In this document: piece by piece, positions 1-64,000 of the stretch
Position numbering within the stretch: the first letter of the stretch is position 1
Layout: every line of letters starts with the position of its first letter
Origin: Bacteroidaceae bacterium
Lineage (GTDB): Bacteria; Bacteroidota; Bacteroidia; Bacteroidales; Bacteroidaceae
NCBI GenBank assembly: GCA_017522785.1
Contig: JAFWYF010000035.1
Location: 1-64,000 of the forward strand
Length of the DNA stretch: 64,000 bases
Direction of reading: 5' to 3'
The notes under the pieces: model-generated
Database searches by the model: none
What the model saw: the letters and a program-made list of their open reading frames with translations, nothing else
Told to the model about the DNA's origin: nothing
Program-made: the position numbers and the translations under genes

Positions 1-2
1 GT

Positions 3-104
3 AATATGATTCTTGATATATCTAAACCAGAGGTAACCGATAAACCGGTTATTCCTCGCTCGAACGAGTATCGTGGCGATTGGAATAACATTTGGGGCGA
101 ATAA
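3..104 (+). CDS. C-terminal end of an unidentified protein (partial)
   Basis: An open frame enters from the left edge and stops at TAA 102-104, giving 33 residues ending in the acidic/aromatic tail YRGDWNNIWGE. It has no stop between the window edge and 102, and a strong terminator follows 25 nt later, which fits a real gene end. I do not recognise the family and too little is visible to assign one. An overlapping frame at 73-258 runs through the terminator and is not credible. Confidence 0.5.
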   Translation, partial: NMILDISKPEVTDKPVIPRSNEYRGDWNNIWGE

Positions 105-128
105 GCAAGACTCTGAATACTCTATAAA

Positions 129-166
129 GTTTCGACCTTCCAATTACAGGAAGGTCGAAACTTTTT
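129..166 (+). terminator. Rho-independent terminator of the left-edge gene
   Basis: A perfect 13-bp stem (129-141 with 149-161) around a 7-nt loop is followed directly by TTTTT. It closes the transcript of the partial gene ending at 104 and insulates folB. Confidence 0.85.
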
Positions 167-201
167 GTTATTATTCATCTCCTAAAATTAATCTCTTGCA
201 A

Positions 202-234
202 TTTCTTTCATTAGGAATTGTTTTATTACATTTG
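202..234 (+). promoter_or_regulatory. Bacteroidetes-type promoter for folB
   Basis: A perfect TAnnTTTG -7 box, TACATTTG, lies at 227-234 with a TTTC -33-like element at 202-205, 21 nt apart. The predicted start of transcription is near 241, about 20 nt before the folB ATG. Confidence 0.5.
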
Positions 235-260
235 CGACGGTCGGCAAATAACGGATAGCA

Positions 261-629
261 ATGAAAATAGATAGATATCAAATAGAACTACATGATATGC
301 ATTTCTATGCACATCATGGTGTGATGCCACAGGAACGTGTGGTAGGTGCAAACTTTACAGTAAATATTGTGCTGGGGGTAAATGATTGCAGTTGTGCCGA
401 CAGCGACAGCATCGAAAACACCGTAAGCTATGCCGATGTCTACAATATTATTAAGCGCGAAATGGCACAGCCGTCGAACCTTCTCGAAAATCTCTGTAAA
501 CGTGTTATGGTGGCGCTCTTCGATAGTTTCGGAACGGTTGAGGAGATTGAAATTACAATTTCTAAGGATACACCGCCAATGGGTGGCGACAGGCTGAGCG
601 CTGCTGTTACTATGCAGGCGAGACGATAA
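261..629 (+). CDS. folB: Dihydroneopterin aldolase
   Basis: FolB cleaves 7,8-dihydroneopterin to 6-hydroxymethyl-7,8-dihydropterin and glycolaldehyde in cytosolic folate synthesis. The 122 residues match the family length. Visible landmarks are the N-terminal strand with YAHHGVMPQERVVG (about 16-29), SYADVY (56-61), and the C-terminal strand ending in SKDTPPMGGD, whose Lys102 is the expected catalytic lysine. It stands alone between a terminator and the convergent rnc; its last 20 nt overlap the 3' end of rnc on the other strand. Confidence 0.9.
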   Translation: MKIDRYQIELHDMHFYAHHGVMPQERVVGANFTVNIVLGVNDCSCADSDSIENTVSYADVYNIIKREMAQPSNLLENLCKRVMVALFDSFGTVEEIEITISKDTPPMGGDRLSAAVTMQARR

Positions 630-1389
630 CTTCGTTCTCGCTCTCTTGTGTGTCGGTGGAATTAATTCTGCATAGTGCGTTGTACGATGCTACTTGTTGG
701 CTCTCTCGCTTAGAGAAGCCTTCTCCCTCGCCGTAAGGCTCTCCGTCGATGCTCACACAACTTCTAAAGTAAACTCCTTCGGTACGTCGCTCCTCGCCCA
801 ATAATTCGAATGAGACATCTTTATGCCTCTTCTGCCCCCATTCTATCAGTTGGCTCTTATAGTTCTTGTCGGCTTTTATTACGCTCTCTACATCGCCTAA
901 ACGGGGTAGTATGCGCTCCAATATGAATGTGCGACAATAATTGTAGCCTCTGTCGATATAAATGGCTCCTATAAATGCTTCAAAGGCATTGCCATAGATA
1001 TAGTTGTTGTGCTTCTGCTCAATTCCATGGGTGTTGACGAATTTGTCTATTCCAATCTCTACTGCAATGTTGTTGAGACGCTCGCGACACACAAGACGGC
1101 TACGCGACTTAGAAAGAAATCCTTCGCGCTCGTGATGAAATTTACAATAAAGGTAGTCCGATATTACGGAACTGAGCACCGCATCGCCCAAGAACTCGAG
1201 GCGCTCATTGCACGATGAACGTTTGCGTGCTGTTGTGGTGGTTAGTGAACTGTGTGTGAATGCTGTTCTGTAGGGCTCAATGCTTTTTGGCACAAACCCT
1301 AGGATATTATACAATGCAGAATAAGACCTCTTCTCTTTGCAGAAAAGAAGCCTTATCCTATCTATTGTCTGTTTTAATCTCTTAGGCAT
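610..1389 (-). CDS. rnc: Ribonuclease III
   Basis: Double-strand-specific endoribonuclease for rRNA and mRNA processing. The 259-residue protein has the RNase III signature NERLEFLGDAVL (61-72) with its catalytic acidic residues, a second acidic site in GNAFEAFIGAIYID, and a C-terminal dsRNA-binding domain (about 175-245, beginning NYKSQLIEWGQ). About 30 extra residues precede the catalytic domain. It is the last gene of the acpP-fabF-rnc operon: its ATG overlaps the fabF stop region by 8 nt, implying translational coupling. Its 3' end overlaps folB. Confidence 0.93.
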   Translation of the reverse strand: MPKRLKQTIDRIRLLFCKEKRSYSALYNILGFVPKSIEPYRTAFTHSSLTTTTARKRSSCNERLEFLGDAVLSSVISDYLYCKFHHEREGFLSKSRSRLVCRERLNNIAVEIGIDKFVNTHGIEQKHNNYIYGNAFEAFIGAIYIDRGYNYCRTFILERILPRLGDVESVIKADKNYKSQLIEWGQKRHKDVSFELLGEERRTEGVYFRSCVSIDGEPYGEGEGFSKRESQQVASYNALCRINSTDTQESENEVIVSPA

Positions 1390-2641
1390 CTATCTTTTTG
1401 AATGCGATACATGCATTGTGGCCTCCAAAACCAAAGGTGTTTGAAATGGCAACATTAATCTCTCTCTCCTGAGCTTTGTTGAATGTGAAATTCAAATTGT
1501 AGTCGATAGCTTCGTCTTCATCGCCATCTTCGTGGTTGATGGTAGGAGGTACAAGATTGTTTTTAAGTGCCAAAACAGTGAGAACAGCCTCTATTGCGCC
1601 GGCAGCGCCAAGAAGGTGTCCTGTCATTGACTTTGTAGAACTTATGTTCAATTTATAGGCATGCTCGCCAAAGAGGCTCTGAATGGCCTTTACCTCGGCA
1701 ATGTCGCCTGCGTATGTCGATGTTCCATGAACATTTATATAGTCTACATCTTCGGGTTTTAAACCGCCCTCTTCCAATGCGCTCTTCATCACACGAATTG
1801 CTCCGTCGCCCTCGGGGTGGGGTGCTGTCATGTGGTGTGCATCGGCTGTGAGTCCGGCTCCTACTATCTCGGCATAAATTTTTGCTCCACGTGCTACGGC
1901 ATGTTCATACTCTTCGAGTATAAGGCATGCGGCACCTTCGCCAATGACAAATCCGTCGCGACTCTTGCTGAACGGACGCGATGCTGTCGTTGGAGAATCG
2001 TTACGTACCGACAGAGCATGCATGGCATTGAAACCTCCAACACCTGTGGGGCAAATTGCCGCCTCGGAACCACCTGTGAGCATAATATCTGCTCTGCCTA
2101 AACGAATTTGGTCGTATGCATCGATAATTGCATTTGATGCCGATGCACAGGCCGATGTGGTTACGTAGTTGGGGCCTTTTAAGCCATATTTTATTGATAT
2201 GATACCTGTGGTCATATCGGAAATCATCTTGGTGATGAGGAAAGGCGAGAAACGGGGACCGTTCTCGGGGTTTGTGAAATAGGGGGCAAGCTCGTCCTCG
2301 AGAGCACGAATACCTCCAATGCCTTCTCCGTAGATAACTCCAATACGTTCGCAGTTCTCTTGTTCGAGTACCAATCCGCTATCTTCGAGGGCTTTTATAG
2401 CCGACTCTACTCCAAAATGGGTGTCTGAGTCCACTTTACGTGCCTCGCGACCCATGTTGGCTTTGGGGTCGAAATCTTTTACTTCGCAAGCGAAATGGGT
2501 TTTGAACAAGGTTGTATCAAAACGAGTAATAGGCCCTGCTCCGCTAACTCCATTGGAGGCATTCTCCCAAATAGTGGGAATGTCATTTCCAATAGGGGAA
2601 ACAGCGCCAAGACCTGTTACAACTACTCTTCTAAGTTTCAT
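1382..2641 (-). CDS. fabF: Beta-ketoacyl-ACP synthase II
   Basis: Elongating condensing enzyme of type II fatty acid synthesis. The 419-residue protein carries the catalytic cysteine in TTSACASASNAI and the two histidines in NVHGTSTYAGD and MTGHLLGAAGAIEA. I start at ATG 2641 (MKLRRVVVTG); a TTG one codon upstream is unlikely. It lies 40 nt downstream of acpP, its acyl carrier, and overlaps rnc, an order common in Bacteroidetes. Confidence 0.95.
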   Translation of the reverse strand: MKLRRVVVTGLGAVSPIGNDIPTIWENASNGVSGAGPITRFDTTLFKTHFACEVKDFDPKANMGREARKVDSDTHFGVESAIKALEDSGLVLEQENCERIGVIYGEGIGGIRALEDELAPYFTNPENGPRFSPFLITKMISDMTTGIISIKYGLKGPNYVTTSACASASNAIIDAYDQIRLGRADIMLTGGSEAAICPTGVGGFNAMHALSVRNDSPTTASRPFSKSRDGFVIGEGAACLILEEYEHAVARGAKIYAEIVGAGLTADAHHMTAPHPEGDGAIRVMKSALEEGGLKPEDVDYINVHGTSTYAGDIAEVKAIQSLFGEHAYKLNISSTKSMTGHLLGAAGAIEAVLTVLALKNNLVPPTINHEDGDEDEAIDYNLNFTFNKAQEREINVAISNTFGFGGHNACIAFKKIDA

Positions 2642-2681
2642 CAAATAGAAAAGTTAGATAAATATGTGTCGAAGAGAAATA

Positions 2682-2924
2682 TTATTTCTCAGCAACCATC
2701 TTCTCTACGTACTTAACAGCATCACCTACTGTTACGATGTTTTCTGCTTGATCCTCGGGTATAGAGATACCGAACTCGTCCTCGATTTCCATGATAAGCT
2801 CAACTCTATCCAATGAGTCTGCGCTCAAATCATTTGTGAAACTTGCCTCAGAAGTAACCTCAGACTCTGATACACCGAACTTCTCTACGATAATAGCTTT
2901 AACTCTTGATTCAATTTCTGACAT
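2682..2924 (-). CDS. acpP: Acyl carrier protein
   Basis: Small acidic carrier of growing acyl chains, 80 residues from ATG 2924 ([11 protein letters not shown]). The phosphopantetheine attachment site is Ser37 in the motif [20 protein letters not shown] longer frame starting at 2963 is rejected because that codon lies upstream of the predicted start of transcription (near 2953) and its 13 extra residues do not belong to the family. First gene of the acpP-fabF-rnc operon. Confidence 0.95.
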
Positions 2925-2960
2925 AATAGTATAATTTAAAAGATTGTAAATTATTTGCGA

Positions 2961-2991
2961 CAAAAGTATGATAAAATTTAGAAACTACAAA
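2961..2991 (-). promoter_or_regulatory. Promoter of acpP-fabF-rnc
   Basis: On the minus strand a TTTG -33 box (2991-2988) stands exactly 19 nt before a perfect -7 box TACTTTTG (2968-2961). This is a full match to the Bacteroidetes housekeeping promoter and puts transcription start near 2953, about 30 nt before the acpP ATG. Confidence 0.75.
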
Positions 2992-3016
2992 GAAAAGAAG
3001 GAAAAAACATATTAAC

Positions 3017-3046
3017 TTTTGCACAATTACGCAATTTTGTGCAAAA
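3017..3046. promoter_or_regulatory. Inverted repeat upstream of acpP, possible operator
   Basis: Ten-bp arms TTTTGCACAA (3017-3026) and TTGTGCAAAA (3037-3046) are separated by 10 nt, 25-55 bp upstream of the acpP -33 box and downstream of the pdxB stop. No T-run follows in either direction, so a terminator is unlikely. It could be a regulator site; the half-site TTTGCACA recurs upstream of pta with different spacing. Confidence 0.35.
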
Positions 3047-3084
3047 TTAGACAAAAAATATGCACTTTTTTACCCTTTCTTGTA

Positions 3085-4128
3085 CTATTTGAGCTTAATG
3101 TCATAGGCCTTTGGCTCTCTGCGAAGCTGATAGTTATTGCGCAGTTGCTCAAATTGGTCAGGAGACGATTTTAGTTGCTCGCTGTCGTTCTTTGGGTTGT
3201 ATATCTGCAAAAAGGCATCTTGCTCGTCGCTTGCTGCTATTATTACATTCTCGGGTGCAGGGAGCGATATCTCGGGTATTGCATTGTTGCTCCCGGTGAA
3301 TTTGACAAAGGCTTGCAACATCGTGCGGCTGGCATTCAGTTTGCCTTCGGCTGAATAGCCGGCAATGTGTGGTGTTCCTATATATACTTTATTCAATAGG
3401 GTTATGTTTATATCGGGTTCTCCTTCCCATACATCTATTATAGCATCGGAAACGGCGCCTTCTTCCAATGCCACAAGGAGCGCTCTGTTGTCTGCTACTC
3501 CCCCGCGTGATGCGTTAATGAGTAGTGGCTTTCTTTGCAATGAATAGAAGAAAGCACTATCGGCTAAGTGGTAGCTGGGGAACATTCCATCCTTTTGCAG
3601 GGTGGGGTGGAACGTTATAATATCGCACTCCTTTGCTATGTCGTGGAGCGAAACAAAGCCCTTTTCGCCTGTCGCCTCGCGAGGTGGGTCGTTCAGCAAC
3701 ACTCTCATGCCAATGCCCTTGGCCCACGATGCAATGCGGCTACCTATCCGGCCTACACCTACTATTCCCAAAGTGAGGTTGTGCAGTTGCACACCATTTT
3801 CTTTGCTCCAAATGTAGAGCGAAGATTGTACATACTGCAACACTGCATCGGCATTGCATCCGGGTGCACTAACCCACTCTATACCTCTCTGCTTGCAATA
3901 GTCGGAGTCGATGTGGTCGTAGCCAATTGTGGCGGTGCCAATGAAACGAACCTTACTGCCTTCGAGCAGTGAGGCATTGCACTCGGTGCGTGTGCGCACA
4001 AACAGTGCTTCGGCATGCTCTACATCGGCCTTTGAAATGGCTGTACCCGGCATGGCGTCTACTTTGTGTCCCATGCTCGTGAGTGCATCGTACAGGAACG
4101 GAATATTCTTGTCAATTATAATATACAT
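3085..4128 (-). CDS. pdxB: 4-phosphoerythronate dehydrogenase
   Basis: Second enzyme of the DXP-dependent pyridoxal phosphate pathway, a D-isomer-specific 2-hydroxyacid dehydrogenase. From ATG 4128 (MYIIIDKNIPF) the protein is 347 residues, close to the family. It shows the NAD-binding loop GIVGVGRIGSRIA (about 120-132), the catalytic arginine region NASRGGVADNRAL, a catalytic His in HIAGYSAEGK, and a C-terminal dimerisation extension. The open frame continues 34 residues upstream to 4230, but that extension is atypical. It reads alone, with the plus-strand DUF4254 gene diverging from it. Confidence 0.87.
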   Translation of the reverse strand: MYIIIDKNIPFLYDALTSMGHKVDAMPGTAISKADVEHAEALFVRTRTECNASLLEGSKVRFIGTATIGYDHIDSDYCKQRGIEWVSAPGCNADAVLQYVQSSLYIWSKENGVQLHNLTLGIVGVGRIGSRIASWAKGIGMRVLLNDPPREATGEKGFVSLHDIAKECDIITFHPTLQKDGMFPSYHLADSAFFYSLQRKPLLINASRGGVADNRALLVALEEGAVSDAIIDVWEGEPDINITLLNKVYIGTPHIAGYSAEGKLNASRTMLQAFVKFTGSNNAIPEISLPAPENVIIAASDEQDAFLQIYNPKNDSEQLKSSPDQFEQLRNNYQLRREPKAYDIKLK

Positions 4129-4261
4129 AGTTTGTTCTGCAATTTTGGGCGAAGATAACAAAAAAGGGTAAAATGGCTCATTTTTATGTAAACTTTTGTA
4201 CATATCATAAAGTTTAACTACATTTGCCAAAAGTGAAGATAATTATCAAAAATATAACAGC

Positions 4262-4879
4262 ATGAAAACATTTACCGAATTGAGTTGGCCGATATTCAAT
4301 GAGGCTATTGCCGACTATCACAAAACAGATAATGTGGATACTCCTATCAATAATCCCTATCCTGTAAAGAGTATCGAATATTATCTCTATCTGAAATGTT
4401 GGATAGATACAGTACAGTGGCACTTCGAGGATATTATCCGCGACCCGAATATCGACCCTGTTGAGGCACTTGTTTTGAAACGCCGTATCGATAAGTCGAA
4501 CCAAGACCGTACCGACCTTGTAGAACTCATCGATAGTTATTTCCTAGACCTCTACAAAGATGTAAAACCGTTGGAGAATGCTACAATAAACACCGAGAGT
4601 CCGGCATGGGCGGTAGACCGTTACTCAATCCTTTCTCTTAAAATATATCACATGCAAGAGGAGGTTAATCGCACCGATGTAGATGACGAGCATCGTGCAA
4701 AATGTCAGGCAAAACTCGATGTTCTTCAAGAGCAGTACAGAGACATGACAACCTCTATAGGTCAGTTGTTGCAAGATATTGAGGCCGGTCGCAAATATAT
4801 GAAGGTCTATCGTCAGATGAAAATGTATAACGACCCTTCGTTGAACCCGGTACTCTATGGCTCCGGCAAAAAAGAATAA
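4262..4879 (+). CDS. DUF4254 family protein
   Basis: A 205-residue soluble, mostly helical protein rich in aromatic and charged residues (FTELSWPIFNEAIADYHKTD near the N-terminus). I recognise it as a DUF4254 protein, a Bacteroidetes family of unknown function usually found beside a family 9 glycosyltransferase, as here (72 nt upstream). No signal peptide or membrane segment. The context suggests a part in lipopolysaccharide or other surface-glycan assembly; that is inference only. Confidence 0.75.
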   Translation: MKTFTELSWPIFNEAIADYHKTDNVDTPINNPYPVKSIEYYLYLKCWIDTVQWHFEDIIRDPNIDPVEALVLKRRIDKSNQDRTDLVELIDSYFLDLYKDVKPLENATINTESPAWAVDRYSILSLKIYHMQEEVNRTDVDDEHRAKCQAKLDVLQEQYRDMTTSIGQLLQDIEAGRKYMKVYRQMKMYNDPSLNPVLYGSGKKE

Positions 4880-4951
4880 GAAACAGGCAACTATCTTATT
4901 GGCGTAATACGATTTGTATATTAGCGGTAAATTAAAACTGTTTCTAATAAT

Positions 4952-5983
4952 TTGCAGACAATTCTAATAACACGTTTTTCGGCAGTAGGCGATATAGCAA
5001 TGACAGTTCCATTGCTATACTCGCTTGCTTCGTCATATCCCACGCACCGTTTTGTGTTTGTGAGCCGTCCACGTCTTGGGCAGTTTTTCATAAATGCTCC
5101 TTCGAATTTGGAATTTAAAGGGGTGGACCCTGCACAATATAGTGGTTTTTGGGGTTTGTACAGATTGTACAAAGAACTGAAACGGGAGTATAGGCCTGTG
5201 GCTTTTGCCGACTTGCACGATGTGTTGCGTACAAAAATATTGCGCTTCTTTTTCCGTCTTAGTGGGCTAAAGTGTTCGCATGTGCTAAAAGGACGCAAAG
5301 AGAAAAAGGCACTTACAAGACAACATAACAAGGTGCTTAAAGAACTCCCGACAACATTTGAACGCTATAAAGCGGTGTTTGAATGCATGGGCCTGCCATT
5401 TACATGCGATTTTGTTTCTCTCTTTGGTAACTCCAAAGGAGATATATCTGGATTTGGTTTTTTGCCCCAAAAAGGAGAAGATAAATGGGTGGGCATTGCT
5501 CCATTTGCCAAGCACAAAGGCAAAATCTATCCTATAGAAAAAATGCGCAGGGTGGTTGAACTGCTGTCGCAAGAACAGAATATAAAGGTGTTCTGTTTTG
5601 GCAACGGAGAAAAAGAGACGGAGGTTGTCGATGGGTGGTGTAAATCGTTTGAGAATGTTCACTCTTTCATTGGCAAAAGCGGCTTCGATGGCGAACTGCG
5701 TTTTATAAGCCATTTGGATGTTATGCTGAGCATGGATTCTGCCAATATGCACATAGCCTCTTTGGTGAACACTCCTGTAGTTTCGGTGTGGGGCGCAACA
5801 TCTCCTATGGCAGGTTTTCTGGGTTGGCGACAAGCAAAACAGAACTGTGTGGAACTGCCACTCGAATGTCGTCCTTGCTCAGTGTTTGGCAACAAACCAT
5901 GCCAATATGGCGACTACCGATGCATGAACATTCCGCCCGAAAGAATTGTAGACCATATATTGAACTTGTTGAAAAACACATAA
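4952..5983 (+). CDS. Family 9 glycosyltransferase (heptosyltransferase-like)
   Basis: A 343-residue GT-B enzyme related to ADP-heptose:LPS heptosyltransferases. Landmarks are the N-terminal ILITRFSAVGDIAMTVPLL and, in the C-terminal half, GKSGFDGELRFISHLDVMLSMDSANMHIASLVNTPVVSVWGATSP, the nucleotide-sugar-binding face of GT9. Start: the frame is closed by TAA at 4928-4930 and no ATG lies before the conserved first strand, so TTG 4952 is the likely start. A C-terminal cluster CRPCSVFGNKPCQYGDYRC is typical of Bacteroidetes members. Followed after 1 nt by a methyltransferase. Confidence 0.85.
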   Translation: MQTILITRFSAVGDIAMTVPLLYSLASSYPTHRFVFVSRPRLGQFFINAPSNLEFKGVDPAQYSGFWGLYRLYKELKREYRPVAFADLHDVLRTKILRFFFRLSGLKCSHVLKGRKEKKALTRQHNKVLKELPTTFERYKAVFECMGLPFTCDFVSLFGNSKGDISGFGFLPQKGEDKWVGIAPFAKHKGKIYPIEKMRRVVELLSQEQNIKVFCFGNGEKETEVVDGWCKSFENVHSFIGKSGFDGELRFISHLDVMLSMDSANMHIASLVNTPVVSVWGATSPMAGFLGWRQAKQNCVELPLECRPCSVFGNKPCQYGDYRCMNIPPERIVDHILNLLKNT

Positions 5984-5984
5984 C

Positions 5985-6713
5985 ATGAATAATAGGACAT
6001 TAGACCCAGCAAAAGACCCTATGGGGCGTGCCATTGCCGACTTTCACTCAACAGGCAAGGCTGCCAAACTACGTGTGCTCTCTTCTATGTTCTACGAAGA
6101 CGAAATTCCTGTTGCAACACTTTTTCGCAAGTTCGGCGATATGCCTCTGTTGGAGCAAGAGATGTTCAAACTTGCAAAAGGACGAATATTGGACGTTGGT
6201 GCCGGTTCGGGGTGTCATAGTGTGGAATTTATGCAACGCGGGCACGAGGTGGTTGCAATAGACATCTCGGAACTATCTGTGCAGGTTATGAAGGAGCGTG
6301 GCGTGGATGCCCGCATGGTTAATCTGTTCGACGAAACATTCAACGAAAAGTTCGATACAATAGTAATGGCTATGAACGGAATTGGCATCGTTGGTAAAAC
6401 AGAGTGCATGCAGGAGTTTTTCCGTTGTGCCAAAAGACTGTTGAATCCCGAAGGAGCTATATTGCTCGACTCGTCAGATATACGTTATATCTTTGAAAAT
6501 GAAGACGGCTCAATGGATATTGACCTTGCCGCCGGGTACTATGGCGAGGTAGATTTCAATATGCGTTATAAAAACATAAAAGGGGATTCTTTCGATTGGT
6601 TGTACATCGATTTCGATACTCTTTGCTATTATGCCAATGAAAATGGCTTTAATTGTGAGAAGTGTCTCGAGGGTGAGCACTACGACTATTTGGCACGTCT
6701 CACAAAGAGATAA
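5985..6713 (+). CDS. Class I SAM-dependent methyltransferase
   Basis: A 242-residue Rossmann methyltransferase: motif I is ILDVGAGSGCHSVEFMQRG (about 66-84), followed by the acidic ribose contact in VVAIDIS and the motif II/III region FDTIVMAMNGIG. The substrate is not evident. It starts 1 nt after the glycosyltransferase stop, so the two are co-transcribed, which makes a glycan or lipid substrate possible. Nothing in the sequence proves it. Confidence 0.8.
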   Translation: MNNRTLDPAKDPMGRAIADFHSTGKAAKLRVLSSMFYEDEIPVATLFRKFGDMPLLEQEMFKLAKGRILDVGAGSGCHSVEFMQRGHEVVAIDISELSVQVMKERGVDARMVNLFDETFNEKFDTIVMAMNGIGIVGKTECMQEFFRCAKRLLNPEGAILLDSSDIRYIFENEDGSMDIDLAAGYYGEVDFNMRYKNIKGDSFDWLYIDFDTLCYYANENGFNCEKCLEGEHYDYLARLTKR

Positions 6714-6798
6714 TTCCCGGTTTTGCACTCTGCTTTTCTCTGTTTTATTCCTCAAAATGTGTTTTGTTGCTATTTGGCGCACTTTTTTCTGACAAAAA

Positions 6799-6831
6799 TT
6801 AGAGGATAATACAACATTATTTGTATTTTTG
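6799..6831 (+). promoter_or_regulatory. Promoter of the aromatic amino acid operon
   Basis: A perfect -7 box TATTTTTG at 6824-6831 has a weak -33 match TTAG (6799-6802), 21 nt upstream. Start of transcription would fall near 6839, upstream of ATG 6869. This supports starting the DAHP synthase at 6869 and not at the TTG at 6842. Confidence 0.45.
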
Positions 6832-6868
6832 TATCTGATTTTTGAAAAGTTTAAAGCAAATTGACATT

Positions 6869-7882
6869 ATGATAGCAGTATTAAAGAATGGAGTTACTAA
6901 AACTCAACGCGACAACCTTGTTCATTGGTTGGAGTCGCAAAATGTGAAAGTACACGTTTCCGAGGGAGAAATGCAAACTGTTCTTGGATTAATAGGTGAT
7001 ACAAGCAAAATAGATATAGACCTTTTATCGGGTCTCGATATTATATCGAATGTAACCCGAATAAGTGAGCCTTTTAAGAGTGCAAACCGTCGTTTTCATC
7101 CCGATGATACAGTGATTGAGGTTGGACAAGGCGAGTCGAAAGTGAAAATAGGTGGCGGAAACTTCTGTATCATTGCAGGCCCCTGCTCGGTAGAATCCGA
7201 GGAACAAATACTTGCAGTGGCTCGTTCGGTAAAGGCTTCGGGAGCACAAATGCTTCGTGGTGGTGCATTCAAGCCTCGTACCTCGCCCTACGATTTTCAG
7301 GGACTGCGTGCCGAGGGTCTGCATCTTCTCCTTGAGGCTCGTAAAGAGACCGGTTTGCCCATTGTTACCGAAATTATGAGTGCTTCGCATCTTGAACTCT
7401 TCTCCGAAGTAGATATAATACAGGTTGGAGCACGTAATATGCAGAACTTTGAACTTCTAAAGGAACTAGGCCGTTGCGACAAACCTATCTTGTTGAAACG
7501 TGGTATGTCGGCAACGCTCAAAGAGTTGCTCATGAGTGCCGAATATATTATGTCCGAGGGTAACGAGCAGGTTATATTATGTGAGCGTGGTATACGTAGT
7601 TACGATAACTACACACGTAACGTACTCGATTTGGCGGCAGTGCCTGTTCTGCAAGGACTCACCCATTTGCCTATAGTGGTAGACCCAAGCCACGCGACAG
7701 GTGTATCGCGTCTGGTACGTCCTATGGCTTGTGCGGCTACAGCGGCAGGTGCCGACGGATTAATAATCGAGGTACATAACGACCCTGTTCATGCTCTTTG
7801 CGACGGTGCGCAATCACTCACACCCGAGCAGTTTGCCGAAGTGGCTTCGCGCGTGAATGAGATACGTAGCATTATGCACTAA
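6869..7882 (+). CDS. aroF: 3-deoxy-7-phosphoheptulonate (DAHP) synthase, type I-beta
   Basis: First enzyme of the shikimate pathway, condensing phosphoenolpyruvate with erythrose 4-phosphate. The 337 residues comprise an N-terminal ferredoxin-like (ACT-like) regulatory domain (about 1-70, beginning MIAVLKNGVTKTQ) and a TIM barrel with the signatures IAGPCSVES, MLRGGAFKPRTSPYDFQG, QVGARNMQN, LKRGMSAT and VDPSHATG. The N-terminal domain is the type found in allosterically controlled enzymes of this class. It heads the tyrA-aroB-aroA-pheA-aroQ run with short gaps, so it probably sets flux for the operon. Confidence 0.92.
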   Translation: MIAVLKNGVTKTQRDNLVHWLESQNVKVHVSEGEMQTVLGLIGDTSKIDIDLLSGLDIISNVTRISEPFKSANRRFHPDDTVIEVGQGESKVKIGGGNFCIIAGPCSVESEEQILAVARSVKASGAQMLRGGAFKPRTSPYDFQGLRAEGLHLLLEARKETGLPIVTEIMSASHLELFSEVDIIQVGARNMQNFELLKELGRCDKPILLKRGMSATLKELLMSAEYIMSEGNEQVILCERGIRSYDNYTRNVLDLAAVPVLQGLTHLPIVVDPSHATGVSRLVRPMACAATAAGADGLIIEVHNDPVHALCDGAQSLTPEQFAEVASRVNEIRSIMH

Positions 7883-7894
7883 TTTTCTGTTCAA

Positions 7895-8725
7895 ATGAGA
7901 GTAGGAATAGTAGGTCTGGGACTTATAGGTGGCTCGGCGGCCAAAGCATTTAAGGTTGCCGGGCACACTGTATATGGCTACGATATCGATTTAACGATAA
8001 CGGAATATGCACAACTCGAGGGAACTGTCGATTTTAAATTACATAGAGACAACTTCGCGGAATGTGAACTCATCTTGCTTGCAGCAACACCTAAGGCTGT
8101 AATCTCTTTTTTGCACGAAAACTCCTCTCATTTCCCAAAATCGGCTTTGGTAATAGACCTCTGCGGAACAAAGCAAAAGGTTTGTGAGGTGGGTTTTGCT
8201 ATGGCGCAGAAATATGGATTTACATTTGTGGGAGCACATCCCATGGCCGGCTTGCAATATTCCGGATACAAACATTCGCGTGCAACACTCTTTAATGGTG
8301 CGTCGGTAATTCTGGTGCCTCCTGTGCACGACGACATCGCGTTACTAGACAGAGTGAAACAAACTTTGGAACCATTGGGCTTCAAAAAATATGTGGTTAC
8401 TACGGCAGAACACCACGACAAAATGATTGCATATACTTCGCAAATGTGCCATGTGGTTTCTAATGCCTTCATAAAAAGTCCTACTGCACAACAGCATAAA
8501 GGGTATAGCGCGGGTAGTTTCAGAGATTTCACTCGTGTGTCGCGTCTTAATGAAAAGATGTGGACCGAACTGTTCATGGAGAATAGAGAACATTTGCTGA
8601 ACGAACTTAATCTGCTCATAAATTATTTGCATGAATATCGCGATGCAATAGAAACGGGCAACGACGAAATGCTTTGTAACCTTCTTCGCGATGGTCGCAT
8701 AGCAAAAGAGCAAACAGAAAAATAG
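7895..8725 (+). CDS. tyrA: Prephenate dehydrogenase (tyrosine branch)
   Basis: Oxidatively decarboxylates prephenate to 4-hydroxyphenylpyruvate. The 276-residue protein begins with the dinucleotide-binding motif GIVGLGLIGGSAAKAF and has the family's GAHPMAG motif (about 109-115) and the region EHHDKMIAYTSQMCHVVSNA. No chorismate mutase or ACT domain is attached; those functions sit on the pheA product three genes downstream. It lies 12 nt after the DAHP synthase and 5 nt before aroB. Confidence 0.9.
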   Translation: MRVGIVGLGLIGGSAAKAFKVAGHTVYGYDIDLTITEYAQLEGTVDFKLHRDNFAECELILLAATPKAVISFLHENSSHFPKSALVIDLCGTKQKVCEVGFAMAQKYGFTFVGAHPMAGLQYSGYKHSRATLFNGASVILVPPVHDDIALLDRVKQTLEPLGFKKYVVTTAEHHDKMIAYTSQMCHVVSNAFIKSPTAQQHKGYSAGSFRDFTRVSRLNEKMWTELFMENREHLLNELNLLINYLHEYRDAIETGNDEMLCNLLRDGRIAKEQTEK

Positions 8726-8730
8726 AAACT

Positions 8731-9780
8731 ATGTCATACAGAACAATACATGTAGAGGCTTCTCGTAATTATGATATACACATAGGACGTGGAATCCTTT
8801 CACAAATAGGGGATTTCATTCGTCCTCTGCTGGGCGATTGCCGTTTGGTGGTGCTCACAGACAGCAATGTGGATACCTTATATGGTGATAAAATCATAAC
8901 ATATCTCACCGATGCAGGTTATGTGGCCGATAAATTTGTGATACCGGCAGGCGAAGCTTCTAAATGTGCCGAAAACCTGTTGGATTTCTTGAATTTCCTT
9001 GCCGAATGTCAAATTACACGTAGCGATTCGATAATTGCTTTTGGCGGTGGTGTTGTTGGCGACTTGGCAGGCTTGGCCGCATCGTTATATCTGCGTGGAG
9101 TAAAATATGTTCAAATACCAACGACTTTGCTTGCTGCTGTAGATAGCTCGGTTGGTGGCAAAACTGCAATAGATATTCCTGCAGGAAAGAACCTGGTGGG
9201 TGCATTCTATCAACCGGTGCTCGTCTGTTGCGACACAGCACTCATGGATACACTATCGCCCGAAATATATCGTGATGGATGTGCCGAGGTTGTAAAATAT
9301 GGAGTGATACTCGACAAGGCTTTGTACGATACACTAAAGATACATCCCTTTGAGCGTGATAGAGTAGTGGCTCGTTGTGTGGAAATTAAACGAGATATTG
9401 TACAAAAAGATGAGTTCGACAATGGTCTGCGTGGCTTGCTGAATTTTGGACACACTTTTGGTCATGCAATAGAAAAACTGAGTTGTTTCTCGGTTTCTCA
9501 TGGTTCAGCAGTGGCAAAAGGAATGGTCATTGCCACTAAAATGGCAGCTTTGTGCAATATGTGCGATGTAACCGATGAACTGCATGGCCTGTTGCTGGGT
9601 TATGGCTTCGATTTATCGTGCCCATACGGTGCCGATGAAATATATAATGCCCTGCTCTCCGATAAAAAACGTCGTGGAGGCTCCATTACTGTTGTGCTAC
9701 CTCGTTCTATTGGCGATTGTGCTCTTGTAACATTCCCAATTGAGGAGTTGTACGATAAATTGAAAATTATATTGAACTGA
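8731..9780 (+). CDS. aroB: 3-dehydroquinate synthase
   Basis: Cyclises DAHP to 3-dehydroquinate with NAD and a divalent metal. The 349 residues show the NAD-binding FGGGVVGDLAGLAASLYLRG (about 107-126), the PTTLLAAVDSSVGGKTAID block, and metal-ligand motifs GCAEVVKYG and NFGHTFGHAIE. It is an ordinary full-length AroB in the middle of the aromatic operon, 9 nt before aroA. Confidence 0.95.
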   Translation: MSYRTIHVEASRNYDIHIGRGILSQIGDFIRPLLGDCRLVVLTDSNVDTLYGDKIITYLTDAGYVADKFVIPAGEASKCAENLLDFLNFLAECQITRSDSIIAFGGGVVGDLAGLAASLYLRGVKYVQIPTTLLAAVDSSVGGKTAIDIPAGKNLVGAFYQPVLVCCDTALMDTLSPEIYRDGCAEVVKYGVILDKALYDTLKIHPFERDRVVARCVEIKRDIVQKDEFDNGLRGLLNFGHTFGHAIEKLSCFSVSHGSAVAKGMVIATKMAALCNMCDVTDELHGLLLGYGFDLSCPYGADEIYNALLSDKKRRGGSITVVLPRSIGDCALVTFPIEELYDKLKIILN

Positions 9781-9789
9781 CATTATAAA

Positions 9790-11049
9790 ATGGATATAAG
9801 GCTAAACGGAACACTATCGGGAATGGTTGCACCGCCACCATCGAAATCGCAGGCTCACCGCTTGCTCATTTGTGCTGCTCTGGGAACAAAACCTTGTTCC
9901 ATTGTTTGCAGTGCGCTCAACGACGACTTAGTGGCTACTGCAAATTCTCTTAATGCTCTTGGAGCCAATATAAAATATGCCAATGGAAAGTTTACAGTTG
10001 TTCCCATACAGTTGGTAAAAGGAGCTACGCTGAACTGTAGCGAGAGTGGTTCGACACTCCGCTTCTTGCTCTCCATTGCGGCTGTTCTTGGTGCCGATGC
10101 AACATTTGTGGGTGCGGGTAAACTGCCACAACGCCCCAACGGAGCGTTGTGCGACACTCTTGCAGAGCATGGCATCACATTCAAAAAACATTCCGACAAT
10201 GCCGAATTACCTTTAACTTGCAACGGGGTACTACAGGGGGGCATATACAAATTGCCGGGAAATATATCGTCGCAATATCTTACAGGCCTACTCTTTGCAC
10301 TGCCTCTTGCAAAAGAAGATAGTGTAATTGAGGTAGTGGGTGGCCTGACAAGTGCATCGTATATCTCTATGACGCTCGATGCATTGCAAAAGGCAAATAT
10401 ATCTGTATCTCGCGAAGGAAACATCTTTCGCATACCGGGAAATCAAAAATACTCTTTACCCGATGCACTAGTGGTTGAGGGTGATTGGTCGTCGGCTGCA
10501 TTCTGGATAGTGGCAGGTGTGGTTGGCAAGCATCCTATTACTATTACAGGTATGAACAGAAATTCGTTGCAGGGCGATAGAAAAATCATAAACCATCTGC
10601 GCAAGATGGGTGCTTTCATCGAGGAGCAGGAGAATGCGTTGGTAGCAATGCCTTCGCAACTCTTTGGTGCTGAACTCGACTGCATGGATACTCCCGACCT
10701 TTTACCGATACTCTCTGTTGCAGCGGCTGCGGCTAATGGAGATACTCTATTTACAAATGTGGGTCGCTTGCGTTTTAAAGAGAGCGATAGGCTGGTAGCC
10801 ATGCAAACAACATTGGCTTCCTTTGGCGTAGCCTCACAGGTTGGCGAAGATACATTTACTGTACATGGTGGAACAGCACTCTCTGCAGGAGATGTAGATG
10901 GCTTTGGCGACCACAGAATAGCAATGTCGGCAGCAATACTCTCGACATTGTGCAATGATGTTTCCACTATCAAAGGTGCTGAGTGTGTGGCAAAATCGTA
11001 CCCATGTTTCTATGACGATTTCACCTCCCTTGGTGGTGTGAAATATTGA
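9790..11049 (+). CDS. aroA: 3-phosphoshikimate 1-carboxyvinyltransferase (EPSP synthase)
   Basis: Transfers enolpyruvate from PEP to shikimate 3-phosphate. The 419-residue two-domain protein has PPPSKSQAHRLLICAALG at the N-terminus, ESGSTLRFLLS, the catalytic RFKESDRL, and GFGDHRIAMSAAI near the C-terminus. It is slightly shorter than the E. coli enzyme but all catalytic blocks are present. The stop at 11047-11049 is followed after 35 nt by the pheA ATG. Confidence 0.95.
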   Translation: MDIRLNGTLSGMVAPPPSKSQAHRLLICAALGTKPCSIVCSALNDDLVATANSLNALGANIKYANGKFTVVPIQLVKGATLNCSESGSTLRFLLSIAAVLGADATFVGAGKLPQRPNGALCDTLAEHGITFKKHSDNAELPLTCNGVLQGGIYKLPGNISSQYLTGLLFALPLAKEDSVIEVVGGLTSASYISMTLDALQKANISVSREGNIFRIPGNQKYSLPDALVVEGDWSSAAFWIVAGVVGKHPITITGMNRNSLQGDRKIINHLRKMGAFIEEQENALVAMPSQLFGAELDCMDTPDLLPILSVAAAAANGDTLFTNVGRLRFKESDRLVAMQTTLASFGVASQVGEDTFTVHGGTALSAGDVDGFGDHRIAMSAAILSTLCNDVSTIKGAECVAKSYPCFYDDFTSLGGVKY

Positions 11050-11084
11050 TAACGAAAAGTGAACAAACTAATAATAAAGATACT

Positions 11085-12227
11085 ATGGACTTAGAAGAAT
11101 TACGTAAACAAATAGATGAGATAGATTCTCAGATGTGCGACCTTTTTGCACGTCGCATGCAGGTTGTAACCGATGTTGCACGTTACAAGAAAGAGAATAA
11201 TATGGTTGTATATCATCCTTCGCGTGCACGAAATGTGTTGCATAATGTATCGAAACGTCTTGGTCCTGAATTCGAAGGCTACGGACGTACATTGTATCAT
11301 ACTATATTCGACCTCAGCGAGTCGTATCAAACGCGTGTATTGGCCGAAGGTTCCGATTTTTTTAATGCAATAAAAGAGGTTACATCGGTGCCTCCTCAAC
11401 CATTCCCTAAACGCGCTTCGGTGGCATGTGCCGGTTGCGAAGGCTCCTATGCTCACTTGGCATCGGAACGTCTCTTCGACCTTCCCGAAATTATGTACAT
11501 GAGTAACTTCGAGGGAGTGTTTAAGGCTGTTGGCAGTGGATTGTGCGAGTTTGGTATATTGCCCATCGAAAACTCCACAGCCGGCTCGGTTAATGCCGTA
11601 TACGACCTTCTTTCGAACTACAATGTAAGTATCGTGCGCAGTGTACGCATGAAGGTAGACCATTCATTGTTGGTGCATCCCGGAACAAAACTCGAGGATA
11701 TTCGCGAGATATATTCTCATCAGCAGGCTATAAACCAATGTTCCGACTTTTTATCAACGCTAAAGGGTGTACGCATCATTCCCGTAGAAAATACAGCAGA
11801 GGCTGCACGTATGATAGCACAGTCGGGCGACCGCAGCAAGGCCTCTATATCTTCTCGTCTTTGTGCCGAACTATACCAATTACAGGCTCTTAAAACATCG
11901 ATGCAGAACAGAGATAACAACTACACTCGTTTCATCTGTATAGCAAAGAAACCGCAAATTTATTCGGGTGCCGACCGCACAAGTATCATGATGGTTATTC
12001 CCAACCGTCCCGGAACATTGTTCCGCGTGATGTCGCGTTTCAACGCTACCGGTGTTAATCTCGTGAAATTGGAGAGTCGTCATATACCCGAAAGAGAGTT
12101 TGAATATCGTTTCTACTTCGACATAGAGGCATCTGTATATAGTGAGGAGTTCATGTCGCTGATGTGCGAATTGAACGAATGTGGCGAGCAGTTTAAATAT
12201 TTTGGAACATACGCCGAAATAATATAA
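11085..12227 (+). CDS. pheA: Bifunctional chorismate mutase / prephenate dehydratase (P-protein)
   Basis: A 380-residue fusion making phenylpyruvate from chorismate. An N-terminal AroQ-type chorismate mutase (about 1-85: MDLEELRKQIDEIDSQMCD, ARRMQVV, VARYKK) precedes the prephenate dehydratase domain (about 110-290: GCEGSYAHLASE, GILPIENSTAGSVN, NNYTRFICIAK) and a C-terminal ACT domain (about 300-380: IPNRPGTLFRVMSRF, LVKLESRHIPEREFEYRFYFDI). The ACT domain suggests phenylalanine feedback inhibition. The frame extends upstream to a TTG inside the aroA stop, but ATG 11085 begins the conserved domain. Confidence 0.93.
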   Translation: MDLEELRKQIDEIDSQMCDLFARRMQVVTDVARYKKENNMVVYHPSRARNVLHNVSKRLGPEFEGYGRTLYHTIFDLSESYQTRVLAEGSDFFNAIKEVTSVPPQPFPKRASVACAGCEGSYAHLASERLFDLPEIMYMSNFEGVFKAVGSGLCEFGILPIENSTAGSVNAVYDLLSNYNVSIVRSVRMKVDHSLLVHPGTKLEDIREIYSHQQAINQCSDFLSTLKGVRIIPVENTAEAARMIAQSGDRSKASISSRLCAELYQLQALKTSMQNRDNNYTRFICIAKKPQIYSGADRTSIMMVIPNRPGTLFRVMSRFNATGVNLVKLESRHIPEREFEYRFYFDIEASVYSEEFMSLMCELNECGEQFKYFGTYAEII

Positions 12228-12234
12228 TACTACC

Positions 12235-12663
12235 ATGAAAAAGGTGCTTGTTATAAATGGCCCTAATCTGAATATGTTGGGCCTACGCGAGCCTGCATTG
12301 TACGGTGCAAAGAACTTTGAGGCATTGCAACAGTTCATACGTGGCTGTGCCGATGAGTTGCAATTGCAGGTGCAACTATTTCAGTCGAACCACGAAGGTG
12401 CAATAGTCGATGCTATTCAAGAGGCGTATGGTGTTTATGATGGAATACTTATAAATCCTGCGGCATACACACATACAAGTGTTGCCATACTCGATGCATT
12501 GAAGGCTGTTGCCATTCCTACTGTCGAGGTGCACTTAACCGACATATCGCAACGCGAAGATTTTCGTAAATTCTCATTCGTTTCGTTATATGCCGAAAAG
12601 AGAATATGTGGTAAAGGGTTTGAAGGCTATCGTGAGGCATTGGAATATCTTAGCAAGAAATGA
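12235..12663 (+). CDS. aroQ: Type II 3-dehydroquinate dehydratase
   Basis: Dehydrates 3-dehydroquinate to 3-dehydroshikimate. The 142-residue dodecamer-type enzyme shows VINGPNLNMLGLREPALYG, QSNHEGAIVDAIQEA, NPAAYTHTSVAILDAL and EVHLTDISQREDFR, which are the family's active-site blocks. Its last codon overlaps the start of nnr by 4 nt (ATGA), so the two are translationally coupled. aroE, aroK and aroC, needed to finish the pathway, are not in the window. Confidence 0.95.
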   Translation: MKKVLVINGPNLNMLGLREPALYGAKNFEALQQFIRGCADELQLQVQLFQSNHEGAIVDAIQEAYGVYDGILINPAAYTHTSVAILDALKAVAIPTVEVHLTDISQREDFRKFSFVSLYAEKRICGKGFEGYREALEYLSKK

Positions 12664-14174
12664 AAATATTTCCGACATCGGTTATAAAACAGTTGGATGC
12701 TTATACCATAGAGCATGAACCAATTACATCTATAAATCTTATGGAGCGGGCAGCATCGGTAATTACCGATGCTTTGCTTGCTCTCTTTCCCAACGCTGAA
12801 ACTCCTTTTGTGGTGTTTGCCGGTGCCGGAAACAACGGTGGCGATGGTCTTGCCGTTGCACGAATGCTTTCAATTGCCAACAGACAAGTTTCGGTCTTTC
12901 TCTTCAACCCGCAAAAGAGATTGTCGTCCGATTGTTCTGTAAACCTGTTACGTCTTAAAGATATTCCTTCTGTTAATGTAACAGAAATAAGTGAAAACTT
13001 CTCTTTACCATCTTTTTCTGCCGACACAATAATAATAGATGCTCTCTTTGGAAGTGGTTTAAACAGGCCTTTACAAGGGGTGTGGAGCAGTGCAGTGCAC
13101 TCTATAAATAGTGCGGGTTGCAAGGTGGTTGCAATAGATGTCCCATCGGGCCTTTTTGGCGAAGATAACAGCAAGAATATTTGCGAGAACATTGTACGTG
13201 CCAATATAACTCTTACGTTACAATTCCCTAAATTATCCTTTTTGCTTGCAGATAATGCTCCCTATGTGGGCACATTCATGGTACTTGATATTGGACTTAG
13301 CAGGCAAGCTATAGAGAATGAGGCAACCAACTATTATATGTTGGAGAAAGAGCGTGTAGCTGAACTAATCCATCCGCGTGATAGATTTGCACATAAAGGT
13401 TGTTTTGGTCGTGCATTGTTGGTCGCAGGCTCGCAAGGCATGGCAGGTGCTTCACTGCTTGCAGCTCGTGCCGCGATGCGCTCAGGGGTTGGGTTGCTAA
13501 CAGTGAATATCCCTCACTGTAATAACCATATTCTGCAAACTGCAATTCCCGAGGCAATGACATTGCTCGACGACTCAGCCACTCACATATCGAAAAAGGT
13601 TGATACGTCTCGCTACAATGCAGTAGCAGTAGGTCCGGGTCTGGGACAACATCCCGACACAGCTAATGTGCTGTTCGATATAATAAGTAATCACAAGAAA
13701 CCGTTAGTGATTGATGCCGATGCATTGAACATCCTTGCAAAAAAACCTGAATATTTCTCAAAGTTACCACAAGGCACAATACTTACTCCGCATCCGGCAG
13801 AATTTGAGCGTCTTGCAGGAAAATCTTATGATGCTCATGAGCGTTTGCAAAAAGCACGTCTGTTTGCACAGGAAAATAAAATTTATATAATACTCAAAGG
13901 TGCTTTCACTGCAATTGCAACCCCCGATGGTGATTGCTTCTTTAATCCTACAGGAAATCCCGGCATGGCAACAGGTGGAAGTGGCGATGTGCTTACCGGA
14001 ATATTGCTGGCATTGTTGGCTATAGGGTACAGCCCACTCGATGCTTGTCGTATCGGGGTATATGTGCATGGTTTGGCAGGGGACATAGCATGTGGGAAGT
14101 TGAGTGAAATTTCTCTTATGGCTAGTGATATAGTGGAGGCTCTTCCACAAGCATGGAAACAGTTGTTGAATTAA
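12660..14174 (+). CDS. nnr: Bifunctional NAD(P)H-hydrate epimerase / ADP-dependent dehydratase
   Basis: Repairs hydrated NADH and NADPH. The 504 residues contain the N-terminal YjeF epimerase domain (about 1-215; GAGNNGGDGLAVARML, IIDALFGSGLNRPL, AIDVPSGLFGED) and the C-terminal ribokinase-like dehydratase domain (about 225-500; AVGPGLGQ, VIDADALNIL, LTPHPAEFERLAG, GNPGMATGGSGDVLTGIL). It overlaps aroQ by 4 nt and is clearly carried on the aromatic transcript, though it has no direct part in that pathway. Confidence 0.92.
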   Translation: MKIFPTSVIKQLDAYTIEHEPITSINLMERAASVITDALLALFPNAETPFVVFAGAGNNGGDGLAVARMLSIANRQVSVFLFNPQKRLSSDCSVNLLRLKDIPSVNVTEISENFSLPSFSADTIIIDALFGSGLNRPLQGVWSSAVHSINSAGCKVVAIDVPSGLFGEDNSKNICENIVRANITLTLQFPKLSFLLADNAPYVGTFMVLDIGLSRQAIENEATNYYMLEKERVAELIHPRDRFAHKGCFGRALLVAGSQGMAGASLLAARAAMRSGVGLLTVNIPHCNNHILQTAIPEAMTLLDDSATHISKKVDTSRYNAVAVGPGLGQHPDTANVLFDIISNHKKPLVIDADALNILAKKPEYFSKLPQGTILTPHPAEFERLAGKSYDAHERLQKARLFAQENKIYIILKGAFTAIATPDGDCFFNPTGNPGMATGGSGDVLTGILLALLAIGYSPLDACRIGVYVHGLAGDIACGKLSEISLMASDIVEALPQAWKQLLN

Positions 14175-14186
14175 AAAGAGTAGAGT

Positions 14187-15143
14187 ATGAATTTTCACCG
14201 TTTCTTAAAAGACTGGTCGTTGCCTATTGCCATGATAGGTGGAGTAGTAATCTATTTTCTCTATGTGAATATACCTTTATTTGACTCTACGCACATGTTG
14301 GCAAACAAAGTTGTATCAATATTGCAACCTGCACTAATATTCGCTATGCTTTTTGTAACCTTTTGCAAAATAAAGATAAGCGATTTAAGACCCTCGCGTT
14401 GGCACTTTATCTTGCTTGCATTTCAAATGCTACTGTTCATAACATTCTCACTTGCAGTGGCATACATAAAACCATTGACTCTTGCAGAGCGAGTGTTGTT
14501 GGAATCTTTTATGATTTGTTTGGTGTGTCCTACAGCAACGGCGGCGGCTGTTATTACTGCAAAGCTTGGAGGAAATTCTGCATCACTAATCTCTTATACT
14601 ATGCTCATAAATATTTGTGTGGCAATAGTGGCGCCGTTCTTCCTTACATTGTCAAACAGGGTTGAGGGAGCTTCGTTCATCACATCCTTTTTGTTAATAG
14701 CCGGCAAGGTTTTTCCTCTGCTGTTATGTCCATTGTTGGCAGCCGAAATATTAAGGTTGCTTTTCCCAAAAATACATAAATATTTTATTTCCAAAGGTCG
14801 AAATTTACCGTTCTATCTATGGTTGGTGGCACTAGCACTTGCTATTGCCATGACAACACGCGCTATTGTGCATACCAATCTGTCGGTTCTTGTTATGGCC
14901 GGAATATCGGTTGTATCACTAATCTGTTGTGTGGGACAATTTGTTTTCGGTTGGTGGATTGGTAAGAAATATGGTGAACGTGTAACAGGAGGTCAGGCGT
15001 TGGGGCAAAAGAATACAGTTTTTGCCATTTGGCTTGCCTACACCTTTCTGACTCCTGTAACAGCTATAGCGGGCGGTTTTTACAGTCTGTGGCATAACAG
15101 CGTTAATACATGGCAATTATACCGACAGAACCATAGAAAATAG
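14187..15143 (+). CDS. BASS-family (bile acid:Na+ symporter-like) transporter
   Basis: A 318-residue inner-membrane protein with about nine or ten hydrophobic segments. The segment LVCPTATAAAVITAKLGGNSASL and the later GGQALGQKNTVFAIWLAYTFLTPVTAIAGGFY resemble the two discontinuous-helix ion/substrate sites of BASS transporters. The substrate is unknown; family members move bile acids, pantoate and 2-oxoacids. Its place 12 nt after nnr, at the end of the aromatic operon, makes an aromatic or oxoacid substrate conceivable. Its stop is 2 nt from the convergent argD stop. Confidence 0.72.
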   Translation: MNFHRFLKDWSLPIAMIGGVVIYFLYVNIPLFDSTHMLANKVVSILQPALIFAMLFVTFCKIKISDLRPSRWHFILLAFQMLLFITFSLAVAYIKPLTLAERVLLESFMICLVCPTATAAAVITAKLGGNSASLISYTMLINICVAIVAPFFLTLSNRVEGASFITSFLLIAGKVFPLLLCPLLAAEILRLLFPKIHKYFISKGRNLPFYLWLVALALAIAMTTRAIVHTNLSVLVMAGISVVSLICCVGQFVFGWWIGKKYGERVTGGQALGQKNTVFAIWLAYTFLTPVTAIAGGFYSLWHNSVNTWQLYRQNHRK

Positions 15144-15145
15144 AA

Positions 15146-16270
15146 CTACTGCAAAGCTCTTTTGAGTCGTGTTATAAACTCTTTGGCTTCGTTCATTGTG
15201 AGCGACAGAGGCGGGAGCAGGCGAATAACATTTGTTCCACTTACACCAGTGAATACATGCTCCTCGAAAAGCAGACGGCGACGAATATCTTTTATTGGTT
15301 CGTCGAATTCCATGCCTATCATCAATCCCTTTCCGCGTATCTCTTTTATCTGTGGAATTGCTTTTAGTTCATTCATAAGATACTCTCCCACGCTATTCAC
15401 ATTCTGCAGAAGATTCTCGTTGCGTATAACATCCAATACTGCTTGAGCCGCAGAGCAGGCGAGGTGGTTACCACCAAATGTGGTACCTAATTGTCCGGCT
15501 GTTGGGGTAAACTGCGGGCTTATAAGCACACAACCCATGGGAAATCCGTTACCAATACCTTTGGCAACCGTTATAATGTCGGGACGTATTCCTGCCCATT
15601 GATGAGCAAAGAATTTTCCACTGCGTCCGCAACCACTCTGAATTTCATCGAGAATAAGCACTGTACCGTTCTCTTTGCATGCCTGTTGCAACTGTTGCAG
15701 GAACGTAGCATCGGGAATACGTATGCCACCCACACCTTGAATACCTTCTATTATTACAGCTGTAACATCACCTTTCTCCAACTCCTTTCTAACAGCATCG
15801 ATATCGTTAAGTGGCAGGTATGTGGTGTGTCCGCAATTGTTGATAGGTGCAATTATCTTTGGGTTGTCTGTTACTTCAACAGCAAGCGATGTACGTCCAT
15901 GAAATGCTTTGTTGAATGCTATTACCCTTGTTCGCCCATTGTGGAAAGAGGATAGCTTTAGTGCATTTTCATTGGCTTCGGCACCGGAATTTATAAAGAA
16001 TAAACTATAATCCTCGTAACCGCTAATCTCTCCAAGTGTTTCTGCAACTTTTTCCTGTAACCTATTTATAACAGAATTTGAGTAGAACCCTAATGTTGCA
16101 ACCTGCTGGCTTATGGAACTTACATAGTGGGGGTGGCAATGGCCTATGGATATAACGGCATGTCCTCCGTAGAGGTCGAGATACTCTGTTCCTTTCTCAT
16201 CCCAAACCTTGCACCCTTTCCCTTTTACGATATTTACATCAAATAATGAATATACGTCGTATAATTTCAT
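15146..16270 (-). CDS. argD: Acetyl- (or succinyl-) ornithine aminotransferase
   Basis: Class III PLP aminotransferase of 374 residues that converts N-acylglutamate semialdehyde to N-acylornithine. Visible motifs are VWDEKGTEYLDLYGG, the glycine-rich FINSGAEANENALKL, the cofactor aspartate in LILDEIQSGCGRSGKFFA, and the PLP lysine in ITVAKGIGNGFPMG. Bacteroides arginine synthesis is known to use N-succinylated intermediates; the acyl group here cannot be read from sequence. Last gene of the arg operon, 6 nt after argC. Confidence 0.92.
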   Translation of the reverse strand: MKLYDVYSLFDVNIVKGKGCKVWDEKGTEYLDLYGGHAVISIGHCHPHYVSSISQQVATLGFYSNSVINRLQEKVAETLGEISGYEDYSLFFINSGAEANENALKLSSFHNGRTRVIAFNKAFHGRTSLAVEVTDNPKIIAPINNCGHTTYLPLNDIDAVRKELEKGDVTAVIIEGIQGVGGIRIPDATFLQQLQQACKENGTVLILDEIQSGCGRSGKFFAHQWAGIRPDIITVAKGIGNGFPMGCVLISPQFTPTAGQLGTTFGGNHLACSAAQAVLDVIRNENLLQNVNSVGEYLMNELKAIPQIKEIRGKGLMIGMEFDEPIKDIRRRLLFEEHVFTGVSGTNVIRLLPPLSLTMNEAKEFITRLKRALQ

Positions 16271-16276
16271 CTCTTC

Positions 16277-17245
16277 TTAAAATGCTGATGGTTTTAATTG
16301 CAAACCAACTGTTTCTGCTAGGCCAAACAGCAGGTTCATGTTGTGTACAGCCTGCCCGCTCGCTCCTTTCAACAGGTTGTCTATTATTGATGTTATGAGC
16401 AACTTGTTGCCATGACGCTCTAAGTGAATAAGGCACTTGTTGGTGTTTACAACCTGCTTCAAATCAATGGGGTGTGGCACTATGTGGGTGAATGAGTCGC
16501 GTTCATAGTACTCCTCATAAATGTTGTATAGAGTCTCTATGTCGGTGTCGCACTTCACAACTAGGGTAGCAAATATGCCTCTTGGGAAATCTCCTCTGTA
16601 GGGAATGAAATCAATCTCCCCGTCAAAGTCGGGTTGCAGTTGTTTGATACTCTGCAAAATCTCGGGTAGGTGTTGATGCTCAAAAGGTTTGTATATGCTT
16701 ATGTTGTTATTGCGCCAACTGAAATGTGTAGTTGCCGAAGGTTTTACTCCTGCGCCTGTACTGCCTGTGATGGCATTCACCGATATATCGCCATGCAATA
16801 AATGATGTTTTGCCAATGGTAATAATCCCAACTCAATGCATGTTGCAAAGCAACCGGGGTTTGCAACGTATTTGCTCTTGCATGTGTGGCGACGATTTAA
16901 TTCGGGTAGTCCATAGATGAAATCATGGTCGTTCCCTTTTATACGATAGTCCATAGAAAGGTCTATAACCTTTAATTCATCGGGCAACTGATGGCTTTCC
17001 AAGAATTTGCGTGTGTCGCCATGTGCTGTACAAAAGAATAATAAATCGATACTTTCTAGGGGTAATTCGTCTGTAAAAGTTAAATCGGTTTCGCCTAATA
17101 ACCCACAATGTATGTCGGTTATTTTGTTCCCGGCATTGCTACTGCTATGTATAAAGCATATTTCAACTTCGGGATGTCCTAATAAGAGCCTAATCAACTC
17201 TCCGGCAGTGTAACCGGCTCCTCCAATAATTCCAACTCGTATCAT
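16277..17245 (-). CDS. argC: N-acyl-gamma-glutamyl-phosphate reductase
   Basis: Makes N-acylglutamate semialdehyde with NADPH. The 322-residue protein starts with the nucleotide-binding GIIGGAGYTAGELIRLLLGHP and has the catalytic cysteine in YVANPGCFATCIELGLLPL (about 130-148), followed by SVNAITGSTGAGVKPS. It belongs to the shorter class of ArgC enzymes. It sits 9 nt after argG and 6 nt before argD. Confidence 0.93.
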   Translation of the reverse strand: MIRVGIIGGAGYTAGELIRLLLGHPEVEICFIHSSSNAGNKITDIHCGLLGETDLTFTDELPLESIDLLFFCTAHGDTRKFLESHQLPDELKVIDLSMDYRIKGNDHDFIYGLPELNRRHTCKSKYVANPGCFATCIELGLLPLAKHHLLHGDISVNAITGSTGAGVKPSATTHFSWRNNNISIYKPFEHQHLPEILQSIKQLQPDFDGEIDFIPYRGDFPRGIFATLVVKCDTDIETLYNIYEEYYERDSFTHIVPHPIDLKQVVNTNKCLIHLERHGNKLLITSIIDNLLKGASGQAVHNMNLLFGLAETVGLQLKPSAF

Positions 17246-17254
17246 AATCTCTGT

Positions 17255-18457
17255 TTAAATTTTTTCGTCGGGGTGGTTTGTGTAATATACACGCAATGGT
17301 GTCGATGTTACTTTGATAAATCCTTTAGCATCTTCTGCAGTCCATCCTTTCTGCATTTCGCCATACTCACCAAACTTGCTTTTAACAAGGTCGTTGGGGG
17401 AGTCTACACCAACAGTCTCAAAACTCTTTGGCGATAATTTAAGTATTACGGTTCCGCTTACATTGCGCTGAGAACTTTCGAGCATCGCCTCAATATCGCG
17501 CATAACAGGCTCTAAGTATTGACTTTCGTGCAAGAACATACCATACCAATTTGCTACTTGATCTTTCCAATATTGTTGCCACTTGCTCAATGTGTATTTT
17601 TCGAGGAACTTGTGTGCTCCAATAATGATCATTGGTGCAGCCGCTTCGAATCCAACACGTCCTTTGATGCCTATAATGGTATCTCCAACGTGCATATCTC
17701 GTCCAATGCCGTATGCCATTCCAATCTCTTCGACTGCCTGAATTGCTTTTATAGGGTCATCTATCTCTTTGCCGTTTACTGCTTTCAATTCGCCCTCTTT
17801 GAATGTGAGGCGCATCTCTTCGCATCCCTCTTTGGAAATCTGCTTCAGATAGGCGCTCTCTGGTAGGCCTTGAGTTGAATCGAGAATCTCTCCTCCACAA
17901 ATTGAGGTGCCCCAAATTCCGACGTTATAGGAATATTTCAGTTTCTCGAAGTCGGCGGCAAAACCATTCTCGTTCAAATAGTTAATTTCAAACTCGCGTG
18001 TCAGTGCCATGTCTCGTGTGAGTGTTATAATTTCCACTCCGGGTGCTAGTACAAGAAATGTCATGTCGAAACGAATTTGGTCATTTCCTGCACCTGTAGA
18101 GCCATGTGCTATAGCATCTGCTCCAATCTCGTTGGCATATCGTGCTATGGCCAATGCCTGAAATATTCTTTCCGATGAAACCGATATTGGGTATGTACCG
18201 TTTCTAAGTACATTACCATAAATCATGTAACGTAAACTCTTTTCGTAGTACTCTTGTGTTACATCTAATGTTACATATTTCGTCGCACCAAGTTTGTATG
18301 CGTTTTCTTCGTTCTGCTTAAGTTGCTCTGCGCTGAAGCCACCTGTATTAGCGCATGCGGCATACACCTCGTAGCCTTTCTCTTTTGCCAGATACATAAC
18401 TGTAAAGGATGTGTCTAAACCTCCACTAAATGCTACGACAACCTTCTTTTTATTCAT
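17255..18457 (-). CDS. argG: Argininosuccinate synthase
   Basis: ATP-dependent ligation of citrulline and aspartate. The 400 residues begin with the PP-loop KVVVAFSGGLDTSFTVMYLA and retain ISVSSERIFQALAIARYA, AIAHGSTGAGNDQIRFD and the C-terminal SPKSFETVGVDSPNDLV region. Full-length and ordinary. It follows the GNAT gene by 69 nt and precedes argC by 9 nt. Confidence 0.94.
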   Translation of the reverse strand: MNKKKVVVAFSGGLDTSFTVMYLAKEKGYEVYAACANTGGFSAEQLKQNEENAYKLGATKYVTLDVTQEYYEKSLRYMIYGNVLRNGTYPISVSSERIFQALAIARYANEIGADAIAHGSTGAGNDQIRFDMTFLVLAPGVEIITLTRDMALTREFEINYLNENGFAADFEKLKYSYNVGIWGTSICGGEILDSTQGLPESAYLKQISKEGCEEMRLTFKEGELKAVNGKEIDDPIKAIQAVEEIGMAYGIGRDMHVGDTIIGIKGRVGFEAAAPMIIIGAHKFLEKYTLSKWQQYWKDQVANWYGMFLHESQYLEPVMRDIEAMLESSQRNVSGTVILKLSPKSFETVGVDSPNDLVKSKFGEYGEMQKGWTAEDAKGFIKVTSTPLRVYYTNHPDEKI

Positions 18458-18526
18458 ATTTAGTCTGTTTCTTAAATTGTTACTAAGGTATGTAAAGTTT
18501 TTCTCTTTACAAATAATTTATAATGC

Positions 18527-19099
18527 TTATTTATCTTCTTTGTGCTTTGCCGGGTCATATAGCATTGCTGTACATATACAATAACGTCGTCCGGTGCGCT
18601 CTAGGACATCGTGGTTCACACATCCCTGACATCCCTTCCAGAATGCTTCGTCATCGGTTAGTTCCGAAAATGGAACAGGAACATATCCCAATTCGGTGTT
18701 TATCTTCATTACTGCACCGCCACTTGTCAAACCAAAAAGTTTTGCATTAGGCCACTTTTTTCGCGAAAGTTCAAATGCAGTCTTTTTAATGCGTTTTGCC
18801 AATCCATGACGTCGGAACTTGTCGGCAACAATCAATCCCGAATTTGCGACATACTGTTTGTTTCCCCAACTCTCAATATAGCAAAATCCGGCGAACTCTT
18901 TGTCGCAAAGGGCTATGACCGCTTTTCCCTCCTTCATCTTTTGTGCAACATATTCATGTGTTCTTTTTGCAATACCGGTGCCACGAACTTTGGCGGCGGC
19001 AGTTATAGTTTCAAGAATTTCATCGACATAACATTCGTGTGATGCATCGGCAACTATAACCTCTATTTCGTTATTGTTTTGTTCTAATTCCATATACAT
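18527..19099 (-). CDS. GNAT acyltransferase of the arginine operon (candidate N-acylglutamate synthase)
   Basis: A 190-residue GNAT protein starting at ATG 19099, 5 nt after the argR stop (a TTG at 19108 overlapping that stop is less likely). The acyl-CoA-binding loop is VADKFRRHGLAKRIKKTAF, preceded by FAGFCYIESWGNKQYVANSGLIV. It lies between argR and argG. No argA or argJ is visible in the operon, so this protein is the natural candidate for the first, glutamate-acylating step; that is inference from position. The C-terminus has several cysteines (CQGCVNHDVL, RRYCIC). Confidence 0.72.
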   Translation of the reverse strand: MYMELEQNNNEIEVIVADASHECYVDEILETITAAAKVRGTGIAKRTHEYVAQKMKEGKAVIALCDKEFAGFCYIESWGNKQYVANSGLIVADKFRRHGLAKRIKKTAFELSRKKWPNAKLFGLTSGGAVMKINTELGYVPVPFSELTDDEAFWKGCQGCVNHDVLERTGRRYCICTAMLYDPAKHKEDK

Positions 19100-19104
19100 T
19101 ATCC

Positions 19105-19587
19105 TCAAATATTTGGTATAATTGTCCTTAGCGCTCTCAATACAGCTCCTTTTGTGGTGTTTTCTGCCATTACCAGCAACACTGTGTCATCACCTGCAAT
19201 AGTTCCTATTATCTCTGGAAAGTGATATCCGTCTATGTGGTAGGCCAGCGTGCTTGCATAACTGGGTCGTGTGTGAATAACTGCAATATTACCCGAGAAT
19301 TTTATAGATAAGAAACCTCCAACCTCTTGTGGAGGTGTTATTGGGCGTATGTCGCCTTCTGCCCCTTCGTGGCGGTATTGGTGTGGGCGTGTGAGTACAT
19401 ATCTGTATCTTCCTTGAACTCCAACAGTTTTAACAACTCTCAACTGATGAAGGTCGCGCGACAATGTTGCCTGTGTCAGTGTGAAACCTTCCTTCGCAAG
19501 TTCGCTAAGCAACTCTTCTTGGCTTCCAATCTCTTGGGTGGATAGAATAAGTCGGATCGCATCGAGGCGTGAATTTTTTATTTTCAT
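19105..19587 (-). CDS. argR: Arginine repressor
   Basis: A 160-residue ArgR: an N-terminal winged helix (SQEELLSELAKEGFTLTQAT, then LSRDLHQLRVVK) and a C-terminal hexamerisation and arginine-binding domain (HTRPSYASTLAYHID, GTIAGDDTVLLVM with the arginine-contacting acidic pair). As first gene of argR-GNAT-argG-argC-argD it probably represses its own operon; periodic AT-rich repeats lie in its leader at 19601-19647. Confidence 0.93.
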   Translation of the reverse strand: MKIKNSRLDAIRLILSTQEIGSQEELLSELAKEGFTLTQATLSRDLHQLRVVKTVGVQGRYRYVLTRPHQYRHEGAEGDIRPITPPQEVGGFLSIKFSGNIAVIHTRPSYASTLAYHIDGYHFPEIIGTIAGDDTVLLVMAENTTKGAVLRALRTIIPNI

Positions 19588-19600
19588 ATCTTGTGTAAAT

Positions 19601-19647
19601 TTATTCGTAATTAAAGGTCGTTTATTCCTTTATTTGTATATTTATTC
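19601..19647. promoter_or_regulatory. Candidate ArgR operator repeats
   Basis: TTATTC occurs three times in phase, at 19601-19606, 19622-19627 and 19642-19647, that is 21 and 20 bp apart, in the leader between the predicted start of transcription (near 19651) and the argR ATG. ARG boxes known from other bacteria are built on TATTCA/TGAATA half-sites repeated about two helical turns apart. Binding is not demonstrated. Confidence 0.4.
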
Positions 19648-19658
19648 TTGTTTTGTTG

Positions 19659-19691
19659 CAAAAATAAGAATATTTAAACGATATATGCAAT
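19659..19691 (-). promoter_or_regulatory. Promoter of the arg operon
   Basis: On the minus strand the perfect -7 box TATTTTTG (19666-19659) has an ATTG -33-like element (19691-19688), 21 nt upstream. Transcription would start near 19651, directly in front of the three TTATTC repeats. Confidence 0.5.
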
Positions 19692-19735
19692 AAATTTACA
19701 GAAAAATTGCAATAAAATAGATTTTGTAATAAAAA

Positions 19736-19766
19736 AAACATGCAAGAAACAAATTCTTGCATGTTT
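19736..19766 (-). terminator. Terminator of the inositol-phosphate synthase gene
   Basis: A 13-bp stem (19736-19748 with 19754-19766) with a 5-nt loop is followed on the minus strand by a run of T. It lies 8 nt after the stop of the gene ending at 19774. Confidence 0.85.
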
Positions 19767-19773
19767 AAACTGT

Positions 19774-21075
19774 TTAATCGAGTTCTTGATCGGCCTCGTA
19801 CCCGGCAAGTTCTCTTATTTTGTTTTTTAGCATTGCAAACTGTTTGAACAGGTCGTGTACAGGTTTGTCCCCATCCTTGTGCATAGGTGCTTTGCAGTAG
19901 AACGACATGAACTCTTGTATTCCATAGAGGTTTGCTCTAATTGCAACATCGCTAAATAGTATAAGGTCTAACACAAGAGGTGCAGCTAAAATTGAATCGC
20001 GACACAAGAAATTAACCTTTATTGTCATGGGGTAGCCCATCCAACCAAAGATGTCGATATTGTCCCAACTCTCCTTCTCATCACCACGAGGTGGATAGTA
20101 GTTTATGCGTACCTTATGATAAATATCCGAATAAAGGTCGGGGTAAACATCGCTGTCTAGAATATTCTCCACTGCCGACATCTTGCTGCGTCTTTTGGTT
20201 TCGAAGTTCTCCGGTGCGTCAAGTACTACACCATCGCGGTTTCCAAGAATATTTGTAGAGAACCAACCGGTAACACCTAACTGTCGTGTGAAGAAGGCAG
20301 GTGCTAGTACGGTCTTCATCATGGTTTGTCCGCTTTTGAAGTCCTTGCCGGCGATAGGAACCTTGCACTCCTCGGCAAGTTCCCACATTGCGGGTATGTC
20401 GATACATAAGTTGGGAGCGCCCATTACAAATGGACAACCCTCACGCATCGCTGCATAAGCATAACACATACTTGGTGCAACACGCTCAACATCGTTTGCT
20501 TTCATAGCATCTTCAAAAGCCTTAATGCTACCATGCGCTGCATCATCTCGTGGAATATATTTCTCGGTGCTGGCAATCCATATCACAACAACGCGAGAGC
20601 AGTTATTCTCCTCCTTAAATCGACGAATATCTTCGCGAACCTGTTCTGTAAGGTCCCAGCGAGTTGCACCGGTTTTTACATTGGGGCCATCGATGTTTGT
20701 TGCGTAGCTTTTGTCAAACAGAGCCTTGTAGGGGCGGATGGCCTCTAGCTCTTCTTTAATGGGCTCAATATCACATGTCTTTAGTACATTGGCTTTTATT
20801 GCAGCTTCGTAGCCATTGTCTTCGTAAATGTCCCATGCTCCAAAAACAATGTCGTTTAAGTTGGCAATAGGGATAATGTTTTTTACCTCTTTATATACCT
20901 TCTCTTCCCCTCTGCCTAAACGCATGATACCTTCGCATGCAAAAGAGCCTGTTGGCTTTGACAATCCTTTTCTCGACATAAGTACACCAATAATGGTGGT
21001 TGTTGTAACTGCGCCAAGACCAATGCACATTACTCCAAGTTTTCCGCTCGCGGGTTGTACCCTACAATTTCTCAT
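19774..21075 (-). CDS. ino1: Myo-inositol-1-phosphate synthase
   Basis: Isomerises glucose 6-phosphate to inositol 3-phosphate using bound NAD. The 433 residues include the N-terminal GKLGVMCIGLGAVTTTTIIG Rossmann loop and the family-typical blocks VVVIWIASTEKY, GKDFKSGQTMMKT, NILGNRDGVVLD and later SILAAPLVLDLI. In Bacteroides this enzyme feeds synthesis of inositol-containing lipids; the partner genes known from that pathway are not beside it here. It is transcribed alone, 126 nt after lpdA, with its own terminator. Confidence 0.92.
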   Translation of the reverse strand: MRNCRVQPASGKLGVMCIGLGAVTTTTIIGVLMSRKGLSKPTGSFACEGIMRLGRGEEKVYKEVKNIIPIANLNDIVFGAWDIYEDNGYEAAIKANVLKTCDIEPIKEELEAIRPYKALFDKSYATNIDGPNVKTGATRWDLTEQVREDIRRFKEENNCSRVVVIWIASTEKYIPRDDAAHGSIKAFEDAMKANDVERVAPSMCYAYAAMREGCPFVMGAPNLCIDIPAMWELAEECKVPIAGKDFKSGQTMMKTVLAPAFFTRQLGVTGWFSTNILGNRDGVVLDAPENFETKRRSKMSAVENILDSDVYPDLYSDIYHKVRINYYPPRGDEKESWDNIDIFGWMGYPMTIKVNFLCRDSILAAPLVLDLILFSDVAIRANLYGIQEFMSFYCKAPMHKDGDKPVHDLFKQFAMLKNKIRELAGYEADQELD

Positions 21076-21201
21076 ATCTTTAATCTTTTATATTCCTTTT
21101 TGTTTTCAAACAATGTTTCGAAATCTGTGGCAAAAGAACTGCTTTTTGTTCAATAAACCTAATTTTTACTATTTTGTTTAAAAATATTAATAAAAATCCT
21201 G

Positions 21202-22554
21202 TTAAGCAATTTCAAAAAGTCCCTCTTTGAGTATCTCGCAAACTGTCGGGTGGGGGAATACTGTGCGACGTAGTTCGTCAATAGTCAATTTGTTGGTTAT
21301 TGCCATGCATGCCGCACAAATAAACTCACTAGAACTGTTGCCAAGTATATGAACTCCCAAAACTTTGTTGTCGGTAGAAACCAAAATCTTGCATAAACCG
21401 GTTTGTCCTTCATTCTCGGCAACGAAGCGTCCTGCATAGGTCATAGGCAGTTTGCTCAGTTTGTATTCAATGCCTTGGCTCTGTGCTTGCTCTTCGGTTA
21501 AACCAACACAACTAACTTCAGGGTTGGTATATACAATACCGGGGATAGCATTATATTCCATGCGGTCCTCTATTCCCAATATGTGGTTTACTGCAACTTC
21601 ACCCTCGCGACTTGCAGTGTGTGCCAATAAAGAGAAACCGGTAACATCTCCTGCTGCATATACATTAGGCATAGATGTTTGCATGTATTCATTAACCTTT
21701 ATTCCTCGCTCAACCTCTACAGGTATATTCTCCAACCCAAATCCTTTCAGAACAGGACGGCGACCAACGCTCATAAGGATTTTGTCGCCTTCTATCTGTT
21801 GCTCGTTTCCTTCGGCATCGGTGTAATAAACGATATTACCATCAATTTTTGTTACTTTGCACGATAGGTTAAACTTAATACCTTTCTTTGTGTATATACC
21901 ACGTAGCATTTCACTCACCTCTTTGTCTAAACCTCCAAGAATTTCTGGCAACATTTCAACAACGGTAACAGGTATTCCCAAGGTGTTGTAGAAACTTGCA
22001 AATTCCATGCCAATGACACCACCGCCAATTATCACAAGGCTCTCGGGGGCTGTAGTCAGAGCCAAAATCTCTCTGTTGGTAAGTATTGCCTCATTGTTCT
22101 CTGTACCGGGAATTGGAGGTACAAACGCTTCACTACCTGTGCATATTAAAAGCCTCTTTGCTTCGTAGTCCTGTTCGTTGCATGCTATTGTAATGCTGTT
22201 TGCATCTCCTTTTTTAATATATGCTTCAGCGCGAACAACTTCTATGTTGTTATGCTCCATTTTCATTTTTATGCCGGCAACCAATTTGCGTACAACTTTG
22301 GTCTTACGGTCAAAAATCTTTTTATAGTCATATACAACATTTTCGGTTGTTATACCATATTTCTTACCTCCTTGTGCGTGGTCGAACATCTTAGCACTGT
22401 AAAGAAGGGTTTTTGTGGGAATACAGCCTTCGTTCAGGCAAACACCGCCTAACTCACGTTTCTCAAAAAGAATAACTTTTAATCCTTTTGCTCCGGCATT
22501 TTCTGCGGCAACGTATCCGGCCGGTCCACCACCTAATATCGCTAAATCGTACAT
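21202..22554 (-). CDS. lpdA: Dihydrolipoyl dehydrogenase
   Basis: FAD-dependent disulfide oxidoreductase of 450 residues. The N-terminal FAD motif is LAILGGGPAGYVAAENAG, the redox-active pair is in GGVCLNEGCIPTKTLLYSAK (about 36-55), the NAD motif is VIIGGGVIGMEFASF, and the C-terminal base is in FPHPTVCEILKEGLFE. It follows korB by 22 nt. KOR itself uses ferredoxin and no lipoyl partner, so Lpd presumably serves another lipoyl enzyme, such as the glycine cleavage system or an oxoacid dehydrogenase encoded elsewhere. Confidence 0.92.
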   Translation of the reverse strand: MYDLAILGGGPAGYVAAENAGAKGLKVILFEKRELGGVCLNEGCIPTKTLLYSAKMFDHAQGGKKYGITTENVVYDYKKIFDRKTKVVRKLVAGIKMKMEHNNIEVVRAEAYIKKGDANSITIACNEQDYEAKRLLICTGSEAFVPPIPGTENNEAILTNREILALTTAPESLVIIGGGVIGMEFASFYNTLGIPVTVVEMLPEILGGLDKEVSEMLRGIYTKKGIKFNLSCKVTKIDGNIVYYTDAEGNEQQIEGDKILMSVGRRPVLKGFGLENIPVEVERGIKVNEYMQTSMPNVYAAGDVTGFSLLAHTASREGEVAVNHILGIEDRMEYNAIPGIVYTNPEVSCVGLTEEQAQSQGIEYKLSKLPMTYAGRFVAENEGQTGLCKILVSTDNKVLGVHILGNSSSEFICAACMAITNKLTIDELRRTVFPHPTVCEILKEGLFEIA

Positions 22555-22576
22555 ATATTATCTGTTACTATAATTA

Positions 22577-23581
22577 TTATTTTATCTCCCAAATTTCATT
22601 TGTTTCCAATAGTTCGGCAAAGGTGTGATATGGCTTTTTAGCCTTCACCTCATCGACCTGTGCGTGAACACTATCGTTGTATGTAGGTGCTTCGACATCG
22701 CGTATAACTCCTAAAGCAACGGGGAAATCGGGCCCTTCCATAAGCGCAAGTTTCAGGTGCAGTGTCGGGTCGCTGCAATGTGCATCATGAACAAGTATAT
22801 CGTTCTCTGTAACGCTGTTCTCACCAATCTTCACTACTTTTAATCCGAAGCCTTCTTGTGCTAAACCAAATTCCAAATTCTCTCCAAAAAGCATGGGGCT
22901 TCCATGTTTCAGATAAATGGCATTTTTGGCACGTCCCTCTTTCGTGTATATGCTGTCGTGTGTTCCGTTGTTGAAAATTACACAGTTTTGCAACACTTCG
23001 GTTACCGATGCACCTTTATGTTTTGCCGCTGCTTTAAGACACTCTACAGCAGCTCCCATGTCAGTTGCTACGCAGCGTGCAAAGAAATTACCACGTGCGC
23101 CAAAGCATAACTCGGCAGGACGGAACGGGTCCTCAACAGTTCCGTAAGGCGACGATTTGCTGACAAATCCACGTACCGATGTTGGTGAGTATTGTCCTTT
23201 TGTCAATCCGTATATACGGTTATTGAGCAGAATCATGTTCAAATCAATGTTACGACGTACTGCATGAATAAAATGGTTACCACCTATGGCCAAGCCATCT
23301 CCGTCGCCCGAAACCTGCCATACTGTTAGGTTGGGGTTTGCCACCTTTGCACCGGTAGCTATAGCGGCTGCACGTCCATGAATTGTATGAAAACCATATG
23401 TATTCATGTAATAGGGTAGACGAGAAGAACAACCGATACCCGAAATTACTGCTATCTCATGTGGTGCAACGCCTATTTCACTCATTGCTTTGTGCAGTGC
23501 ACCAAGGAATGCATGGTCGCCACAACCCGGACACCAACGTGGTTGTCCAAATTTATAATCTTGTGCTTTATAATCACTCAT
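22577..23581 (-). CDS. korB: 2-oxoacid:ferredoxin oxidoreductase, beta subunit
   Basis: The thiamine-pyrophosphate subunit, 334 residues. It has the RWCPGCGDHAFL cysteine motif at the N-terminus, the TPP site VSGDGDGLAIGGNHFIHAVRRN and NNRIYGLTKGQYSPTS. With korA, 3 nt upstream, it forms a two-subunit enzyme that interconverts 2-oxoglutarate and succinyl-CoA with ferredoxin, the usual annotation in Bacteroidales. Another 2-oxoacid substrate cannot be excluded. Confidence 0.9.
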   Translation of the reverse strand: MSDYKAQDYKFGQPRWCPGCGDHAFLGALHKAMSEIGVAPHEIAVISGIGCSSRLPYYMNTYGFHTIHGRAAAIATGAKVANPNLTVWQVSGDGDGLAIGGNHFIHAVRRNIDLNMILLNNRIYGLTKGQYSPTSVRGFVSKSSPYGTVEDPFRPAELCFGARGNFFARCVATDMGAAVECLKAAAKHKGASVTEVLQNCVIFNNGTHDSIYTKEGRAKNAIYLKHGSPMLFGENLEFGLAQEGFGLKVVKIGENSVTENDILVHDAHCSDPTLHLKLALMEGPDFPVALGVIRDVEAPTYNDSVHAQVDEVKAKKPYHTFAELLETNEIWEIK

Positions 23582-23584
23582 AAT

Positions 23585-25435
23585 TTATTCCTCCATTATT
23601 TTAGTGAATGATTCAACTAAAGTGGCAACGTTAAATGGTTGTCCTTTTACTTCGTTGTGCTGATATAGTTTAACACCCTCAATCTGCATGCGCAAGTATG
23701 CTGCAAATTGTCCCATATTCTGTTCTGCCACAACAACCTTTTTGTATCGGCACAGAACCTCTTTAGTATTTCTTGGTAATGGGTTTATATATTTGAAATG
23801 TGCAAGAGCAACTTTCTTACCATTGTTGTTCATCTGTTGCATGGCCTCGTATAGGTGTCCGTATGTACCTCCAAAGCCAACAATTAAAAGGTCGGCATCT
23901 TTCTCTCCTTCTACCTCTAACTCGGGTATGCAGTTTGCTATGCGACTAATCTTTTCTGCACGTTGTTTAACCATCAAATGGTGGTTCTCCGGGTCGTTGC
24001 TTATAGCACCTGTCGCATTGCTCTTCTCCAAACCGCCAATACGATGTGTAAAGCCGGGGGTTCCGGGAACTGCCCAATATCGTACAAGAGTCTCGGGGTC
24101 GCGTTTATATGGCGACCAACCTTCTGCCATTTCGGCTGTTACGTAATTGGGGGTAATGGAAGGATAATTATTTAAATCGGGAAGTTTCCATGCCGCCGAG
24201 CCATTTGCAATGAATGCATCCGACAACAAAATTACAGGTGTCATGTGCTCCACTGCAATCTTACATGCCATGTATGCTGCGTCGAAACAGTCTGTTGGCG
24301 ATGTCGCTGCTATTACAGGCATAGGACTCTCACCGTTTCTTCCAAACAGTGCTTGCAACAAATCGGTCTGTTCCGATTTTGTAGGTAATCCGGTTGATGG
24401 GCCACCACGTTGTACATCAATTATAACCAACGGAAGTTCCGTTATTACAGCAAGGTTCATTGCCTCGCTTTTTAGACAAATACCGGGGCCCGAAGTCGAT
24501 GTACAAGCCAATGCTCCGGCATATGCGGCACCTACAGCCGATGCACAACCTGCAATCTCATCTTCGGCTTGCATGGTTACAACATTCAGCGATTTATGTT
24601 TTGCCAATTCGTGCAGAATATCTGTTGCAGGAGTAATAGGATAAGAGCCAAGGAATAGTTGCATGCCTGCCTTCTCTGCTGCTGCGATAAGGCCATATGC
24701 AGTAGCTTTGTTGCCATTTATATCCATGTATCTTCCCTTCTCCTTGTGCTTGCTGTCTATGCTGTATGTGTGCGAAATAGATGTGTGAGTGTTATGTCCC
24801 ATATCATACCCGGCACGCAGAACCTTAATATTTGCCTCCGCAATTTCCGGTTTCTTTGCAAATTTAGTTCTTAACATACCTTCGGCAAGCGAAAGGTCGC
24901 GGTCGAACAACCAGCAAACCAAACCAAGTGCAAGCATGTTCTTGCATCGAACGATACTTTTATTGTCAAGGCCACTATCTTTGAGTGTCTCTAAACACAT
25001 CGATGTTATAGGGCATGGAACAACCTCACAAGTTATTCCCAATTCAGCAACAGGGTCATCTGTCTTGAATTCTGCTTTCTCCAAATCTTTTGCTGTAAAA
25101 GAGTCGGTGTCTATGATTATAGCAGCATTGGGTTTACAATACTTGTATTGTGTCTTTAGAGCAGCCGGGTTCATCGCAATCAGTACATCGCATTTATCTC
25201 CGGGGGTCATCACCTTATTTGCTCCAACATGTACCTGAAATCCCGAAACTCCAGTTAAAACTCCTTGCGGAGCACGAATGTCGGCAGGGTAGTCGGGGAA
25301 GGTACATATATCGTTACCTACCGTTGCCGATATTGTTGAAAAAATATTACCTGCAAGTTGCATACCGTCTCCCGAATCTCCCGAGAAACGAACAATAACC
25401 TGATCCAATGCCAGTGTTTTTTTCTGTTCTGTCAT
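23585..25435 (-). CDS. korA: 2-oxoacid:ferredoxin oxidoreductase, fused gamma-alpha subunit
   Basis: A 616-residue fusion. The N-terminal gamma domain (about 1-190; RFSGDSGDGMQLAGNIFS, IRAPQGVLTGVSGFQVH) is followed by the alpha (pyrimidine-binding) domain (about 210-610; KATAYGLIAAAEKAGMQLFL, GSYPITPATDILHELAKH, MQAEDEIAGCASAVGAAYAG, QRGGPSTGLPTKSEQTDLLQALFGRNGE, in part). This gamma-alpha fusion is typical of Bacteroidetes. First gene of korA-korB-lpdA. Confidence 0.92.
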   Translation of the reverse strand: MTEQKKTLALDQVIVRFSGDSGDGMQLAGNIFSTISATVGNDICTFPDYPADIRAPQGVLTGVSGFQVHVGANKVMTPGDKCDVLIAMNPAALKTQYKYCKPNAAIIIDTDSFTAKDLEKAEFKTDDPVAELGITCEVVPCPITSMCLETLKDSGLDNKSIVRCKNMLALGLVCWLFDRDLSLAEGMLRTKFAKKPEIAEANIKVLRAGYDMGHNTHTSISHTYSIDSKHKEKGRYMDINGNKATAYGLIAAAEKAGMQLFLGSYPITPATDILHELAKHKSLNVVTMQAEDEIAGCASAVGAAYAGALACTSTSGPGICLKSEAMNLAVITELPLVIIDVQRGGPSTGLPTKSEQTDLLQALFGRNGESPMPVIAATSPTDCFDAAYMACKIAVEHMTPVILLSDAFIANGSAAWKLPDLNNYPSITPNYVTAEMAEGWSPYKRDPETLVRYWAVPGTPGFTHRIGGLEKSNATGAISNDPENHHLMVKQRAEKISRIANCIPELEVEGEKDADLLIVGFGGTYGHLYEAMQQMNNNGKKVALAHFKYINPLPRNTKEVLCRYKKVVVAEQNMGQFAAYLRMQIEGVKLYQHNEVKGQPFNVATLVESFTKIMEE

Positions 25436-25559
25436 GTCTATAAGGTCTATTAGATAGTTGTTTACTTATTTGATGCCAAATTTCGTAAACATTTATCAAA
25501 AGAAAAAGTATTTTAGCGAATAGTTTTAGAAACTATTTAAATTTCTTTGTATAAAATAT

Positions 25560-25587
25560 GCCCCAAACCTAGAAATCGGTTTGGGGC
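25560..25587 (-). terminator. Terminator of the outer-membrane receptor gene
   Basis: A 10-bp stem GCCCCAAACC/GGTTTGGGGC (25560-25569 with 25578-25587) lies 40 nt past the stop of the minus-strand gene ending at 25628, and is followed on that strand by a T-rich stretch. It separates that gene from korA. Confidence 0.65.
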
Positions 25588-25627
25588 TATATACTCTAAA
25601 TAGTTTTTTATCTTTTTGTTTAAACTT

Positions 25628-28090
25628 CTACATCATACCTTCTCCACTTTCATAGTCTTCATATCCACTATTGTTTTGACTCTGTTTGCGGGTGGGACGC
25701 TTAGCCTTCATATTTCCGAAACTGTATGAGATTGTTGCACTAAATCTGCGACCTCCATGTCTGTTTTCGGCATTGCGATGAAATGTGTTGTCGCCTGTAA
25801 CGGTGTGCCACCCTCTAGAATCCAAAATATCTCGCACGTTAAGGCTCACACTCCACTTCTGGTTGAAACTTTTTCTTAATCCTAAATCCAATGAATAGTT
25901 TGGCTTACGATATCCTTGTGCTACAATACGTTTTGCGTCATATCTTGCTGTTGCCTGCATAGTAACAGACCATGGCAACATGAGGCTTGCTGTCATTCTT
26001 GCATTCCAAGAGAAATGTTCATCTTCTTTTCCGGTTACATCCTGTTCGGCAATGTGGTAACTAAAGCCGTCTAGCTTGTAGTAGAAAAGATTTAAAGTTG
26101 TTGTAAGGTCTAGCTTTTTGAAAAGACGGTTTTTTCCAATAATTTCCAATCCGGCCGACTCTTCACTCGCTACATTTTCAAATGTGGTATATATAACATT
26201 CTTATCGCTATAGCTAATACGCTCTATCACATCGCTTGTAGTTCTATAATATCCCGACACAGACAATGTATGCTCCTTCCAATTTTTTATATAGTTAAGC
26301 TCGTATGCATTAGAGAACTCAGGAGTAAGGTCGGGGTTACCATACGAAATATTCGTGGAATCACTTATATTACTGAAATTATTCAGCTGATGTCCGCGAG
26401 GACGACGTAAACGACGTGTGTAATTAACTTGCATCTCATTGCCATTAGGCAAAGAGTATGAAAGAAATAGGCTGGGGAATAACTCAAAGAAATCCTTGTT
26501 CGTATATGCCGGAATATTACCACTGCTCTCTTGCAACCAATTTACACTGCGTGTCTGTACTTTCCAATACTCTCCGCGAAGGCCCAATTGGTAACCTAGT
26601 TTTTCTAAACGGCCTGAATATGTGCCGTATAGTGCATGGGTGTCTTGGTTATATATGAAACGGTTGTAAAGACCTTCGTCAATTGTGCTGTGCGCTTTGT
26701 CTGTATATGTTTTTGTGGGGCTTTTATCTCGTGAGAACGAGCCATGGTAGCCGGCCTCTATTCGTGTATTATCGTTAATTTTGTTCTCATAATCGAGTTT
26801 TATTTCGGTGTTGTTGTTTCTCGATTTATTCTCTTGAAACTGATAGGTCTCGTATATGCTTCCATCAATTAATTTCTCATTTGTTTGCAAGTATGTAGCC
26901 TCTCGATTCATGTTCCAAACATTGTGTGCAACCGACAAATCAATAAAATGCCCGTCGCGGAATGTATGACGATATCCCATGTCGAAATTCATCATTTGGG
27001 GTGCGTTGTCTTGCAATGTTCTTCTCTGTCTCTTTTCAAAAATTTCCTGTGTCGATAGTGAGCCACTCTCGCTCCAAACATTGCTTTCGGGCTTTCCGCC
27101 ACCAAACATTCCTGTAACATTGGTGTATAGTTCGTCTTTCAAAGTGAAACGCCATGTTACTCCTGCACGCATAAAAATATTTTGATGCTTACGTTCTCCT
27201 TCACTCCATTGTCGTTGGAATGTATCGCGGTTGTAATACTCCGACATTGTTTCTCCGCTATTTTCATGACTCATGTTACGGTAGTTGATATTTGCGTACG
27301 CATCTAAATTCCCACTGCTGTAGTTTATATTACCACCTGCATTGTATCCACCTTCAGAGTCGCCACCGGCTTGCACGCTTCCATAATACCCGGCTTTGCG
27401 GTCGCGTTTAAGAACAATATTTATGATACCGGCAGTACCTTCGGGAGAGTGTTTTGCCGATGGGTTTGTTATAACTTCAATCTTTTCAATACTTCCTGCA
27501 GGCATTTGTTGAAGAATATCTCCCTGATTGTCCGATGTAAGTCCCGATGCTTTACCATTAATCCACACTGTAACACTTTCGCTACCGCGCAATGATACTG
27601 TACCTTCATTATCAACCTCAACCGAAGGAATATCGGTGAGTACATCCGTTGCAGAGCCACCTGTTGCTGCTATATTCTGGTCTATGGTGAAAACACGTTT
27701 GTCAATCTCAAAACTCATCTGACTGCGTTGCTCTGTAACAACAACCTCTTTAAGTAACTTTGTGTCGGGCTTTAAAGCGATAGTACCAACATCCTTTTTC
27801 CCATTTGCAGATAAATTCAAATGGCGTATATCTGTCAAATAACCAACAAAAGAGAACTGTAATTTGTAATTTCCATTTTTGACATCGGTTATAGAAAATA
27901 CTCCATCATCATCGCTTGTACAGCCATTGACGGGTGTTGTGCTACCTTCGGGAATAAGTGCGACAGTAACAAACCCAAGTGGCTCTTTTGTCTTTGAGTC
28001 TATAATTGAACCGGTTACAATATTGCTACCCTGAGCAAAAAGTACTATGGGTGTTATAAAAAGTAAAACTAAAGAGAATATTTTTCGCAT
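25628..28090 (-). CDS. Outer-membrane beta-barrel protein, TonB-receptor-like
   Basis: An 820-residue exported protein with a signal peptide (MRKIFSLVLLFITPIVLFAQ). A carboxypeptidase-regulatory-like beta-sandwich (about 23-110; VTGSIIDSKTKEPLGFVTVAL) precedes a plug-like domain (about 120-230; VVVTEQRSQMSFEIDKRVFT, SVTVWINGKASGL, GTAGIINIVLKRD) and a long barrel of Tyr/Asn-rich strands. This is the outer-membrane beta-barrel family of Bacteroidetes receptors rather than SusC. No SusD partner, sigma or anti-sigma gene is adjacent, and the cargo is unknown. Confidence 0.82.
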   Translation of the reverse strand: MRKIFSLVLLFITPIVLFAQGSNIVTGSIIDSKTKEPLGFVTVALIPEGSTTPVNGCTSDDDGVFSITDVKNGNYKLQFSFVGYLTDIRHLNLSANGKKDVGTIALKPDTKLLKEVVVTEQRSQMSFEIDKRVFTIDQNIAATGGSATDVLTDIPSVEVDNEGTVSLRGSESVTVWINGKASGLTSDNQGDILQQMPAGSIEKIEVITNPSAKHSPEGTAGIINIVLKRDRKAGYYGSVQAGGDSEGGYNAGGNINYSSGNLDAYANINYRNMSHENSGETMSEYYNRDTFQRQWSEGERKHQNIFMRAGVTWRFTLKDELYTNVTGMFGGGKPESNVWSESGSLSTQEIFEKRQRRTLQDNAPQMMNFDMGYRHTFRDGHFIDLSVAHNVWNMNREATYLQTNEKLIDGSIYETYQFQENKSRNNNTEIKLDYENKINDNTRIEAGYHGSFSRDKSPTKTYTDKAHSTIDEGLYNRFIYNQDTHALYGTYSGRLEKLGYQLGLRGEYWKVQTRSVNWLQESSGNIPAYTNKDFFELFPSLFLSYSLPNGNEMQVNYTRRLRRPRGHQLNNFSNISDSTNISYGNPDLTPEFSNAYELNYIKNWKEHTLSVSGYYRTTSDVIERISYSDKNVIYTTFENVASEESAGLEIIGKNRLFKKLDLTTTLNLFYYKLDGFSYHIAEQDVTGKEDEHFSWNARMTASLMLPWSVTMQATARYDAKRIVAQGYRKPNYSLDLGLRKSFNQKWSVSLNVRDILDSRGWHTVTGDNTFHRNAENRHGGRRFSATISYSFGNMKAKRPTRKQSQNNSGYEDYESGEGMM

Positions 28091-28221
28091 GGTTTGTATC
28101 GATGTTTTTTCTTAATAAGACTCTATTTTTGAGCAAAAGTTTAATTGCTGTGCAAAGTTAAAACTATTTTGCCTTATATTTCTCTTTCTATTGTAATATA
28201 AGAGATTTATCTCTCTTAATA

Positions 28222-28253
28222 ATTGCATATTTTTCTACTTTTAACTATCTTCG
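28222..28253 (+). promoter_or_regulatory. Promoter of efp
   Basis: ATTG (28222-28225) and the TTCG-type -7 box TATCTTCG (28246-28253) are 20 nt apart. The same TATCTTCG box precedes the tRNA-Arg and cca genes. Transcription start near 28261 gives a 40-nt leader. Confidence 0.55.
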
Positions 28254-28300
28254 CGTCGAATTTAGAAAAGTGAATATTTAATTTAATAAAAGAAGATATT

Positions 28301-28867
28301 ATGATTAATGCTCAAGACATTAAAATTGGAACAGCAATCCGCATGGATGGCAAGTTGTATTTTTGTATCGATTTCTTGCATGTAAAACCCGGAAAGGGAA
28401 ATACTTTCATGCGTACAAAGTTGAAAGACGTTGTTAACGGTTACGTTTTGGAGCGTCGTTTCAATATCGGTGAAAAATTGGAGGATGTACGTGTAGAGCG
28501 TCGTCCCTATCAATATCTCTACCAAGAGGGTAGCGATTACATTTTCATGAATCAGGAGACATACGAGCAAGTACCCATTCCTGCATACCAAATTAACGGT
28601 GTAGATTACATGAAGGAGGGTATGATACTCGAGGTTGTAAGCGACGCTTCTACCGAAACCGTTCTCTTTGCCGATATGCCTGTTAAGGTTGTTTTGGCTG
28701 TAACATATACCGAACCCGGTCTAAAAGGCGATACAGCTACCAATACAACAAAACCCGCGACATTGGAGACAGGTGCCGAAATTCGTGTACCTCTCTTTAT
28801 CAACGAGGGAGAACTTGTTGAGGTTGATACTCGCGACGGTTCATACGTGGGTCGTGTAAAAGCTTAA
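28301..28867 (+). CDS. efp: Translation elongation factor P
   Basis: Relieves ribosome stalling at polyproline stretches. The 188 residues form the three beta-barrel domains: domain I with the modification loop FLHVKPGKGNTFMRTKL (Lys at its tip), domain II starting near 70, and domain III (VKVVLAVTYTEPGLKGDTAT, IRVPLFINEGELVEVDTRDGSYVGR) with the EF-P signature. Followed 16 nt later by a glycosyltransferase. Confidence 0.95.
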   Translation: MINAQDIKIGTAIRMDGKLYFCIDFLHVKPGKGNTFMRTKLKDVVNGYVLERRFNIGEKLEDVRVERRPYQYLYQEGSDYIFMNQETYEQVPIPAYQINGVDYMKEGMILEVVSDASTETVLFADMPVKVVLAVTYTEPGLKGDTATNTTKPATLETGAEIRVPLFINEGELVEVDTRDGSYVGRVKA

Positions 28868-28883
28868 TAAAAATTACAGAAAA

Positions 28884-29879
28884 TTGTTATACTCTATAAT
28901 AGTTCCGGTTTATAACAGACCCGGAGAGATAAAAGAATTTCTCGATAGTCTGTCTGCTCAGACGGTAAAACCTTTTGAGTTACTAATTATAGAGGATGGT
29001 TCAAAAGAACGATGTGATCATTTGCTTGATCACTATCGTTCTTTTTTTTCCATTCACTACTATTACAAGCCCAACTCAGGGCGTAGCGACACTCGTAACT
29101 ACGGTATGGAAAGGGCTACAGGCGATTATCTGCTCTTCTTCGATTCCGATGTAATTTTGCCTCCTTTCTATTTTGAAAAACTGCAAGAGGCAATGAATGC
29201 CAACTATTGCGATTGTTTTGGAGGCCCGGACGCTGCCGATGCCTCATTCTCTAATATGCAAAAGGCTGTAAGTCATGCTATGACCTCTTTTTGGACTACA
29301 GGAGGAATACGTGGTGGTAAGGCTGTCATGGAGAAATTCTGTCCTCGTACATTTAACATGGGCCTATCAAAAGAGGTGTACGATAGAGTCGGTGGTTTCG
29401 AAGATATGATGGGCGAGGATATTGACCTCAGCCTCAGAATACGCAAGGCCGGTTTCACCACTCGTCTCATACGAGAAGCATTTGTATATCATAAACGTCG
29501 TGTCAATCTATCTCGTTTCTTTAAGCAGGTGAATAATTTTGGTCAGGCGCGTATATGGTTGCAGATTAAACATCCCGGTTCGTTGAAGTTGGTTCACACA
29601 CTTCCTGCTCTCATGCTCTTTATGGGCGCAATGTTGCTTGTGGCATCAATCTTCTATCCTTGGTTGCTACTGTTGCCATTGATATATCTGTTGCTTATAT
29701 TCTCCGATTCACTTATAAAGAATCGTAGTTTTAATGTTGCATGTTTGTCGGTGCTTGCCGCAATAGTACAAATTACAGGCTATGGTACAGGTTTCATAAA
29801 GGCTTTTTGGTTCAAACTTATACTTAAACAGCCATTGGAAACAAAAAAGAACTTAACTAAATTGTATAATCGCGGTTAA
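28884..29879 (+). CDS. Family 2 glycosyltransferase with C-terminal membrane segments
   Basis: A 331-residue inverting GT-A glycosyltransferase: N-terminal YSIIVPVYNRPGEIKEFLDS, the metal-binding FFDSDV (about 91-96), and the ED acceptor motif in GEDIDLSLRIRKAG. Two or three hydrophobic helices follow (about 236-300), so it is probably anchored to the inner membrane. No ATG precedes the first conserved strand, so TTG 28884 is the likely start. The acceptor is unknown. Confidence 0.85.
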   Translation: MLYSIIVPVYNRPGEIKEFLDSLSAQTVKPFELLIIEDGSKERCDHLLDHYRSFFSIHYYYKPNSGRSDTRNYGMERATGDYLLFFDSDVILPPFYFEKLQEAMNANYCDCFGGPDAADASFSNMQKAVSHAMTSFWTTGGIRGGKAVMEKFCPRTFNMGLSKEVYDRVGGFEDMMGEDIDLSLRIRKAGFTTRLIREAFVYHKRRVNLSRFFKQVNNFGQARIWLQIKHPGSLKLVHTLPALMLFMGAMLLVASIFYPWLLLLPLIYLLLIFSDSLIKNRSFNVACLSVLAAIVQITGYGTGFIKAFWFKLILKQPLETKKNLTKLYNRG

Positions 29880-29899
29880 AGTAATGTGAAGTCTCAAAA

Positions 29900-30598
29900 A
29901 TGAGTGGCGAGAAGGTTAAATTAAGCATTAAGGAGTGGCCCGAAGATGAACGTCCGCGTGAAAAAGTACTTCGTTGCGGTGTGTCGGCACTAAGCAAGTC
30001 GGAACTGCTTGCTCTGCTCATTGGCTCAGGTAACCACGACGAGTCGGCTGTTGAACTCATGAAAAAAGTTCTTGCCTCATGTGGCGATAGCATTGCCGAA
30101 CTTTCAAAGTTGTCTGCCAACGAATTATGCACATTCAAAGGAATAGGTACAGCAAAGGCTATAACAATTATGGCGGCATGCGAACTGTGGAAACGACGTC
30201 AATCGGATGAGCGTAGCGAAACAGTTAAAATAACCTCTTCGACCGACATATATAAATATTTCTATCCGTTGCTTTGCGATCTCACAATAGAAGAGAGCCA
30301 TGTTCTATTGCTCAACAATCGCAATTGTGTTATAGATAGTGTTAAAATTGGCACCGGAGGGCTCACATCGACAGTTGTCGATATACGTATAGTCTTGCGT
30401 GAAGCACTTCTTAAGCGAGCTACAGCAATTGCACTATGCCACAACCACCCATCGGGAAATGTCTATCCCAGTGCCGAAGATGACCGTTTGACAAATAATT
30501 TGGCATCGGCATCTAAGGTAATGAACATTCGCTTTCTCGACCACATTATATTTACCGATGGAAATTATTACAGTTATTCAGATGAAAATCGTTTGTGA
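29900..30598 (+). CDS. radC: RadC family JAMM-domain protein
   Basis: A 232-residue protein with an N-terminal helix-hairpin-helix-like region (about 1-100; LSKSELLALLIGSG, CTFKGIGTAKAITIMAACEL) and a C-terminal MPN/JAMM domain with the zinc motif ALCHNHPSGNVYPSAEDDRL. The historic link to DNA repair is weak; the biochemical role remains unsettled. Its stop at 30596-30598 is 2 nt before the next ATG. Confidence 0.88.
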   Translation: MSGEKVKLSIKEWPEDERPREKVLRCGVSALSKSELLALLIGSGNHDESAVELMKKVLASCGDSIAELSKLSANELCTFKGIGTAKAITIMAACELWKRRQSDERSETVKITSSTDIYKYFYPLLCDLTIEESHVLLLNNRNCVIDSVKIGTGGLTSTVVDIRIVLREALLKRATAIALCHNHPSGNVYPSAEDDRLTNNLASASKVMNIRFLDHIIFTDGNYYSYSDENRL

Positions 30599-30600
30599 TT

Positions 30601-30912
30601 ATGGAAAAATATCAGCTAGAGGAGAAAATTGTTGAAATGTTGAAAACGGTTTACGACCCCGAAATACCTGTAAACCTTTTCGACCTAGGACTAATATACC
30701 GCATCGACGTGCTCGAGGACAATGTTGTGGAGATAGATATGACCCTTACTGCTCCTAACTGTCCAGCTGCCGATTTCATGATGGAAGATGTAAAACAGAA
30801 GGTATCTTCAATAGAAGGAGTCAAAGAACTGAAACTAAATCTTGTGTTTGAGCCGGAGTGGAGTCAAGACCTCATGACCGAAGAGGCAAAATTGGAGTTG
30901 GGCTTGCTTTGA
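30601..30912 (+). CDS. MIP18/DUF59 family iron-sulfur assembly protein
   Basis: A 103-residue protein with the DUF59 signature VYDPEIPVNLFDLGLIYRID and the later LTAPNCPAADFMMEDV containing the conserved cysteine. Members (SufT, PaaD, MIP18) assist Fe-S cluster delivery. I start at ATG 30601; a GTG two codons upstream overlaps the radC stop. Probably co-transcribed with radC and lpxH. Confidence 0.85.
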   Translation: MEKYQLEEKIVEMLKTVYDPEIPVNLFDLGLIYRIDVLEDNVVEIDMTLTAPNCPAADFMMEDVKQKVSSIEGVKELKLNLVFEPEWSQDLMTEEAKLELGLL

Positions 30913-30925
30913 TAAATAAAAAGGT

Positions 30926-31705
30926 ATGAAAAGAGTATATTTCCTGTCAGATGCACATTTGGGCTCGTGGGCTTTGGAACATCGTCGCACTCAGGAGCGT
31001 CGCATAGTGTCGTTTCTCGACAAAATAAAAAGCGATGCTTCAGCTATATATATGTTGGGCGACATGTTCGATTTTTGGTATGAACATAAATATGTGGTAC
31101 CAAAAGGATACACACGTTTTTTGGGAAAAATATCGGAACTCACCGATAGTGGAATAGAAGTGCATCTTTTTGCAGGAAATCACGACCAATGGTGCCTCGA
31201 CTACTTTGAGCAGGAGTGCGGTATGATTGTTCATCGCGAACCATTCCTGACAGAGATTATGGGTAAGGAGTTTTTTCTTGCTCATGGTGATGAATTCTCA
31301 AATGACAAGAAATATGCACTTCTACGCTCTATGTTCCGTAGCACCCTGCTGCGTTTCTTGTTCTCTACATTGCATCCTCGTTGGAGTATATGGCTGGGGC
31401 ATAGTTGGGCTAAACAAAGCATGATACAACACAAGATAAAAGGAGACACCCCATTCTTGGGAAAGGAAAATGAGCCTTGTGTACAGTTTGCCGAACAATA
31501 TCTAAAAAAACACTCTACAGTAGATTGTTTTATATTCGGTCATCGTCATTGCGACGAGGATATGATGCTTAACGAAAAGGCACGTTGTATAATTTTGGGC
31601 GATTGGATATACTCCTTTGCATATGTCGTGTACGATGGAAAGACAATCTCGCACGAACGTTATGTCGAGGGTGATGAACGGTTAATAGTTTCTCAGAGTG
31701 AGTAG
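30926..31705 (+). CDS. lpxH: UDP-2,3-diacylglucosamine diphosphatase-type metallophosphoesterase
   Basis: A 259-residue calcineurin-like phosphoesterase for lipid A synthesis (UDP-2,3-diacylglucosamine to lipid X). All metal-binding motifs are visible: LSDAHLGSW at the N-terminus, MLGDMFDFWYE, LFAGNHDQW, FFLAHGDEF and IFGHRHCDEDM. The order and the DFWYE signature fit LpxH better than other phosphoesterases. It closes the efp-GT2-radC-DUF59 run and is followed by a bidirectional terminator. Confidence 0.85.
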   Translation: MKRVYFLSDAHLGSWALEHRRTQERRIVSFLDKIKSDASAIYMLGDMFDFWYEHKYVVPKGYTRFLGKISELTDSGIEVHLFAGNHDQWCLDYFEQECGMIVHREPFLTEIMGKEFFLAHGDEFSNDKKYALLRSMFRSTLLRFLFSTLHPRWSIWLGHSWAKQSMIQHKIKGDTPFLGKENEPCVQFAEQYLKKHSTVDCFIFGHRHCDEDMMLNEKARCIILGDWIYSFAYVVYDGKTISHERYVEGDERLIVSQSE

Positions 31706-31723
31706 TCGTTTAACACATTAAAA

Positions 31724-31767
31724 AAAATCAATAGCGCCTTAGGAAAGCCTAAGGCGCTATTGATTTT
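31724..31767. terminator. Bidirectional terminator between lpxH and ackA
   Basis: A perfect 20-bp stem (31724-31743 with 31748-31767) and a 4-nt loop AAAG has A-runs on one side and T-runs on the other, serving both convergent genes. Confidence 0.9.
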
Positions 31768-31783
31768 AATATAATAATGTATA

Positions 31784-32989
31784 TTATTTCAACTCTTTTA
31801 CAATCTCGTAAGTGTCGCTTGCTATCATTAACTCCTCGTCTGTAGGAATAAGCAAAACCTTTACTTTTGACTCCGGGGTTGAAAGAACACACTCTTCGCC
31901 ACGCATTTTTGCATTAACCTCTTTGTCCAGTTCTACTCCAAGGAACTCCAAACCATTTAGAGAAGCCTCACGAATTCCACCCTGATTCTCGCCAACACCA
32001 CCGGCGAATGCAATCACGTCTACACCACCCATTGCAGCGGCATAAGCACCGATATATTTCTTTATGCGATATGCATACATTGTGTTAGACAAAATAGCAC
32101 GTTTGTTGCCCTCTTTGGCAGCACTCTCTACCTCACGCATATCCATTGAAATACCGGAAATGGCTGTAACACCCGATTTCTTGTTAAGAAGGTCCGACAA
32201 ACCATGAGTGTCCAAATTAAGCTTGTCCATGATGAAAGGAATGGCACCGGCATCAATATCTCCACTTCGTGTACCCATCATAAGACCTTCCAATGGTGTA
32301 AGACCCATAGATGTATCAACGCTCTTACCATCTTTTACAGCAGTGATAGAACCACCGTTGCCAATGTGGCAAGTGATAATGCGACTACCTTCTGCAGGCA
32401 TGTTAAGCATCTCGAGTGCGCGTTTTGTTACATAACGGTGCGATGTTCCATGGAAACCATAGCGACGTACTCCATATTCGGTGTACAACTCATAGGGAAG
32501 AGCATACATAAATGCATAGTCGGGCATTGTTTGGTGGAACGATGTATCGAATACACCAACCTGAGGCATGTCGGGTGCAATTGCTTTTACTGCGTCTACA
32601 CCTTTTAGGTTAGCAGGGTTGTGCAAGGGTGCAAGGTCGCTACATGCGGCAAAGTCTTTTAACACTTCGTCTGTGAGCAATGTCGATTTACTGAACTTCT
32701 CACCACCATGTACCATACGGTGTCCAACAGCATCAATCTCGTTAATAGATTTCAAAACTCCGAACTTATCACCTGTAATAGTCTCTATTATAAGGCTAAC
32801 ACCGGCAGTGTGCTCAGGAATAGGTTTGTATATAACCTCTTTCTCACCATTAGGCAATGTTAGTTTCAAAAATGAATCCTCTAAACCTATCTTTTCAATT
32901 CCACCTTTGGCAAGTACCTCTTTTGTTTCTATATCGAATAGTTGGTATTTTATTGATGAACTACCGCAGTTCAATACTAATATTTTCAT
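31784..32989 (-). CDS. ackA: Acetate kinase
   Basis: Makes ATP and acetate from acetyl phosphate. The 401 residues begin with ILVLNCGSSSIKYQLFD and contain VGHRMVHGG, FDTSFHQTMP, GFHGTSHRYV, CHIGNGGSITAVKDGKS, DTSMGLTPLEGLMMGTRSGD and FAGGVGEN, the full acetate-kinase signature set. It follows pta by 19 nt and is the energy-yielding end of mixed-acid fermentation. Confidence 0.96.
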   Translation of the reverse strand: MKILVLNCGSSSIKYQLFDIETKEVLAKGGIEKIGLEDSFLKLTLPNGEKEVIYKPIPEHTAGVSLIIETITGDKFGVLKSINEIDAVGHRMVHGGEKFSKSTLLTDEVLKDFAACSDLAPLHNPANLKGVDAVKAIAPDMPQVGVFDTSFHQTMPDYAFMYALPYELYTEYGVRRYGFHGTSHRYVTKRALEMLNMPAEGSRIITCHIGNGGSITAVKDGKSVDTSMGLTPLEGLMMGTRSGDIDAGAIPFIMDKLNLDTHGLSDLLNKKSGVTAISGISMDMREVESAAKEGNKRAILSNTMYAYRIKKYIGAYAAAMGGVDVIAFAGGVGENQGGIREASLNGLEFLGVELDKEVNAKMRGEECVLSTPESKVKVLLIPTDEELMIASDTYEIVKELK

Positions 32990-33008
32990 CTGTGTTATAT
33001 TTTATTGG

Positions 33009-34019
33009 TTATTTTTTTGATGCGATAGCTTGGTTTGCTGTAATGGCAATCATCATATACACATCTTCAATTGAGCATCCACGAGATAAGTCGTTTACAG
33101 GGCGTGCAATACCCTGAAGAATAGGTCCTATAGCCTCTGCACCGCCTAAACGCTGTACCAATTTGTAGCCAATGTTTCCTGCACCAAGGTCGGGGAACAC
33201 TAGAACGTTCGCTTTACCTGCAACAGTAGAACCGGGTGCTTTGCTTGCTCCCACAAAGGGAACTAATGCGGCATCTGCTTGCAACTCACCATCGAGGTCG
33301 AGTGCAGGATTCAATTCATGTGCAAGTCTTGTAGCCTCTGCAACTTTCTCAACCATTTCGTGTTTAGCCGAACCTTTTGTAGAGAAGCTTAACATTGCCA
33401 CACGAGGTTGCTCAAGGCCTGCAATGGCTTGTGCGGTTTGTGCTGTGCATACTGCAATTTGAGATAACTGTGATGCGTCGGGGTTAGGTGTTACTGCTAC
33501 ATCGGCAAAGAATAGAACACCATCTTCGCCATACTCCTTAGCGTTGGTAATCATCATCATACAACCCGATACACATGTAATGCCCGGTGTTGTTTTAATA
33601 ATCTGCAGTGCAGGACGTAGTACATTCCCGGTAGTATTAAGTGCACCGGCAACTTGTCCATCTGCATCGCCATTCTTTATTATTAAGCAACCGAGATAAA
33701 GAGGATTGCGTACCAATTTCTGTGCATCCTCCATTGTCATTCCTTTTGCCTTGCGAAGCTCAAATAACAATGTAGCATATTTCTCGGCATCGGGATTGTT
33801 CTCGGGGTCGATAATTGTTGCTTTGTCTAAATTTTTCAGACCAAACTGTTCAGCCAATGACTGAATTTCCTCTTTGTTACCTAAAATAATAAGGTCGGCA
33901 ATACCATCGGCAAGAGCCTTGTCGGCTGCTTTTAATGTGCGCTCCTCTGTTCCTTCGGGGAGTACAATGCGCTGTTTGTCTTGACTTGCGCGTTCAATAA
34001 GTTGTTTTATAACATCCAT
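33009..34019 (-). CDS. pta: Phosphate acetyltransferase
   Basis: Converts acetyl-CoA to acetyl phosphate for ackA. The 336-residue single-domain form (no regulatory N-terminal extension) has IVLPEGTEERTLKAADKAL near the N-terminus, SGCMMMIT, LSFSTKGSA, DGELQADAALVP and VLVFPDLGAGNIGYKLVQRL. A palindrome overlaps the putative -7 box upstream. Confidence 0.95.
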   Translation of the reverse strand: MDVIKQLIERASQDKQRIVLPEGTEERTLKAADKALADGIADLIILGNKEEIQSLAEQFGLKNLDKATIIDPENNPDAEKYATLLFELRKAKGMTMEDAQKLVRNPLYLGCLIIKNGDADGQVAGALNTTGNVLRPALQIIKTTPGITCVSGCMMMITNAKEYGEDGVLFFADVAVTPNPDASQLSQIAVCTAQTAQAIAGLEQPRVAMLSFSTKGSAKHEMVEKVAEATRLAHELNPALDLDGELQADAALVPFVGASKAPGSTVAGKANVLVFPDLGAGNIGYKLVQRLGGAEAIGPILQGIARPVNDLSRGCSIEDVYMMIAITANQAIASKK

Positions 34020-34162
34020 TATGATAAAAATTGTTTAAAATTGTTCATTAACATAATGTCTGTGGGATGTTATCTCGCAGGCATACTTATATGATTTGCT
34101 GTGTGGAATTTGTGTGGCTGTAGTGTAAGTGATATTTATACACACAAGGTGCACACGTCCTT

Positions 34163-34186
34163 TTTGCACAGAGTTGTGCAAAGATA
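34163..34186 (-). promoter_or_regulatory. Putative pta promoter overlapped by a palindrome
   Basis: On the minus strand a perfect -7 box TATCTTTG (34186-34179) overlaps the palindrome TTTGCACA-N4-TGTGCAAA (34163-34182). No good -33 box is seen. If real, the leader of pta is about 150 nt and a protein bound to the palindrome would block the promoter. Confidence 0.4.
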
Positions 34187-34320
34187 TACATTTTTGTCTA
34201 AATGGCATCCATTTTTGTGTAAATGATTGTTTTAGTAGAATAACTAATGATATTTTTTGGTGGATAAAAGCATTATTTAGACATAAATGAGGTATTTTTG
34301 CAGTGGCAGCCACGAAATCT

Positions 34321-34827
34321 ATGACCAATAACGTAAAGTATAATGCAATCTCTTTTGAAAGTGCTTCTCCACAGTTACAACAACTGTGGCAAAGTGCATT
34401 TGGAGACTCTGACGATTTTATAACAGCCTTTTTCGACCTTTTTGACGCAAAGTATCATTTGCATACTTTGTCGCTAAACGATACTGTTCTTTCGGCACTC
34501 TATGCATTGCCCTTTACAATCTTTTCTAATGGTAAAGAGCTCTCTGTCGCATATATTTATGCGGTTGCAACCGATGAGGCTCATCGAGGAAAAGGACTCA
34601 TGTCGCTCCTAATGAAAAAGGTACACGAAAATCTTAAATCCAAAGGTTTTGTCGCTACGGTTCTGTTGCCTGCTTCTACTTGGCTATGTGGTTATTATGA
34701 TAAATTGGGCTATAAAATGATGCTTTGGAGCAACTCCCTATCGCCTAAAAATATTCCAACAATAATGTATTTTCCTCTTAACGAAGATTTTCCTGAGCCA
34801 ATAACAATACATCATTTGATACAATAA
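34321..34827 (+). CDS. GNAT family N-acetyltransferase
   Basis: A 168-residue acetyltransferase from ATG 34321; an in-frame GTG at 34303 is probably too close to the predicted transcription start, since a perfect -7 box TATTTTTG lies at 34293-34300. The acetyl-CoA loop is VATDEAHRGKGLMSLLMKKV, and a C-terminal YYDKLGYKMMLWSN is typical of the fold. The substrate is unknown. It stands alone between pta and a small lipoprotein gene. Confidence 0.75.
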   Translation: MTNNVKYNAISFESASPQLQQLWQSAFGDSDDFITAFFDLFDAKYHLHTLSLNDTVLSALYALPFTIFSNGKELSVAYIYAVATDEAHRGKGLMSLLMKKVHENLKSKGFVATVLLPASTWLCGYYDKLGYKMMLWSNSLSPKNIPTIMYFPLNEDFPEPITIHHLIQ

Positions 34828-34884
34828 ATATATTTGTGTGTTGTATTTTGAATTTTGTTACTATTTTTACAAAAAAATAAAGGT

Positions 34885-35289
34885 ATGAAGAAACTGAAAC
34901 TTTTGTTTATATTAGCTTTGCTGATATCGTGTAAAACAACTCCTGATGTCCCTCCCTGTGATGTTGCATTAAAAGTATTCACAGCTTTGACATCGGGTGA
35001 GGCTCAAGTGATAAAAGATAATATTTATATCGAAGATTCTATTCAACGCAAATCGTTTGAGCATTATCTCGATATTGCAATGTCGTCGCAACAGTATGAC
35101 GAAAATACTGCCACCTTTGAAGAGAATTATACTGTTGCAAAAGAGACAATAGATGGTGATAGGGCCGAAGTAATTCTTGTGGGTGATAATCCCCTTGGCC
35201 AACCGGTACGTTTAACAGTTAAACTATTGATTGTCGACGGTGTGTGGAAAGTCAATGGCGACCATGCTGTTTACGGATACGATGAATAG
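34885..35289 (+). CDS. Small lipoprotein, DUF4878-like
   Basis: 134 residues from ATG 34885 with a lipoprotein signal (MKKLKLLFILALLISC, lipid Cys at 16). The mature part is an NTF2-like alpha+beta domain of about 110 residues, ending VKLLIVDGVWKVNGDHAVYGYDE, which resembles DUF4878 proteins. The role is unknown. An upstream in-frame start at 34855 would spoil the signal peptide. Confidence 0.65.
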   Translation: MKKLKLLFILALLISCKTTPDVPPCDVALKVFTALTSGEAQVIKDNIYIEDSIQRKSFEHYLDIAMSSQQYDENTATFEENYTVAKETIDGDRAEVILVGDNPLGQPVRLTVKLLIVDGVWKVNGDHAVYGYDE

Positions 35290-35294
35290 TTAAT

Positions 35295-35355
35295 AGCATA
35301 GAAAAAACAAGCAGGCTACAAAAAAAAATTGTAGCCTGCTTGTTTTTTCTATGCT
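35295..35355. terminator. Bidirectional terminator with 26-bp perfect stem
   Basis: Arms 35295-35320 and 35330-35355 are perfect inverse complements around an A-rich 9-nt loop. The T-run lies inside the distal arm in both directions. It ends at the base before the hisS stop codon and serves both the lipoprotein gene and hisS. Confidence 0.85.
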
Positions 35356-36720
35356 CTATTTTAATATCTCAATAAGCTCTTCGATGGTAGCACTTTTTTG
35401 TTCGCCACTGTTCATCTCTTTTATGGTGATTGTGTGCGACTGCATCTCGTTCTCTCCTATCAATGCTACGAAAGGAATACCATTGTTGTTGGCATACCCC
35501 ATCTGTTTTTTCATTTTGTCGTTGCTGGGATATAGCTCTGCCGAAATACCCGCATTGCGCAATTTGCTAATCAAGCCAAGTGAATACATAGCCTCTTTTT
35601 CGCCAAAGTTCACGAACATAATCTTTGTGTTCAATATAGATGCTTCGGGATATAGATTAAGCTGGTTCATCACATCGTAGATACGGTCGGCACCGAATGA
35701 TATACCTACACCCGATACACCATCCATTCCAAATACACCGGTTAGATTGTCGTATCGGCCACCACCGGTTATGCTTCCTATCTGCACATCCAATGCTTTA
35801 ACCTCTAAAATGGCTCCTGTGTAGTAGTTTAGTCCACGAGCCAATGTCAAGTCTAAGTCTACTGTGGTCTTTATGTTTAAAGATTCTATTGCATTCAGAA
35901 TAAAAGATATCTCCTCAACACCTTTTTCTCCTGTCTCATTGCCTTTTAGCACTTGTGCTATAGTCTCCAATTTTTCATTATTGCCACCTTGTGCTTGCAA
36001 AATAGGTAATAGCTTTTCAATAGATGCATCGCCAATACCTTTCTCTTTCATCTCGGCAACAACGCCATCGAGTCCTATCTTCTCGAACTTGTCTATGGCA
36101 ATTGTTATATCAATAATTTTGTCGGGCTCTCCAATAACTTCGGCTATGCCGGCAAGAATCTTTCTATTGTTCAGTTTTATCGCTACGCGAATATTCAGTT
36201 TATTGAATACATGGTCGATAAGTTCAATAAGTTCTACCTCGTTTATAAGTGAATTATTTCCTATAACGTCGGCATCACACTGATAAAACTCGCGGTAACG
36301 TCCCTTTTGTGGGCGGTCGGCGCGCCACACCGGCTGTATCTGATAGCGTTTAAATGGGAATGTCAATTCATCGCGATGCATCACAACATAACGTGCAAAA
36401 GGCACTGTGAGGTCATAACGTAGTCCCTTCTCACAGAACTTAGATGCCAACTTAGCTGCATTGCGACTCAGTAGCTCCTCGTCTGTTATTCCATTGAAGT
36501 AGTCGCCGGAATTTTGTATCTTAAAGAGTAGCTTGTCTCCCTCTTCGCCATATTTGCCCATTAACGTTGTTAGATTCTCCATTGCCGGTGTCTCTATCTG
36601 GCGAAATCCGAATAGGTGAAAGGCGTCTCTAATGGTGTTGAATATGTAGTTTCTTTTTGACATCTCAATGGGAGAGAAATCTCGTGTCCCCTTTGGTATT
36701 GATGGTTTGTTGTAAGCCAT
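35356..36720 (-). CDS. hisS: Histidine-tRNA ligase
   Basis: Class II aminoacyl-tRNA synthetase of 454 residues. Motif 1 region [20 protein letters not shown], motif 2 with the catalytic arginine ([20 protein letters not shown], then [12 protein letters not shown]), the histidine loop [14 protein letters not shown] and motif 3 [14 protein letters not shown] are present, followed by a C-terminal anticodon-binding domain. It is slightly longer than the E. coli enzyme. Confidence 0.95.
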
Positions 36721-36747
36721 TTTCTTCTGTTTTTTATTAAATATTAT

Positions 36748-37497
36748 TTAGTCGCGACGACCAAGATAAATCATGACATAGTAAATGAGTGTTGCGAGCG
36801 ACGATAGTGCGGCAACAACGTAGGTATATGCTGCCGAACGCAATGCACTCGATGCGGCAGGTTGTGTACTGCGGTTTGTTATTCCCGATGCCGAAAGCCA
36901 AGCTATGGCACGACGGCTTGCATCAACCTCAACAGGAAGAGTAATGAAACTGAATAGTGTGGTTGTTGCAAAAAGGGCTATGCCGGCAAGTAGTATTCCC
37001 GGGAACATCTGCACTGTCAATATGCCAATGAGCAATATCCATGTCATGATATTCGATGCAAATGACACAACAGGAACCAGCGCCGACCTCATCTTCAGTG
37101 GTGCGTATGCTTTTGCATGCTGTACAGCATGTCCGCACTCATGTGCCGCAACAGCCGCTGCTGCAATGCTCGATGAGTTGTAAACCCCATTACTAAGATT
37201 AACGGTCTTGTTTGCAGGGTTGTAGTGGTCTGTTAATTGTCCGGGTGTGCTAATAACCTTTACATCATATATACCGTTGTCGTGCAACATCTTTTCGGCA
37301 ATGTCGCGTCCTGTCATTCCGTTGCCAATAGGCATTTGGGAATATTTCTTGAATTTACTCTGTAGGTTTGCCTGTACAATGTAGCTTGCTAATGCAATTC
37401 CAATGAACAAAGCGATATATACGTAATTAAAACTATATTGCACCGGTTGGTTGGTTACAGCCTGTGCAAAAATATAAGCCGATGTTAGTATAGTCAT
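36748..37497 (-). CDS. Neutral zinc metallopeptidase (YugP-like)
   Basis: A 249-residue integral membrane protease. The zinc motif HECGH is in AAAAVAAHECGHAVQHAKAY (about 113-132), with the third ligand expected in EVDASRRA (about 210-217). Hydrophobic segments lie at about 20-40, 150-200 and 230-247. This is the Zn-peptidase family of B. subtilis YugP, function unknown. It lies 27 nt upstream of hisS on the same strand. Confidence 0.85.
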   Translation of the reverse strand: MTILTSAYIFAQAVTNQPVQYSFNYVYIALFIGIALASYIVQANLQSKFKKYSQMPIGNGMTGRDIAEKMLHDNGIYDVKVISTPGQLTDHYNPANKTVNLSNGVYNSSSIAAAAVAAHECGHAVQHAKAYAPLKMRSALVPVVSFASNIMTWILLIGILTVQMFPGILLAGIALFATTTLFSFITLPVEVDASRRAIAWLSASGITNRSTQPAASSALRSAAYTYVVAALSSLATLIYYVMIYLGRRD

Positions 37498-37566
37498 AAT
37501 GAATAATGGTTTATATTATATAACGTACAGGCAAATCGTAAAGATTATGCCTGTTACGTTTTCTAT

Positions 37567-38835
37567 TTAAATATTTCTAGTAATTGTCTGCTCTCTGTCG
37601 GGGCCTATAGATATATACTTTATAGGAACGCCTAATTTGTCTTCGAGATACTTCACATAGTTTAGAAATGCTTCGGGCAGGTCTTCCTCTCTTGTAATCT
37701 TTGTGAGGTCACACTGCCAACCTTTAATCTCTTCATAAACAGGCTCAACTCCTTCTATGTCGTAGGGCAGGTAGGTCAATGTCTCTCCATTCTTTTTGTA
37801 TGCAACGCAGGCTTTTATAACGGGGAAGGTGTCCAGCACATCGCTCTTCATTAGAATAAGGTGGGTAACACCATTTATCATTATGGTATATTTTAGTGCT
37901 ACCAAGTCAATCCAACCACAACGGCGTTCGCGTCCTGTAACAGCTCCATATTCATGTCCGCGGTCGCGCATCTCTGCTCCAACTTCGTCAAACAATTCGG
38001 TTGGGAATGGGCCTGCACCAACACGTGTGCAGTATGCTTTTGTTATACCATAAACATTCCCTATTCTGTTGGGTGCAATACCTAAACCGGTACAAGCGCC
38101 GGCGCATACAGTGTTCGACGATGTTACAAAAGGATAACTTCCAAAGTCAATATCCAGCATGCTTCCTTGTGCTCCCTCGCCCAGAACGCTTTTTCCTTCG
38201 TTCATCAGGTCGTTCACCATCTGCTCGCTGTCAATGAGGCGGAATCCTTTCAGATACTCTATGCCCTCGAACCACTTCTGCTCCATCTCGGTTATGTCGT
38301 AAGTGTAATCGAGACTCTTCAGAATTTGCTCGTGGCGTGCTTTAGCTTGTGCATATTTCTCGTCAAAATTTTCAAGAATATCACCTACACGCAAACCGTT
38401 ACGGCTAATTTTGTCGGTATATGTGGGACCGATACCTTTGCCTGTCGTGCCCACTTTTGCATCGCCTTTTGCAGCTTCATAAGCTGCATCCAAAACACGA
38501 CCGGTAGGTAAAATAAGATGTGCCTTCTTAGAAATAAAAAGGTTCTTGCGCAAATCGTATCCGGCTTTTTCCAAATCTTCGGCCTCTCCTTTGAATAATG
38601 CAGGGTCGAGAACAACTCCATTGCCTATGATGTTTGTCTGTCCTCCTTGGAATATTCCCGATGGAATAGAACGTAAAACAAATTTCTTACCACCAAATTC
38701 CAGTGTGTGTCCTGCATTGGGGCCTCCTTGGAAACGGGCCACAACGTCGTATTGAGGTGTCAAAACATCAACTATCTTACCTTTTCCCTCGTCTCCCCAT
38801 TGGAGACCCAATAATACGTCTATGCTCTTCTTCAT
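37567..38835 (-). CDS. purA: Adenylosuccinate synthetase
   Basis: GTP-dependent first committed step from IMP to AMP. The 422 residues start with the signature LLGLQWGDEGKGKIVDVL and contain GPNAGHTL, TTGKGIGPTYTDK, GEGAQGSMLDIDFGSYPFVTSS (in parts) and GRERRCGWIDLVALKY. Full-length. It follows fur by 12 nt on the minus strand. Confidence 0.96.
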   Translation of the reverse strand: MKKSIDVLLGLQWGDEGKGKIVDVLTPQYDVVARFQGGPNAGHTLEFGGKKFVLRSIPSGIFQGGQTNIIGNGVVLDPALFKGEAEDLEKAGYDLRKNLFISKKAHLILPTGRVLDAAYEAAKGDAKVGTTGKGIGPTYTDKISRNGLRVGDILENFDEKYAQAKARHEQILKSLDYTYDITEMEQKWFEGIEYLKGFRLIDSEQMVNDLMNEGKSVLGEGAQGSMLDIDFGSYPFVTSSNTVCAGACTGLGIAPNRIGNVYGITKAYCTRVGAGPFPTELFDEVGAEMRDRGHEYGAVTGRERRCGWIDLVALKYTIMINGVTHLILMKSDVLDTFPVIKACVAYKKNGETLTYLPYDIEGVEPVYEEIKGWQCDLTKITREEDLPEAFLNYVKYLEDKLGVPIKYISIGPDREQTITRNI

Positions 38836-38847
38836 AGGTTTATATTT

Positions 38848-39315
38848 TTATTGTCTCTTTCTCATTTTGCGTCTTTTTGCAGTCTGATGACATTTATTGC
38901 AAAGGCCGTAAATGTAGAGAGAGTAGTGTGTTAAGTGAAATTTTTTTATGTTTGCCGTTATGGTCTCTTTAATATTAATGTTGGTTGTCTCTACCACTTT
39001 ACCGCAATTCGTGCATATCATGTGGCTCTTTTCGTTACCGAAACATTTTTCGTATTTCGATGTAGAACCGAACTGATGATGAATAACAAGGTTTGCGTTT
39101 GTCAGCAACGCAATAGTGTTATATACGGTTGCACGGCTCACCCTGAATTTCTCTTCTTCCATTTTTTTTAGCAATGTCTCTATCTCGAAACAGCCATTTA
39201 TGGAATATATGGTCTTTAGGATAGCGAACCGTTCCGGTGTACGGCGGAACTTGTTCTCTTTTAAATATTCTGTAAAAATCTGTTTTACAGTTTCTTCGTT
39301 TTTACTACTATCCAT
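38848..39315 (-). CDS. fur: Fur family metal-responsive repressor
   Basis: 155 residues: N-terminal winged helix (about 15-95; RRTPERFAILKTIYSINGCF, RVSRATVYNTIALLTNANLV) and C-terminal dimerisation domain with metal ligands in HMICTNCGKVVET and YIYGLCNKCHQ, two CxxC pairs that form the structural zinc site. Whether it senses iron or peroxide (PerR-like) cannot be decided from sequence. It precedes purA by 12 nt, so both may share a transcript. Confidence 0.9.
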   Translation of the reverse strand: MDSSKNEETVKQIFTEYLKENKFRRTPERFAILKTIYSINGCFEIETLLKKMEEEKFRVSRATVYNTIALLTNANLVIHHQFGSTSKYEKCFGNEKSHMICTNCGKVVETTNINIKETITANIKKFHLTHYSLYIYGLCNKCHQTAKRRKMRKRQ

Positions 39316-39333
39316 TACATTCAGTGTTGCTTA

Positions 39334-39341
39334 CAAAGATA
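39334..39341 (-). promoter_or_regulatory. -7 box for fur-purA
   Basis: A perfect TATCTTTG on the minus strand (39341-39334) lies 18 nt before the fur ATG, giving a very short leader. No convincing -33 element was found at the expected distance. Confidence 0.4.
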
Positions 39342-39443
39342 CCTCTTTTTTGTAATATATGGTTTGTTATATCTGTTTTTTCTTGAACTTTTACTTAAAA
39401 GATGTTATGCTTCTCTTTTTTTATCTTTTTTAGTCTAATTCTC

Positions 39444-40106
39444 TTATCTTTTTTGAACAATGTCGCTGAGTATGCTATTCTCCTCTACATTGGTTGTGGC
39501 AACTGCATCTTGTAATCTCTCTAGTTTATTATCCTCATCAATCTCCAAATAGTGTATTAACGATGTATAGGCCGAATTTATCAATGGATGCATGCTTCTG
39601 TTCTCTTTCCCTAATATCTTAGCAATATTCATGAAGTATCTGCTCTCTTTTTCTTTGTTCAACGCTTTTCCTTTTCTAAATATATGAGATAGGGTCAGAA
39701 AGCCACAATATGAAAACAGCCCTTTATCGTTCTCTATCCATTGCAGAGCACTATCCTGAACATTATCCAGCTTCGATAGCAGGTTCATTGCAAGGTGGTC
39801 GGCAATTTCGGTAAATGGTGCCGATGCAATCCATTCTGTTGCATCTGCTATAGTAAACTCTTCTGTCGGCATTAGAAAAATTGCCAACATTTTACATTCA
39901 CGTATGCTGCTATTCCATAATGTTGTTGCCAACTCACGACTCTTATCATATTCGGTAGCCAACGCTTTTAATCGTGGAATTTCAACCCCAAAATTGATTT
40001 TGTAGTCGAGCCCCTGTTTGCGTTGGTGCGCCGATACAATGCCGTTCATCGATAGTCTTAGGCTCTTTTTTATCTCTAAAACCTCTTTGTTGATATCTCT
40101 ATCCAT
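39444..40106 (-). CDS. DNA alkylation repair (AlkD-like HEAT) family protein
   Basis: A 220-residue all-helical protein of the HEAT-like-repeat DNA alkylation repair family, with the region FGVEIPRLKALATEY (about 37-51), WNSSIRECKMLAIFLMP and the family's WIASAPFTEIADHLAMNLLSK. AlkD-type members excise alkylated purines; whether this one is catalytic is unknown. It lies 10 nt downstream of an AraC-type regulator, and the two are probably co-transcribed. Confidence 0.75.
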   Translation of the reverse strand: MDRDINKEVLEIKKSLRLSMNGIVSAHQRKQGLDYKINFGVEIPRLKALATEYDKSRELATTLWNSSIRECKMLAIFLMPTEEFTIADATEWIASAPFTEIADHLAMNLLSKLDNVQDSALQWIENDKGLFSYCGFLTLSHIFRKGKALNKEKESRYFMNIAKILGKENRSMHPLINSAYTSLIHYLEIDEDNKLERLQDAVATTNVEENSILSDIVQKR

Positions 40107-40116
40107 TAAACTGAAC

Positions 40117-40551
40117 TTATTTCACAGGTTGATGCTTTTTTCGATAGCTGTTTGGCGTTTCGTTCATTATTCGGTAGAACGATGCGTAGAACGACTGACG
40201 GTTTGCGAAGCCTACTGCAAGACCAATCTCTTCTATTGTCATGTCTGTATAGCGCTTGTCGCTCAAAAGGTGCATGGCCTCTTTTATTCTGTATTCATTT
40301 AAGAGGCACGAAAAATTTGTGTTGAAACGTGAGTTTACCACCGCCGAAATGTAGCGTGTGTTTGTTTGTAACTCGTTAGCTAACTCTTTTGCCGAAAAAT
40401 CTTTGTCGCGATATCTCTTCTGAATAACAATCATGTTGAGAATATTTTCAAAAATCTCATCGGCCAATTCCGCTCTAATCAGTGAACGGTAGGTTGCGTT
40501 TTTCTCTTTTTTCTCCCTTATGTTATAGGGAGTGTGCTTTGTGTCTGTCAT
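40117..40551 (-). CDS. AraC-type DNA-binding regulator (single domain)
   Basis: 144 residues made almost entirely of the double helix-turn-helix AraC/XylS domain (about 55-140): FSAKELANELQTNTRYISAV is the first HTH and MTIEEIGLAVGFANRQSFYA the second, ending with the usual SPxxYR-like tail (TPNSYRKKH). No sensor domain is attached. A perfect -7 box TATATTTG lies at 40581-40574 on the minus strand. The neighbouring repair gene suggests a stress role, as inference. Confidence 0.82.
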   Translation of the reverse strand: MTDTKHTPYNIREKKEKNATYRSLIRAELADEIFENILNMIVIQKRYRDKDFSAKELANELQTNTRYISAVVNSRFNTNFSCLLNEYRIKEAMHLLSDKRYTDMTIEEIGLAVGFANRQSFYASFYRIMNETPNSYRKKHQPVK

Positions 40552-40651
40552 AGTGTTTTTCCAATGTTGTCCTCAAATATACAATACTTTTTGGTAAAAC
40601 ACTCTCTTTTGTCTGAATTTTTTGAAATTTTTTGAAAAAGCTTTGTAGCAG

Positions 40652-41470
40652 TTATCTGCATTTATTCAAAAGAGTAATAACACTCTGTTTGTCGCATCCC
40701 AACTCTATAGCTCTGTTTAAAACATCTCTGGCTCTCTCTTTTTTCCCTTGTTTTATCAGTATCTCGGCGTGGGTTAAATAAAACTCTCCTTTTTGTGGCT
40801 CCAACTCAATAGCCTTTTCAATGTCCATAATTGCCAATTCCGTTTGCCCCTCCTTTAATTCAATATTGCTACGTGCAACATAATATTCGGCATTGTCTGG
40901 CTCTTCTGTCATCAGTTGCTCCAGTAGCATCAGGCTCTCATTAATTCTGCCACTTTTATGGTAGAGCAGGGCAAGCGACAAGCGTGCTTTGTTGTTGTCG
41001 GGCTCAATGGCTAGCAGAGTATGGTAATCATTTAGTGCTTTGTCATACTCCTTATCTCGACTATAAATATATGCTCTGAAAAAGAGAGCCTTACAGTTCT
41101 TGGGCTCTATTTGTAAAAGTAAATTGTAATCGGCAAGTGCATTTTCTATGTTGTCGAGTGTCATGGAAATTTTTGCTCTCTGTTCCAATGCCGGAACAGA
41201 AGAGGGGTTAATCTCTATTGCCTTTGTGTAAGAATCTATTGCGTTTGCAATATCTTTCACCTGTTCTTGGGCATATGCTAAATTTATATATGCATATTCG
41301 TTGTTTCTGTTGTTGGGCTCGCTTGCAATGGCTCTTTGAAATGCTGCAATGGCATTTTTGTAATCGTGTTGTTTCAAATAGTCGGTGCCACTGTTGTAAA
41401 AATCATCGTATGTCTGAGCCGAAACAGTTACAGCAAACAATAGCAGAATGTATGTGATAATTTTTTTCAT
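40652..41470 (-). CDS. Periplasmic TPR-repeat protein
   Basis: 272 residues with a signal peptide (MKKIITYILLLFAVTVSAQ) followed by about seven tetratricopeptide repeats, for example NSGTDYLKQHDYKNAIAAFQ, AIDSYTKAIEINPSSVPALE and DYHTLLAIEPDNNKARLSLA. TPR solenoids bind partner proteins; the partner is unknown. It is monocistronic, with 101 nt to the AraC-type gene. Confidence 0.8.
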   Translation of the reverse strand: MKKIITYILLLFAVTVSAQTYDDFYNSGTDYLKQHDYKNAIAAFQRAIASEPNNRNNEYAYINLAYAQEQVKDIANAIDSYTKAIEINPSSVPALEQRAKISMTLDNIENALADYNLLLQIEPKNCKALFFRAYIYSRDKEYDKALNDYHTLLAIEPDNNKARLSLALLYHKSGRINESLMLLEQLMTEEPDNAEYYVARSNIELKEGQTELAIMDIEKAIELEPQKGEFYLTHAEILIKQGKKERARDVLNRAIELGCDKQSVITLLNKCR

Positions 41471-41662
41471 TGGGTCGGGTTTTCTTTGGCGAAGATAATG
41501 ATTTTCTTCGGTATCTTTTTCAATTTAAATAACATTAAGAAACTATTTAAATTATCAAAAAACATCATAGAAATATCAAAACATCTATTAGAATAGTTTC
41601 TATAAAATAAGAAGTGTTTTTTATTAGAGGTTTCATGCTCTTTTGTGAATTTGATTATAAAA

Positions 41663-41694
41663 TTTCGTCGTTTCTAAAAGAATAATTATCTTCG
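41663..41694 (+). promoter_or_regulatory. Promoter of tRNA-Arg
   Basis: TTTC (41663-41666) and TATCTTCG (41687-41694) are 20 nt apart. Transcription would start near 41701, 27 nt before the mature tRNA. Confidence 0.55.
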
Positions 41695-41727
41695 CGTTCG
41701 AAATCATCGATTGTTTTCGGTGTGGTC

Positions 41728-41800
41728 GCCTTCGTAGTTCAATGGATAGAATACGGCTCTCCTAAAGCTGGGATACGAGTTCGATTCTCGTCGGAGGTAC
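41728..41800 (+). tRNA. tRNA-Arg (anticodon CCU)
   Basis: A full cloverleaf can be folded. The acceptor stem GCCTTCG pairs with CGGAGGT (41792-41798, with G-U pairs), the anticodon stem CGGCT/AGCTG encloses the loop CTCCTAA with anticodon CCT, and the T-arm is ACGAG-TTCGATT-CTCGT. It reads AGG. The 3' CCA is not encoded. Confidence 0.95.
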
Positions 41801-41846
41801 AAGTGTAGTAAGGGGTGTACATTTTTTGTATGCTTAATTACTGGCG

Positions 41847-41876
41847 TTGGTAGAATTTTTTTACCTACTATTATTG
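41847..41876 (+). promoter_or_regulatory. Promoter of the 6S-like RNA
   Basis: TTGG (41847-41850) and TATTATTG (41869-41876, seven of eight to TAnnTTTG) are 18 nt apart and point to a start near 41883, exactly where the long hairpin begins. Confidence 0.5.
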
Positions 41877-41882
41877 TGAAAA

Positions 41883-42062
41883 TATTAAGAAGCGTTATGC
41901 TTGTCTTGTAACTTGAGAACCTAGGAAATTTTCAAAGTAACACGAGAGGAAGCATAGTGGTTCTCACACCTATGGCGTGGGCTACTATACCCATATCATC
42001 GTGTTACAGGTTTTCCTAGGACCTTCAAGTTACAAAGCATGGATAGTGCTCCACGCTTTTTT
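41883..42062 (+). ncRNA. ssrS: Long hairpin RNA resembling 6S RNA (Bacteroidales type)
   Basis: About 180 nt fold into one long interrupted hairpin. Pairs from outside in are AGCGT/ACGCT (41891-41895 with 42053-42057), ATGCTT/AAGCAT (41897-41902 with 42035-42040), TTGTAACTTGA/TCAAGTTACAA (41906-41916 with 42025-42035), CCTAGGAAA/TTTCCTAGG (41920-41928 with 42012-42020) and GTAACACGA/TCGTGTTAC (41937-41945 with 41999-42007), around a central structured bubble. It ends in a T-run. Size, open-complex-like shape and own promoter fit 6S RNA, which binds RNA polymerase; the Bacteroidales-1 RNA family has been linked to 6S. Identity rests on shape, not on a model search. Confidence 0.65.
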
Positions 42063-42063
42063 A

Positions 42064-42279
42064 AAGAAAAGAATCCCGATATTGTACGGTAACATCAGGA
42101 ACGCAGTAGATAAGCCTTTTGTTATAGACAACGTTTCCAATATACTTTTTAATGTTGCCAAAATAGAAACACCATATTATAGAGATACGCTCGATATTAT
42201 TTCTCCAAACTATTTATGCAAGGATAGAATATTGGATAATAAATATATATATGAGGATATTCGTTATTCTATAGAATAA
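42064..42279 (+). pseudogene. Decapitated C-terminal remnant, sulfatase/phosphoethanolamine-transferase-like
   Basis: An open frame of 71 codons ends at 42279 and reads RIPILYGN... DKPFVIDNVSNILFNV... TPYYRDTLDIISPNY. This resembles the extreme C-terminus of sulfatase-fold transferases (loop before the last helix, then SPxY and an R-x-D tail). The frame runs upstream to an ATG at 41977, but that part is the 3' half of the 6S-like RNA and has no start inside the coding-looking part. I read it as a gene fragment without head, joined directly to the RNA terminator. The family call is tentative. Confidence 0.4.
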
Positions 42280-42493
42280 TAAATTCTTTCTTCATTTTAA
42301 AGAAGCTGTGTAAATTTATATCGCCAATTATTTGTAGAGCAAAAATGGCGAAACAAATGACTTCTATAAGAAAATACTGTTTAGAAATTAAAATAGTTCC
42401 TAATTAAAATGACACTTTTCTGTTTGGCTTAACATTATTATCGCGATAGTTCCAAAATAATTATGTATCTTCGCAGTGATAAATTGAGAGATA

Positions 42494-43924
42494 ATGTATA
42501 TACCAAATAGAGAAGAGCTACGTAAAAAACTCGACACACCAATTTTTCGCAAAATTTCCGAGACAGCCGATGAATTGGGCATGGAGTGTTATGTGGTTGG
42601 TGGATATGTACGCGATATATTCCTTGAGCGTCCCTCTAAAGATATAGATGTTGTAGTAGTGGGCAAGGGAATAACAATGGCACGTGCTTTTGCCAAGCGT
42701 CTTGGTAGGGGAGCGCATCTTGCCGTATATGCCAATTTTGGAACTGCACAGGTGAAATATCGTGAGCATGAAATAGAATTTGTTGGCGCACGTCGTGAGT
42801 CATACACACACGATTCCCGCAATCCAATAGTCGAAGATGGAACATTGGAAGACGACCAGAATCGTCGCGATTTTACAATCAATGCACTTGCCATTTGCCT
42901 TAATGCTCCTCGCTTTGGAGAACTTGTAGACCCTTTTGCCGGTGTAATGGATTTGGAGGACCGCATAATACGTACACCGCTTGAACCGGGAATAACATTC
43001 TCCGACGACCCTCTGCGCATGTTGCGATGTGTACGTTTCGCTACTCAACTGAATTTTTATATCGAAGATGAAACATTCGAGGCACTCTGCAAGAACAAAG
43101 AGCGCATAAAGATTATCTCGCGTGAACGTATAAACGAAGAACTAAACAAGATACTTCTATCGCCAATACCATCAAAAGGTTTCATAGAACTCGACCGTTG
43201 TGGCCTGTTGGAACTTATATTCCCGCAACTGACAGCAATGCAAGGTGTAGAGGTGAAAAATGGCTACGGACACAAAGAGATGTTCTACCACACCTTGGAA
43301 GTTGTCGATAATGTGGCTCGTGTCAGTGATAATTTGTGGCTACGATGGGCTGCATTGTTACATGATATTGGCAAGCCACGTACAAAACGTTGGGACCCTA
43401 TACAAAAGTGGACTTTCCACAACCATAATGCCGTAGGCGAGAGAATGGTAAAAAGAATTTTTCAGGAGTTCAAGATGCCTCTAAACGAAAAGATGCGTTA
43501 TGTTGCAAAATTGGTAGGTATGCACATGCGTCCTATTGCCATTGCCGACAACGAGGTAACCGATTCGGCTGTGCGACGATTGCTCTTTGACGCCGGCGAT
43601 GACATTGACGATTTGATGATGTTGTGTGAGGCAGATATTACATCGAAGAACGAGGTTCGCAAGAAGCAGTTCTTGAACAATTTCCGCATGGTAAGAGAAA
43701 AACTTAAAGATTTGGAGGAGCGCGACCGCATACGTAACTTCCAACCCCCTGTAAACGGCGAAGAGATTATGCACTTGTTCAACCTTCCGCCATGCGACAC
43801 AATTGGTCGACTAAAAAGTAATGTAAAAGATGCAATACTCGATGGAGTAATACCCAATGAGCATGATGCGGCATTACAATACATAATAGAGTGTGCTGCA
43901 AAGTTGGGAATTGCTCCGGTATAA
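42494..43924 (+). CDS. cca: CCA tRNA nucleotidyltransferase with HD domain
   Basis: Adds or repairs the 3' CCA of tRNAs. The 476 residues contain the nucleotidyltransferase motif CYVVGGYVRDIFLERPSKDIDVVV (split: GGYVRD and DIDVVVVG, about 35-55), RRDFTINALAI (about 129), the RNA-binding region DDPLRMLRCVRFATQL and a C-terminal HD domain with LLHDIGKPRTKRWD. A TTCG-type -7 box TATCTTCG lies at 42466-42473. Several tRNAs here, such as tRNA-Arg at 41728, lack an encoded CCA, so the enzyme is needed. Confidence 0.92.
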   Translation: MYIPNREELRKKLDTPIFRKISETADELGMECYVVGGYVRDIFLERPSKDIDVVVVGKGITMARAFAKRLGRGAHLAVYANFGTAQVKYREHEIEFVGARRESYTHDSRNPIVEDGTLEDDQNRRDFTINALAICLNAPRFGELVDPFAGVMDLEDRIIRTPLEPGITFSDDPLRMLRCVRFATQLNFYIEDETFEALCKNKERIKIISRERINEELNKILLSPIPSKGFIELDRCGLLELIFPQLTAMQGVEVKNGYGHKEMFYHTLEVVDNVARVSDNLWLRWAALLHDIGKPRTKRWDPIQKWTFHNHNAVGERMVKRIFQEFKMPLNEKMRYVAKLVGMHMRPIAIADNEVTDSAVRRLLFDAGDDIDDLMMLCEADITSKNEVRKKQFLNNFRMVREKLKDLEERDRIRNFQPPVNGEEIMHLFNLPPCDTIGRLKSNVKDAILDGVIPNEHDAALQYIIECAAKLGIAPV

Positions 43925-43937
43925 ATATAATATAAAT

Positions 43938-45200
43938 ATGAGAAAATTAATATTGACAATTGCTCTTGTTGTGGCGGCGATGCATGCCAAAGCGCAACAA
44001 TTGACATACGAGCACTACATGCAAAGTGTGCTTAATAATAACACAGCAGTGGTGGCACGTAGCCTCGATATAGACATCGCTCAGGCAAATCTAAAAAGTA
44101 GCAAGGTTTTTAACGACCCGGTGCTTTCTGTAGAATATGGAAATAATGAAGATTGGGATAAGAAACTCGGTCAGAGCATTGCTGCACAACTTAGCCGCAC
44201 ATTCACATTTGGTGTGCGTAAAGCAACAATTCGCCTTGCCAAAAATGAGTTAAACGCAATGAAAGCAGTGTTTAACGACTATATGCGTAATTTCAATGCC
44301 GATGCTACAGTTGCCTATCTCAATCATCTAAAAGCAAAATCTTTACTTAATATTGCATTAGAGCGCGAGAACTATATGGCTCAATTGGCACAAAACGACA
44401 GTTTGCGTTTTGTACGTGGCGAGATTGCCAAAACTGTATGGGTAGAGACACGTCTTGCTGCAGGTCTTGCACATAATGAACGTCTTGCCGCTGAGTCTGA
44501 ACAACGCAACACTTCTATTGTTTTAGGCTATTATATGGGTAATCTTGCCGATGCACAATCAATAGTTGTTAATGGCAATTTAGAAAATTGTGCATTTCAA
44601 TTACGCCCAATAGGTGAATATATAGATAACGCTTTGGCCAATCGTGCCGATTTAACAGCAGCTATTAACAATGTAGATGTTGCTCAGGCGCAGAAGCAAC
44701 TAAACAGTGCACGTCGACGTGTAGATTTGCAGTTGAGTGTTGGAGCAGAATATAACCAAGGGGCACATCGTGAGGAGCCAGGTGAGCCTTCGTTTACAAA
44801 ATTAAAAGTAGGTGCTGCAATCCCTTTAAAGTTCTCCAATATAAATGGTGGTGCACGTGCCATGGATAGAGCAAGAGTTCTGCAGGCAGAACAGCAGTTG
44901 GCCGATGTCCGCATGCATGTGCAGAGCGAGGTTATGCAAGCATACAACAATTGTCAAATAGCCGAACAGCAGGTTAAAACATTTACACGTGGATTGCTAC
45001 AAGAGACAGCGGAACTGCTCAGCGCAAAGCGCACTGCCTATCGTGCCGGTGAAATCTCCTTTGTAGAGTTTATTGAAACAGAACGTAGCGAAAACATGAT
45101 GCAAACCGAATATATCGAAACATTATATAACAGAGCAGTGTCGCTTGTTGAATTACAAAAAAGCGTTGGTATTTCTTTTGTGAACAAAGAACAAGAATAA
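43938..45200 (+). CDS. TolC-family outer-membrane protein
   Basis: 420 residues from ATG 43938 with a signal peptide (MRKLILTIALVVAAMHAKAQ). The mature protein is two long coiled-coil helical repeats typical of TolC/OEP channels: VARSLDIDIAQANLKSSKVF and NNVDVAQAQKQLNSARRRVD begin equivalent helices. No RND pump or membrane-fusion protein is adjacent; instead a lipoprotein gene follows after 3 nt. The transported substrate is unknown. Starts 13 nt after cca. Confidence 0.82.
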   Translation: MRKLILTIALVVAAMHAKAQQLTYEHYMQSVLNNNTAVVARSLDIDIAQANLKSSKVFNDPVLSVEYGNNEDWDKKLGQSIAAQLSRTFTFGVRKATIRLAKNELNAMKAVFNDYMRNFNADATVAYLNHLKAKSLLNIALERENYMAQLAQNDSLRFVRGEIAKTVWVETRLAAGLAHNERLAAESEQRNTSIVLGYYMGNLADAQSIVVNGNLENCAFQLRPIGEYIDNALANRADLTAAINNVDVAQAQKQLNSARRRVDLQLSVGAEYNQGAHREEPGEPSFTKLKVGAAIPLKFSNINGGARAMDRARVLQAEQQLADVRMHVQSEVMQAYNNCQIAEQQVKTFTRGLLQETAELLSAKRTAYRAGEISFVEFIETERSENMMQTEYIETLYNRAVSLVELQKSVGISFVNKEQE

Positions 45201-45203
45201 TAA

Positions 45204-46052
45204 ATGAAATCTAAGAATATGAAAAAACAGGTTCTATTGTGTGTGGTGGCGCTATTGTGTACACTATCTTGTGGCGAAAATATAGAGGAAAAGGCGCAGG
45301 CACTGCTCAATGAGGCGCAAACTGCGTACGAATCAAAAGATTACAATTGTGCAAAGTTGTTGCTCGACAGTTTAAAAAGCACCTATCCAAAAGCTTTCGA
45401 TGCACGTCGTGCCGCATTAAAACTGGGACGCGAAGTGGAACTTGGAGAACAGCAGCGCAGTGTGGAATTTCTCGATAGTTCATTGACTGTACAATATGCC
45501 CTACGCGACTCTCTGCTCCCGCAGTTTGTTCTAGAAAAGGACCGTAAGTATCAGGACGTGGGTAATTACATGGCTCCTTCGCAAACTGTAAAGAACAACC
45601 TTGGTAATACATATTTACGTGCTCAGGTAGATGAAAATGGTGTAACAACTATCACATCGGTTTATCGCGGAAAAGCGATAGGGCACACTACTGTAAAAGT
45701 CTCTTCCGGAGATAATTATGCCGAGTGTGATGCTCCCTTTAGTAAATATAATTCGAAACATCTAGGTGTTACAACCGAAAGAGTCGATTATCGTTATGGA
45801 GAGGATAGTGGTTTAATTGATTTTATTGTAAACTGTGAATCCGACATAAAGGTTGAATTATCAGGAAACAAATCCTATAATTATAATCTTCGCAAAAGCG
45901 ATGTACAGGCAATAAAGGCCGTCTTTAAATTGTCTAGAATCTTACAGAATATTACCACGATGAAGGAGATGCGCGATGAGGCTGTAAGACACATTGAATT
46001 TGTAGAGAAAACTCGCGAGAAGTTTGAAAATACCTCCGACACAGAAAAATAG
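45204..46052 (+). CDS. Predicted lipoprotein of unknown function, coupled to the TolC-like gene
   Basis: 282 residues with a lipoprotein signal: KKQVLLCVVALLCTLSC, lipid Cys at 23. Translation may also start at the ATG 15 nt later (MKKQVLL). The region 28-75 (AQALLNEAQTAYESKDYNCA) looks like one TPR-type helical hairpin, followed by a beta-rich domain. I do not recognise the family. The 3-nt gap after the TolC-like gene indicates one operon and a shared task at the outer membrane. Confidence 0.65.
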   Translation: MKSKNMKKQVLLCVVALLCTLSCGENIEEKAQALLNEAQTAYESKDYNCAKLLLDSLKSTYPKAFDARRAALKLGREVELGEQQRSVEFLDSSLTVQYALRDSLLPQFVLEKDRKYQDVGNYMAPSQTVKNNLGNTYLRAQVDENGVTTITSVYRGKAIGHTTVKVSSGDNYAECDAPFSKYNSKHLGVTTERVDYRYGEDSGLIDFIVNCESDIKVELSGNKSYNYNLRKSDVQAIKAVFKLSRILQNITTMKEMRDEAVRHIEFVEKTREKFENTSDTEK

Positions 46053-46069
46053 TTGATTAAATATTATAA

Positions 46070-46110
46070 AAATTGTGCAGGACTACCTTTTTTGTAGTCC
46101 TGCACAATTT
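46070..46110. terminator. Terminator after the TolC/lipoprotein operon
   Basis: A 17-bp perfect stem (46070-46086 with 46094-46110) encloses a T-rich 7-nt loop. It lies 18 nt after the lipoprotein stop and about 90 nt from the convergent sprA stop, and may serve both. Confidence 0.8.
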
Positions 46111-46202
46111 ATTTTGTAACACAACAAGGTAAGTGTATTGTCTATCTCATACAACTCTTACACCACCTTGCTTGTTTCAATCATTTAATACTCAAACACC
46201 GT

Positions 46203-49200
46203 TTATCGTGTGAGTGAGAAACGCATGCTTACACCAAAATCGGTTGTTGTAGTGGGGTACGAATTGGTCGATATGAGCGGAATTGTTGCTTGACGGTCGA
46301 AGTAGAAACTGAATGTCAGCATCTTGCTGTAAGTATAATCGGCCGACAGCGAGTAGTTGAACGATTTCGTACCATTGGTGGCTTGAGTAGTGCCTTTGTC
46401 GATACTGCGCACGAGCGATGTCATGTTTTTATACGAGAAGTCAGCGCGAATGTTCAGGTCATTGCCTGTGGAACTACTGCTCTTCTTTTTAGCCTTTTTG
46501 CTACCTCCGCCAAACAGTTTAAGTCCAACAAACTTGTAACCAATATTCACAGCAAGTTCCTGTGAATAGGTCTCCGATAATTGAATAGATGTAAGGCTCA
46601 GGTTCAATACTCTCGATTGAATATATTTTGTTCCAATCTTAATATCATTCTTTGTTGTTACATCAATTCCAATAAGTGGAGAGAACGATTCATTGAGTGA
46701 TACAGAACTAATATTATATCGTCCACTGGGTGTTGGCAAGCCTGTTGTTGTGTTGTTCACAAAACCAATGCCATTGGTATATTCCATGTATGTTGCATAG
46801 GTGTTGTATGAACCGACTGCATAAACGCTCTTGTAGCCATGTTCAATATTCACACTCTTGAAGTATTTCTTGAAGAATGCCAATTTAGATAGTCCCGAAT
46901 ATTTTATTCTCCAGTTTGGCAACATTCTCATGAACGAAGGGAATATATCACTGGCCTTTCCTGTTGTACTGCTACCATTAGAATATGCACCTAAGAATGC
47001 CGGTATCATCACTTCGGCAGAGTATTTGTTTACAGAACCATTGGCGGGGTCGTAGGGCTGTCCGGCAAGGCTGCTAGATGCAGGATAAACACTTCCCACA
47101 TATCTGTTCTCCATAATCTGTTGTACTCTGTCAATATTGGCAATGAACTTATCATATACCGACGATTTGTAATTGTTGTCGGCATTACTGCCACCAAATG
47201 AGTTGCCAAGTGTAATGGTTGTCATTGAGAAACCACCCGACTCGGTGCTGGGCATACCGTCGTACATAAACTGTATTGTACGGCTCTTGTTACGTGTCCA
47301 GCTTGCGTTAAGGTCTATCTTAAGGTCGGTAGCAGGCTCCAGCACCACTTTCAATTGTAAATCCTCTGCGGCGTTTGTACTTGCCTGTTGCGATATACTG
47401 TCGCTCTTTAATAACCAGTTCCTCTCGTGGGCTTTTTTCAAATAACTGTCGTCGGTTAAGCCAAATGCAAAATCCAAACCCGGAGCAAACACTCCACTAT
47501 GTTTCTTCTGTCCGAATAGGTCGCCTATTTCGGGCATGAAACCGGGTAGGCTCATGGCATACGAATTCTTGTAGCTTATAGATGCATTACGCAACATCAT
47601 AAGCATACGTGTGGGGTACTGCATGTTCTTTGCAAACGACGATTTCTCGTTTTTGTCTTTTGCTGTGAGCATAATCCTCAACGATACAGTGTCCTTGCTC
47701 TTAATGAGAATATTGTTCTCGTCTACAACCTTGTATTTTAGCTTGTATAGTTTTCCATTCTTCCTGCGAGCGATAATATCGAATTTCTTATTACCCAAGC
47801 CATGCTTTACTGTGAACGTACTATCTTCGTACAGTTGTATCTCGGTAGAGAATGGCTTGTTTTTCTTTTTCTTCTCCTTTTTCTTGTCGTCCTTCTTTGC
47901 AGTTCTCTTTGTTGTAGAACGGCTGTTCTTTTTGCTACTTGCAAAACGTTTGTTAGTCTCCTCGAGGTAGGGTACCAAGTTATACAACTTCTCAAAATCG
48001 AAAGTCGTGTTTATCGAAATATCGCGTTTGTTAGATATGTTATTGCCAAAGTTAATATTCGATGTCTTGTTACCACGTGCCCAATTGTACGACGAACTAT
48101 AGTTTGCGTCGGCCTTTAACCATTCGAATATAGGTAGTTTGTTAAGTGGCAACGAGTACGATGCACTAAAGTTCTGTTGATAGGTCAAAGGACGTCCCAT
48201 TCCTTTGATACTCATTCTAACAGAATCCTTCCAAATCTCATATTCGTTGGGATATCGTTTTTTGTTTACAGGTACATATGGCTCTTCAATCTCCGCATTT
48301 GTTCCGGTACGTAAATCCATACGTAGGTTTGTAGTGGGGTCCCATTTAAGGGTGAATGCCCTGTTCCAATAGAACTGTTGCGAGAATGTGAGAGGTATCT
48401 CGCTACCACCTGTCATGCTGTTTAGGTCGCGCACCTGTAACTCGTGATAGCTTCGTGTCATGTCGGTGTTGAAACTAAGATTTTGCGGAAGAGGATTCAC
48501 TCCCCACTCCTTTAATATCTTTAGCCATTTCGATTTACTCTGAATCTTCTCAAAAGGTTTTATCGTCTTGATGGGGCTCGAATAGGCATAGTTCAACGAT
48601 GCCTTCCAATTTATAATATTCTCCCAGTTTACAGTGCTTCCGCTATTGTCGGTACGCGAGTAGGAGTAGCTGAAACTTAAATTGGCAGGGTCATAAGGCA
48701 TAGGTGTTTTGCTCGAAATGTTAATTTTAGCATTGCTGAGCGAGAAATTACGTGTGGTAGAGCGTACTTCGGCAATATTCCTTAATGAGTCGCGTGCTGC
48801 GCCACTGTAAGAGCCTAAAACATCATCGAGTAACAGGTCGGTGTCGAATGGACTGTATAATGGCGATGTTACCTCGCGTGAGAATGAGTAGTACGTTGGC
48901 AACGCTATTTTTGCTTTAGCCGGCAGGAATCGTCCAAAGTCGAATGTTCCGGTCATAGTATAGCTGTAAAAATCATCAGTACGACGCGATGCCAATTTGT
49001 CCTCTAAACCACCAAATCCGGCTGTTTCAATACGTCCTTGTGCAGCAATGCTACCCAAATCCGACAACTTAATATCTAAATTTCCTTGTGCCGCCCAGCC
49101 ACTCTTATTGCGGAAACCTAACAGACGCATCTCATTAACCCACACTGTAGCCGACTTTGCATTACCGGTGTTGTTGCGAATACCAATCATCATCACTTTA

Positions 49201-52200
49201 ATCTGTCCCAATGTAGGGTTACCTACAATGCTTATACGGTTCTTTGGGGTATCTTCGTCGTATTCGCTATATATGGTGGTGTTCGTTACACCCGAACTGT
49301 TGTTGTTTCTTAGTGTATTACGTCTCACTTTAATATTTGTCAGTTTTGTAAGTGGAATATTTATCATATTCTCGGTAGGCCACACCGTTGTTGCACCGCT
49401 ATTGCCATATACATCGTATGTACCATGAGGCGTAATGGACAATGGCACCTCATATTCATAATAGTTACTTTTGTAGTCGGAACCCAAACGTACAAATAAC
49501 GAAACATCGTTATTTTTCAACTGTGTAACATCAAGTTCAGGAGCTTCGGCATGTACAAAAAGTTGTATTCTCTCATACTGACGTATGTCAAGGTTGCTCT
49601 TCTTGTATATTGCACGCGACTCTTTGCTGCCTAGGTTGTTTACATGTAGCGATAGCGACTGCTCGTTGTCTTGGCGCAATTGTGGCTGGTCGGGGTCCAG
49701 AATACGCGATATTCCCGGAGGTAGCACATAGTTTACAGGACGTCTGTCGCCATGTTCCTCAATATTTACAGCCGACATTGTAAAGTCGCCCGAAATTGAT
49801 GGCGATGTGTTGTTTATCGAAGCAATTGCTTGTTGGTAGGGACGCCAATCGCCACGTATGAGTTGCATCGTAGCAAAACGCAGTGTGATAGGTTTACGGA
49901 ACGATGTCATATACATACGCATGAAACGTATCGATGTGAAATCGCGTATTGTTCCAACAACTTTTTCATACTCATTTATAGGTATACGGAACTTGTACCA
50001 ATCGACACTCTCTGTATTTCCGTTACGTAGCTTGGTGCTTACACTTCTCTTGTCTGTTATGTAATTCCTACCAACAACCATGTCATCGGGACGCAACGAA
50101 ATTTTGTATTGGAAGAAGTTTTCATATTCATCCATTGTGAAATCTTGGTTTGCATCCTCAATATCGGGTGTGGTCTTTGCCGCACTATTGTAGCTATCAT
50201 CGCCCGACGATGGAGAGTTTCCCTCGAAGTTATTAAAGTATTTGTAACGCTCCAAAATACTTTTCTGAACAGCATCGTAGTCGCCACCTCTGAAATAGTG
50301 ATAATTATCACCTGCCGGGTCGTTGGCTATGCTGTCGTAAACCTCTTGACGTACCTTGCCTTTAATAGCGTCAAGATATGCTGCGTAAGTGGGGAATTGT
50401 GCCTCCTCGTTGCTTTTTAATCCGTTCAAACCGGCATCTTGCTGGTCGCGACTTCCGGCATTATTGTCAAAGGCATACACAAGGCTGTTTGTTGTGGGAA
50501 CACGTCCCCAAACAGTCTCCTCGTAGCCGTACGTGTTGTTGCTCGACGGCAAGCCATTCTCAAAGAATTTCTTGCCATCCTTGAGAATATCCTCCGAAAC
50601 CTCACCTAAATTAAAATATAGGTCGCCACCCATCTCTGTCTGGTCATAAATAAATGGGTCGAGCATCCAAAATTCTATGTATTGTATGTTTGCTGCCTCG
50701 AAATCGGTTGTGGTAAGCTGGCGTGTGATTCCGCCCCAACGCTTTTCGGGGTTGTTGAGTTTACCATCATAAGTAAGGTCGGGGTCGAGGTTATATGGAC
50801 CGCGCTCATTGGGATAGAAGCTGACATTCATCAACGATAGGGTAGACGATTCACCGTATGTAGACTCCTTGTTGGGATACAACTCACGCTCGTATACTTC
50901 GCGCACGTAGTGGTTCGACAATTGTTCCACATCGCTTTTAATATGTGCCGGAGTCAATGAAGAACTACGACGGGTGAACAATGGGTCTATGGTGTACCAG
51001 TTAATGAGTGCACGATTATATCCTGTGAGAATGTTGTTTGTCAGGTTGCTGTTAGGCATTCCGGTTGGCAACGAGGCCAATACCCATGCCGATGGCGCCG
51101 ATAAATCTATGCCGTTTTCTGTTCCTTCGAAATCGTCGATGTACGATGCTTGGCTCTGTATCTCGCTCGATGTACCGGCCTCTAAACGTGCAAATTCTGC
51201 TGTAAGGTTTATGCTCGATGGAACAGTGCAACTAATCAATGGCAGGCGGTCGAGCATGTTTGTGAGCCATTGGCTCTCTTTTTTCCATGCAACGTTGAAT
51301 CCCCAAATGGTGTTGTTAAGTGGTTCTGTACCCATATCCACCTTCGATGTCATAGGCTTTTCGCTAAGCGTCATGAATGTTCCACCAAAATTCAACTCAT
51401 CAGAAAAATCATATTGCCAATTAAGACCAAGCACTGTCTTTCGTTGCATGTTGAACAGAGTATTACTCTCCAACGATACATTTACATTTGTTCCGGCATC
51501 AATAATGCTTTGGTTCAGAATTGTTACAACACCCGAAGAGTAATCTACCTGATAATCGACATTTTCCACAAGAGTAACACCGCCGGCTGTAACCACAACC
51601 GAACCGCGCGGAATATTTGTTGAACCTGTTTGTATTACATTGGCCGATGAACCGGTATATTCACCTATAAGATAAAATTTATCCTTCTCGGCTATCTGTT
51701 TGGCAATGGTCTTAGTTGAGTCATACAACTCCTGAAAGATATATTTCTCGGCAATGGCGTCATTACCAATCTTGTTTTTCAGATAATTACCAAACGGCTC
51801 TACCGATGGAAAGAATATTCGTCCGCTAGATGGGTCTACAGTGTATCCTTGTACAAAATCGAAAAATCCGTTAGGAGCCTCTTTTGTGTTGTTGGTGTCC
51901 AAACGGTCGAGGTTCATCAAACGCAACAAAGGAGTACTTTTCAGACTCTCTTCGGGCAAGTATGTGATGTTTGTTCCCAAACTATCACTTGCATAGTAAA
52001 TGTCAAGCTTAAAACTATTGCTTTGCAGGCTGCGTGTGCCCAAAGCATATACGTTTTTCATCATCAAATCCCAACATCCGTTCTTAGGCGAACAGGCATT
52101 AGGTTTAAGCAATTTCACAAAGAGTGTTGCTGACGACTCTTTTTGGTCATTTGCAAACTCACCCACTTGATATGTCTCTCCTCCGTAGGTATATTCATAG

Positions 52201-53597
52201 GCTATGGCAAGAACTTCGTCGGCACGCAGTGAGTTCTTCAGTGAAATATAACCTAATTCTCTGTTTACGGTATATTCCGACGACGACAACATACGTGCAT
52301 TAGAGAGTTTTTCGTAGTCCAATCCTCCGTTAATGTCATTATTTCCATTGAGTATGTTGTTCACTTGGTCTATGTCGCGAATGGCGGCATAGGTTGTGTT
52401 CATCGTAGAATATAAGTCGTTGGCATTATTGTGAGGAATACGTGTGCCACCGGCTGCATGCCATTTACTGTTGCTTATATGTTCACTTTCGCCAATGTCG
52501 GTAAACGCTACAACGTTACGTGGGCTCGAGTGGTCGCTCTTCTTGTTGGTAACCCACACCTCAACACGGTTAATTGTTATTCCCGAAATGATGGTGGGTA
52601 GTTGTGCCATGGCACGGTCGTAGTTGTCTCTAAAGTAGTGTGCAAGGAAAAAGTGGCGGTTTTCGTCGTAGTCGGCAACCTCAATCTCAAATGTGGTTAA
52701 TTGTGTTCCTCCTTTAGAACTTACAGTAGTGCTGTTCGATTTCTTTTGAGATATTACGGTTTGCAAAGACAATTTACCAAACTGAAAATCGGTACGCACA
52801 CCAAATAGCGACGATGCTCCTTTTATAAGGCTCGATTTGCTTCCAAACGATACATTTCCGGCCTCAATCAGTTTTATTACCTCATCCTCTTTGCCTTCGT
52901 ATTTTAAATTAATTTTTTGTGCATCGAAACTGAATGTAGCCTCGGTGTTATAATTAAAATCGAGGTTCATTTTGTCTCCAACACTACCTTTTACATTCAG
53001 GTTAATCTTTTCATCGAAATCGAAACTGTTGGTGCTACGACTGCGCTCCGGCAACGATGGGTTGTCGATAGTCTGCATCGAATAGCCAATTTTCATTTCG
53101 GCATTTCCCTGAGTTTTTATACGTACTCCTCCCGGTCCAAATATTTTTTCGGCAGGTCCCAAGTCGAAATGCATGTCGGTGAAATCGAACTTGTCTTTGT
53201 TCATTGCATTCTCGAACTCGGTCTTGTTCTTGTCCCTGAAATAGTTTTGCATCGACTGCTTCATGTGCCACTTAGAATATTGTTCGGGTGTCAAACTGAT
53301 AGGAGTGCTCAGTAGTGAACTGCCCAAGCGTGTGGCAAATGAATAGGTACTGTCTTTTTCGTTGTAAAGAGTGTCGGTAACAATATTCTGCGGAAGGCGC
53401 AGGTCCAGTGGATAGCGTTTGAAATCGCTAACGGAATTTGGTACAATGTGTGATATCGGATATCGTGTCTTTATACTACCGTTGCTTGTTGTATCGTTTG
53501 CCAATGAGTCTGTTTCTGTGCGCACATCACCTTGCGCAAATATACCCTGTATAAATGCGAAAAGAATTAAAATCGATAGTGCGGTGCGTAGTCTCAT
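46203..53597 (-). CDS. sprA: SprA/Sov, outer-membrane translocon of the type IX secretion system
   Basis: A giant 2464-residue protein with a signal peptide (MRLRTALSILILFAFIQGIFAQ). SprA forms a 36-strand barrel that is the exit pore of the type IX system of Bacteroidetes. The sequence shows the N-terminal region (about 100-300) with FDFTDMHFDLGPAEKIFGPG and the repeated amphipathic, Asn/Ser/Tyr-rich strands expected. A Lys-rich stretch near residue 1890 (KKDDKKKEKKKKNKP) interrupts the barrel. Length and features match SprA/Sov. Other type IX genes are not in the window; ruvA lies 15 nt upstream on the same strand, a linkage known from Bacteroidetes. Confidence 0.93.
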   Translation of the reverse strand: MRLRTALSILILFAFIQGIFAQGDVRTETDSLANDTTSNGSIKTRYPISHIVPNSVSDFKRYPLDLRLPQNIVTDTLYNEKDSTYSFATRLGSSLLSTPISLTPEQYSKWHMKQSMQNYFRDKNKTEFENAMNKDKFDFTDMHFDLGPAEKIFGPGGVRIKTQGNAEMKIGYSMQTIDNPSLPERSRSTNSFDFDEKINLNVKGSVGDKMNLDFNYNTEATFSFDAQKINLKYEGKEDEVIKLIEAGNVSFGSKSSLIKGASSLFGVRTDFQFGKLSLQTVISQKKSNSTTVSSKGGTQLTTFEIEVADYDENRHFFLAHYFRDNYDRAMAQLPTIISGITINRVEVWVTNKKSDHSSPRNVVAFTDIGESEHISNSKWHAAGGTRIPHNNANDLYSTMNTTYAAIRDIDQVNNILNGNNDINGGLDYEKLSNARMLSSSEYTVNRELGYISLKNSLRADEVLAIAYEYTYGGETYQVGEFANDQKESSATLFVKLLKPNACSPKNGCWDLMMKNVYALGTRSLQSNSFKLDIYYASDSLGTNITYLPEESLKSTPLLRLMNLDRLDTNNTKEAPNGFFDFVQGYTVDPSSGRIFFPSVEPFGNYLKNKIGNDAIAEKYIFQELYDSTKTIAKQIAEKDKFYLIGEYTGSSANVIQTGSTNIPRGSVVVTAGGVTLVENVDYQVDYSSGVVTILNQSIIDAGTNVNVSLESNTLFNMQRKTVLGLNWQYDFSDELNFGGTFMTLSEKPMTSKVDMGTEPLNNTIWGFNVAWKKESQWLTNMLDRLPLISCTVPSSINLTAEFARLEAGTSSEIQSQASYIDDFEGTENGIDLSAPSAWVLASLPTGMPNSNLTNNILTGYNRALINWYTIDPLFTRRSSSLTPAHIKSDVEQLSNHYVREVYERELYPNKESTYGESSTLSLMNVSFYPNERGPYNLDPDLTYDGKLNNPEKRWGGITRQLTTTDFEAANIQYIEFWMLDPFIYDQTEMGGDLYFNLGEVSEDILKDGKKFFENGLPSSNNTYGYEETVWGRVPTTNSLVYAFDNNAGSRDQQDAGLNGLKSNEEAQFPTYAAYLDAIKGKVRQEVYDSIANDPAGDNYHYFRGGDYDAVQKSILERYKYFNNFEGNSPSSGDDSYNSAAKTTPDIEDANQDFTMDEYENFFQYKISLRPDDMVVGRNYITDKRSVSTKLRNGNTESVDWYKFRIPINEYEKVVGTIRDFTSIRFMRMYMTSFRKPITLRFATMQLIRGDWRPYQQAIASINNTSPSISGDFTMSAVNIEEHGDRRPVNYVLPPGISRILDPDQPQLRQDNEQSLSLHVNNLGSKESRAIYKKSNLDIRQYERIQLFVHAEAPELDVTQLKNNDVSLFVRLGSDYKSNYYEYEVPLSITPHGTYDVYGNSGATTVWPTENMINIPLTKLTNIKVRRNTLRNNNSSGVTNTTIYSEYDEDTPKNRISIVGNPTLGQIKVMMIGIRNNTGNAKSATVWVNEMRLLGFRNKSGWAAQGNLDIKLSDLGSIAAQGRIETAGFGGLEDKLASRRTDDFYSYTMTGTFDFGRFLPAKAKIALPTYYSFSREVTSPLYSPFDTDLLLDDVLGSYSGAARDSLRNIAEVRSTTRNFSLSNAKINISSKTPMPYDPANLSFSYSYSRTDNSGSTVNWENIINWKASLNYAYSSPIKTIKPFEKIQSKSKWLKILKEWGVNPLPQNLSFNTDMTRSYHELQVRDLNSMTGGSEIPLTFSQQFYWNRAFTLKWDPTTNLRMDLRTGTNAEIEEPYVPVNKKRYPNEYEIWKDSVRMSIKGMGRPLTYQQNFSASYSLPLNKLPIFEWLKADANYSSSYNWARGNKTSNINFGNNISNKRDISINTTFDFEKLYNLVPYLEETNKRFASSKKNSRSTTKRTAKKDDKKKEKKKKNKPFSTEIQLYEDSTFTVKHGLGNKKFDIIARRKNGKLYKLKYKVVDENNILIKSKDTVSLRIMLTAKDKNEKSSFAKNMQYPTRMLMMLRNASISYKNSYAMSLPGFMPEIGDLFGQKKHSGVFAPGLDFAFGLTDDSYLKKAHERNWLLKSDSISQQASTNAAEDLQLKVVLEPATDLKIDLNASWTRNKSRTIQFMYDGMPSTESGGFSMTTITLGNSFGGSNADNNYKSSVYDKFIANIDRVQQIMENRYVGSVYPASSSLAGQPYDPANGSVNKYSAEVMIPAFLGAYSNGSSTTGKASDIFPSFMRMLPNWRIKYSGLSKLAFFKKYFKSVNIEHGYKSVYAVGSYNTYATYMEYTNGIGFVNNTTTGLPTPSGRYNISSVSLNESFSPLIGIDVTTKNDIKIGTKYIQSRVLNLSLTSIQLSETYSQELAVNIGYKFVGLKLFGGGSKKAKKKSSSSTGNDLNIRADFSYKNMTSLVRSIDKGTTQATNGTKSFNYSLSADYTYSKMLTFSFYFDRQATIPLISTNSYPTTTTDFGVSMRFSLTR

Positions 53598-53612
53598 CGT
53601 TTTTTTAGTCTG

Positions 53613-54206
53613 TTACAACTGTTTGAGTGCCAGCTTTATAACCTGTTCTATGCTTGCCGAAGGCTCGGCTTTAATTACATTCTGAACAACCTTTGAGGCG
53701 GCCGATGTTGGGAATCCCAACATAACAAGTGCCGAAACGGCAGCATCTGCAGTCTCGCCGTTTGCATGTGCAACGGTGGTAGCTCCTGTGATTTCGCTTG
53801 TTGCAACGCCCTTAATCTTGTCTTTTAAATCCACGATAATACGTTGTGCAGTCTTTAGCCCAATGCCTTTGACGCTTTTCAATATTGTCTCATTGCCCGA
53901 AGCAATGACATCGCACAACTCATTTACTGTAAATGCCGACAATATTGTACGTGCAGTGTTGCCACCTATACCCGAAACCGATATGAGTAACAAGAATAGT
54001 TCGCGCTCTTGCTTGCTATGAAAACCAAAAAGTTGGTGTGTGTCTTCTCTTATAATCTCATAGATAAACACCTTTACATCTTTTTTCCCTTGTAAAGCAC
54101 TGTATGTGTTTAGTGTTATGTTAGTCTCGTAACCAACTCCTGCACATTCAATTATGGCAGTAGCCGGGGTTAGCTCGGCGAGTTCTCCTTTCAAATATTC
54201 TATCAT
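53613..54206 (-). CDS. ruvA: Holliday junction branch migration protein RuvA
   Basis: 197 residues from ATG 54206 ([14 protein letters not shown]). Domain I is an OB fold (about 1-65), domain II carries two helix-hairpin-helix motifs ([20 protein letters not shown] and [20 protein letters not shown]), and the flexible C-terminal domain III (about 150-197) binds RuvB. The frame is open 16 codons further upstream, but the family starts here. It precedes sprA by 15 nt. Confidence 0.94.
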
Positions 54207-54332
54207 AGTATAAATCTTTTGTACATAAAGAGCATGGTAAAAGTCAAAAGACAATTACGCTAATCTTAATCCTAAACGCAGATTTTCCCTTTTTATTGTA
54301 TATGAATATAGGTATGTTGCCCTGTTACAACA

Positions 54333-55979
54333 CTATTTTTTATCAATTTTCAGAACTCTGTCGCAGAATTGTATTATTGCAGGGCGGTGTGTTACGAATA
54401 TAAGGGTCTTGCCTGTCTGTTGCGATGTAAGACGTTGCAACATCTCTTGCTCGGTCTCTTCGTCGAGAGCCGATGTAACCTCGTCGAGAATAAGAATAGT
54501 GCCGGGACGTAATATGGAGCGTGCTATAGCAATGCGTTGTGCTTGTCCTTCGCTCAAACCACCTCCTTGCTCCGATAGTTCGCTATCCAAGCCTTGTGGC
54601 AGGTCAAAAACAAAATCGGCACATGCCGTCCTAAGTGCGTTGCATAGCATCTCGTCGGTTGCTTCGGGATTGCCCATAAGCAGGTTGTCGCGAATGGTAC
54701 CACTTACCAAACTATTTCCTTGTGGCACATACACGAAATTACAGCGTGTGAGTGGCGATGAATTATGCTGTTCCGAGTCGTTGTAAATCTCAATTGTTCC
54801 CTCTTGTGGAGTTATAAGCGCAACTAAAAGACGTATAAGAGTAGTCTTCCCGGCTCCTGTTTCTCCAATTATTGCAGTGGCACTGTTGGGCGTGAAATCG
54901 AAGTCGAAATTCTCGAAAATACTGTTGCCCTCATTGTCATATTTGAAACCGACATTCTTAAAACGAACACCGGCAATGCCACTTAACATTTTTACCTCTC
55001 CCTGCTCCTCTTGTGGAATATCTTCCAATTCTTTGAGTCGCTCGGTTGCGGTAAGTGCCGACACCATCCCCGGTAAATATCTGCTAAGGTCCATTGTTGG
55101 GCGTTGTATCAACCCTACTAATTGCAAGAATGCCGACAATGTTCCAAATGTGATGCTTCCCGAATACAATCCTTGAACACCCCATAGAAAAGCAGTTAAG
55201 TAGCCACCTGCAAACCCCAACTGTATAAACGAAAAAGCACCAATAGAGAACTTTGTGCGACTGCGCACCTGTTGGTGCAGGTTGTCTTGCAGTTGTGTCA
55301 GTCGCTCCTCGGTTTGCCTGTTTTGTTCCAAAGCTTTTATAAGAGCTTTATGCTGAAGGCTCTCTTGTAATACCGATTGTATACGGCTATCGCTCTCTCG
55401 TATCTGACGATTGTAGTTACGCATGCTTTTTACATAAATACGGCTTACAACAAGACACACCGGCAGGATAAAAAGAATAGCAACAGCAAGTAGCGGACTC
55501 ATGCTGAACAGCAGAAAGAACGATGCAATAAGTTGTATTACAACCACTATGACAGCAGGTGTGGTTTCGGTGATGAGCGTGGTTATTCCATTGACATCCG
55601 ATTCCAAACGGTTAATGAGGTCTCCTGTGTGGTGCTTCTGAAGATATAGCCATTGGCTACGCATTAGGCGAGAGAATATACTCAAACGCATTCTGTTGTT
55701 GGCTCTCACACCAAGAATGTTGCTAATCCATCGATTGCAACTGCGTGCCAAAATCTCTATTAGCATAAGAACACCTATAACCACTCCTGTAATCAGCAAG
55801 GAACCATTGACCTCTCCGGTGGCAATGTCAATAGCTCTTTTGCATGCGAGCACCCACAGCAATTGACACACAACGTCGCTTAGCCCGGCAACAGTGCTCA
55901 ATATCACTTGCTTACGTGCCCCTTTGGAGTTTGTCCATAGCCAGTAGAGCAGTGTCTTTATAGAAATTAACTTTTTCAA
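54333..55979 (-). CDS. ABC transporter, fused permease and ATPase
   Basis: A 548-residue half-transporter exporter. Six hydrophobic segments occupy about 15-300, followed by the nucleotide-binding domain: Walker A GETGAGKTTLIRLL, Q-loop VYVPQGNSLVSGTIRDNLL, signature LSEGQAQRIAIARSIL, Walker B TILILDEVTSALDEE and the H-loop VTHRP. It should work as a homodimer exporting a lipid, drug or peptide. The frame is closed by TAA immediately before TTG 55979, so translation probably starts at that TTG. Monocistronic. Confidence 0.88.
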   Translation of the reverse strand: MKKLISIKTLLYWLWTNSKGARKQVILSTVAGLSDVVCQLLWVLACKRAIDIATGEVNGSLLITGVVIGVLMLIEILARSCNRWISNILGVRANNRMRLSIFSRLMRSQWLYLQKHHTGDLINRLESDVNGITTLITETTPAVIVVVIQLIASFFLLFSMSPLLAVAILFILPVCLVVSRIYVKSMRNYNRQIRESDSRIQSVLQESLQHKALIKALEQNRQTEERLTQLQDNLHQQVRSRTKFSIGAFSFIQLGFAGGYLTAFLWGVQGLYSGSITFGTLSAFLQLVGLIQRPTMDLSRYLPGMVSALTATERLKELEDIPQEEQGEVKMLSGIAGVRFKNVGFKYDNEGNSIFENFDFDFTPNSATAIIGETGAGKTTLIRLLVALITPQEGTIEIYNDSEQHNSSPLTRCNFVYVPQGNSLVSGTIRDNLLMGNPEATDEMLCNALRTACADFVFDLPQGLDSELSEQGGGLSEGQAQRIAIARSILRPGTILILDEVTSALDEETEQEMLQRLTSQQTGKTLIFVTHRPAIIQFCDRVLKIDKK

Positions 55980-56136
55980 TTATCACAATTTAAATTCTCT
56001 GCGAAGTTACAAAATGCATCGTTTATATACAATAAAAAAGTCCATTATCGTATAAATGAACACCTTATTGCATCCTTTTTTGCAATGTATAGAGCATAAT
56101 TTTGTCCCCTTTTAAAAGAATTTAAAGAGTAAAAAT

Positions 56137-56167
56137 CTTGTATTCTTGTAACAAAGCACTACTTTTG
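56137..56167 (+). promoter_or_regulatory. Promoter of the transglutaminase-like lipoprotein gene
   Basis: CTTG (56137-56140), 19 nt, then the perfect -7 box TACTTTTG (56160-56167). Transcription start near 56175 rules out the in-frame GTG at 56167 as translation start and supports ATG 56209. Confidence 0.6.
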
Positions 56168-56208
56168 TGTACAAACAATTTCAAAAAATAATAAAAATCT
56201 ATATACCT

Positions 56209-58860
56209 ATGAAGCAATGCGCAAAAGCGCTTTTTATGGCGCTGATTACAATCACAATGGTGGCTTGCGGAGCTACCGACAAAAATGGTTTTTCGGGTAG
56301 TGAACAATTTGTATCCGATTTTGAATCTCGTCGCACACTTTTGGACAATGCTGTCTCCTTCTCTGTTTTTGAGAAAGAACTCACAACAGAACAGAATCAG
56401 GCATTACAATTCTTGTATGCCTATATGCCATTGCCCGACGCAGTCGATTATTCCGGCGATTTCTATCTTATGAATGTCGATTATGCGCTCAAAGCACGCA
56501 CCGAAATGCCATGGGGCAGTGTGGTACCCGACAGAGAATTCCTCCATTTCGTGTTGCCGGTTCGTGTAAATAACGAAAACATGGACGAAAGTCGTAAGGT
56601 CTTCTACGAAGAACTAAAAGAACGAGTGAAGGGCCTTTCTATGTACGACGCAGTGCTCGAAGTGAACCATTGGTGCCACGAGAAGGTAACATATACCCCT
56701 AGCGACGAGCGTACAAGTGCTCCGCTTGCAACAGTCCGTACCGCATACGGCCGTTGTGGTGAGGAATCTACATTTACTGTGGCCGCTCTGCGTGCAGTGG
56801 GCATCCCTGCTCGTCAGGTTTACACCCCACGCTGGGCGCACACCGATAATAACCACGCATGGGTTGAGGCTTGGGTAAATGGCCAATGGCATTTCCTTGG
56901 AGCTTGCGAGCCGGAACCTGTTCTCGATTTAGGTTGGTTCAATGCTCCTGCATCTCGAGGCATGCTCATGCACACCAAAGCCTTCGGATGTTACAACGGC
57001 CCCGAGGAGGTTATGAGCAAAACACCTTGCTACACCGAAATAAATGTTACCGACAACTATGCACCAACAGCATTGTCTGTAGTACAGGTTGTAGACGAAA
57101 AAGGAGCTCCGGTAAAAGCAACAGTGGAATTCAAGATATACAACTATGCCGAATTCTTTACCGCTGCAAAGCGCGAGTGCGATGAAAATGGTTTTACATC
57201 GCTCAAAACCGGTCTAGGCGATATAATAGCATGGGCATACAACGAAGGCAAATATGGCTATGGCAAAATTAGTGTGGGTAAGACAGATACCCTGAAGATT
57301 GTACTCGACAAATCGGCAGGTTACACAGCTGTGGAAACAATGGATGTAACTCCACCTGTAGAACGCAGCACAGTGCCTCCACTCACCGACGAACAGATAG
57401 CAGAGAATAGTCGTCGTTTCACTCTCGAGGACTCAATACGAAATTCCTATGTGGCAACCTTCCCAACAGCAGAGCAGGCGACAGAACTTGCGAAAGAACT
57501 ATCTTTGCCACAAAACATTGTGGTGGAATTGGTAAAGAAATCCCGTGGAAACCATTCAACCATTACAACCTTTTTACGTGAAACAAGCACCGATAATCGT
57601 GCAATGGCGCTTAACTTGTTACAAGCAATTTCCGATAAGGATTTGCGAGATATCTCTCCCGATGTTCTTGCCGACCACCTTGCTATGTCGCCACAGAACA
57701 GCGGGTTAACCCCCGACGTTTACAATCGCTACATACTCAATCCGCGCATAAGCAACGAACAACTCACTCCCTATAAATCATTCTTTAGAAATGCTATTTC
57801 CAACGATGAAATGGAGGAATATCGTGCGAATCCCGAACTATGGGTGGAGTGGTGTCGCAACAATATACAGGTCGATAATGAATGGAATCCTTTGATGCTC
57901 TGCATGTCGCCTGAAGGAGTGTGGAACAGCAGAACAACCGACAGCCATTCACGCGACATATTCTTCGTTGCAGCGGCTCGTAGCATGGGCATCCCTGCCC
58001 GCATCGACGGAGTTACAGGAAAAACGCAATACATAGACAAAAAAGGCCATCTATGCGATGTCAATTTCAATGTAACATCAGCGGGTACAGCATCGCAGTC
58101 GAGCGGAACATTATATGCAAGTTACACACCCACTGAGTTCATAGACAATCCAAAATACTATTCTCATTTTACCATCTCTAAAATTGTCGATGGACGTTTG
58201 CACCTGCAATCCTACCCCGAAGAGGCAACATCGTGGCAGTCGTTGCTGAAAAACGGCACAAAAATAGATAGTGGCGACTATCTGCTCATTACAGGAACAC
58301 GTATGGCAAGTGGCAGTGTATTGGCACACCTCACATTCTTTAATGTGCCTCAAGATAGTAAAACGAAATTACACATGGTGCAACGCGAAAGTAAAGACGA
58401 CCTCTCTGTTATTGGCGATTTTAACAGCGAAAATCTCTATTACGACCTTGCTACAGACAGCAAACGCTCACTCCTCTCAACAACAGGACGTGGCTACTAT
58501 ATTATAGCACTCATAGACCCAAACAGTGAACCAACCAACCACTTCTTGCGCGACGTAATGCCCTACAAAGAACAGTTTGAGTCGTGGGGGCAAAAGATGA
58601 TGTTGCTGTTCAAGGACCGTTCTGCAGTAGAACGTTTCAAAGCCGATGATTTCCCCAACCTTCCATCGACGGTAGTAATGGGAACCGACATCGACAATAC
58701 AATAGAGAAAGAGATTGCCACCAACTTGAAACTAAAGGCAACCAACCGTCCCATAATTCTTGTTGCCGACACTTTCAATAGGGTTGTGTTTATGTCGCAG
58801 GGCTATTCTATTGGTCTAGGCGAGCAACTCCTAAAAGTGATAAACAAACTGAAGAATTAG
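56209..58860 (+). CDS. Large lipoprotein with transglutaminase-like domains
   Basis: 883 residues from ATG 56209 with lipoprotein signal MKQCAKALFMALITITMVAC (lipid Cys20). A transglutaminase-like cysteine protease domain (about 130-240) has the triad region GRCGEESTFTVAALRAVGIP (Cys183), NNHAWVEAWV (His216) and an acidic partner in LGACEPEP. A second related domain (about 590-660) keeps SMGIPARIDG but lacks an obvious Cys at the equivalent place (DSHSRDIFFVAAARSMG), so it is probably inactive. Beta-sandwich regions lie between and after. Such proteins act on cell-surface proteins or peptides; the substrate is unknown. Monocistronic, closed by a strong hairpin. Confidence 0.8.
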   Translation: MKQCAKALFMALITITMVACGATDKNGFSGSEQFVSDFESRRTLLDNAVSFSVFEKELTTEQNQALQFLYAYMPLPDAVDYSGDFYLMNVDYALKARTEMPWGSVVPDREFLHFVLPVRVNNENMDESRKVFYEELKERVKGLSMYDAVLEVNHWCHEKVTYTPSDERTSAPLATVRTAYGRCGEESTFTVAALRAVGIPARQVYTPRWAHTDNNHAWVEAWVNGQWHFLGACEPEPVLDLGWFNAPASRGMLMHTKAFGCYNGPEEVMSKTPCYTEINVTDNYAPTALSVVQVVDEKGAPVKATVEFKIYNYAEFFTAAKRECDENGFTSLKTGLGDIIAWAYNEGKYGYGKISVGKTDTLKIVLDKSAGYTAVETMDVTPPVERSTVPPLTDEQIAENSRRFTLEDSIRNSYVATFPTAEQATELAKELSLPQNIVVELVKKSRGNHSTITTFLRETSTDNRAMALNLLQAISDKDLRDISPDVLADHLAMSPQNSGLTPDVYNRYILNPRISNEQLTPYKSFFRNAISNDEMEEYRANPELWVEWCRNNIQVDNEWNPLMLCMSPEGVWNSRTTDSHSRDIFFVAAARSMGIPARIDGVTGKTQYIDKKGHLCDVNFNVTSAGTASQSSGTLYASYTPTEFIDNPKYYSHFTISKIVDGRLHLQSYPEEATSWQSLLKNGTKIDSGDYLLITGTRMASGSVLAHLTFFNVPQDSKTKLHMVQRESKDDLSVIGDFNSENLYYDLATDSKRSLLSTTGRGYYIIALIDPNSEPTNHFLRDVMPYKEQFESWGQKMMLLFKDRSAVERFKADDFPNLPSTVVMGTDIDNTIEKEIATNLKLKATNRPIILVADTFNRVVFMSQGYSIGLGEQLLKVINKLKN

Positions 58861-58894
58861 AAGGTAATAACCGTTATAACAAAAATTGGATTAC

Positions 58895-58944
58895 ACAAAC
58901 AGTCAGTGGGGTTGAACTTTGGTTCAGCCCCACTGACTGTTTGT
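58895..58944 (+). terminator. Hairpin terminator after the transglutaminase-like gene
   Basis: A 23-bp stem with one G-U pair (58895-58917 with 58922-58944) and a 4-nt loop starts 34 nt after the stop. A moderately T-rich tail follows. It would also stop transcripts entering from the right. Confidence 0.75.
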
Positions 58945-59001
58945 ATGCTTGTATCTTATTGCCTCTACGATTCGACTACAATACGTATATAGTGATGCAA
59001 A

Positions 59002-59188
59002 ACTCTTATAGAGAGACGAACAAATATTATAACTGTTTAAATATCAAGTAGAAAAGACTTGCTCAAAGAGTGTATTAACTAAACAAATCCTATTTTTTAT
59101 ACAGAGTAAATATTTTTAAGCAACTTTAAATTAATTTACGAATAATTTTATACATTTGTGAAAAATCGTTTCGTCTCTCTATAAGAGT
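59002..59188. repeat. 19-bp perfect inverted repeats enclosing 149 bp (invertible-promoter architecture)
   Basis: ACTCTTATAGAGAGACGAA at 59002-59020 recurs as its exact inverse complement at 59170-59188. The 149 bp between hold no gene but carry a perfect -7 box close to the right repeat pointing outward, and a weaker one (AATATTTG on the minus strand, 59028-59021) abutting the left repeat pointing outward left. This matches the plan of Bacteroidetes invertible promoters. No duplicated target site was seen outside the repeats, so an insertion element is less likely. No recombinase gene is in the window. Confidence 0.6.
59151..59158 (+). promoter_or_regulatory. -7 box facing the accessory operon
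   Basis: TACATTTG is a perfect TAnnTTTG. No TTTG is seen at the canonical distance; TTTA at 59125-59128 is 22 nt upstream. Transcription would start near 59165, cross the right inverted repeat and reach the sigma-like gene after about 90 nt. In the orientation given, this promoter is aligned with the operon. Confidence 0.5.
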
Positions 59189-59254
59189 CGAAAGAAAATT
59201 GATATTTAACTTTATCAAAATAAATTTTGCAAAGGCTATAGTAATAAAAAGGCT

Positions 59255-60073
59255 ATGATTGATTTAACGAAAAAAGATTTGAATTATTTGAAGAATCTTC
59301 AATCAGTTGAAGGTGATTTAGAAATTGCAAGAAGGGTTGTTTGTAATGATAAAATAGCGATACACTATTTTTTAGGAAGTTTTTCTATTCCATTTTTAAA
59401 TTATATAGGTAGAGAAATAATGAAATTAGAAGGGTGTTATGTAAATGGTATATTATGCTATTATCCTGATATAAGCGCCGATTATTATACGTTTATAGGT
59501 GCTGAATTTATAAAGCCAATAGATAAGTTTGTATATAAATATTTTGAAAAAAGTTATGTGAATTTATCTATGAATAATTCTACCGAAGATGAGTATATTC
59601 CAACATGGTATAAGGTTGCGTTATATAAAGGAGTGAAAAATAAAGGAGTTAAAGAAGCGCGCCTTTATACCTATATAAATACAATAACTGTAAGACATTT
59701 TATTAATCTTAAAAAGAAATTGGATAAAAAAAATGAAAAAAATATAGATGATATGCTAGAATCTGAGAGTGTTTCTATTCTAATAGATCACAATGGATTT
59801 GATGAACTTATATTATCAGAAGAAAATCCCAAATATGAAGAACTTAGGGAGGCTTGGGATTCACTTAAAGAAAGAGATAGGTTGATATTAAAATATTTAG
59901 TAATAGAGAACCGAAAGCCACTAGAAATTTTTGATGAAATGATTCAATATGTAAGGACAAATATTCCAATAGAGCAATACACTAGAAAACAAAAACAAGA
60001 TGTAATCTCATTAATGAAGAGTCAAGCAAAAAGACATTTACGCGAACTTATTTTAAGAAGAAGAGTAAAATAG
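59255..60073 (+). CDS. Sigma-70-family-like (ECF-type) protein
   Basis: 272 residues, unusually AT-rich DNA. Weak but consistent resemblance to ECF sigma factors: DKIAIHYFLGSFSIPFLNYIG (split by one residue) as region 2.1-like helix, ARLYTYINTITVRHFINLKK as region 2.4-like helix, and a C-terminal region 4-like helix-turn-helix, LKERDRLILKYLVIENRKP through ISLMKSQAKRHLRELI (about 195-268). It is longer than typical ECF factors (about 180-200 residues), with a long insertion between the two helices of region 2. The anti-sigma-like gene starts 1 nt after its stop. I infer a dedicated regulator of this operon. Confidence 0.6.
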   Translation: MIDLTKKDLNYLKNLQSVEGDLEIARRVVCNDKIAIHYFLGSFSIPFLNYIGREIMKLEGCYVNGILCYYPDISADYYTFIGAEFIKPIDKFVYKYFEKSYVNLSMNNSTEDEYIPTWYKVALYKGVKNKGVKEARLYTYINTITVRHFINLKKKLDKKNEKNIDDMLESESVSILIDHNGFDELILSEENPKYEELREAWDSLKERDRLILKYLVIENRKPLEIFDEMIQYVRTNIPIEQYTRKQKQDVISLMKSQAKRHLRELILRRRVK

Positions 60074-60074
60074 T

Positions 60075-60356
60075 ATGAAACATTTGATTAGAGATTTAGA
60101 ACTTATTGCATATTTAGAAGGAGAACTAAATAAAGAAGAAATAAGGATATTGAAAAGAAAATTAGAGGAGAATGGAGAACTTAATATGCTATATCATTTA
60201 CAATTGTCTTACGATGAGGGTTTGGAAGAGTATGCTAATGAGTTAATTGGGGAAGATGATTTTAATACAGAGTCTGTTAAAACAATAGCAATCAATCATA
60301 ATTTTGATAGTGAGTATATAATAGCGGCAAATAAAAAAAATCCGAAAAAAGAATAA
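60075..60356 (+). CDS. Short anti-sigma-like protein
   Basis: 93 charged residues starting MKHLIRDLELIAYLEGELNK, a pattern like the N-terminal helices of anti-sigma factors (LIAYLEGEL... EEIRILKRKLEENGEL). There is no zinc-binding HxxxCxxC, no transmembrane helix and no periplasmic domain, so any anti-sigma function would be cytosolic. Its 3' half was duplicated in tandem downstream. The call rests on position directly after a sigma-like gene and on the helical pattern only. Confidence 0.45.
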   Translation: MKHLIRDLELIAYLEGELNKEEIRILKRKLEENGELNMLYHLQLSYDEGLEEYANELIGEDDFNTESVKTIAINHNFDSEYIIAANKKNPKKE

Positions 60357-60635
60357 GAATTTTACTAGAAAAACTCATTGTTGGTCTCTATGCTTATGAA
60401 ACATTAAAGATTTATAATGTTTATAATTGTATTAAAAGATGATATAGGTATAGAAGGAAATATCATGAATATATTAAGTCGATGATTTCTATACAGTATA
60501 AACAAAAACAATAACGATCAATCATAATTTTAATAGTGAGTATAGAATGGCCACAAATAATAAAATCCGAAAAAAGAATAAGAATTTTACTAGAAAAACT
60601 CATTGTTAGTCTCTATGCTTATGAAACATTAAAGA
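60184..60635 (+). repeat. Tandem duplication (about 226-bp period) with decayed second copy
   Basis: The 3' half of the anti-sigma-like gene plus downstream DNA (about 60184-60409) is repeated at about 60410-60635. The last 130 nt of each copy (60282-60410 and 60508-60635) agree at nearly all positions; the first part of copy 2 is diverged and its frame is broken (a 22-codon frame 60417-60485 ends in TGA). This duplication explains most of the 379-nt gap between 60356 and 60736. The remaining 100 nt before 60736 show no clear element. Confidence 0.85.
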
Positions 60636-60735
60636 GTAGAATGCAACAAATTAATAGTAAGAAAAGGACTTGTCGATGTTCTATTAAAATGGAAGTAGCA
60701 TAAAACGATAATATTAATTTAAAAACAAAAAAGTT

Positions 60736-61902
60736 ATGAATGCACAATTTTCAATTTCAAAAAAACATTTAGAAGATGTTGTAAATCTTGTTAATGACAA
60801 CAAAGTATTTGTAGAGGCAATTTTAAATGAGAAAGATTCGGAAATTTCAATAGATGCTCTCTGTCAAGAACAACTTATGAGTAAATTTACTGTTCCTCAA
60901 ATTGAAGCAGAAGAAATCGTAAATGGATTAAAGAATGGTTGTTCAAAGTTTTATTTTCAGTTTAATAAAAATAAAGAGGCAGAAAACATTCATATAAAAG
61001 AGTGTCTTAAAGAGGTTACAAAGGACTATACAGATGAAGAGCGTAAAGAGATTTATTTAAAAACACTTCGTGAGATCTTGCGCACAAATGGTTCTAACGA
61101 AGAGGTAATCAATACACTCTCAAATTTATCAGCAGAAGAATTACTTGATGAAATAGAAAAAAACATATCAGAAACAATAGATAAGTCATTGTCGTTAGGT
61201 GAATTAGCCAAGTCTGTTAAGGATGAATTGACTTCGGAGATTCTTTCTTCTCTTGCTAAAGAAATCGAAAACAAGAAAAATGAGTATAGTTTAGTTGTTG
61301 CTTTATTACTTTATATTAATCAGCGTGAAGGTAAATTAAACTTATTGTCGAATGATTCTAATTTCCCGCTTTCTACAGAAGAACTTGGAATGTTGGCAGC
61401 CGCATCGATTGAGACTATTATAGTCAATAAAGATTTGCAAGAAAATAAAATTAATATGACAAAGTGGCAAGAGATAATGAAATGGATCCTTGCTGCATTA
61501 ATAGGACTTGCACTACTCGCCTTAGCATGTACAGTAACAGGCTTTGTGGGATTTGGTATATATAGTGTTGTTTTAGCTATCTTTGGTACATGTACAACCA
61601 CAATCTTGATAGGAATGTTTGCTGGTTATTATGTTGCTTCAAAGGTTTCTTCAGATGTTGCAGAAAGTGTTTACAGTATTTTTGAGATGTTTCTTGATTT
61701 TTACGATGCCCATATTATTCCTCTTATAAACAAAATTGGTGTATATTATAAAAAAATGAAGGAATGGGCTAGTGAGCATATTGTTGATAATGTTGAAAAT
61801 ATGGTTACAAAGCAAACTATTGAAAGTTCAGAGCAAATACAAACAGTAACAGTAGACACAGATGAAGACTGTGATGTTGAAACTGCAAAAGTAATGGCAT
61901 AA
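60736..61902 (+). CDS. Unknown protein with two central transmembrane helices
   Basis: 388 residues I do not recognise. Residues 1-245 are acidic and helical without a signal peptide, probably cytosolic, with possible coiled coil around 95-185 (LREILRTNGSNEEVINTLSN region). Two hydrophobic helices follow at about 250-268 and 272-300 (ILAALIGLALLALACTVTGF, then GIYSVVLAIFGTCTTTILIG), and a 90-residue tail with aromatic start and a DTDEDCD acidic end. Both ends would face the cytosol. It is the largest complete protein of the island. Confidence 0.75.
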   Translation: MNAQFSISKKHLEDVVNLVNDNKVFVEAILNEKDSEISIDALCQEQLMSKFTVPQIEAEEIVNGLKNGCSKFYFQFNKNKEAENIHIKECLKEVTKDYTDEERKEIYLKTLREILRTNGSNEEVINTLSNLSAEELLDEIEKNISETIDKSLSLGELAKSVKDELTSEILSSLAKEIENKKNEYSLVVALLLYINQREGKLNLLSNDSNFPLSTEELGMLAAASIETIIVNKDLQENKINMTKWQEIMKWILAALIGLALLALACTVTGFVGFGIYSVVLAIFGTCTTTILIGMFAGYYVASKVSSDVAESVYSIFEMFLDFYDAHIIPLINKIGVYYKKMKEWASEHIVDNVENMVTKQTIESSEQIQTVTVDTDEDCDVETAKVMA

Positions 61903-61914
61903 TGAACAATTTTG

Positions 61915-61954
61915 TATATGAGGGCATAAATTTATTAATGTTTGCCCTCATATA
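61915..61954 (+). other. Intergenic hairpin between the two-TM gene and the zincin gene
   Basis: Perfect 12-bp arms TATATGAGGGCA (61915-61926) and TGCCCTCATATA (61943-61954) enclose a 16-nt loop. No T-run follows, so it may be a weak terminator, attenuator or mRNA-stability element that lowers expression of the genes downstream. Confidence 0.5.
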
Positions 61955-61971
61955 CATTCAATAATTAGAAT

Positions 61972-62658
61972 ATGGAACCAATTACTATGACTATTGCCGG
62001 TGTGGCTATCGTTGTTTCTGCATCGGTAGCTTGGGGAATAAATAAATATCAGGCTATAAAGCGAAAAAATGAAGAGATTTTAATTGCGGCAATATCTCTA
62101 CATGTGGAGAAGGAGGCTCTGCAAAAATCATTAAGTACGTATGCAGAAACTTATTCGTTGGAAGAACCTGATTCGGAGTTGATAGAACGCTTTAAAAATA
62201 AAATAAAAGATATATTTAGGGGTAATATTGAAAATGAATTCTTAAAAAGGGAAACAGTTGAAGAAAAAAGACTATTTGCACAACAAGTTATATATGAGTT
62301 AATAAATAGCATAGGTGTAAAGGTTGATAATATTGAATTTGTGCATGAAGAGTTGAAAGGGGCTTTCGGTGAAACAGGAAGTTCTAACGGGATTGTTACA
62401 GTACGTTTGGATGAAGTACTTCTCGTAGATGATCCTATACAACTTATAAAAACTGCGTGTCATGAATTAAAACACTGTGTTCAAATCCAAACAATAACAA
62501 ATAATGTTTGGGGATATTCTCCACAAAGGGTCGCTGAATATTTATATAGTTGGCAAAATTATGTTTCGCCAACTTCTTTGGAGTGTATAGAAGCATATGA
62601 AAAACAAATAATTGAAATAGATGCCAATAAATTTGTAGATGCAGTCTTTGATTTATAA
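61972..62658 (+). CDS. Membrane-anchored putative zinc metallopeptidase (HELKH)
   Basis: 228 residues. One hydrophobic N-terminal helix (about 5-23, MTIAGVAIVVSASVAWG) followed by basic residues suggests a cytosolic body. The C-terminal half has a strand GIVTVRLDEVLLVDD, then LIKTACHELKHCVQIQ, an HExxH zinc motif (His164, Glu165, His168), and 47 residues later EIDANKFVDAVF, with Glu215 as probable third ligand. HExxH plus ExDAxxF is the gluzincin pattern seen in ImmA/IrrE-like and related proteases. The substrate is unknown; the neighbouring anti-sigma-like and two-TM proteins are candidates, as inference. Confidence 0.6.
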   Translation: MEPITMTIAGVAIVVSASVAWGINKYQAIKRKNEEILIAAISLHVEKEALQKSLSTYAETYSLEEPDSELIERFKNKIKDIFRGNIENEFLKRETVEEKRLFAQQVIYELINSIGVKVDNIEFVHEELKGAFGETGSSNGIVTVRLDEVLLVDDPIQLIKTACHELKHCVQIQTITNNVWGYSPQRVAEYLYSWQNYVSPTSLECIEAYEKQIIEIDANKFVDAVFDL

Positions 62659-62673
62659 AATAGAAAATTATTT

Positions 62674-63150
62674 ATGAAAATAAAAGATTTATTAGAACCG
62701 ATAGGTTCTTTGAAAGGTAAAATATATACAGCGTACCGTATATTTAATTGTAATCCTAAAATAAAAAGTGCAATTAAAGAGTGGAAAATTAATAAAGATT
62801 TACCAACGGTGTATATAAATGTAAGAACTTCAGAGAATAGTTCTTTTGAAATATCATCATATGATTTGGTCGATCTATATGGTTTTAATGAACTAGCAGC
62901 ACTATTAATGCTTGATGAACTGGAAAAGGTTCAAGAAAGAAATGATAAAGAGAGATTGGAAATTCTGATATCTTTCTTATTGTACGGCAGGCATAGAACA
63001 CGACTTTTGATACCTCAATCTGTATTTGAAGATATAAAAAATAATCAGCCAGATGTTTGGAAAGAATATCAAAAAATATGTGATGCAGAGGCAACCAAAT
63101 ATCACGATTTAGAAAAAATGTATCCTCGGATTGTAGAAACTGATTTGTAA
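62674..63150 (+). CDS. Unknown 158-residue protein of the accessory operon
   Basis: Soluble, mixed alpha/beta, not recognised. The middle part (DLYGFNELAALLMLDELEKV, then ERLEILISFLLYGRHRTRLL) looks like a helical bundle. No signal peptide, membrane helix or catalytic motif is visible. It lies 15 nt after the zincin and 4 nt before the ATPase-like gene, so it is co-transcribed with both and may be an adaptor. Confidence 0.65.
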   Translation: MKIKDLLEPIGSLKGKIYTAYRIFNCNPKIKSAIKEWKINKDLPTVYINVRTSENSSFEISSYDLVDLYGFNELAALLMLDELEKVQERNDKERLEILISFLLYGRHRTRLLIPQSVFEDIKNNQPDVWKEYQKICDAEATKYHDLEKMYPRIVETDL

Positions 63151-63154
63151 TGTC

Positions 63155-64000
63155 ATGATTGCTGTAAAATATTTAAATAGTAGATTAGGTAAAACTATCG
63201 AACAGATAAAAAAAGCATATTTAAGTAATAAAAATATCTGTTTTTTGGTTTGTAATGAACCGGAGTTTATAAAGGATATTATAAGTTCAACAAGTTTATT
63301 CCCGAATTTAAAACCAGAAGCAGATAATGTTCAGAGGATATCTAATATCTCCTTCACAAATCCTTTTAATTATCAGGATTTTAAAAGTTTACCAGTAGAT
63401 AGACCGTATTTATATGTGTGCGATTGTTTATCAATAAAAGAAGATAAAGACTTACAAAATAAAATAAATGAATTGGAGAAATATGTTAGTTTCATAACCG
63501 ATTTATCGACATGTCATATTTCATTAAATGAAGAGAAAAATAAAAAAATAGAATATATAAAACGTTCTCTAATTTTGTTTCTTGTTGATTCAAAACCTAA
63601 AATACCATCATATATGGAGCATTATGCTGAGACTATAGTTGTTCCATTTATGAATGAATTAGAGTTTAAGGAGTATGTCTCTTTATTTCTAAAAAATGTA
63701 GAAAATGTAAAGACGATTATTGCTGACAATGGCTATGAGGTTGTAACTAACGATGATTATCTCACGCGGTTATATAGAAATATGCTATGCTTAAATGCAA
63801 CTCAGATAAGAAGTATTCTAATAAAGAACAAGATGTTACTTGGTAACATATATTACGAAAAAGAGCAAAACAGATATGAAGAACGAATAGGTGTATTACT
63901 TAAAAACATAAAGCAAGAATTTGAAAAATTATTAGATCAATCAAGGGCACTTACATTGGAAGAAACTTCATCTGAAACTCCTGCCGGACTGGAAAATATA
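63155..64000 (+). CDS. AAA+ ATPase-like protein, N-terminal 282 residues (cut by window end)
   Basis: Open from ATG 63155 to the window edge with no stop. The visible part matches the N-terminal region of a family of bacterial AAA+ ATPases: an opening IEQIKKAYLSNKNICFLVCN like their first strand and helix, ILFLVDSKPKIPSYMEHYAE then IVVPFMNELEFKEYVSLFL like the ASCE-type strand followed by a lid-like segment, and LLDQSRALTLEETSSETPAG-LENI, which resembles the linker just before the GGLxxLK entry to the ATPase core. The Walker A should lie just past position 64000 and is not seen. Role unknown; it belongs to the same operon as the zincin. Confidence 0.55.
   Translation, partial: MIAVKYLNSRLGKTIEQIKKAYLSNKNICFLVCNEPEFIKDIISSTSLFPNLKPEADNVQRISNISFTNPFNYQDFKSLPVDRPYLYVCDCLSIKEDKDLQNKINELEKYVSFITDLSTCHISLNEEKNKKIEYIKRSLILFLVDSKPKIPSYMEHYAETIVVPFMNELEFKEYVSLFLKNVENVKTIIADNGYEVVTNDDYLTRLYRNMLCLNATQIRSILIKNKMLLGNIYYEKEQNRYEERIGVLLKNIKQEFEKLLDQSRALTLEETSSETPAGLENI

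Follow-up and report, generated by a model that had tools for sequence, protein, structure and literature searches.

Probable invertible promoter switch in front of a sigma factor-like gene on an island at cutC of a Bacteroidaceae bacterium

The window that was analysed in this study, i.e. the whole stretch of 64,000 nucleotides, belongs to contig C35, which has a length of 96.9 kb, in the 2.1-Mb draft genome of a Bacteroidaceae bacterium. Towards its right end, an operon is inserted at the 3' end of cutC. The operon is carried by an island of approximately 11 kb, and the ends of the island are marked by two copies of the 15-bp direct repeat TTGCCTCTACGATTC. The left, attL-like copy is located at the left end of the island on the plus strand (58959-58973), and the right copy lies in the 3' end of cutC outside the window (contig position 69931-69945, L003:5931-5945). 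The cutC gene was found at the cut-off in 37 of the 44 genomes of the genus, and 30 loci were fetched, of which 29 derive from other genomes. In 21 of these 29 loci, a transglutaminase gene is located 84 to 1018 bp from cutC and the operon is absent. Another short coding sequence seems to be present in some of the wider gaps. In the window's genome, the distance between the two genes is about 11 kb. Thus, the locus has the two hallmarks of an integrative island: both of its ends are marked by direct repeats, and the site is empty in these relatives. No recombinase of the families PF00589 or PF00239 was detected on the contig of the island.

The first operon gene (59255-60073, plus strand) encodes a protein of 272 aa, which appears to be a divergent sigma-70/ECF-like factor according to a weak profile match, an alignment and a structural model. 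Taken alone, the protein matches TIGR02937 only with an E value of 0.0068, and 13 of the 20 members of its alignment match this profile. The AlphaFold model of the protein has a mean pLDDT of 75 and a pTM of 0.51. A comparison of the model with the PDB gave no match below 0.001, and nearly all of the 50 matches listed are sigma factors or initiation complexes. The next gene (60075-60356) encodes a protein of 93 aa without a family match, which we assume from its position and look may be an anti-sigma factor. It is followed on the same strand by genes for a 388-aa protein that looks like a membrane protein (60736-61902), a 228-aa putative metalloprotease with the HExxH motif HELKH (61972-62658), both without a family above the cut-off, and a 158-aa protein recognised by its reading frame and without an assigned family (62674-63150). 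The window ends with the start (63155-64000, plus strand) of a gene for an AAA+ (CDC48-like) ATPase of 661 aa (PF00004, 2.6e-24). Beyond the window, the operon extends to contig position ~69919 and encodes proteins of 320, 257, 601, 141 and 246 aa. The 601-aa protein has the look of an Hsp70/actin-type ATPase by motif only and no Pfam match. When nine operon proteins were compared with defence-system models, the AAA+ domain matched IetA models, and two other proteins gave matches at E 0.003-0.01 only. A distant relative of the Hsp70/actin-like protein is encoded together with HerA-like and HExxH proteins in another genome (G392, L098 4645-15899), some kilobases from a gene for an Mpi-like serine recombinase.

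Just inside the left end of the island and upstream of the first operon gene lies an element of 187 bp (59002-59188). An earlier note on this DNA had described it as exact 19-bp inverted repeats with a spacing of 149 bp, a perfect -7 box inside the right repeat facing the operon and a weaker outward box abutting the left repeat. All of these features could be confirmed. The arms ACTCTTATAGAGAGACGAA match exactly over 19 bp in inverted orientation. The left arm (59002-59020, plus strand), a putative recombination site, contains the 15-bp core ACTCTTATAGAGAGA at 59002-59016, and in the right arm (59170-59188, minus strand) the core is located at 59174-59188. Between them lies a non-coding segment of 149 bp (59021-59169), which is predicted to be invertible. 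In Bacteroidetes, the consensus of the -7 box is TAnnTTTG. The perfect -7 box TACATTTG (59151-59158, plus strand) is located 11 bp inside the right arm and faces the operon; the -33 element of this promoter is weak. The outward box AATATTTG (59021-59028, minus strand) has one mismatch. Thus, the locus shows two characteristics of an inverton, i.e. short inverted repeats around an intergenic segment and, in the form of a predicted -7 box, a promoter in this segment that faces the regulated gene in one orientation.

The earlier note had also judged the repeat to be far beyond chance, and this is the case. Inverted repeats of at least 15 bp with spacers of 30-300 bp did not occur in 30 first-order resamples of the 64-kb window. 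When 81 further loci, some of which overlap, were examined (319,124 bases in total), two inverted repeats of at least 15 bp with spacers of 100-450 bp were found, one of which is itself a switch of the same class (L065, see below). The proposed search for the repeat elsewhere in the genome gave a negative answer: no further copy with up to three mismatches is present in the window or in the 2.1-Mb draft genome. Among the 61 genomes searched, the repeat occurs with two mismatches in G001 and G008. These matches were rejected as further switch arms because they are single copies that apparently lie inside coding sequence. The contig of the window's genome (G000) runs uninterrupted through the element and only a single orientation is seen, which speaks against a switch.

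To the left of the element lies a long hairpin with 22 of 23 pairs (58895-58944). This hairpin had been regarded as a terminator of leftward transcripts. The hairpin as such is present, but a terminator scan did not identify an intrinsic terminator at this position and the canonical form is therefore not borne out. In 17 of the 21 island-free relatives, the convergent transglutaminase gene and cutC have a hairpin of at least 12 pairs between them. Thus, the hairpin probably belongs to the old junction of these two genes, as its bidirectional terminator, and not to the switch.

A search for relatives of the first operon gene in one genome per species led to the identification of two loci, L057, which is identical with G010 and has the same repeat pair, and L056. 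In an order sample of 393 genomes, homologs of the first protein at E 1e-12 were present in the window's genome only, and no match was obtained in plasmids, phages or viral contigs. The closest relative, the G010 gene, is 70% identical. Directly upstream of this gene lies a perfect 20-bp repeat pair with a spacing of 264 bp, whose sequence is unrelated to that of the window's repeat, and a -7 box with one mismatch is located 10 bp inside the gene-side arm. The G010 contig ends inside the second operon gene. In L056, the operon is present through the Hsp70-like gene and there is no repeat at the corresponding place, which counts against the switch reading. Two of the three relatives (window and G010, not L056) therefore carry a switch, and the two repeat sequences are unrelated. 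The leader directly after the G010 arm resembles the L056 leader. Apart from this shared leader, no clear similarity was seen in either orientation when the inner segments were compared between the window, G010 and L056; one comparison of the G010 and L056 inner segments gave a shuffle P of 0.04. Among the 30 sigma-like loci of the genus that were examined, a perfect upstream pair of at least 12 bp occurs only in the window and in G010. The 28 distant sigma-like paralogs lack such a pair wholly upstream (L038 comes without upstream sequence). Pairs at other positions occur in L019, where they lie downstream of the gene, and in L037, where one arm of a 14-bp pair is inside the gene; the other paralogs have none.

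The repeat of G010 led to a family of recombinases. With one mismatch, its only match elsewhere in the 44 genomes is located in G006 after a tyrosine recombinase gene, and the match starts with the stop codon of this gene, which encodes 397 aa. The G006 contig ends exactly at the inner edge of the repeat, and we infer that it does so because a population of mixed orientation breaks the assembly at this point. In G005, the contig of the closest relative also ends shortly after the stop codon, at a distance of 4 bases, but not at the inner edge. A match with two mismatches is also present in G022, and the backward control pattern was matched twice with up to two mismatches.

Using the G006 recombinase as a query, relatives were found in 25 of the 44 genomes at E 1e-45, and 30 loci were examined. 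Four of them end no more than 20 bp after the match; 26 loci, some of them in part, could be tested for downstream sites. Ten of the 30 loci contain a repeat pair with the core TCTCT-N5-AGAGA directly after the recombinase gene. The remaining 16 of the 26 loci with downstream sequence lack this switch, which counts against the switch reading, and four of them (L115, L126, L132 and L136) have pairs of other sequence. It also counts against this reading that G010 carries the other site class while no member of the recombinase family was detected at E 1e-45 in its assembly, which is 86% complete. In G033 (L122 1184-1511), a recombinase gene is cut short at a place where the other site class TTCCACGAAAGAA occurs three times; this is possibly a rearranged locus.

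The cargo behind the distal arm of the ten linked switches is variable. It consists of a methyltransferase-like gene in L111 (G011; 164 bp from core to core), DUF445 in L114 (174 bp), a DrmD-type (DISARM-type) helicase in L116 (G019; 1.2e-97; 176 bp), a sigma-like gene in L118 (G032; Sigma70_r4_2 at 1.5e-5, just under the cut-off; 174 bp), a gene for a TonB_C protein in L120, whose operon also encodes a fimbrillin-like protein (172 bp), a gene for a HerA-like protein in L123 (whole gene in L139; 419 bp), a gene for a secreted-looking protein in L131 (152 bp) and a methyltransferase-like gene in L134, followed by a second gene matching Eco57I at 1.6e-17 (G066; 176 bp). The loci L117 (209 bp) and L125 (194 bp) run off the contig behind the distal arm. 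L116 and L134 are near copies. The core-to-core distance is 152-209 bp in nine of the ten linked switches and 164-176 bp in six. A perfect -7 box is located 6-14 bp inside one arm in nine of the ten, and L123 has only a box with one mismatch. If L065 and the window are included, 11 of 12 switches have a perfect box 5-15 bp inside an arm, where 0.32 would be expected. In the ten linked switches, the box points toward the recombinase in six cases and toward the cargo in three. Both orientations are thus seen only among family members of other genomes and not at the locus of the window. For L114 and L125, an alignment of the inner segments was obtained only when one of them was reversed (2 of 3000 shuffles). 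This alignment is moderate evidence for inversion because it is one of 55 pairs that were tried in two orientations. Extra repeat copies near an arm were observed in L117 and L125.

Some further observations concern the cargo. The operon of L118 (L140:359-13406, G032) is led by the sigma-like gene and also encodes an AAA+ ATPase, a protein with a caspase domain and two GTPases that resemble dynamins. In L116, L111 and L134, the promoter box faces away from the DrmD or methyltransferase cargo as assembled. The HerA-like protein of L123 (first 341 aa) does not match the HerA-like protein of L098. A switch of the same class without an adjoining recombinase gene was found in G006 (L065 837-1023, contig C27) in front of a gene for a secreted-looking protein of 750 aa. 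L065 sits between the same two host genes as the island of the window, has a core-to-core distance of 164 bp and shares the box TACATTTG with the window, likewise at 11 bp from the arm on the gene side. Thus, linkage to a recombinase gene is not universal for these switches.

In its layout, the element of the window agrees with this class: the core-to-core distance is 172 bp and the box is located at 11 bp. Moreover, the repeat starts at the outer edge of the core and runs 4 bases past its inner edge to give 19 bp, as in L116 and L117. With a score matrix built from nine other linked loci, the window arms rank 4th-5th of 96,900 contig positions with a score of 11.5. When the nine members were left out in turn, they scored 16.6-22.7. 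A score as high as that of the window core is reached by 25 of the 96,895 19-mers in this contig, a count that includes the placements of the core itself, and mononucleotide-shuffled contigs contain 2.8 hits per contig at this score. Since the window core scores below every left-out member, the element may be regarded as a divergent member of the TCTCT-N5-AGAGA class at best. A recombinase gene directly beside the window's switch was not found, and the search for a linked tyrosine or serine recombinase that the earlier note had proposed thus failed on the switch contig; a member of the recombinase family is encoded on another contig, C17.

The genome of the window encodes five PF00589 proteins. 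One of them exceeds the cut-off of the XerD model, and an XerC-like protein scores best on the XerC model, under its cut-off. Two further proteins are presumably integrases of mobile elements. The C17 recombinase (176740-177930) is the only member of the switch-associated family at E 1e-45. In a tree of 34 rows, it falls into a group of ten rows that contains seven of the ten switch-bearing recombinases. The support of this group (85/94) is modest and the group was drawn open; the switch-bearing rows as a whole require two changes on the tree. The gene directly downstream of the C17 recombinase gene (L052:5138-6460) shows 37% identity over 234 aa to the last gene of the island (L003:5179-5916), which looks like a shorter copy. 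No switch site was found beside the C17 recombinase gene, which counts against its involvement. Therefore, the best reading of the comparisons is that the C17 enzyme would act in trans, as is the case for Tsr19/BF2766 (see below). On balance, we favour the C17 recombinase as the enzyme that flips the window's switch.

The Mpi-type serine invertase of the capsule loci flips promoters in trans at distant sites. The window's switch would resemble the Mpi switches in that a distant promoter is flipped in trans. However, the best dyads of the arms have a centre of odd length (the dyad score is not significant in three of four arms), and an odd-length centre suits a tyrosine recombinase better than the two-base overlap of serine recombinases. 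The only PF00239 protein of the genome, a serine recombinase of Mpi-like make, was compared with its whole frame of 221 aa and reaches 75.1 bits (E 5.9e-21) on the Mpi model, far below the cut-off of 272. Its presence counts against the C17 reading, and a serine enzyme may flip the switch instead. The earlier suggestion that the switch would need a different recombinase from that of the capsule loci fits the presence of the family's tyrosine recombinase on C17. The earlier note did not foresee that the operon lies on an island at cutC or that the recombinase gene is unlinked.

Among the systems that have been described, the tyrosine recombinase Tsr19/BF2766 of Bacteroides fragilis is comparable. 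It is reported to act on the local promoter IVp-I and the distant promoter IVp-II (PMC4747536). Both there and in the loci described here, a tyrosine recombinase flips, or would flip, short promoter segments between inverted repeats, of which one is located just 3' of the recombinase gene and another at a distant site, and extra repeat copies occur near an arm, here in L117 and L125. In contrast to Tsr19/BF2766, the recombinase gene in the genome of the window has no recognisable local switch next to it, and the cargo of the window is a sigma-like-led island and not polysaccharide or vesicle genes; the likeness is one of layout. Invertons of Bacteroidota have also been sorted according to their repeat motifs, and the resulting groups were connected with groups of invertases encoded nearby (PMC11892184). 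The pairing of invertase groups and repeat motifs by proximity and the Bacteroides-type promoters agree with our loci. Furthermore, integrative conjugative elements of Bacteroidales carry invertible promoters in front of genes for antibiotic resistance (PMC8748976). They have in common with our loci an invertible promoter on an accessory element and variable cargo behind an invertase. In contrast to these elements, the cargo differs and the island of the window carries no invertase. A literature search of partial coverage yielded no relevant paper on the TCTCT-N5-AGAGA motif. A second one on phase-variable defence in Bacteroidales, also of partial coverage, revealed nothing on TCTCT-N5-AGAGA switches in titles and the start of abstracts.

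Taken together, the region 59002-59188 is likely to be a phase-variable promoter switch that operates by site-specific inversion and would be flipped in trans by the C17 enzyme. That the segment 59021-59169 inverts at all is very likely. The earlier interpretation as an invertible promoter is strongly supported by the comparison with other genomes, i.e. by the repeat and box of G010 and by recombinase-linked switches that face either way. A switch by descent that no longer inverts, for instance because the island arrived without its recombinase and the host enzyme misses the diverged site, is unlikely. The fit of the window arms to the family core is poorer than that of each of the nine members, there is no PF00589 or PF00239 recombinase on the switch contig and the assembly has one orientation only, all of which would be expected of such a relic. 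However, the two arms have kept their identity over all 19 bp, the genome encodes a recombinase of the right family, and with L065 another unlinked switch of the class occurs.

It is very improbable that the repeat belongs to the integration machinery of the island, e.g. as integrase or excision sites near attL, and is not a promoter switch. The left arm does start 28 bp inside the 15-bp direct repeat at the left end of the island, but nothing similar is present at the right end, as only two copies exist in the genome, and by eye the direct repeat is unlike the arms. Furthermore, the related switches adjoin recombinase genes and precede cargo of unrelated kinds, and most of them have the -7 box at the same place. 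We give hardly any credence to the idea that the two arms are binding sites of a regulator or form an RNA or DNA structure in the leader. A dyad near a promoter would suit such a function, and together with its flank the right arm is partly palindromic (shuffle P 0.024; the other three arms are not significant). However, the operons of the window and of G010 share their layout while their repeats are unrelated and differ in spacing (149 vs 264 bp), the window arms resemble sites beside recombinase genes and the element has no match in Rfam.

For the phase-variable promoter switch, the following mechanism can be proposed. A tyrosine recombinase, most likely the C17 member of the family, would recombine the two arms and thereby flip the 149-bp segment between them. 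In the orientation that was assembled, the -7 box points toward the operon, which would be the ON state. After inversion, transcription from the box would run leftward in the direction of the old hairpin, which would leave the operon OFF or expressed at a low level. Since the first gene is sigma factor-like, a flip would toggle the whole acquired island and perhaps also the genes that the sigma factor itself controls.

In Bacteroidales, the best-known invertible promoters are those of capsule and surface protein genes. The switch of the window is a known kind of element with uncommon cargo and a plausible unlinked enzyme, and the same switch family also precedes defence-like and sigma-led multi-gene systems. 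As a promoter switch in front of defence-like systems, it would allow that only some cells of a clonal population pay the cost. According to a recent report, recombinases are often encoded beside anti-phage genes, and their role in phage defence is unknown (PMC12529663). The loci described here offer a testable answer, namely that such recombinases flip the promoter of the neighbouring system. We tentatively suggest, as one joint proposal that is somewhat less than an even bet, that the recombinase family and the TCTCT-N5-AGAGA switch form a portable phase-variation cassette in front of exchangeable cargo, which includes the AAA+/HExxH/Hsp70-like island, the dynamin/AAA+/caspase operon of G032, a DISARM-type helicase, methyltransferases and fimbriae, and that the operons of the window and of G010 acquired two unrelated classes of switches independently. 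Two related operons under unrelated switches are a natural test of selection for on/off expression. If the proposal is true, the independent switch classes would mean that bistable expression is selected for in a system that is as yet undescribed and possibly directed against phages.
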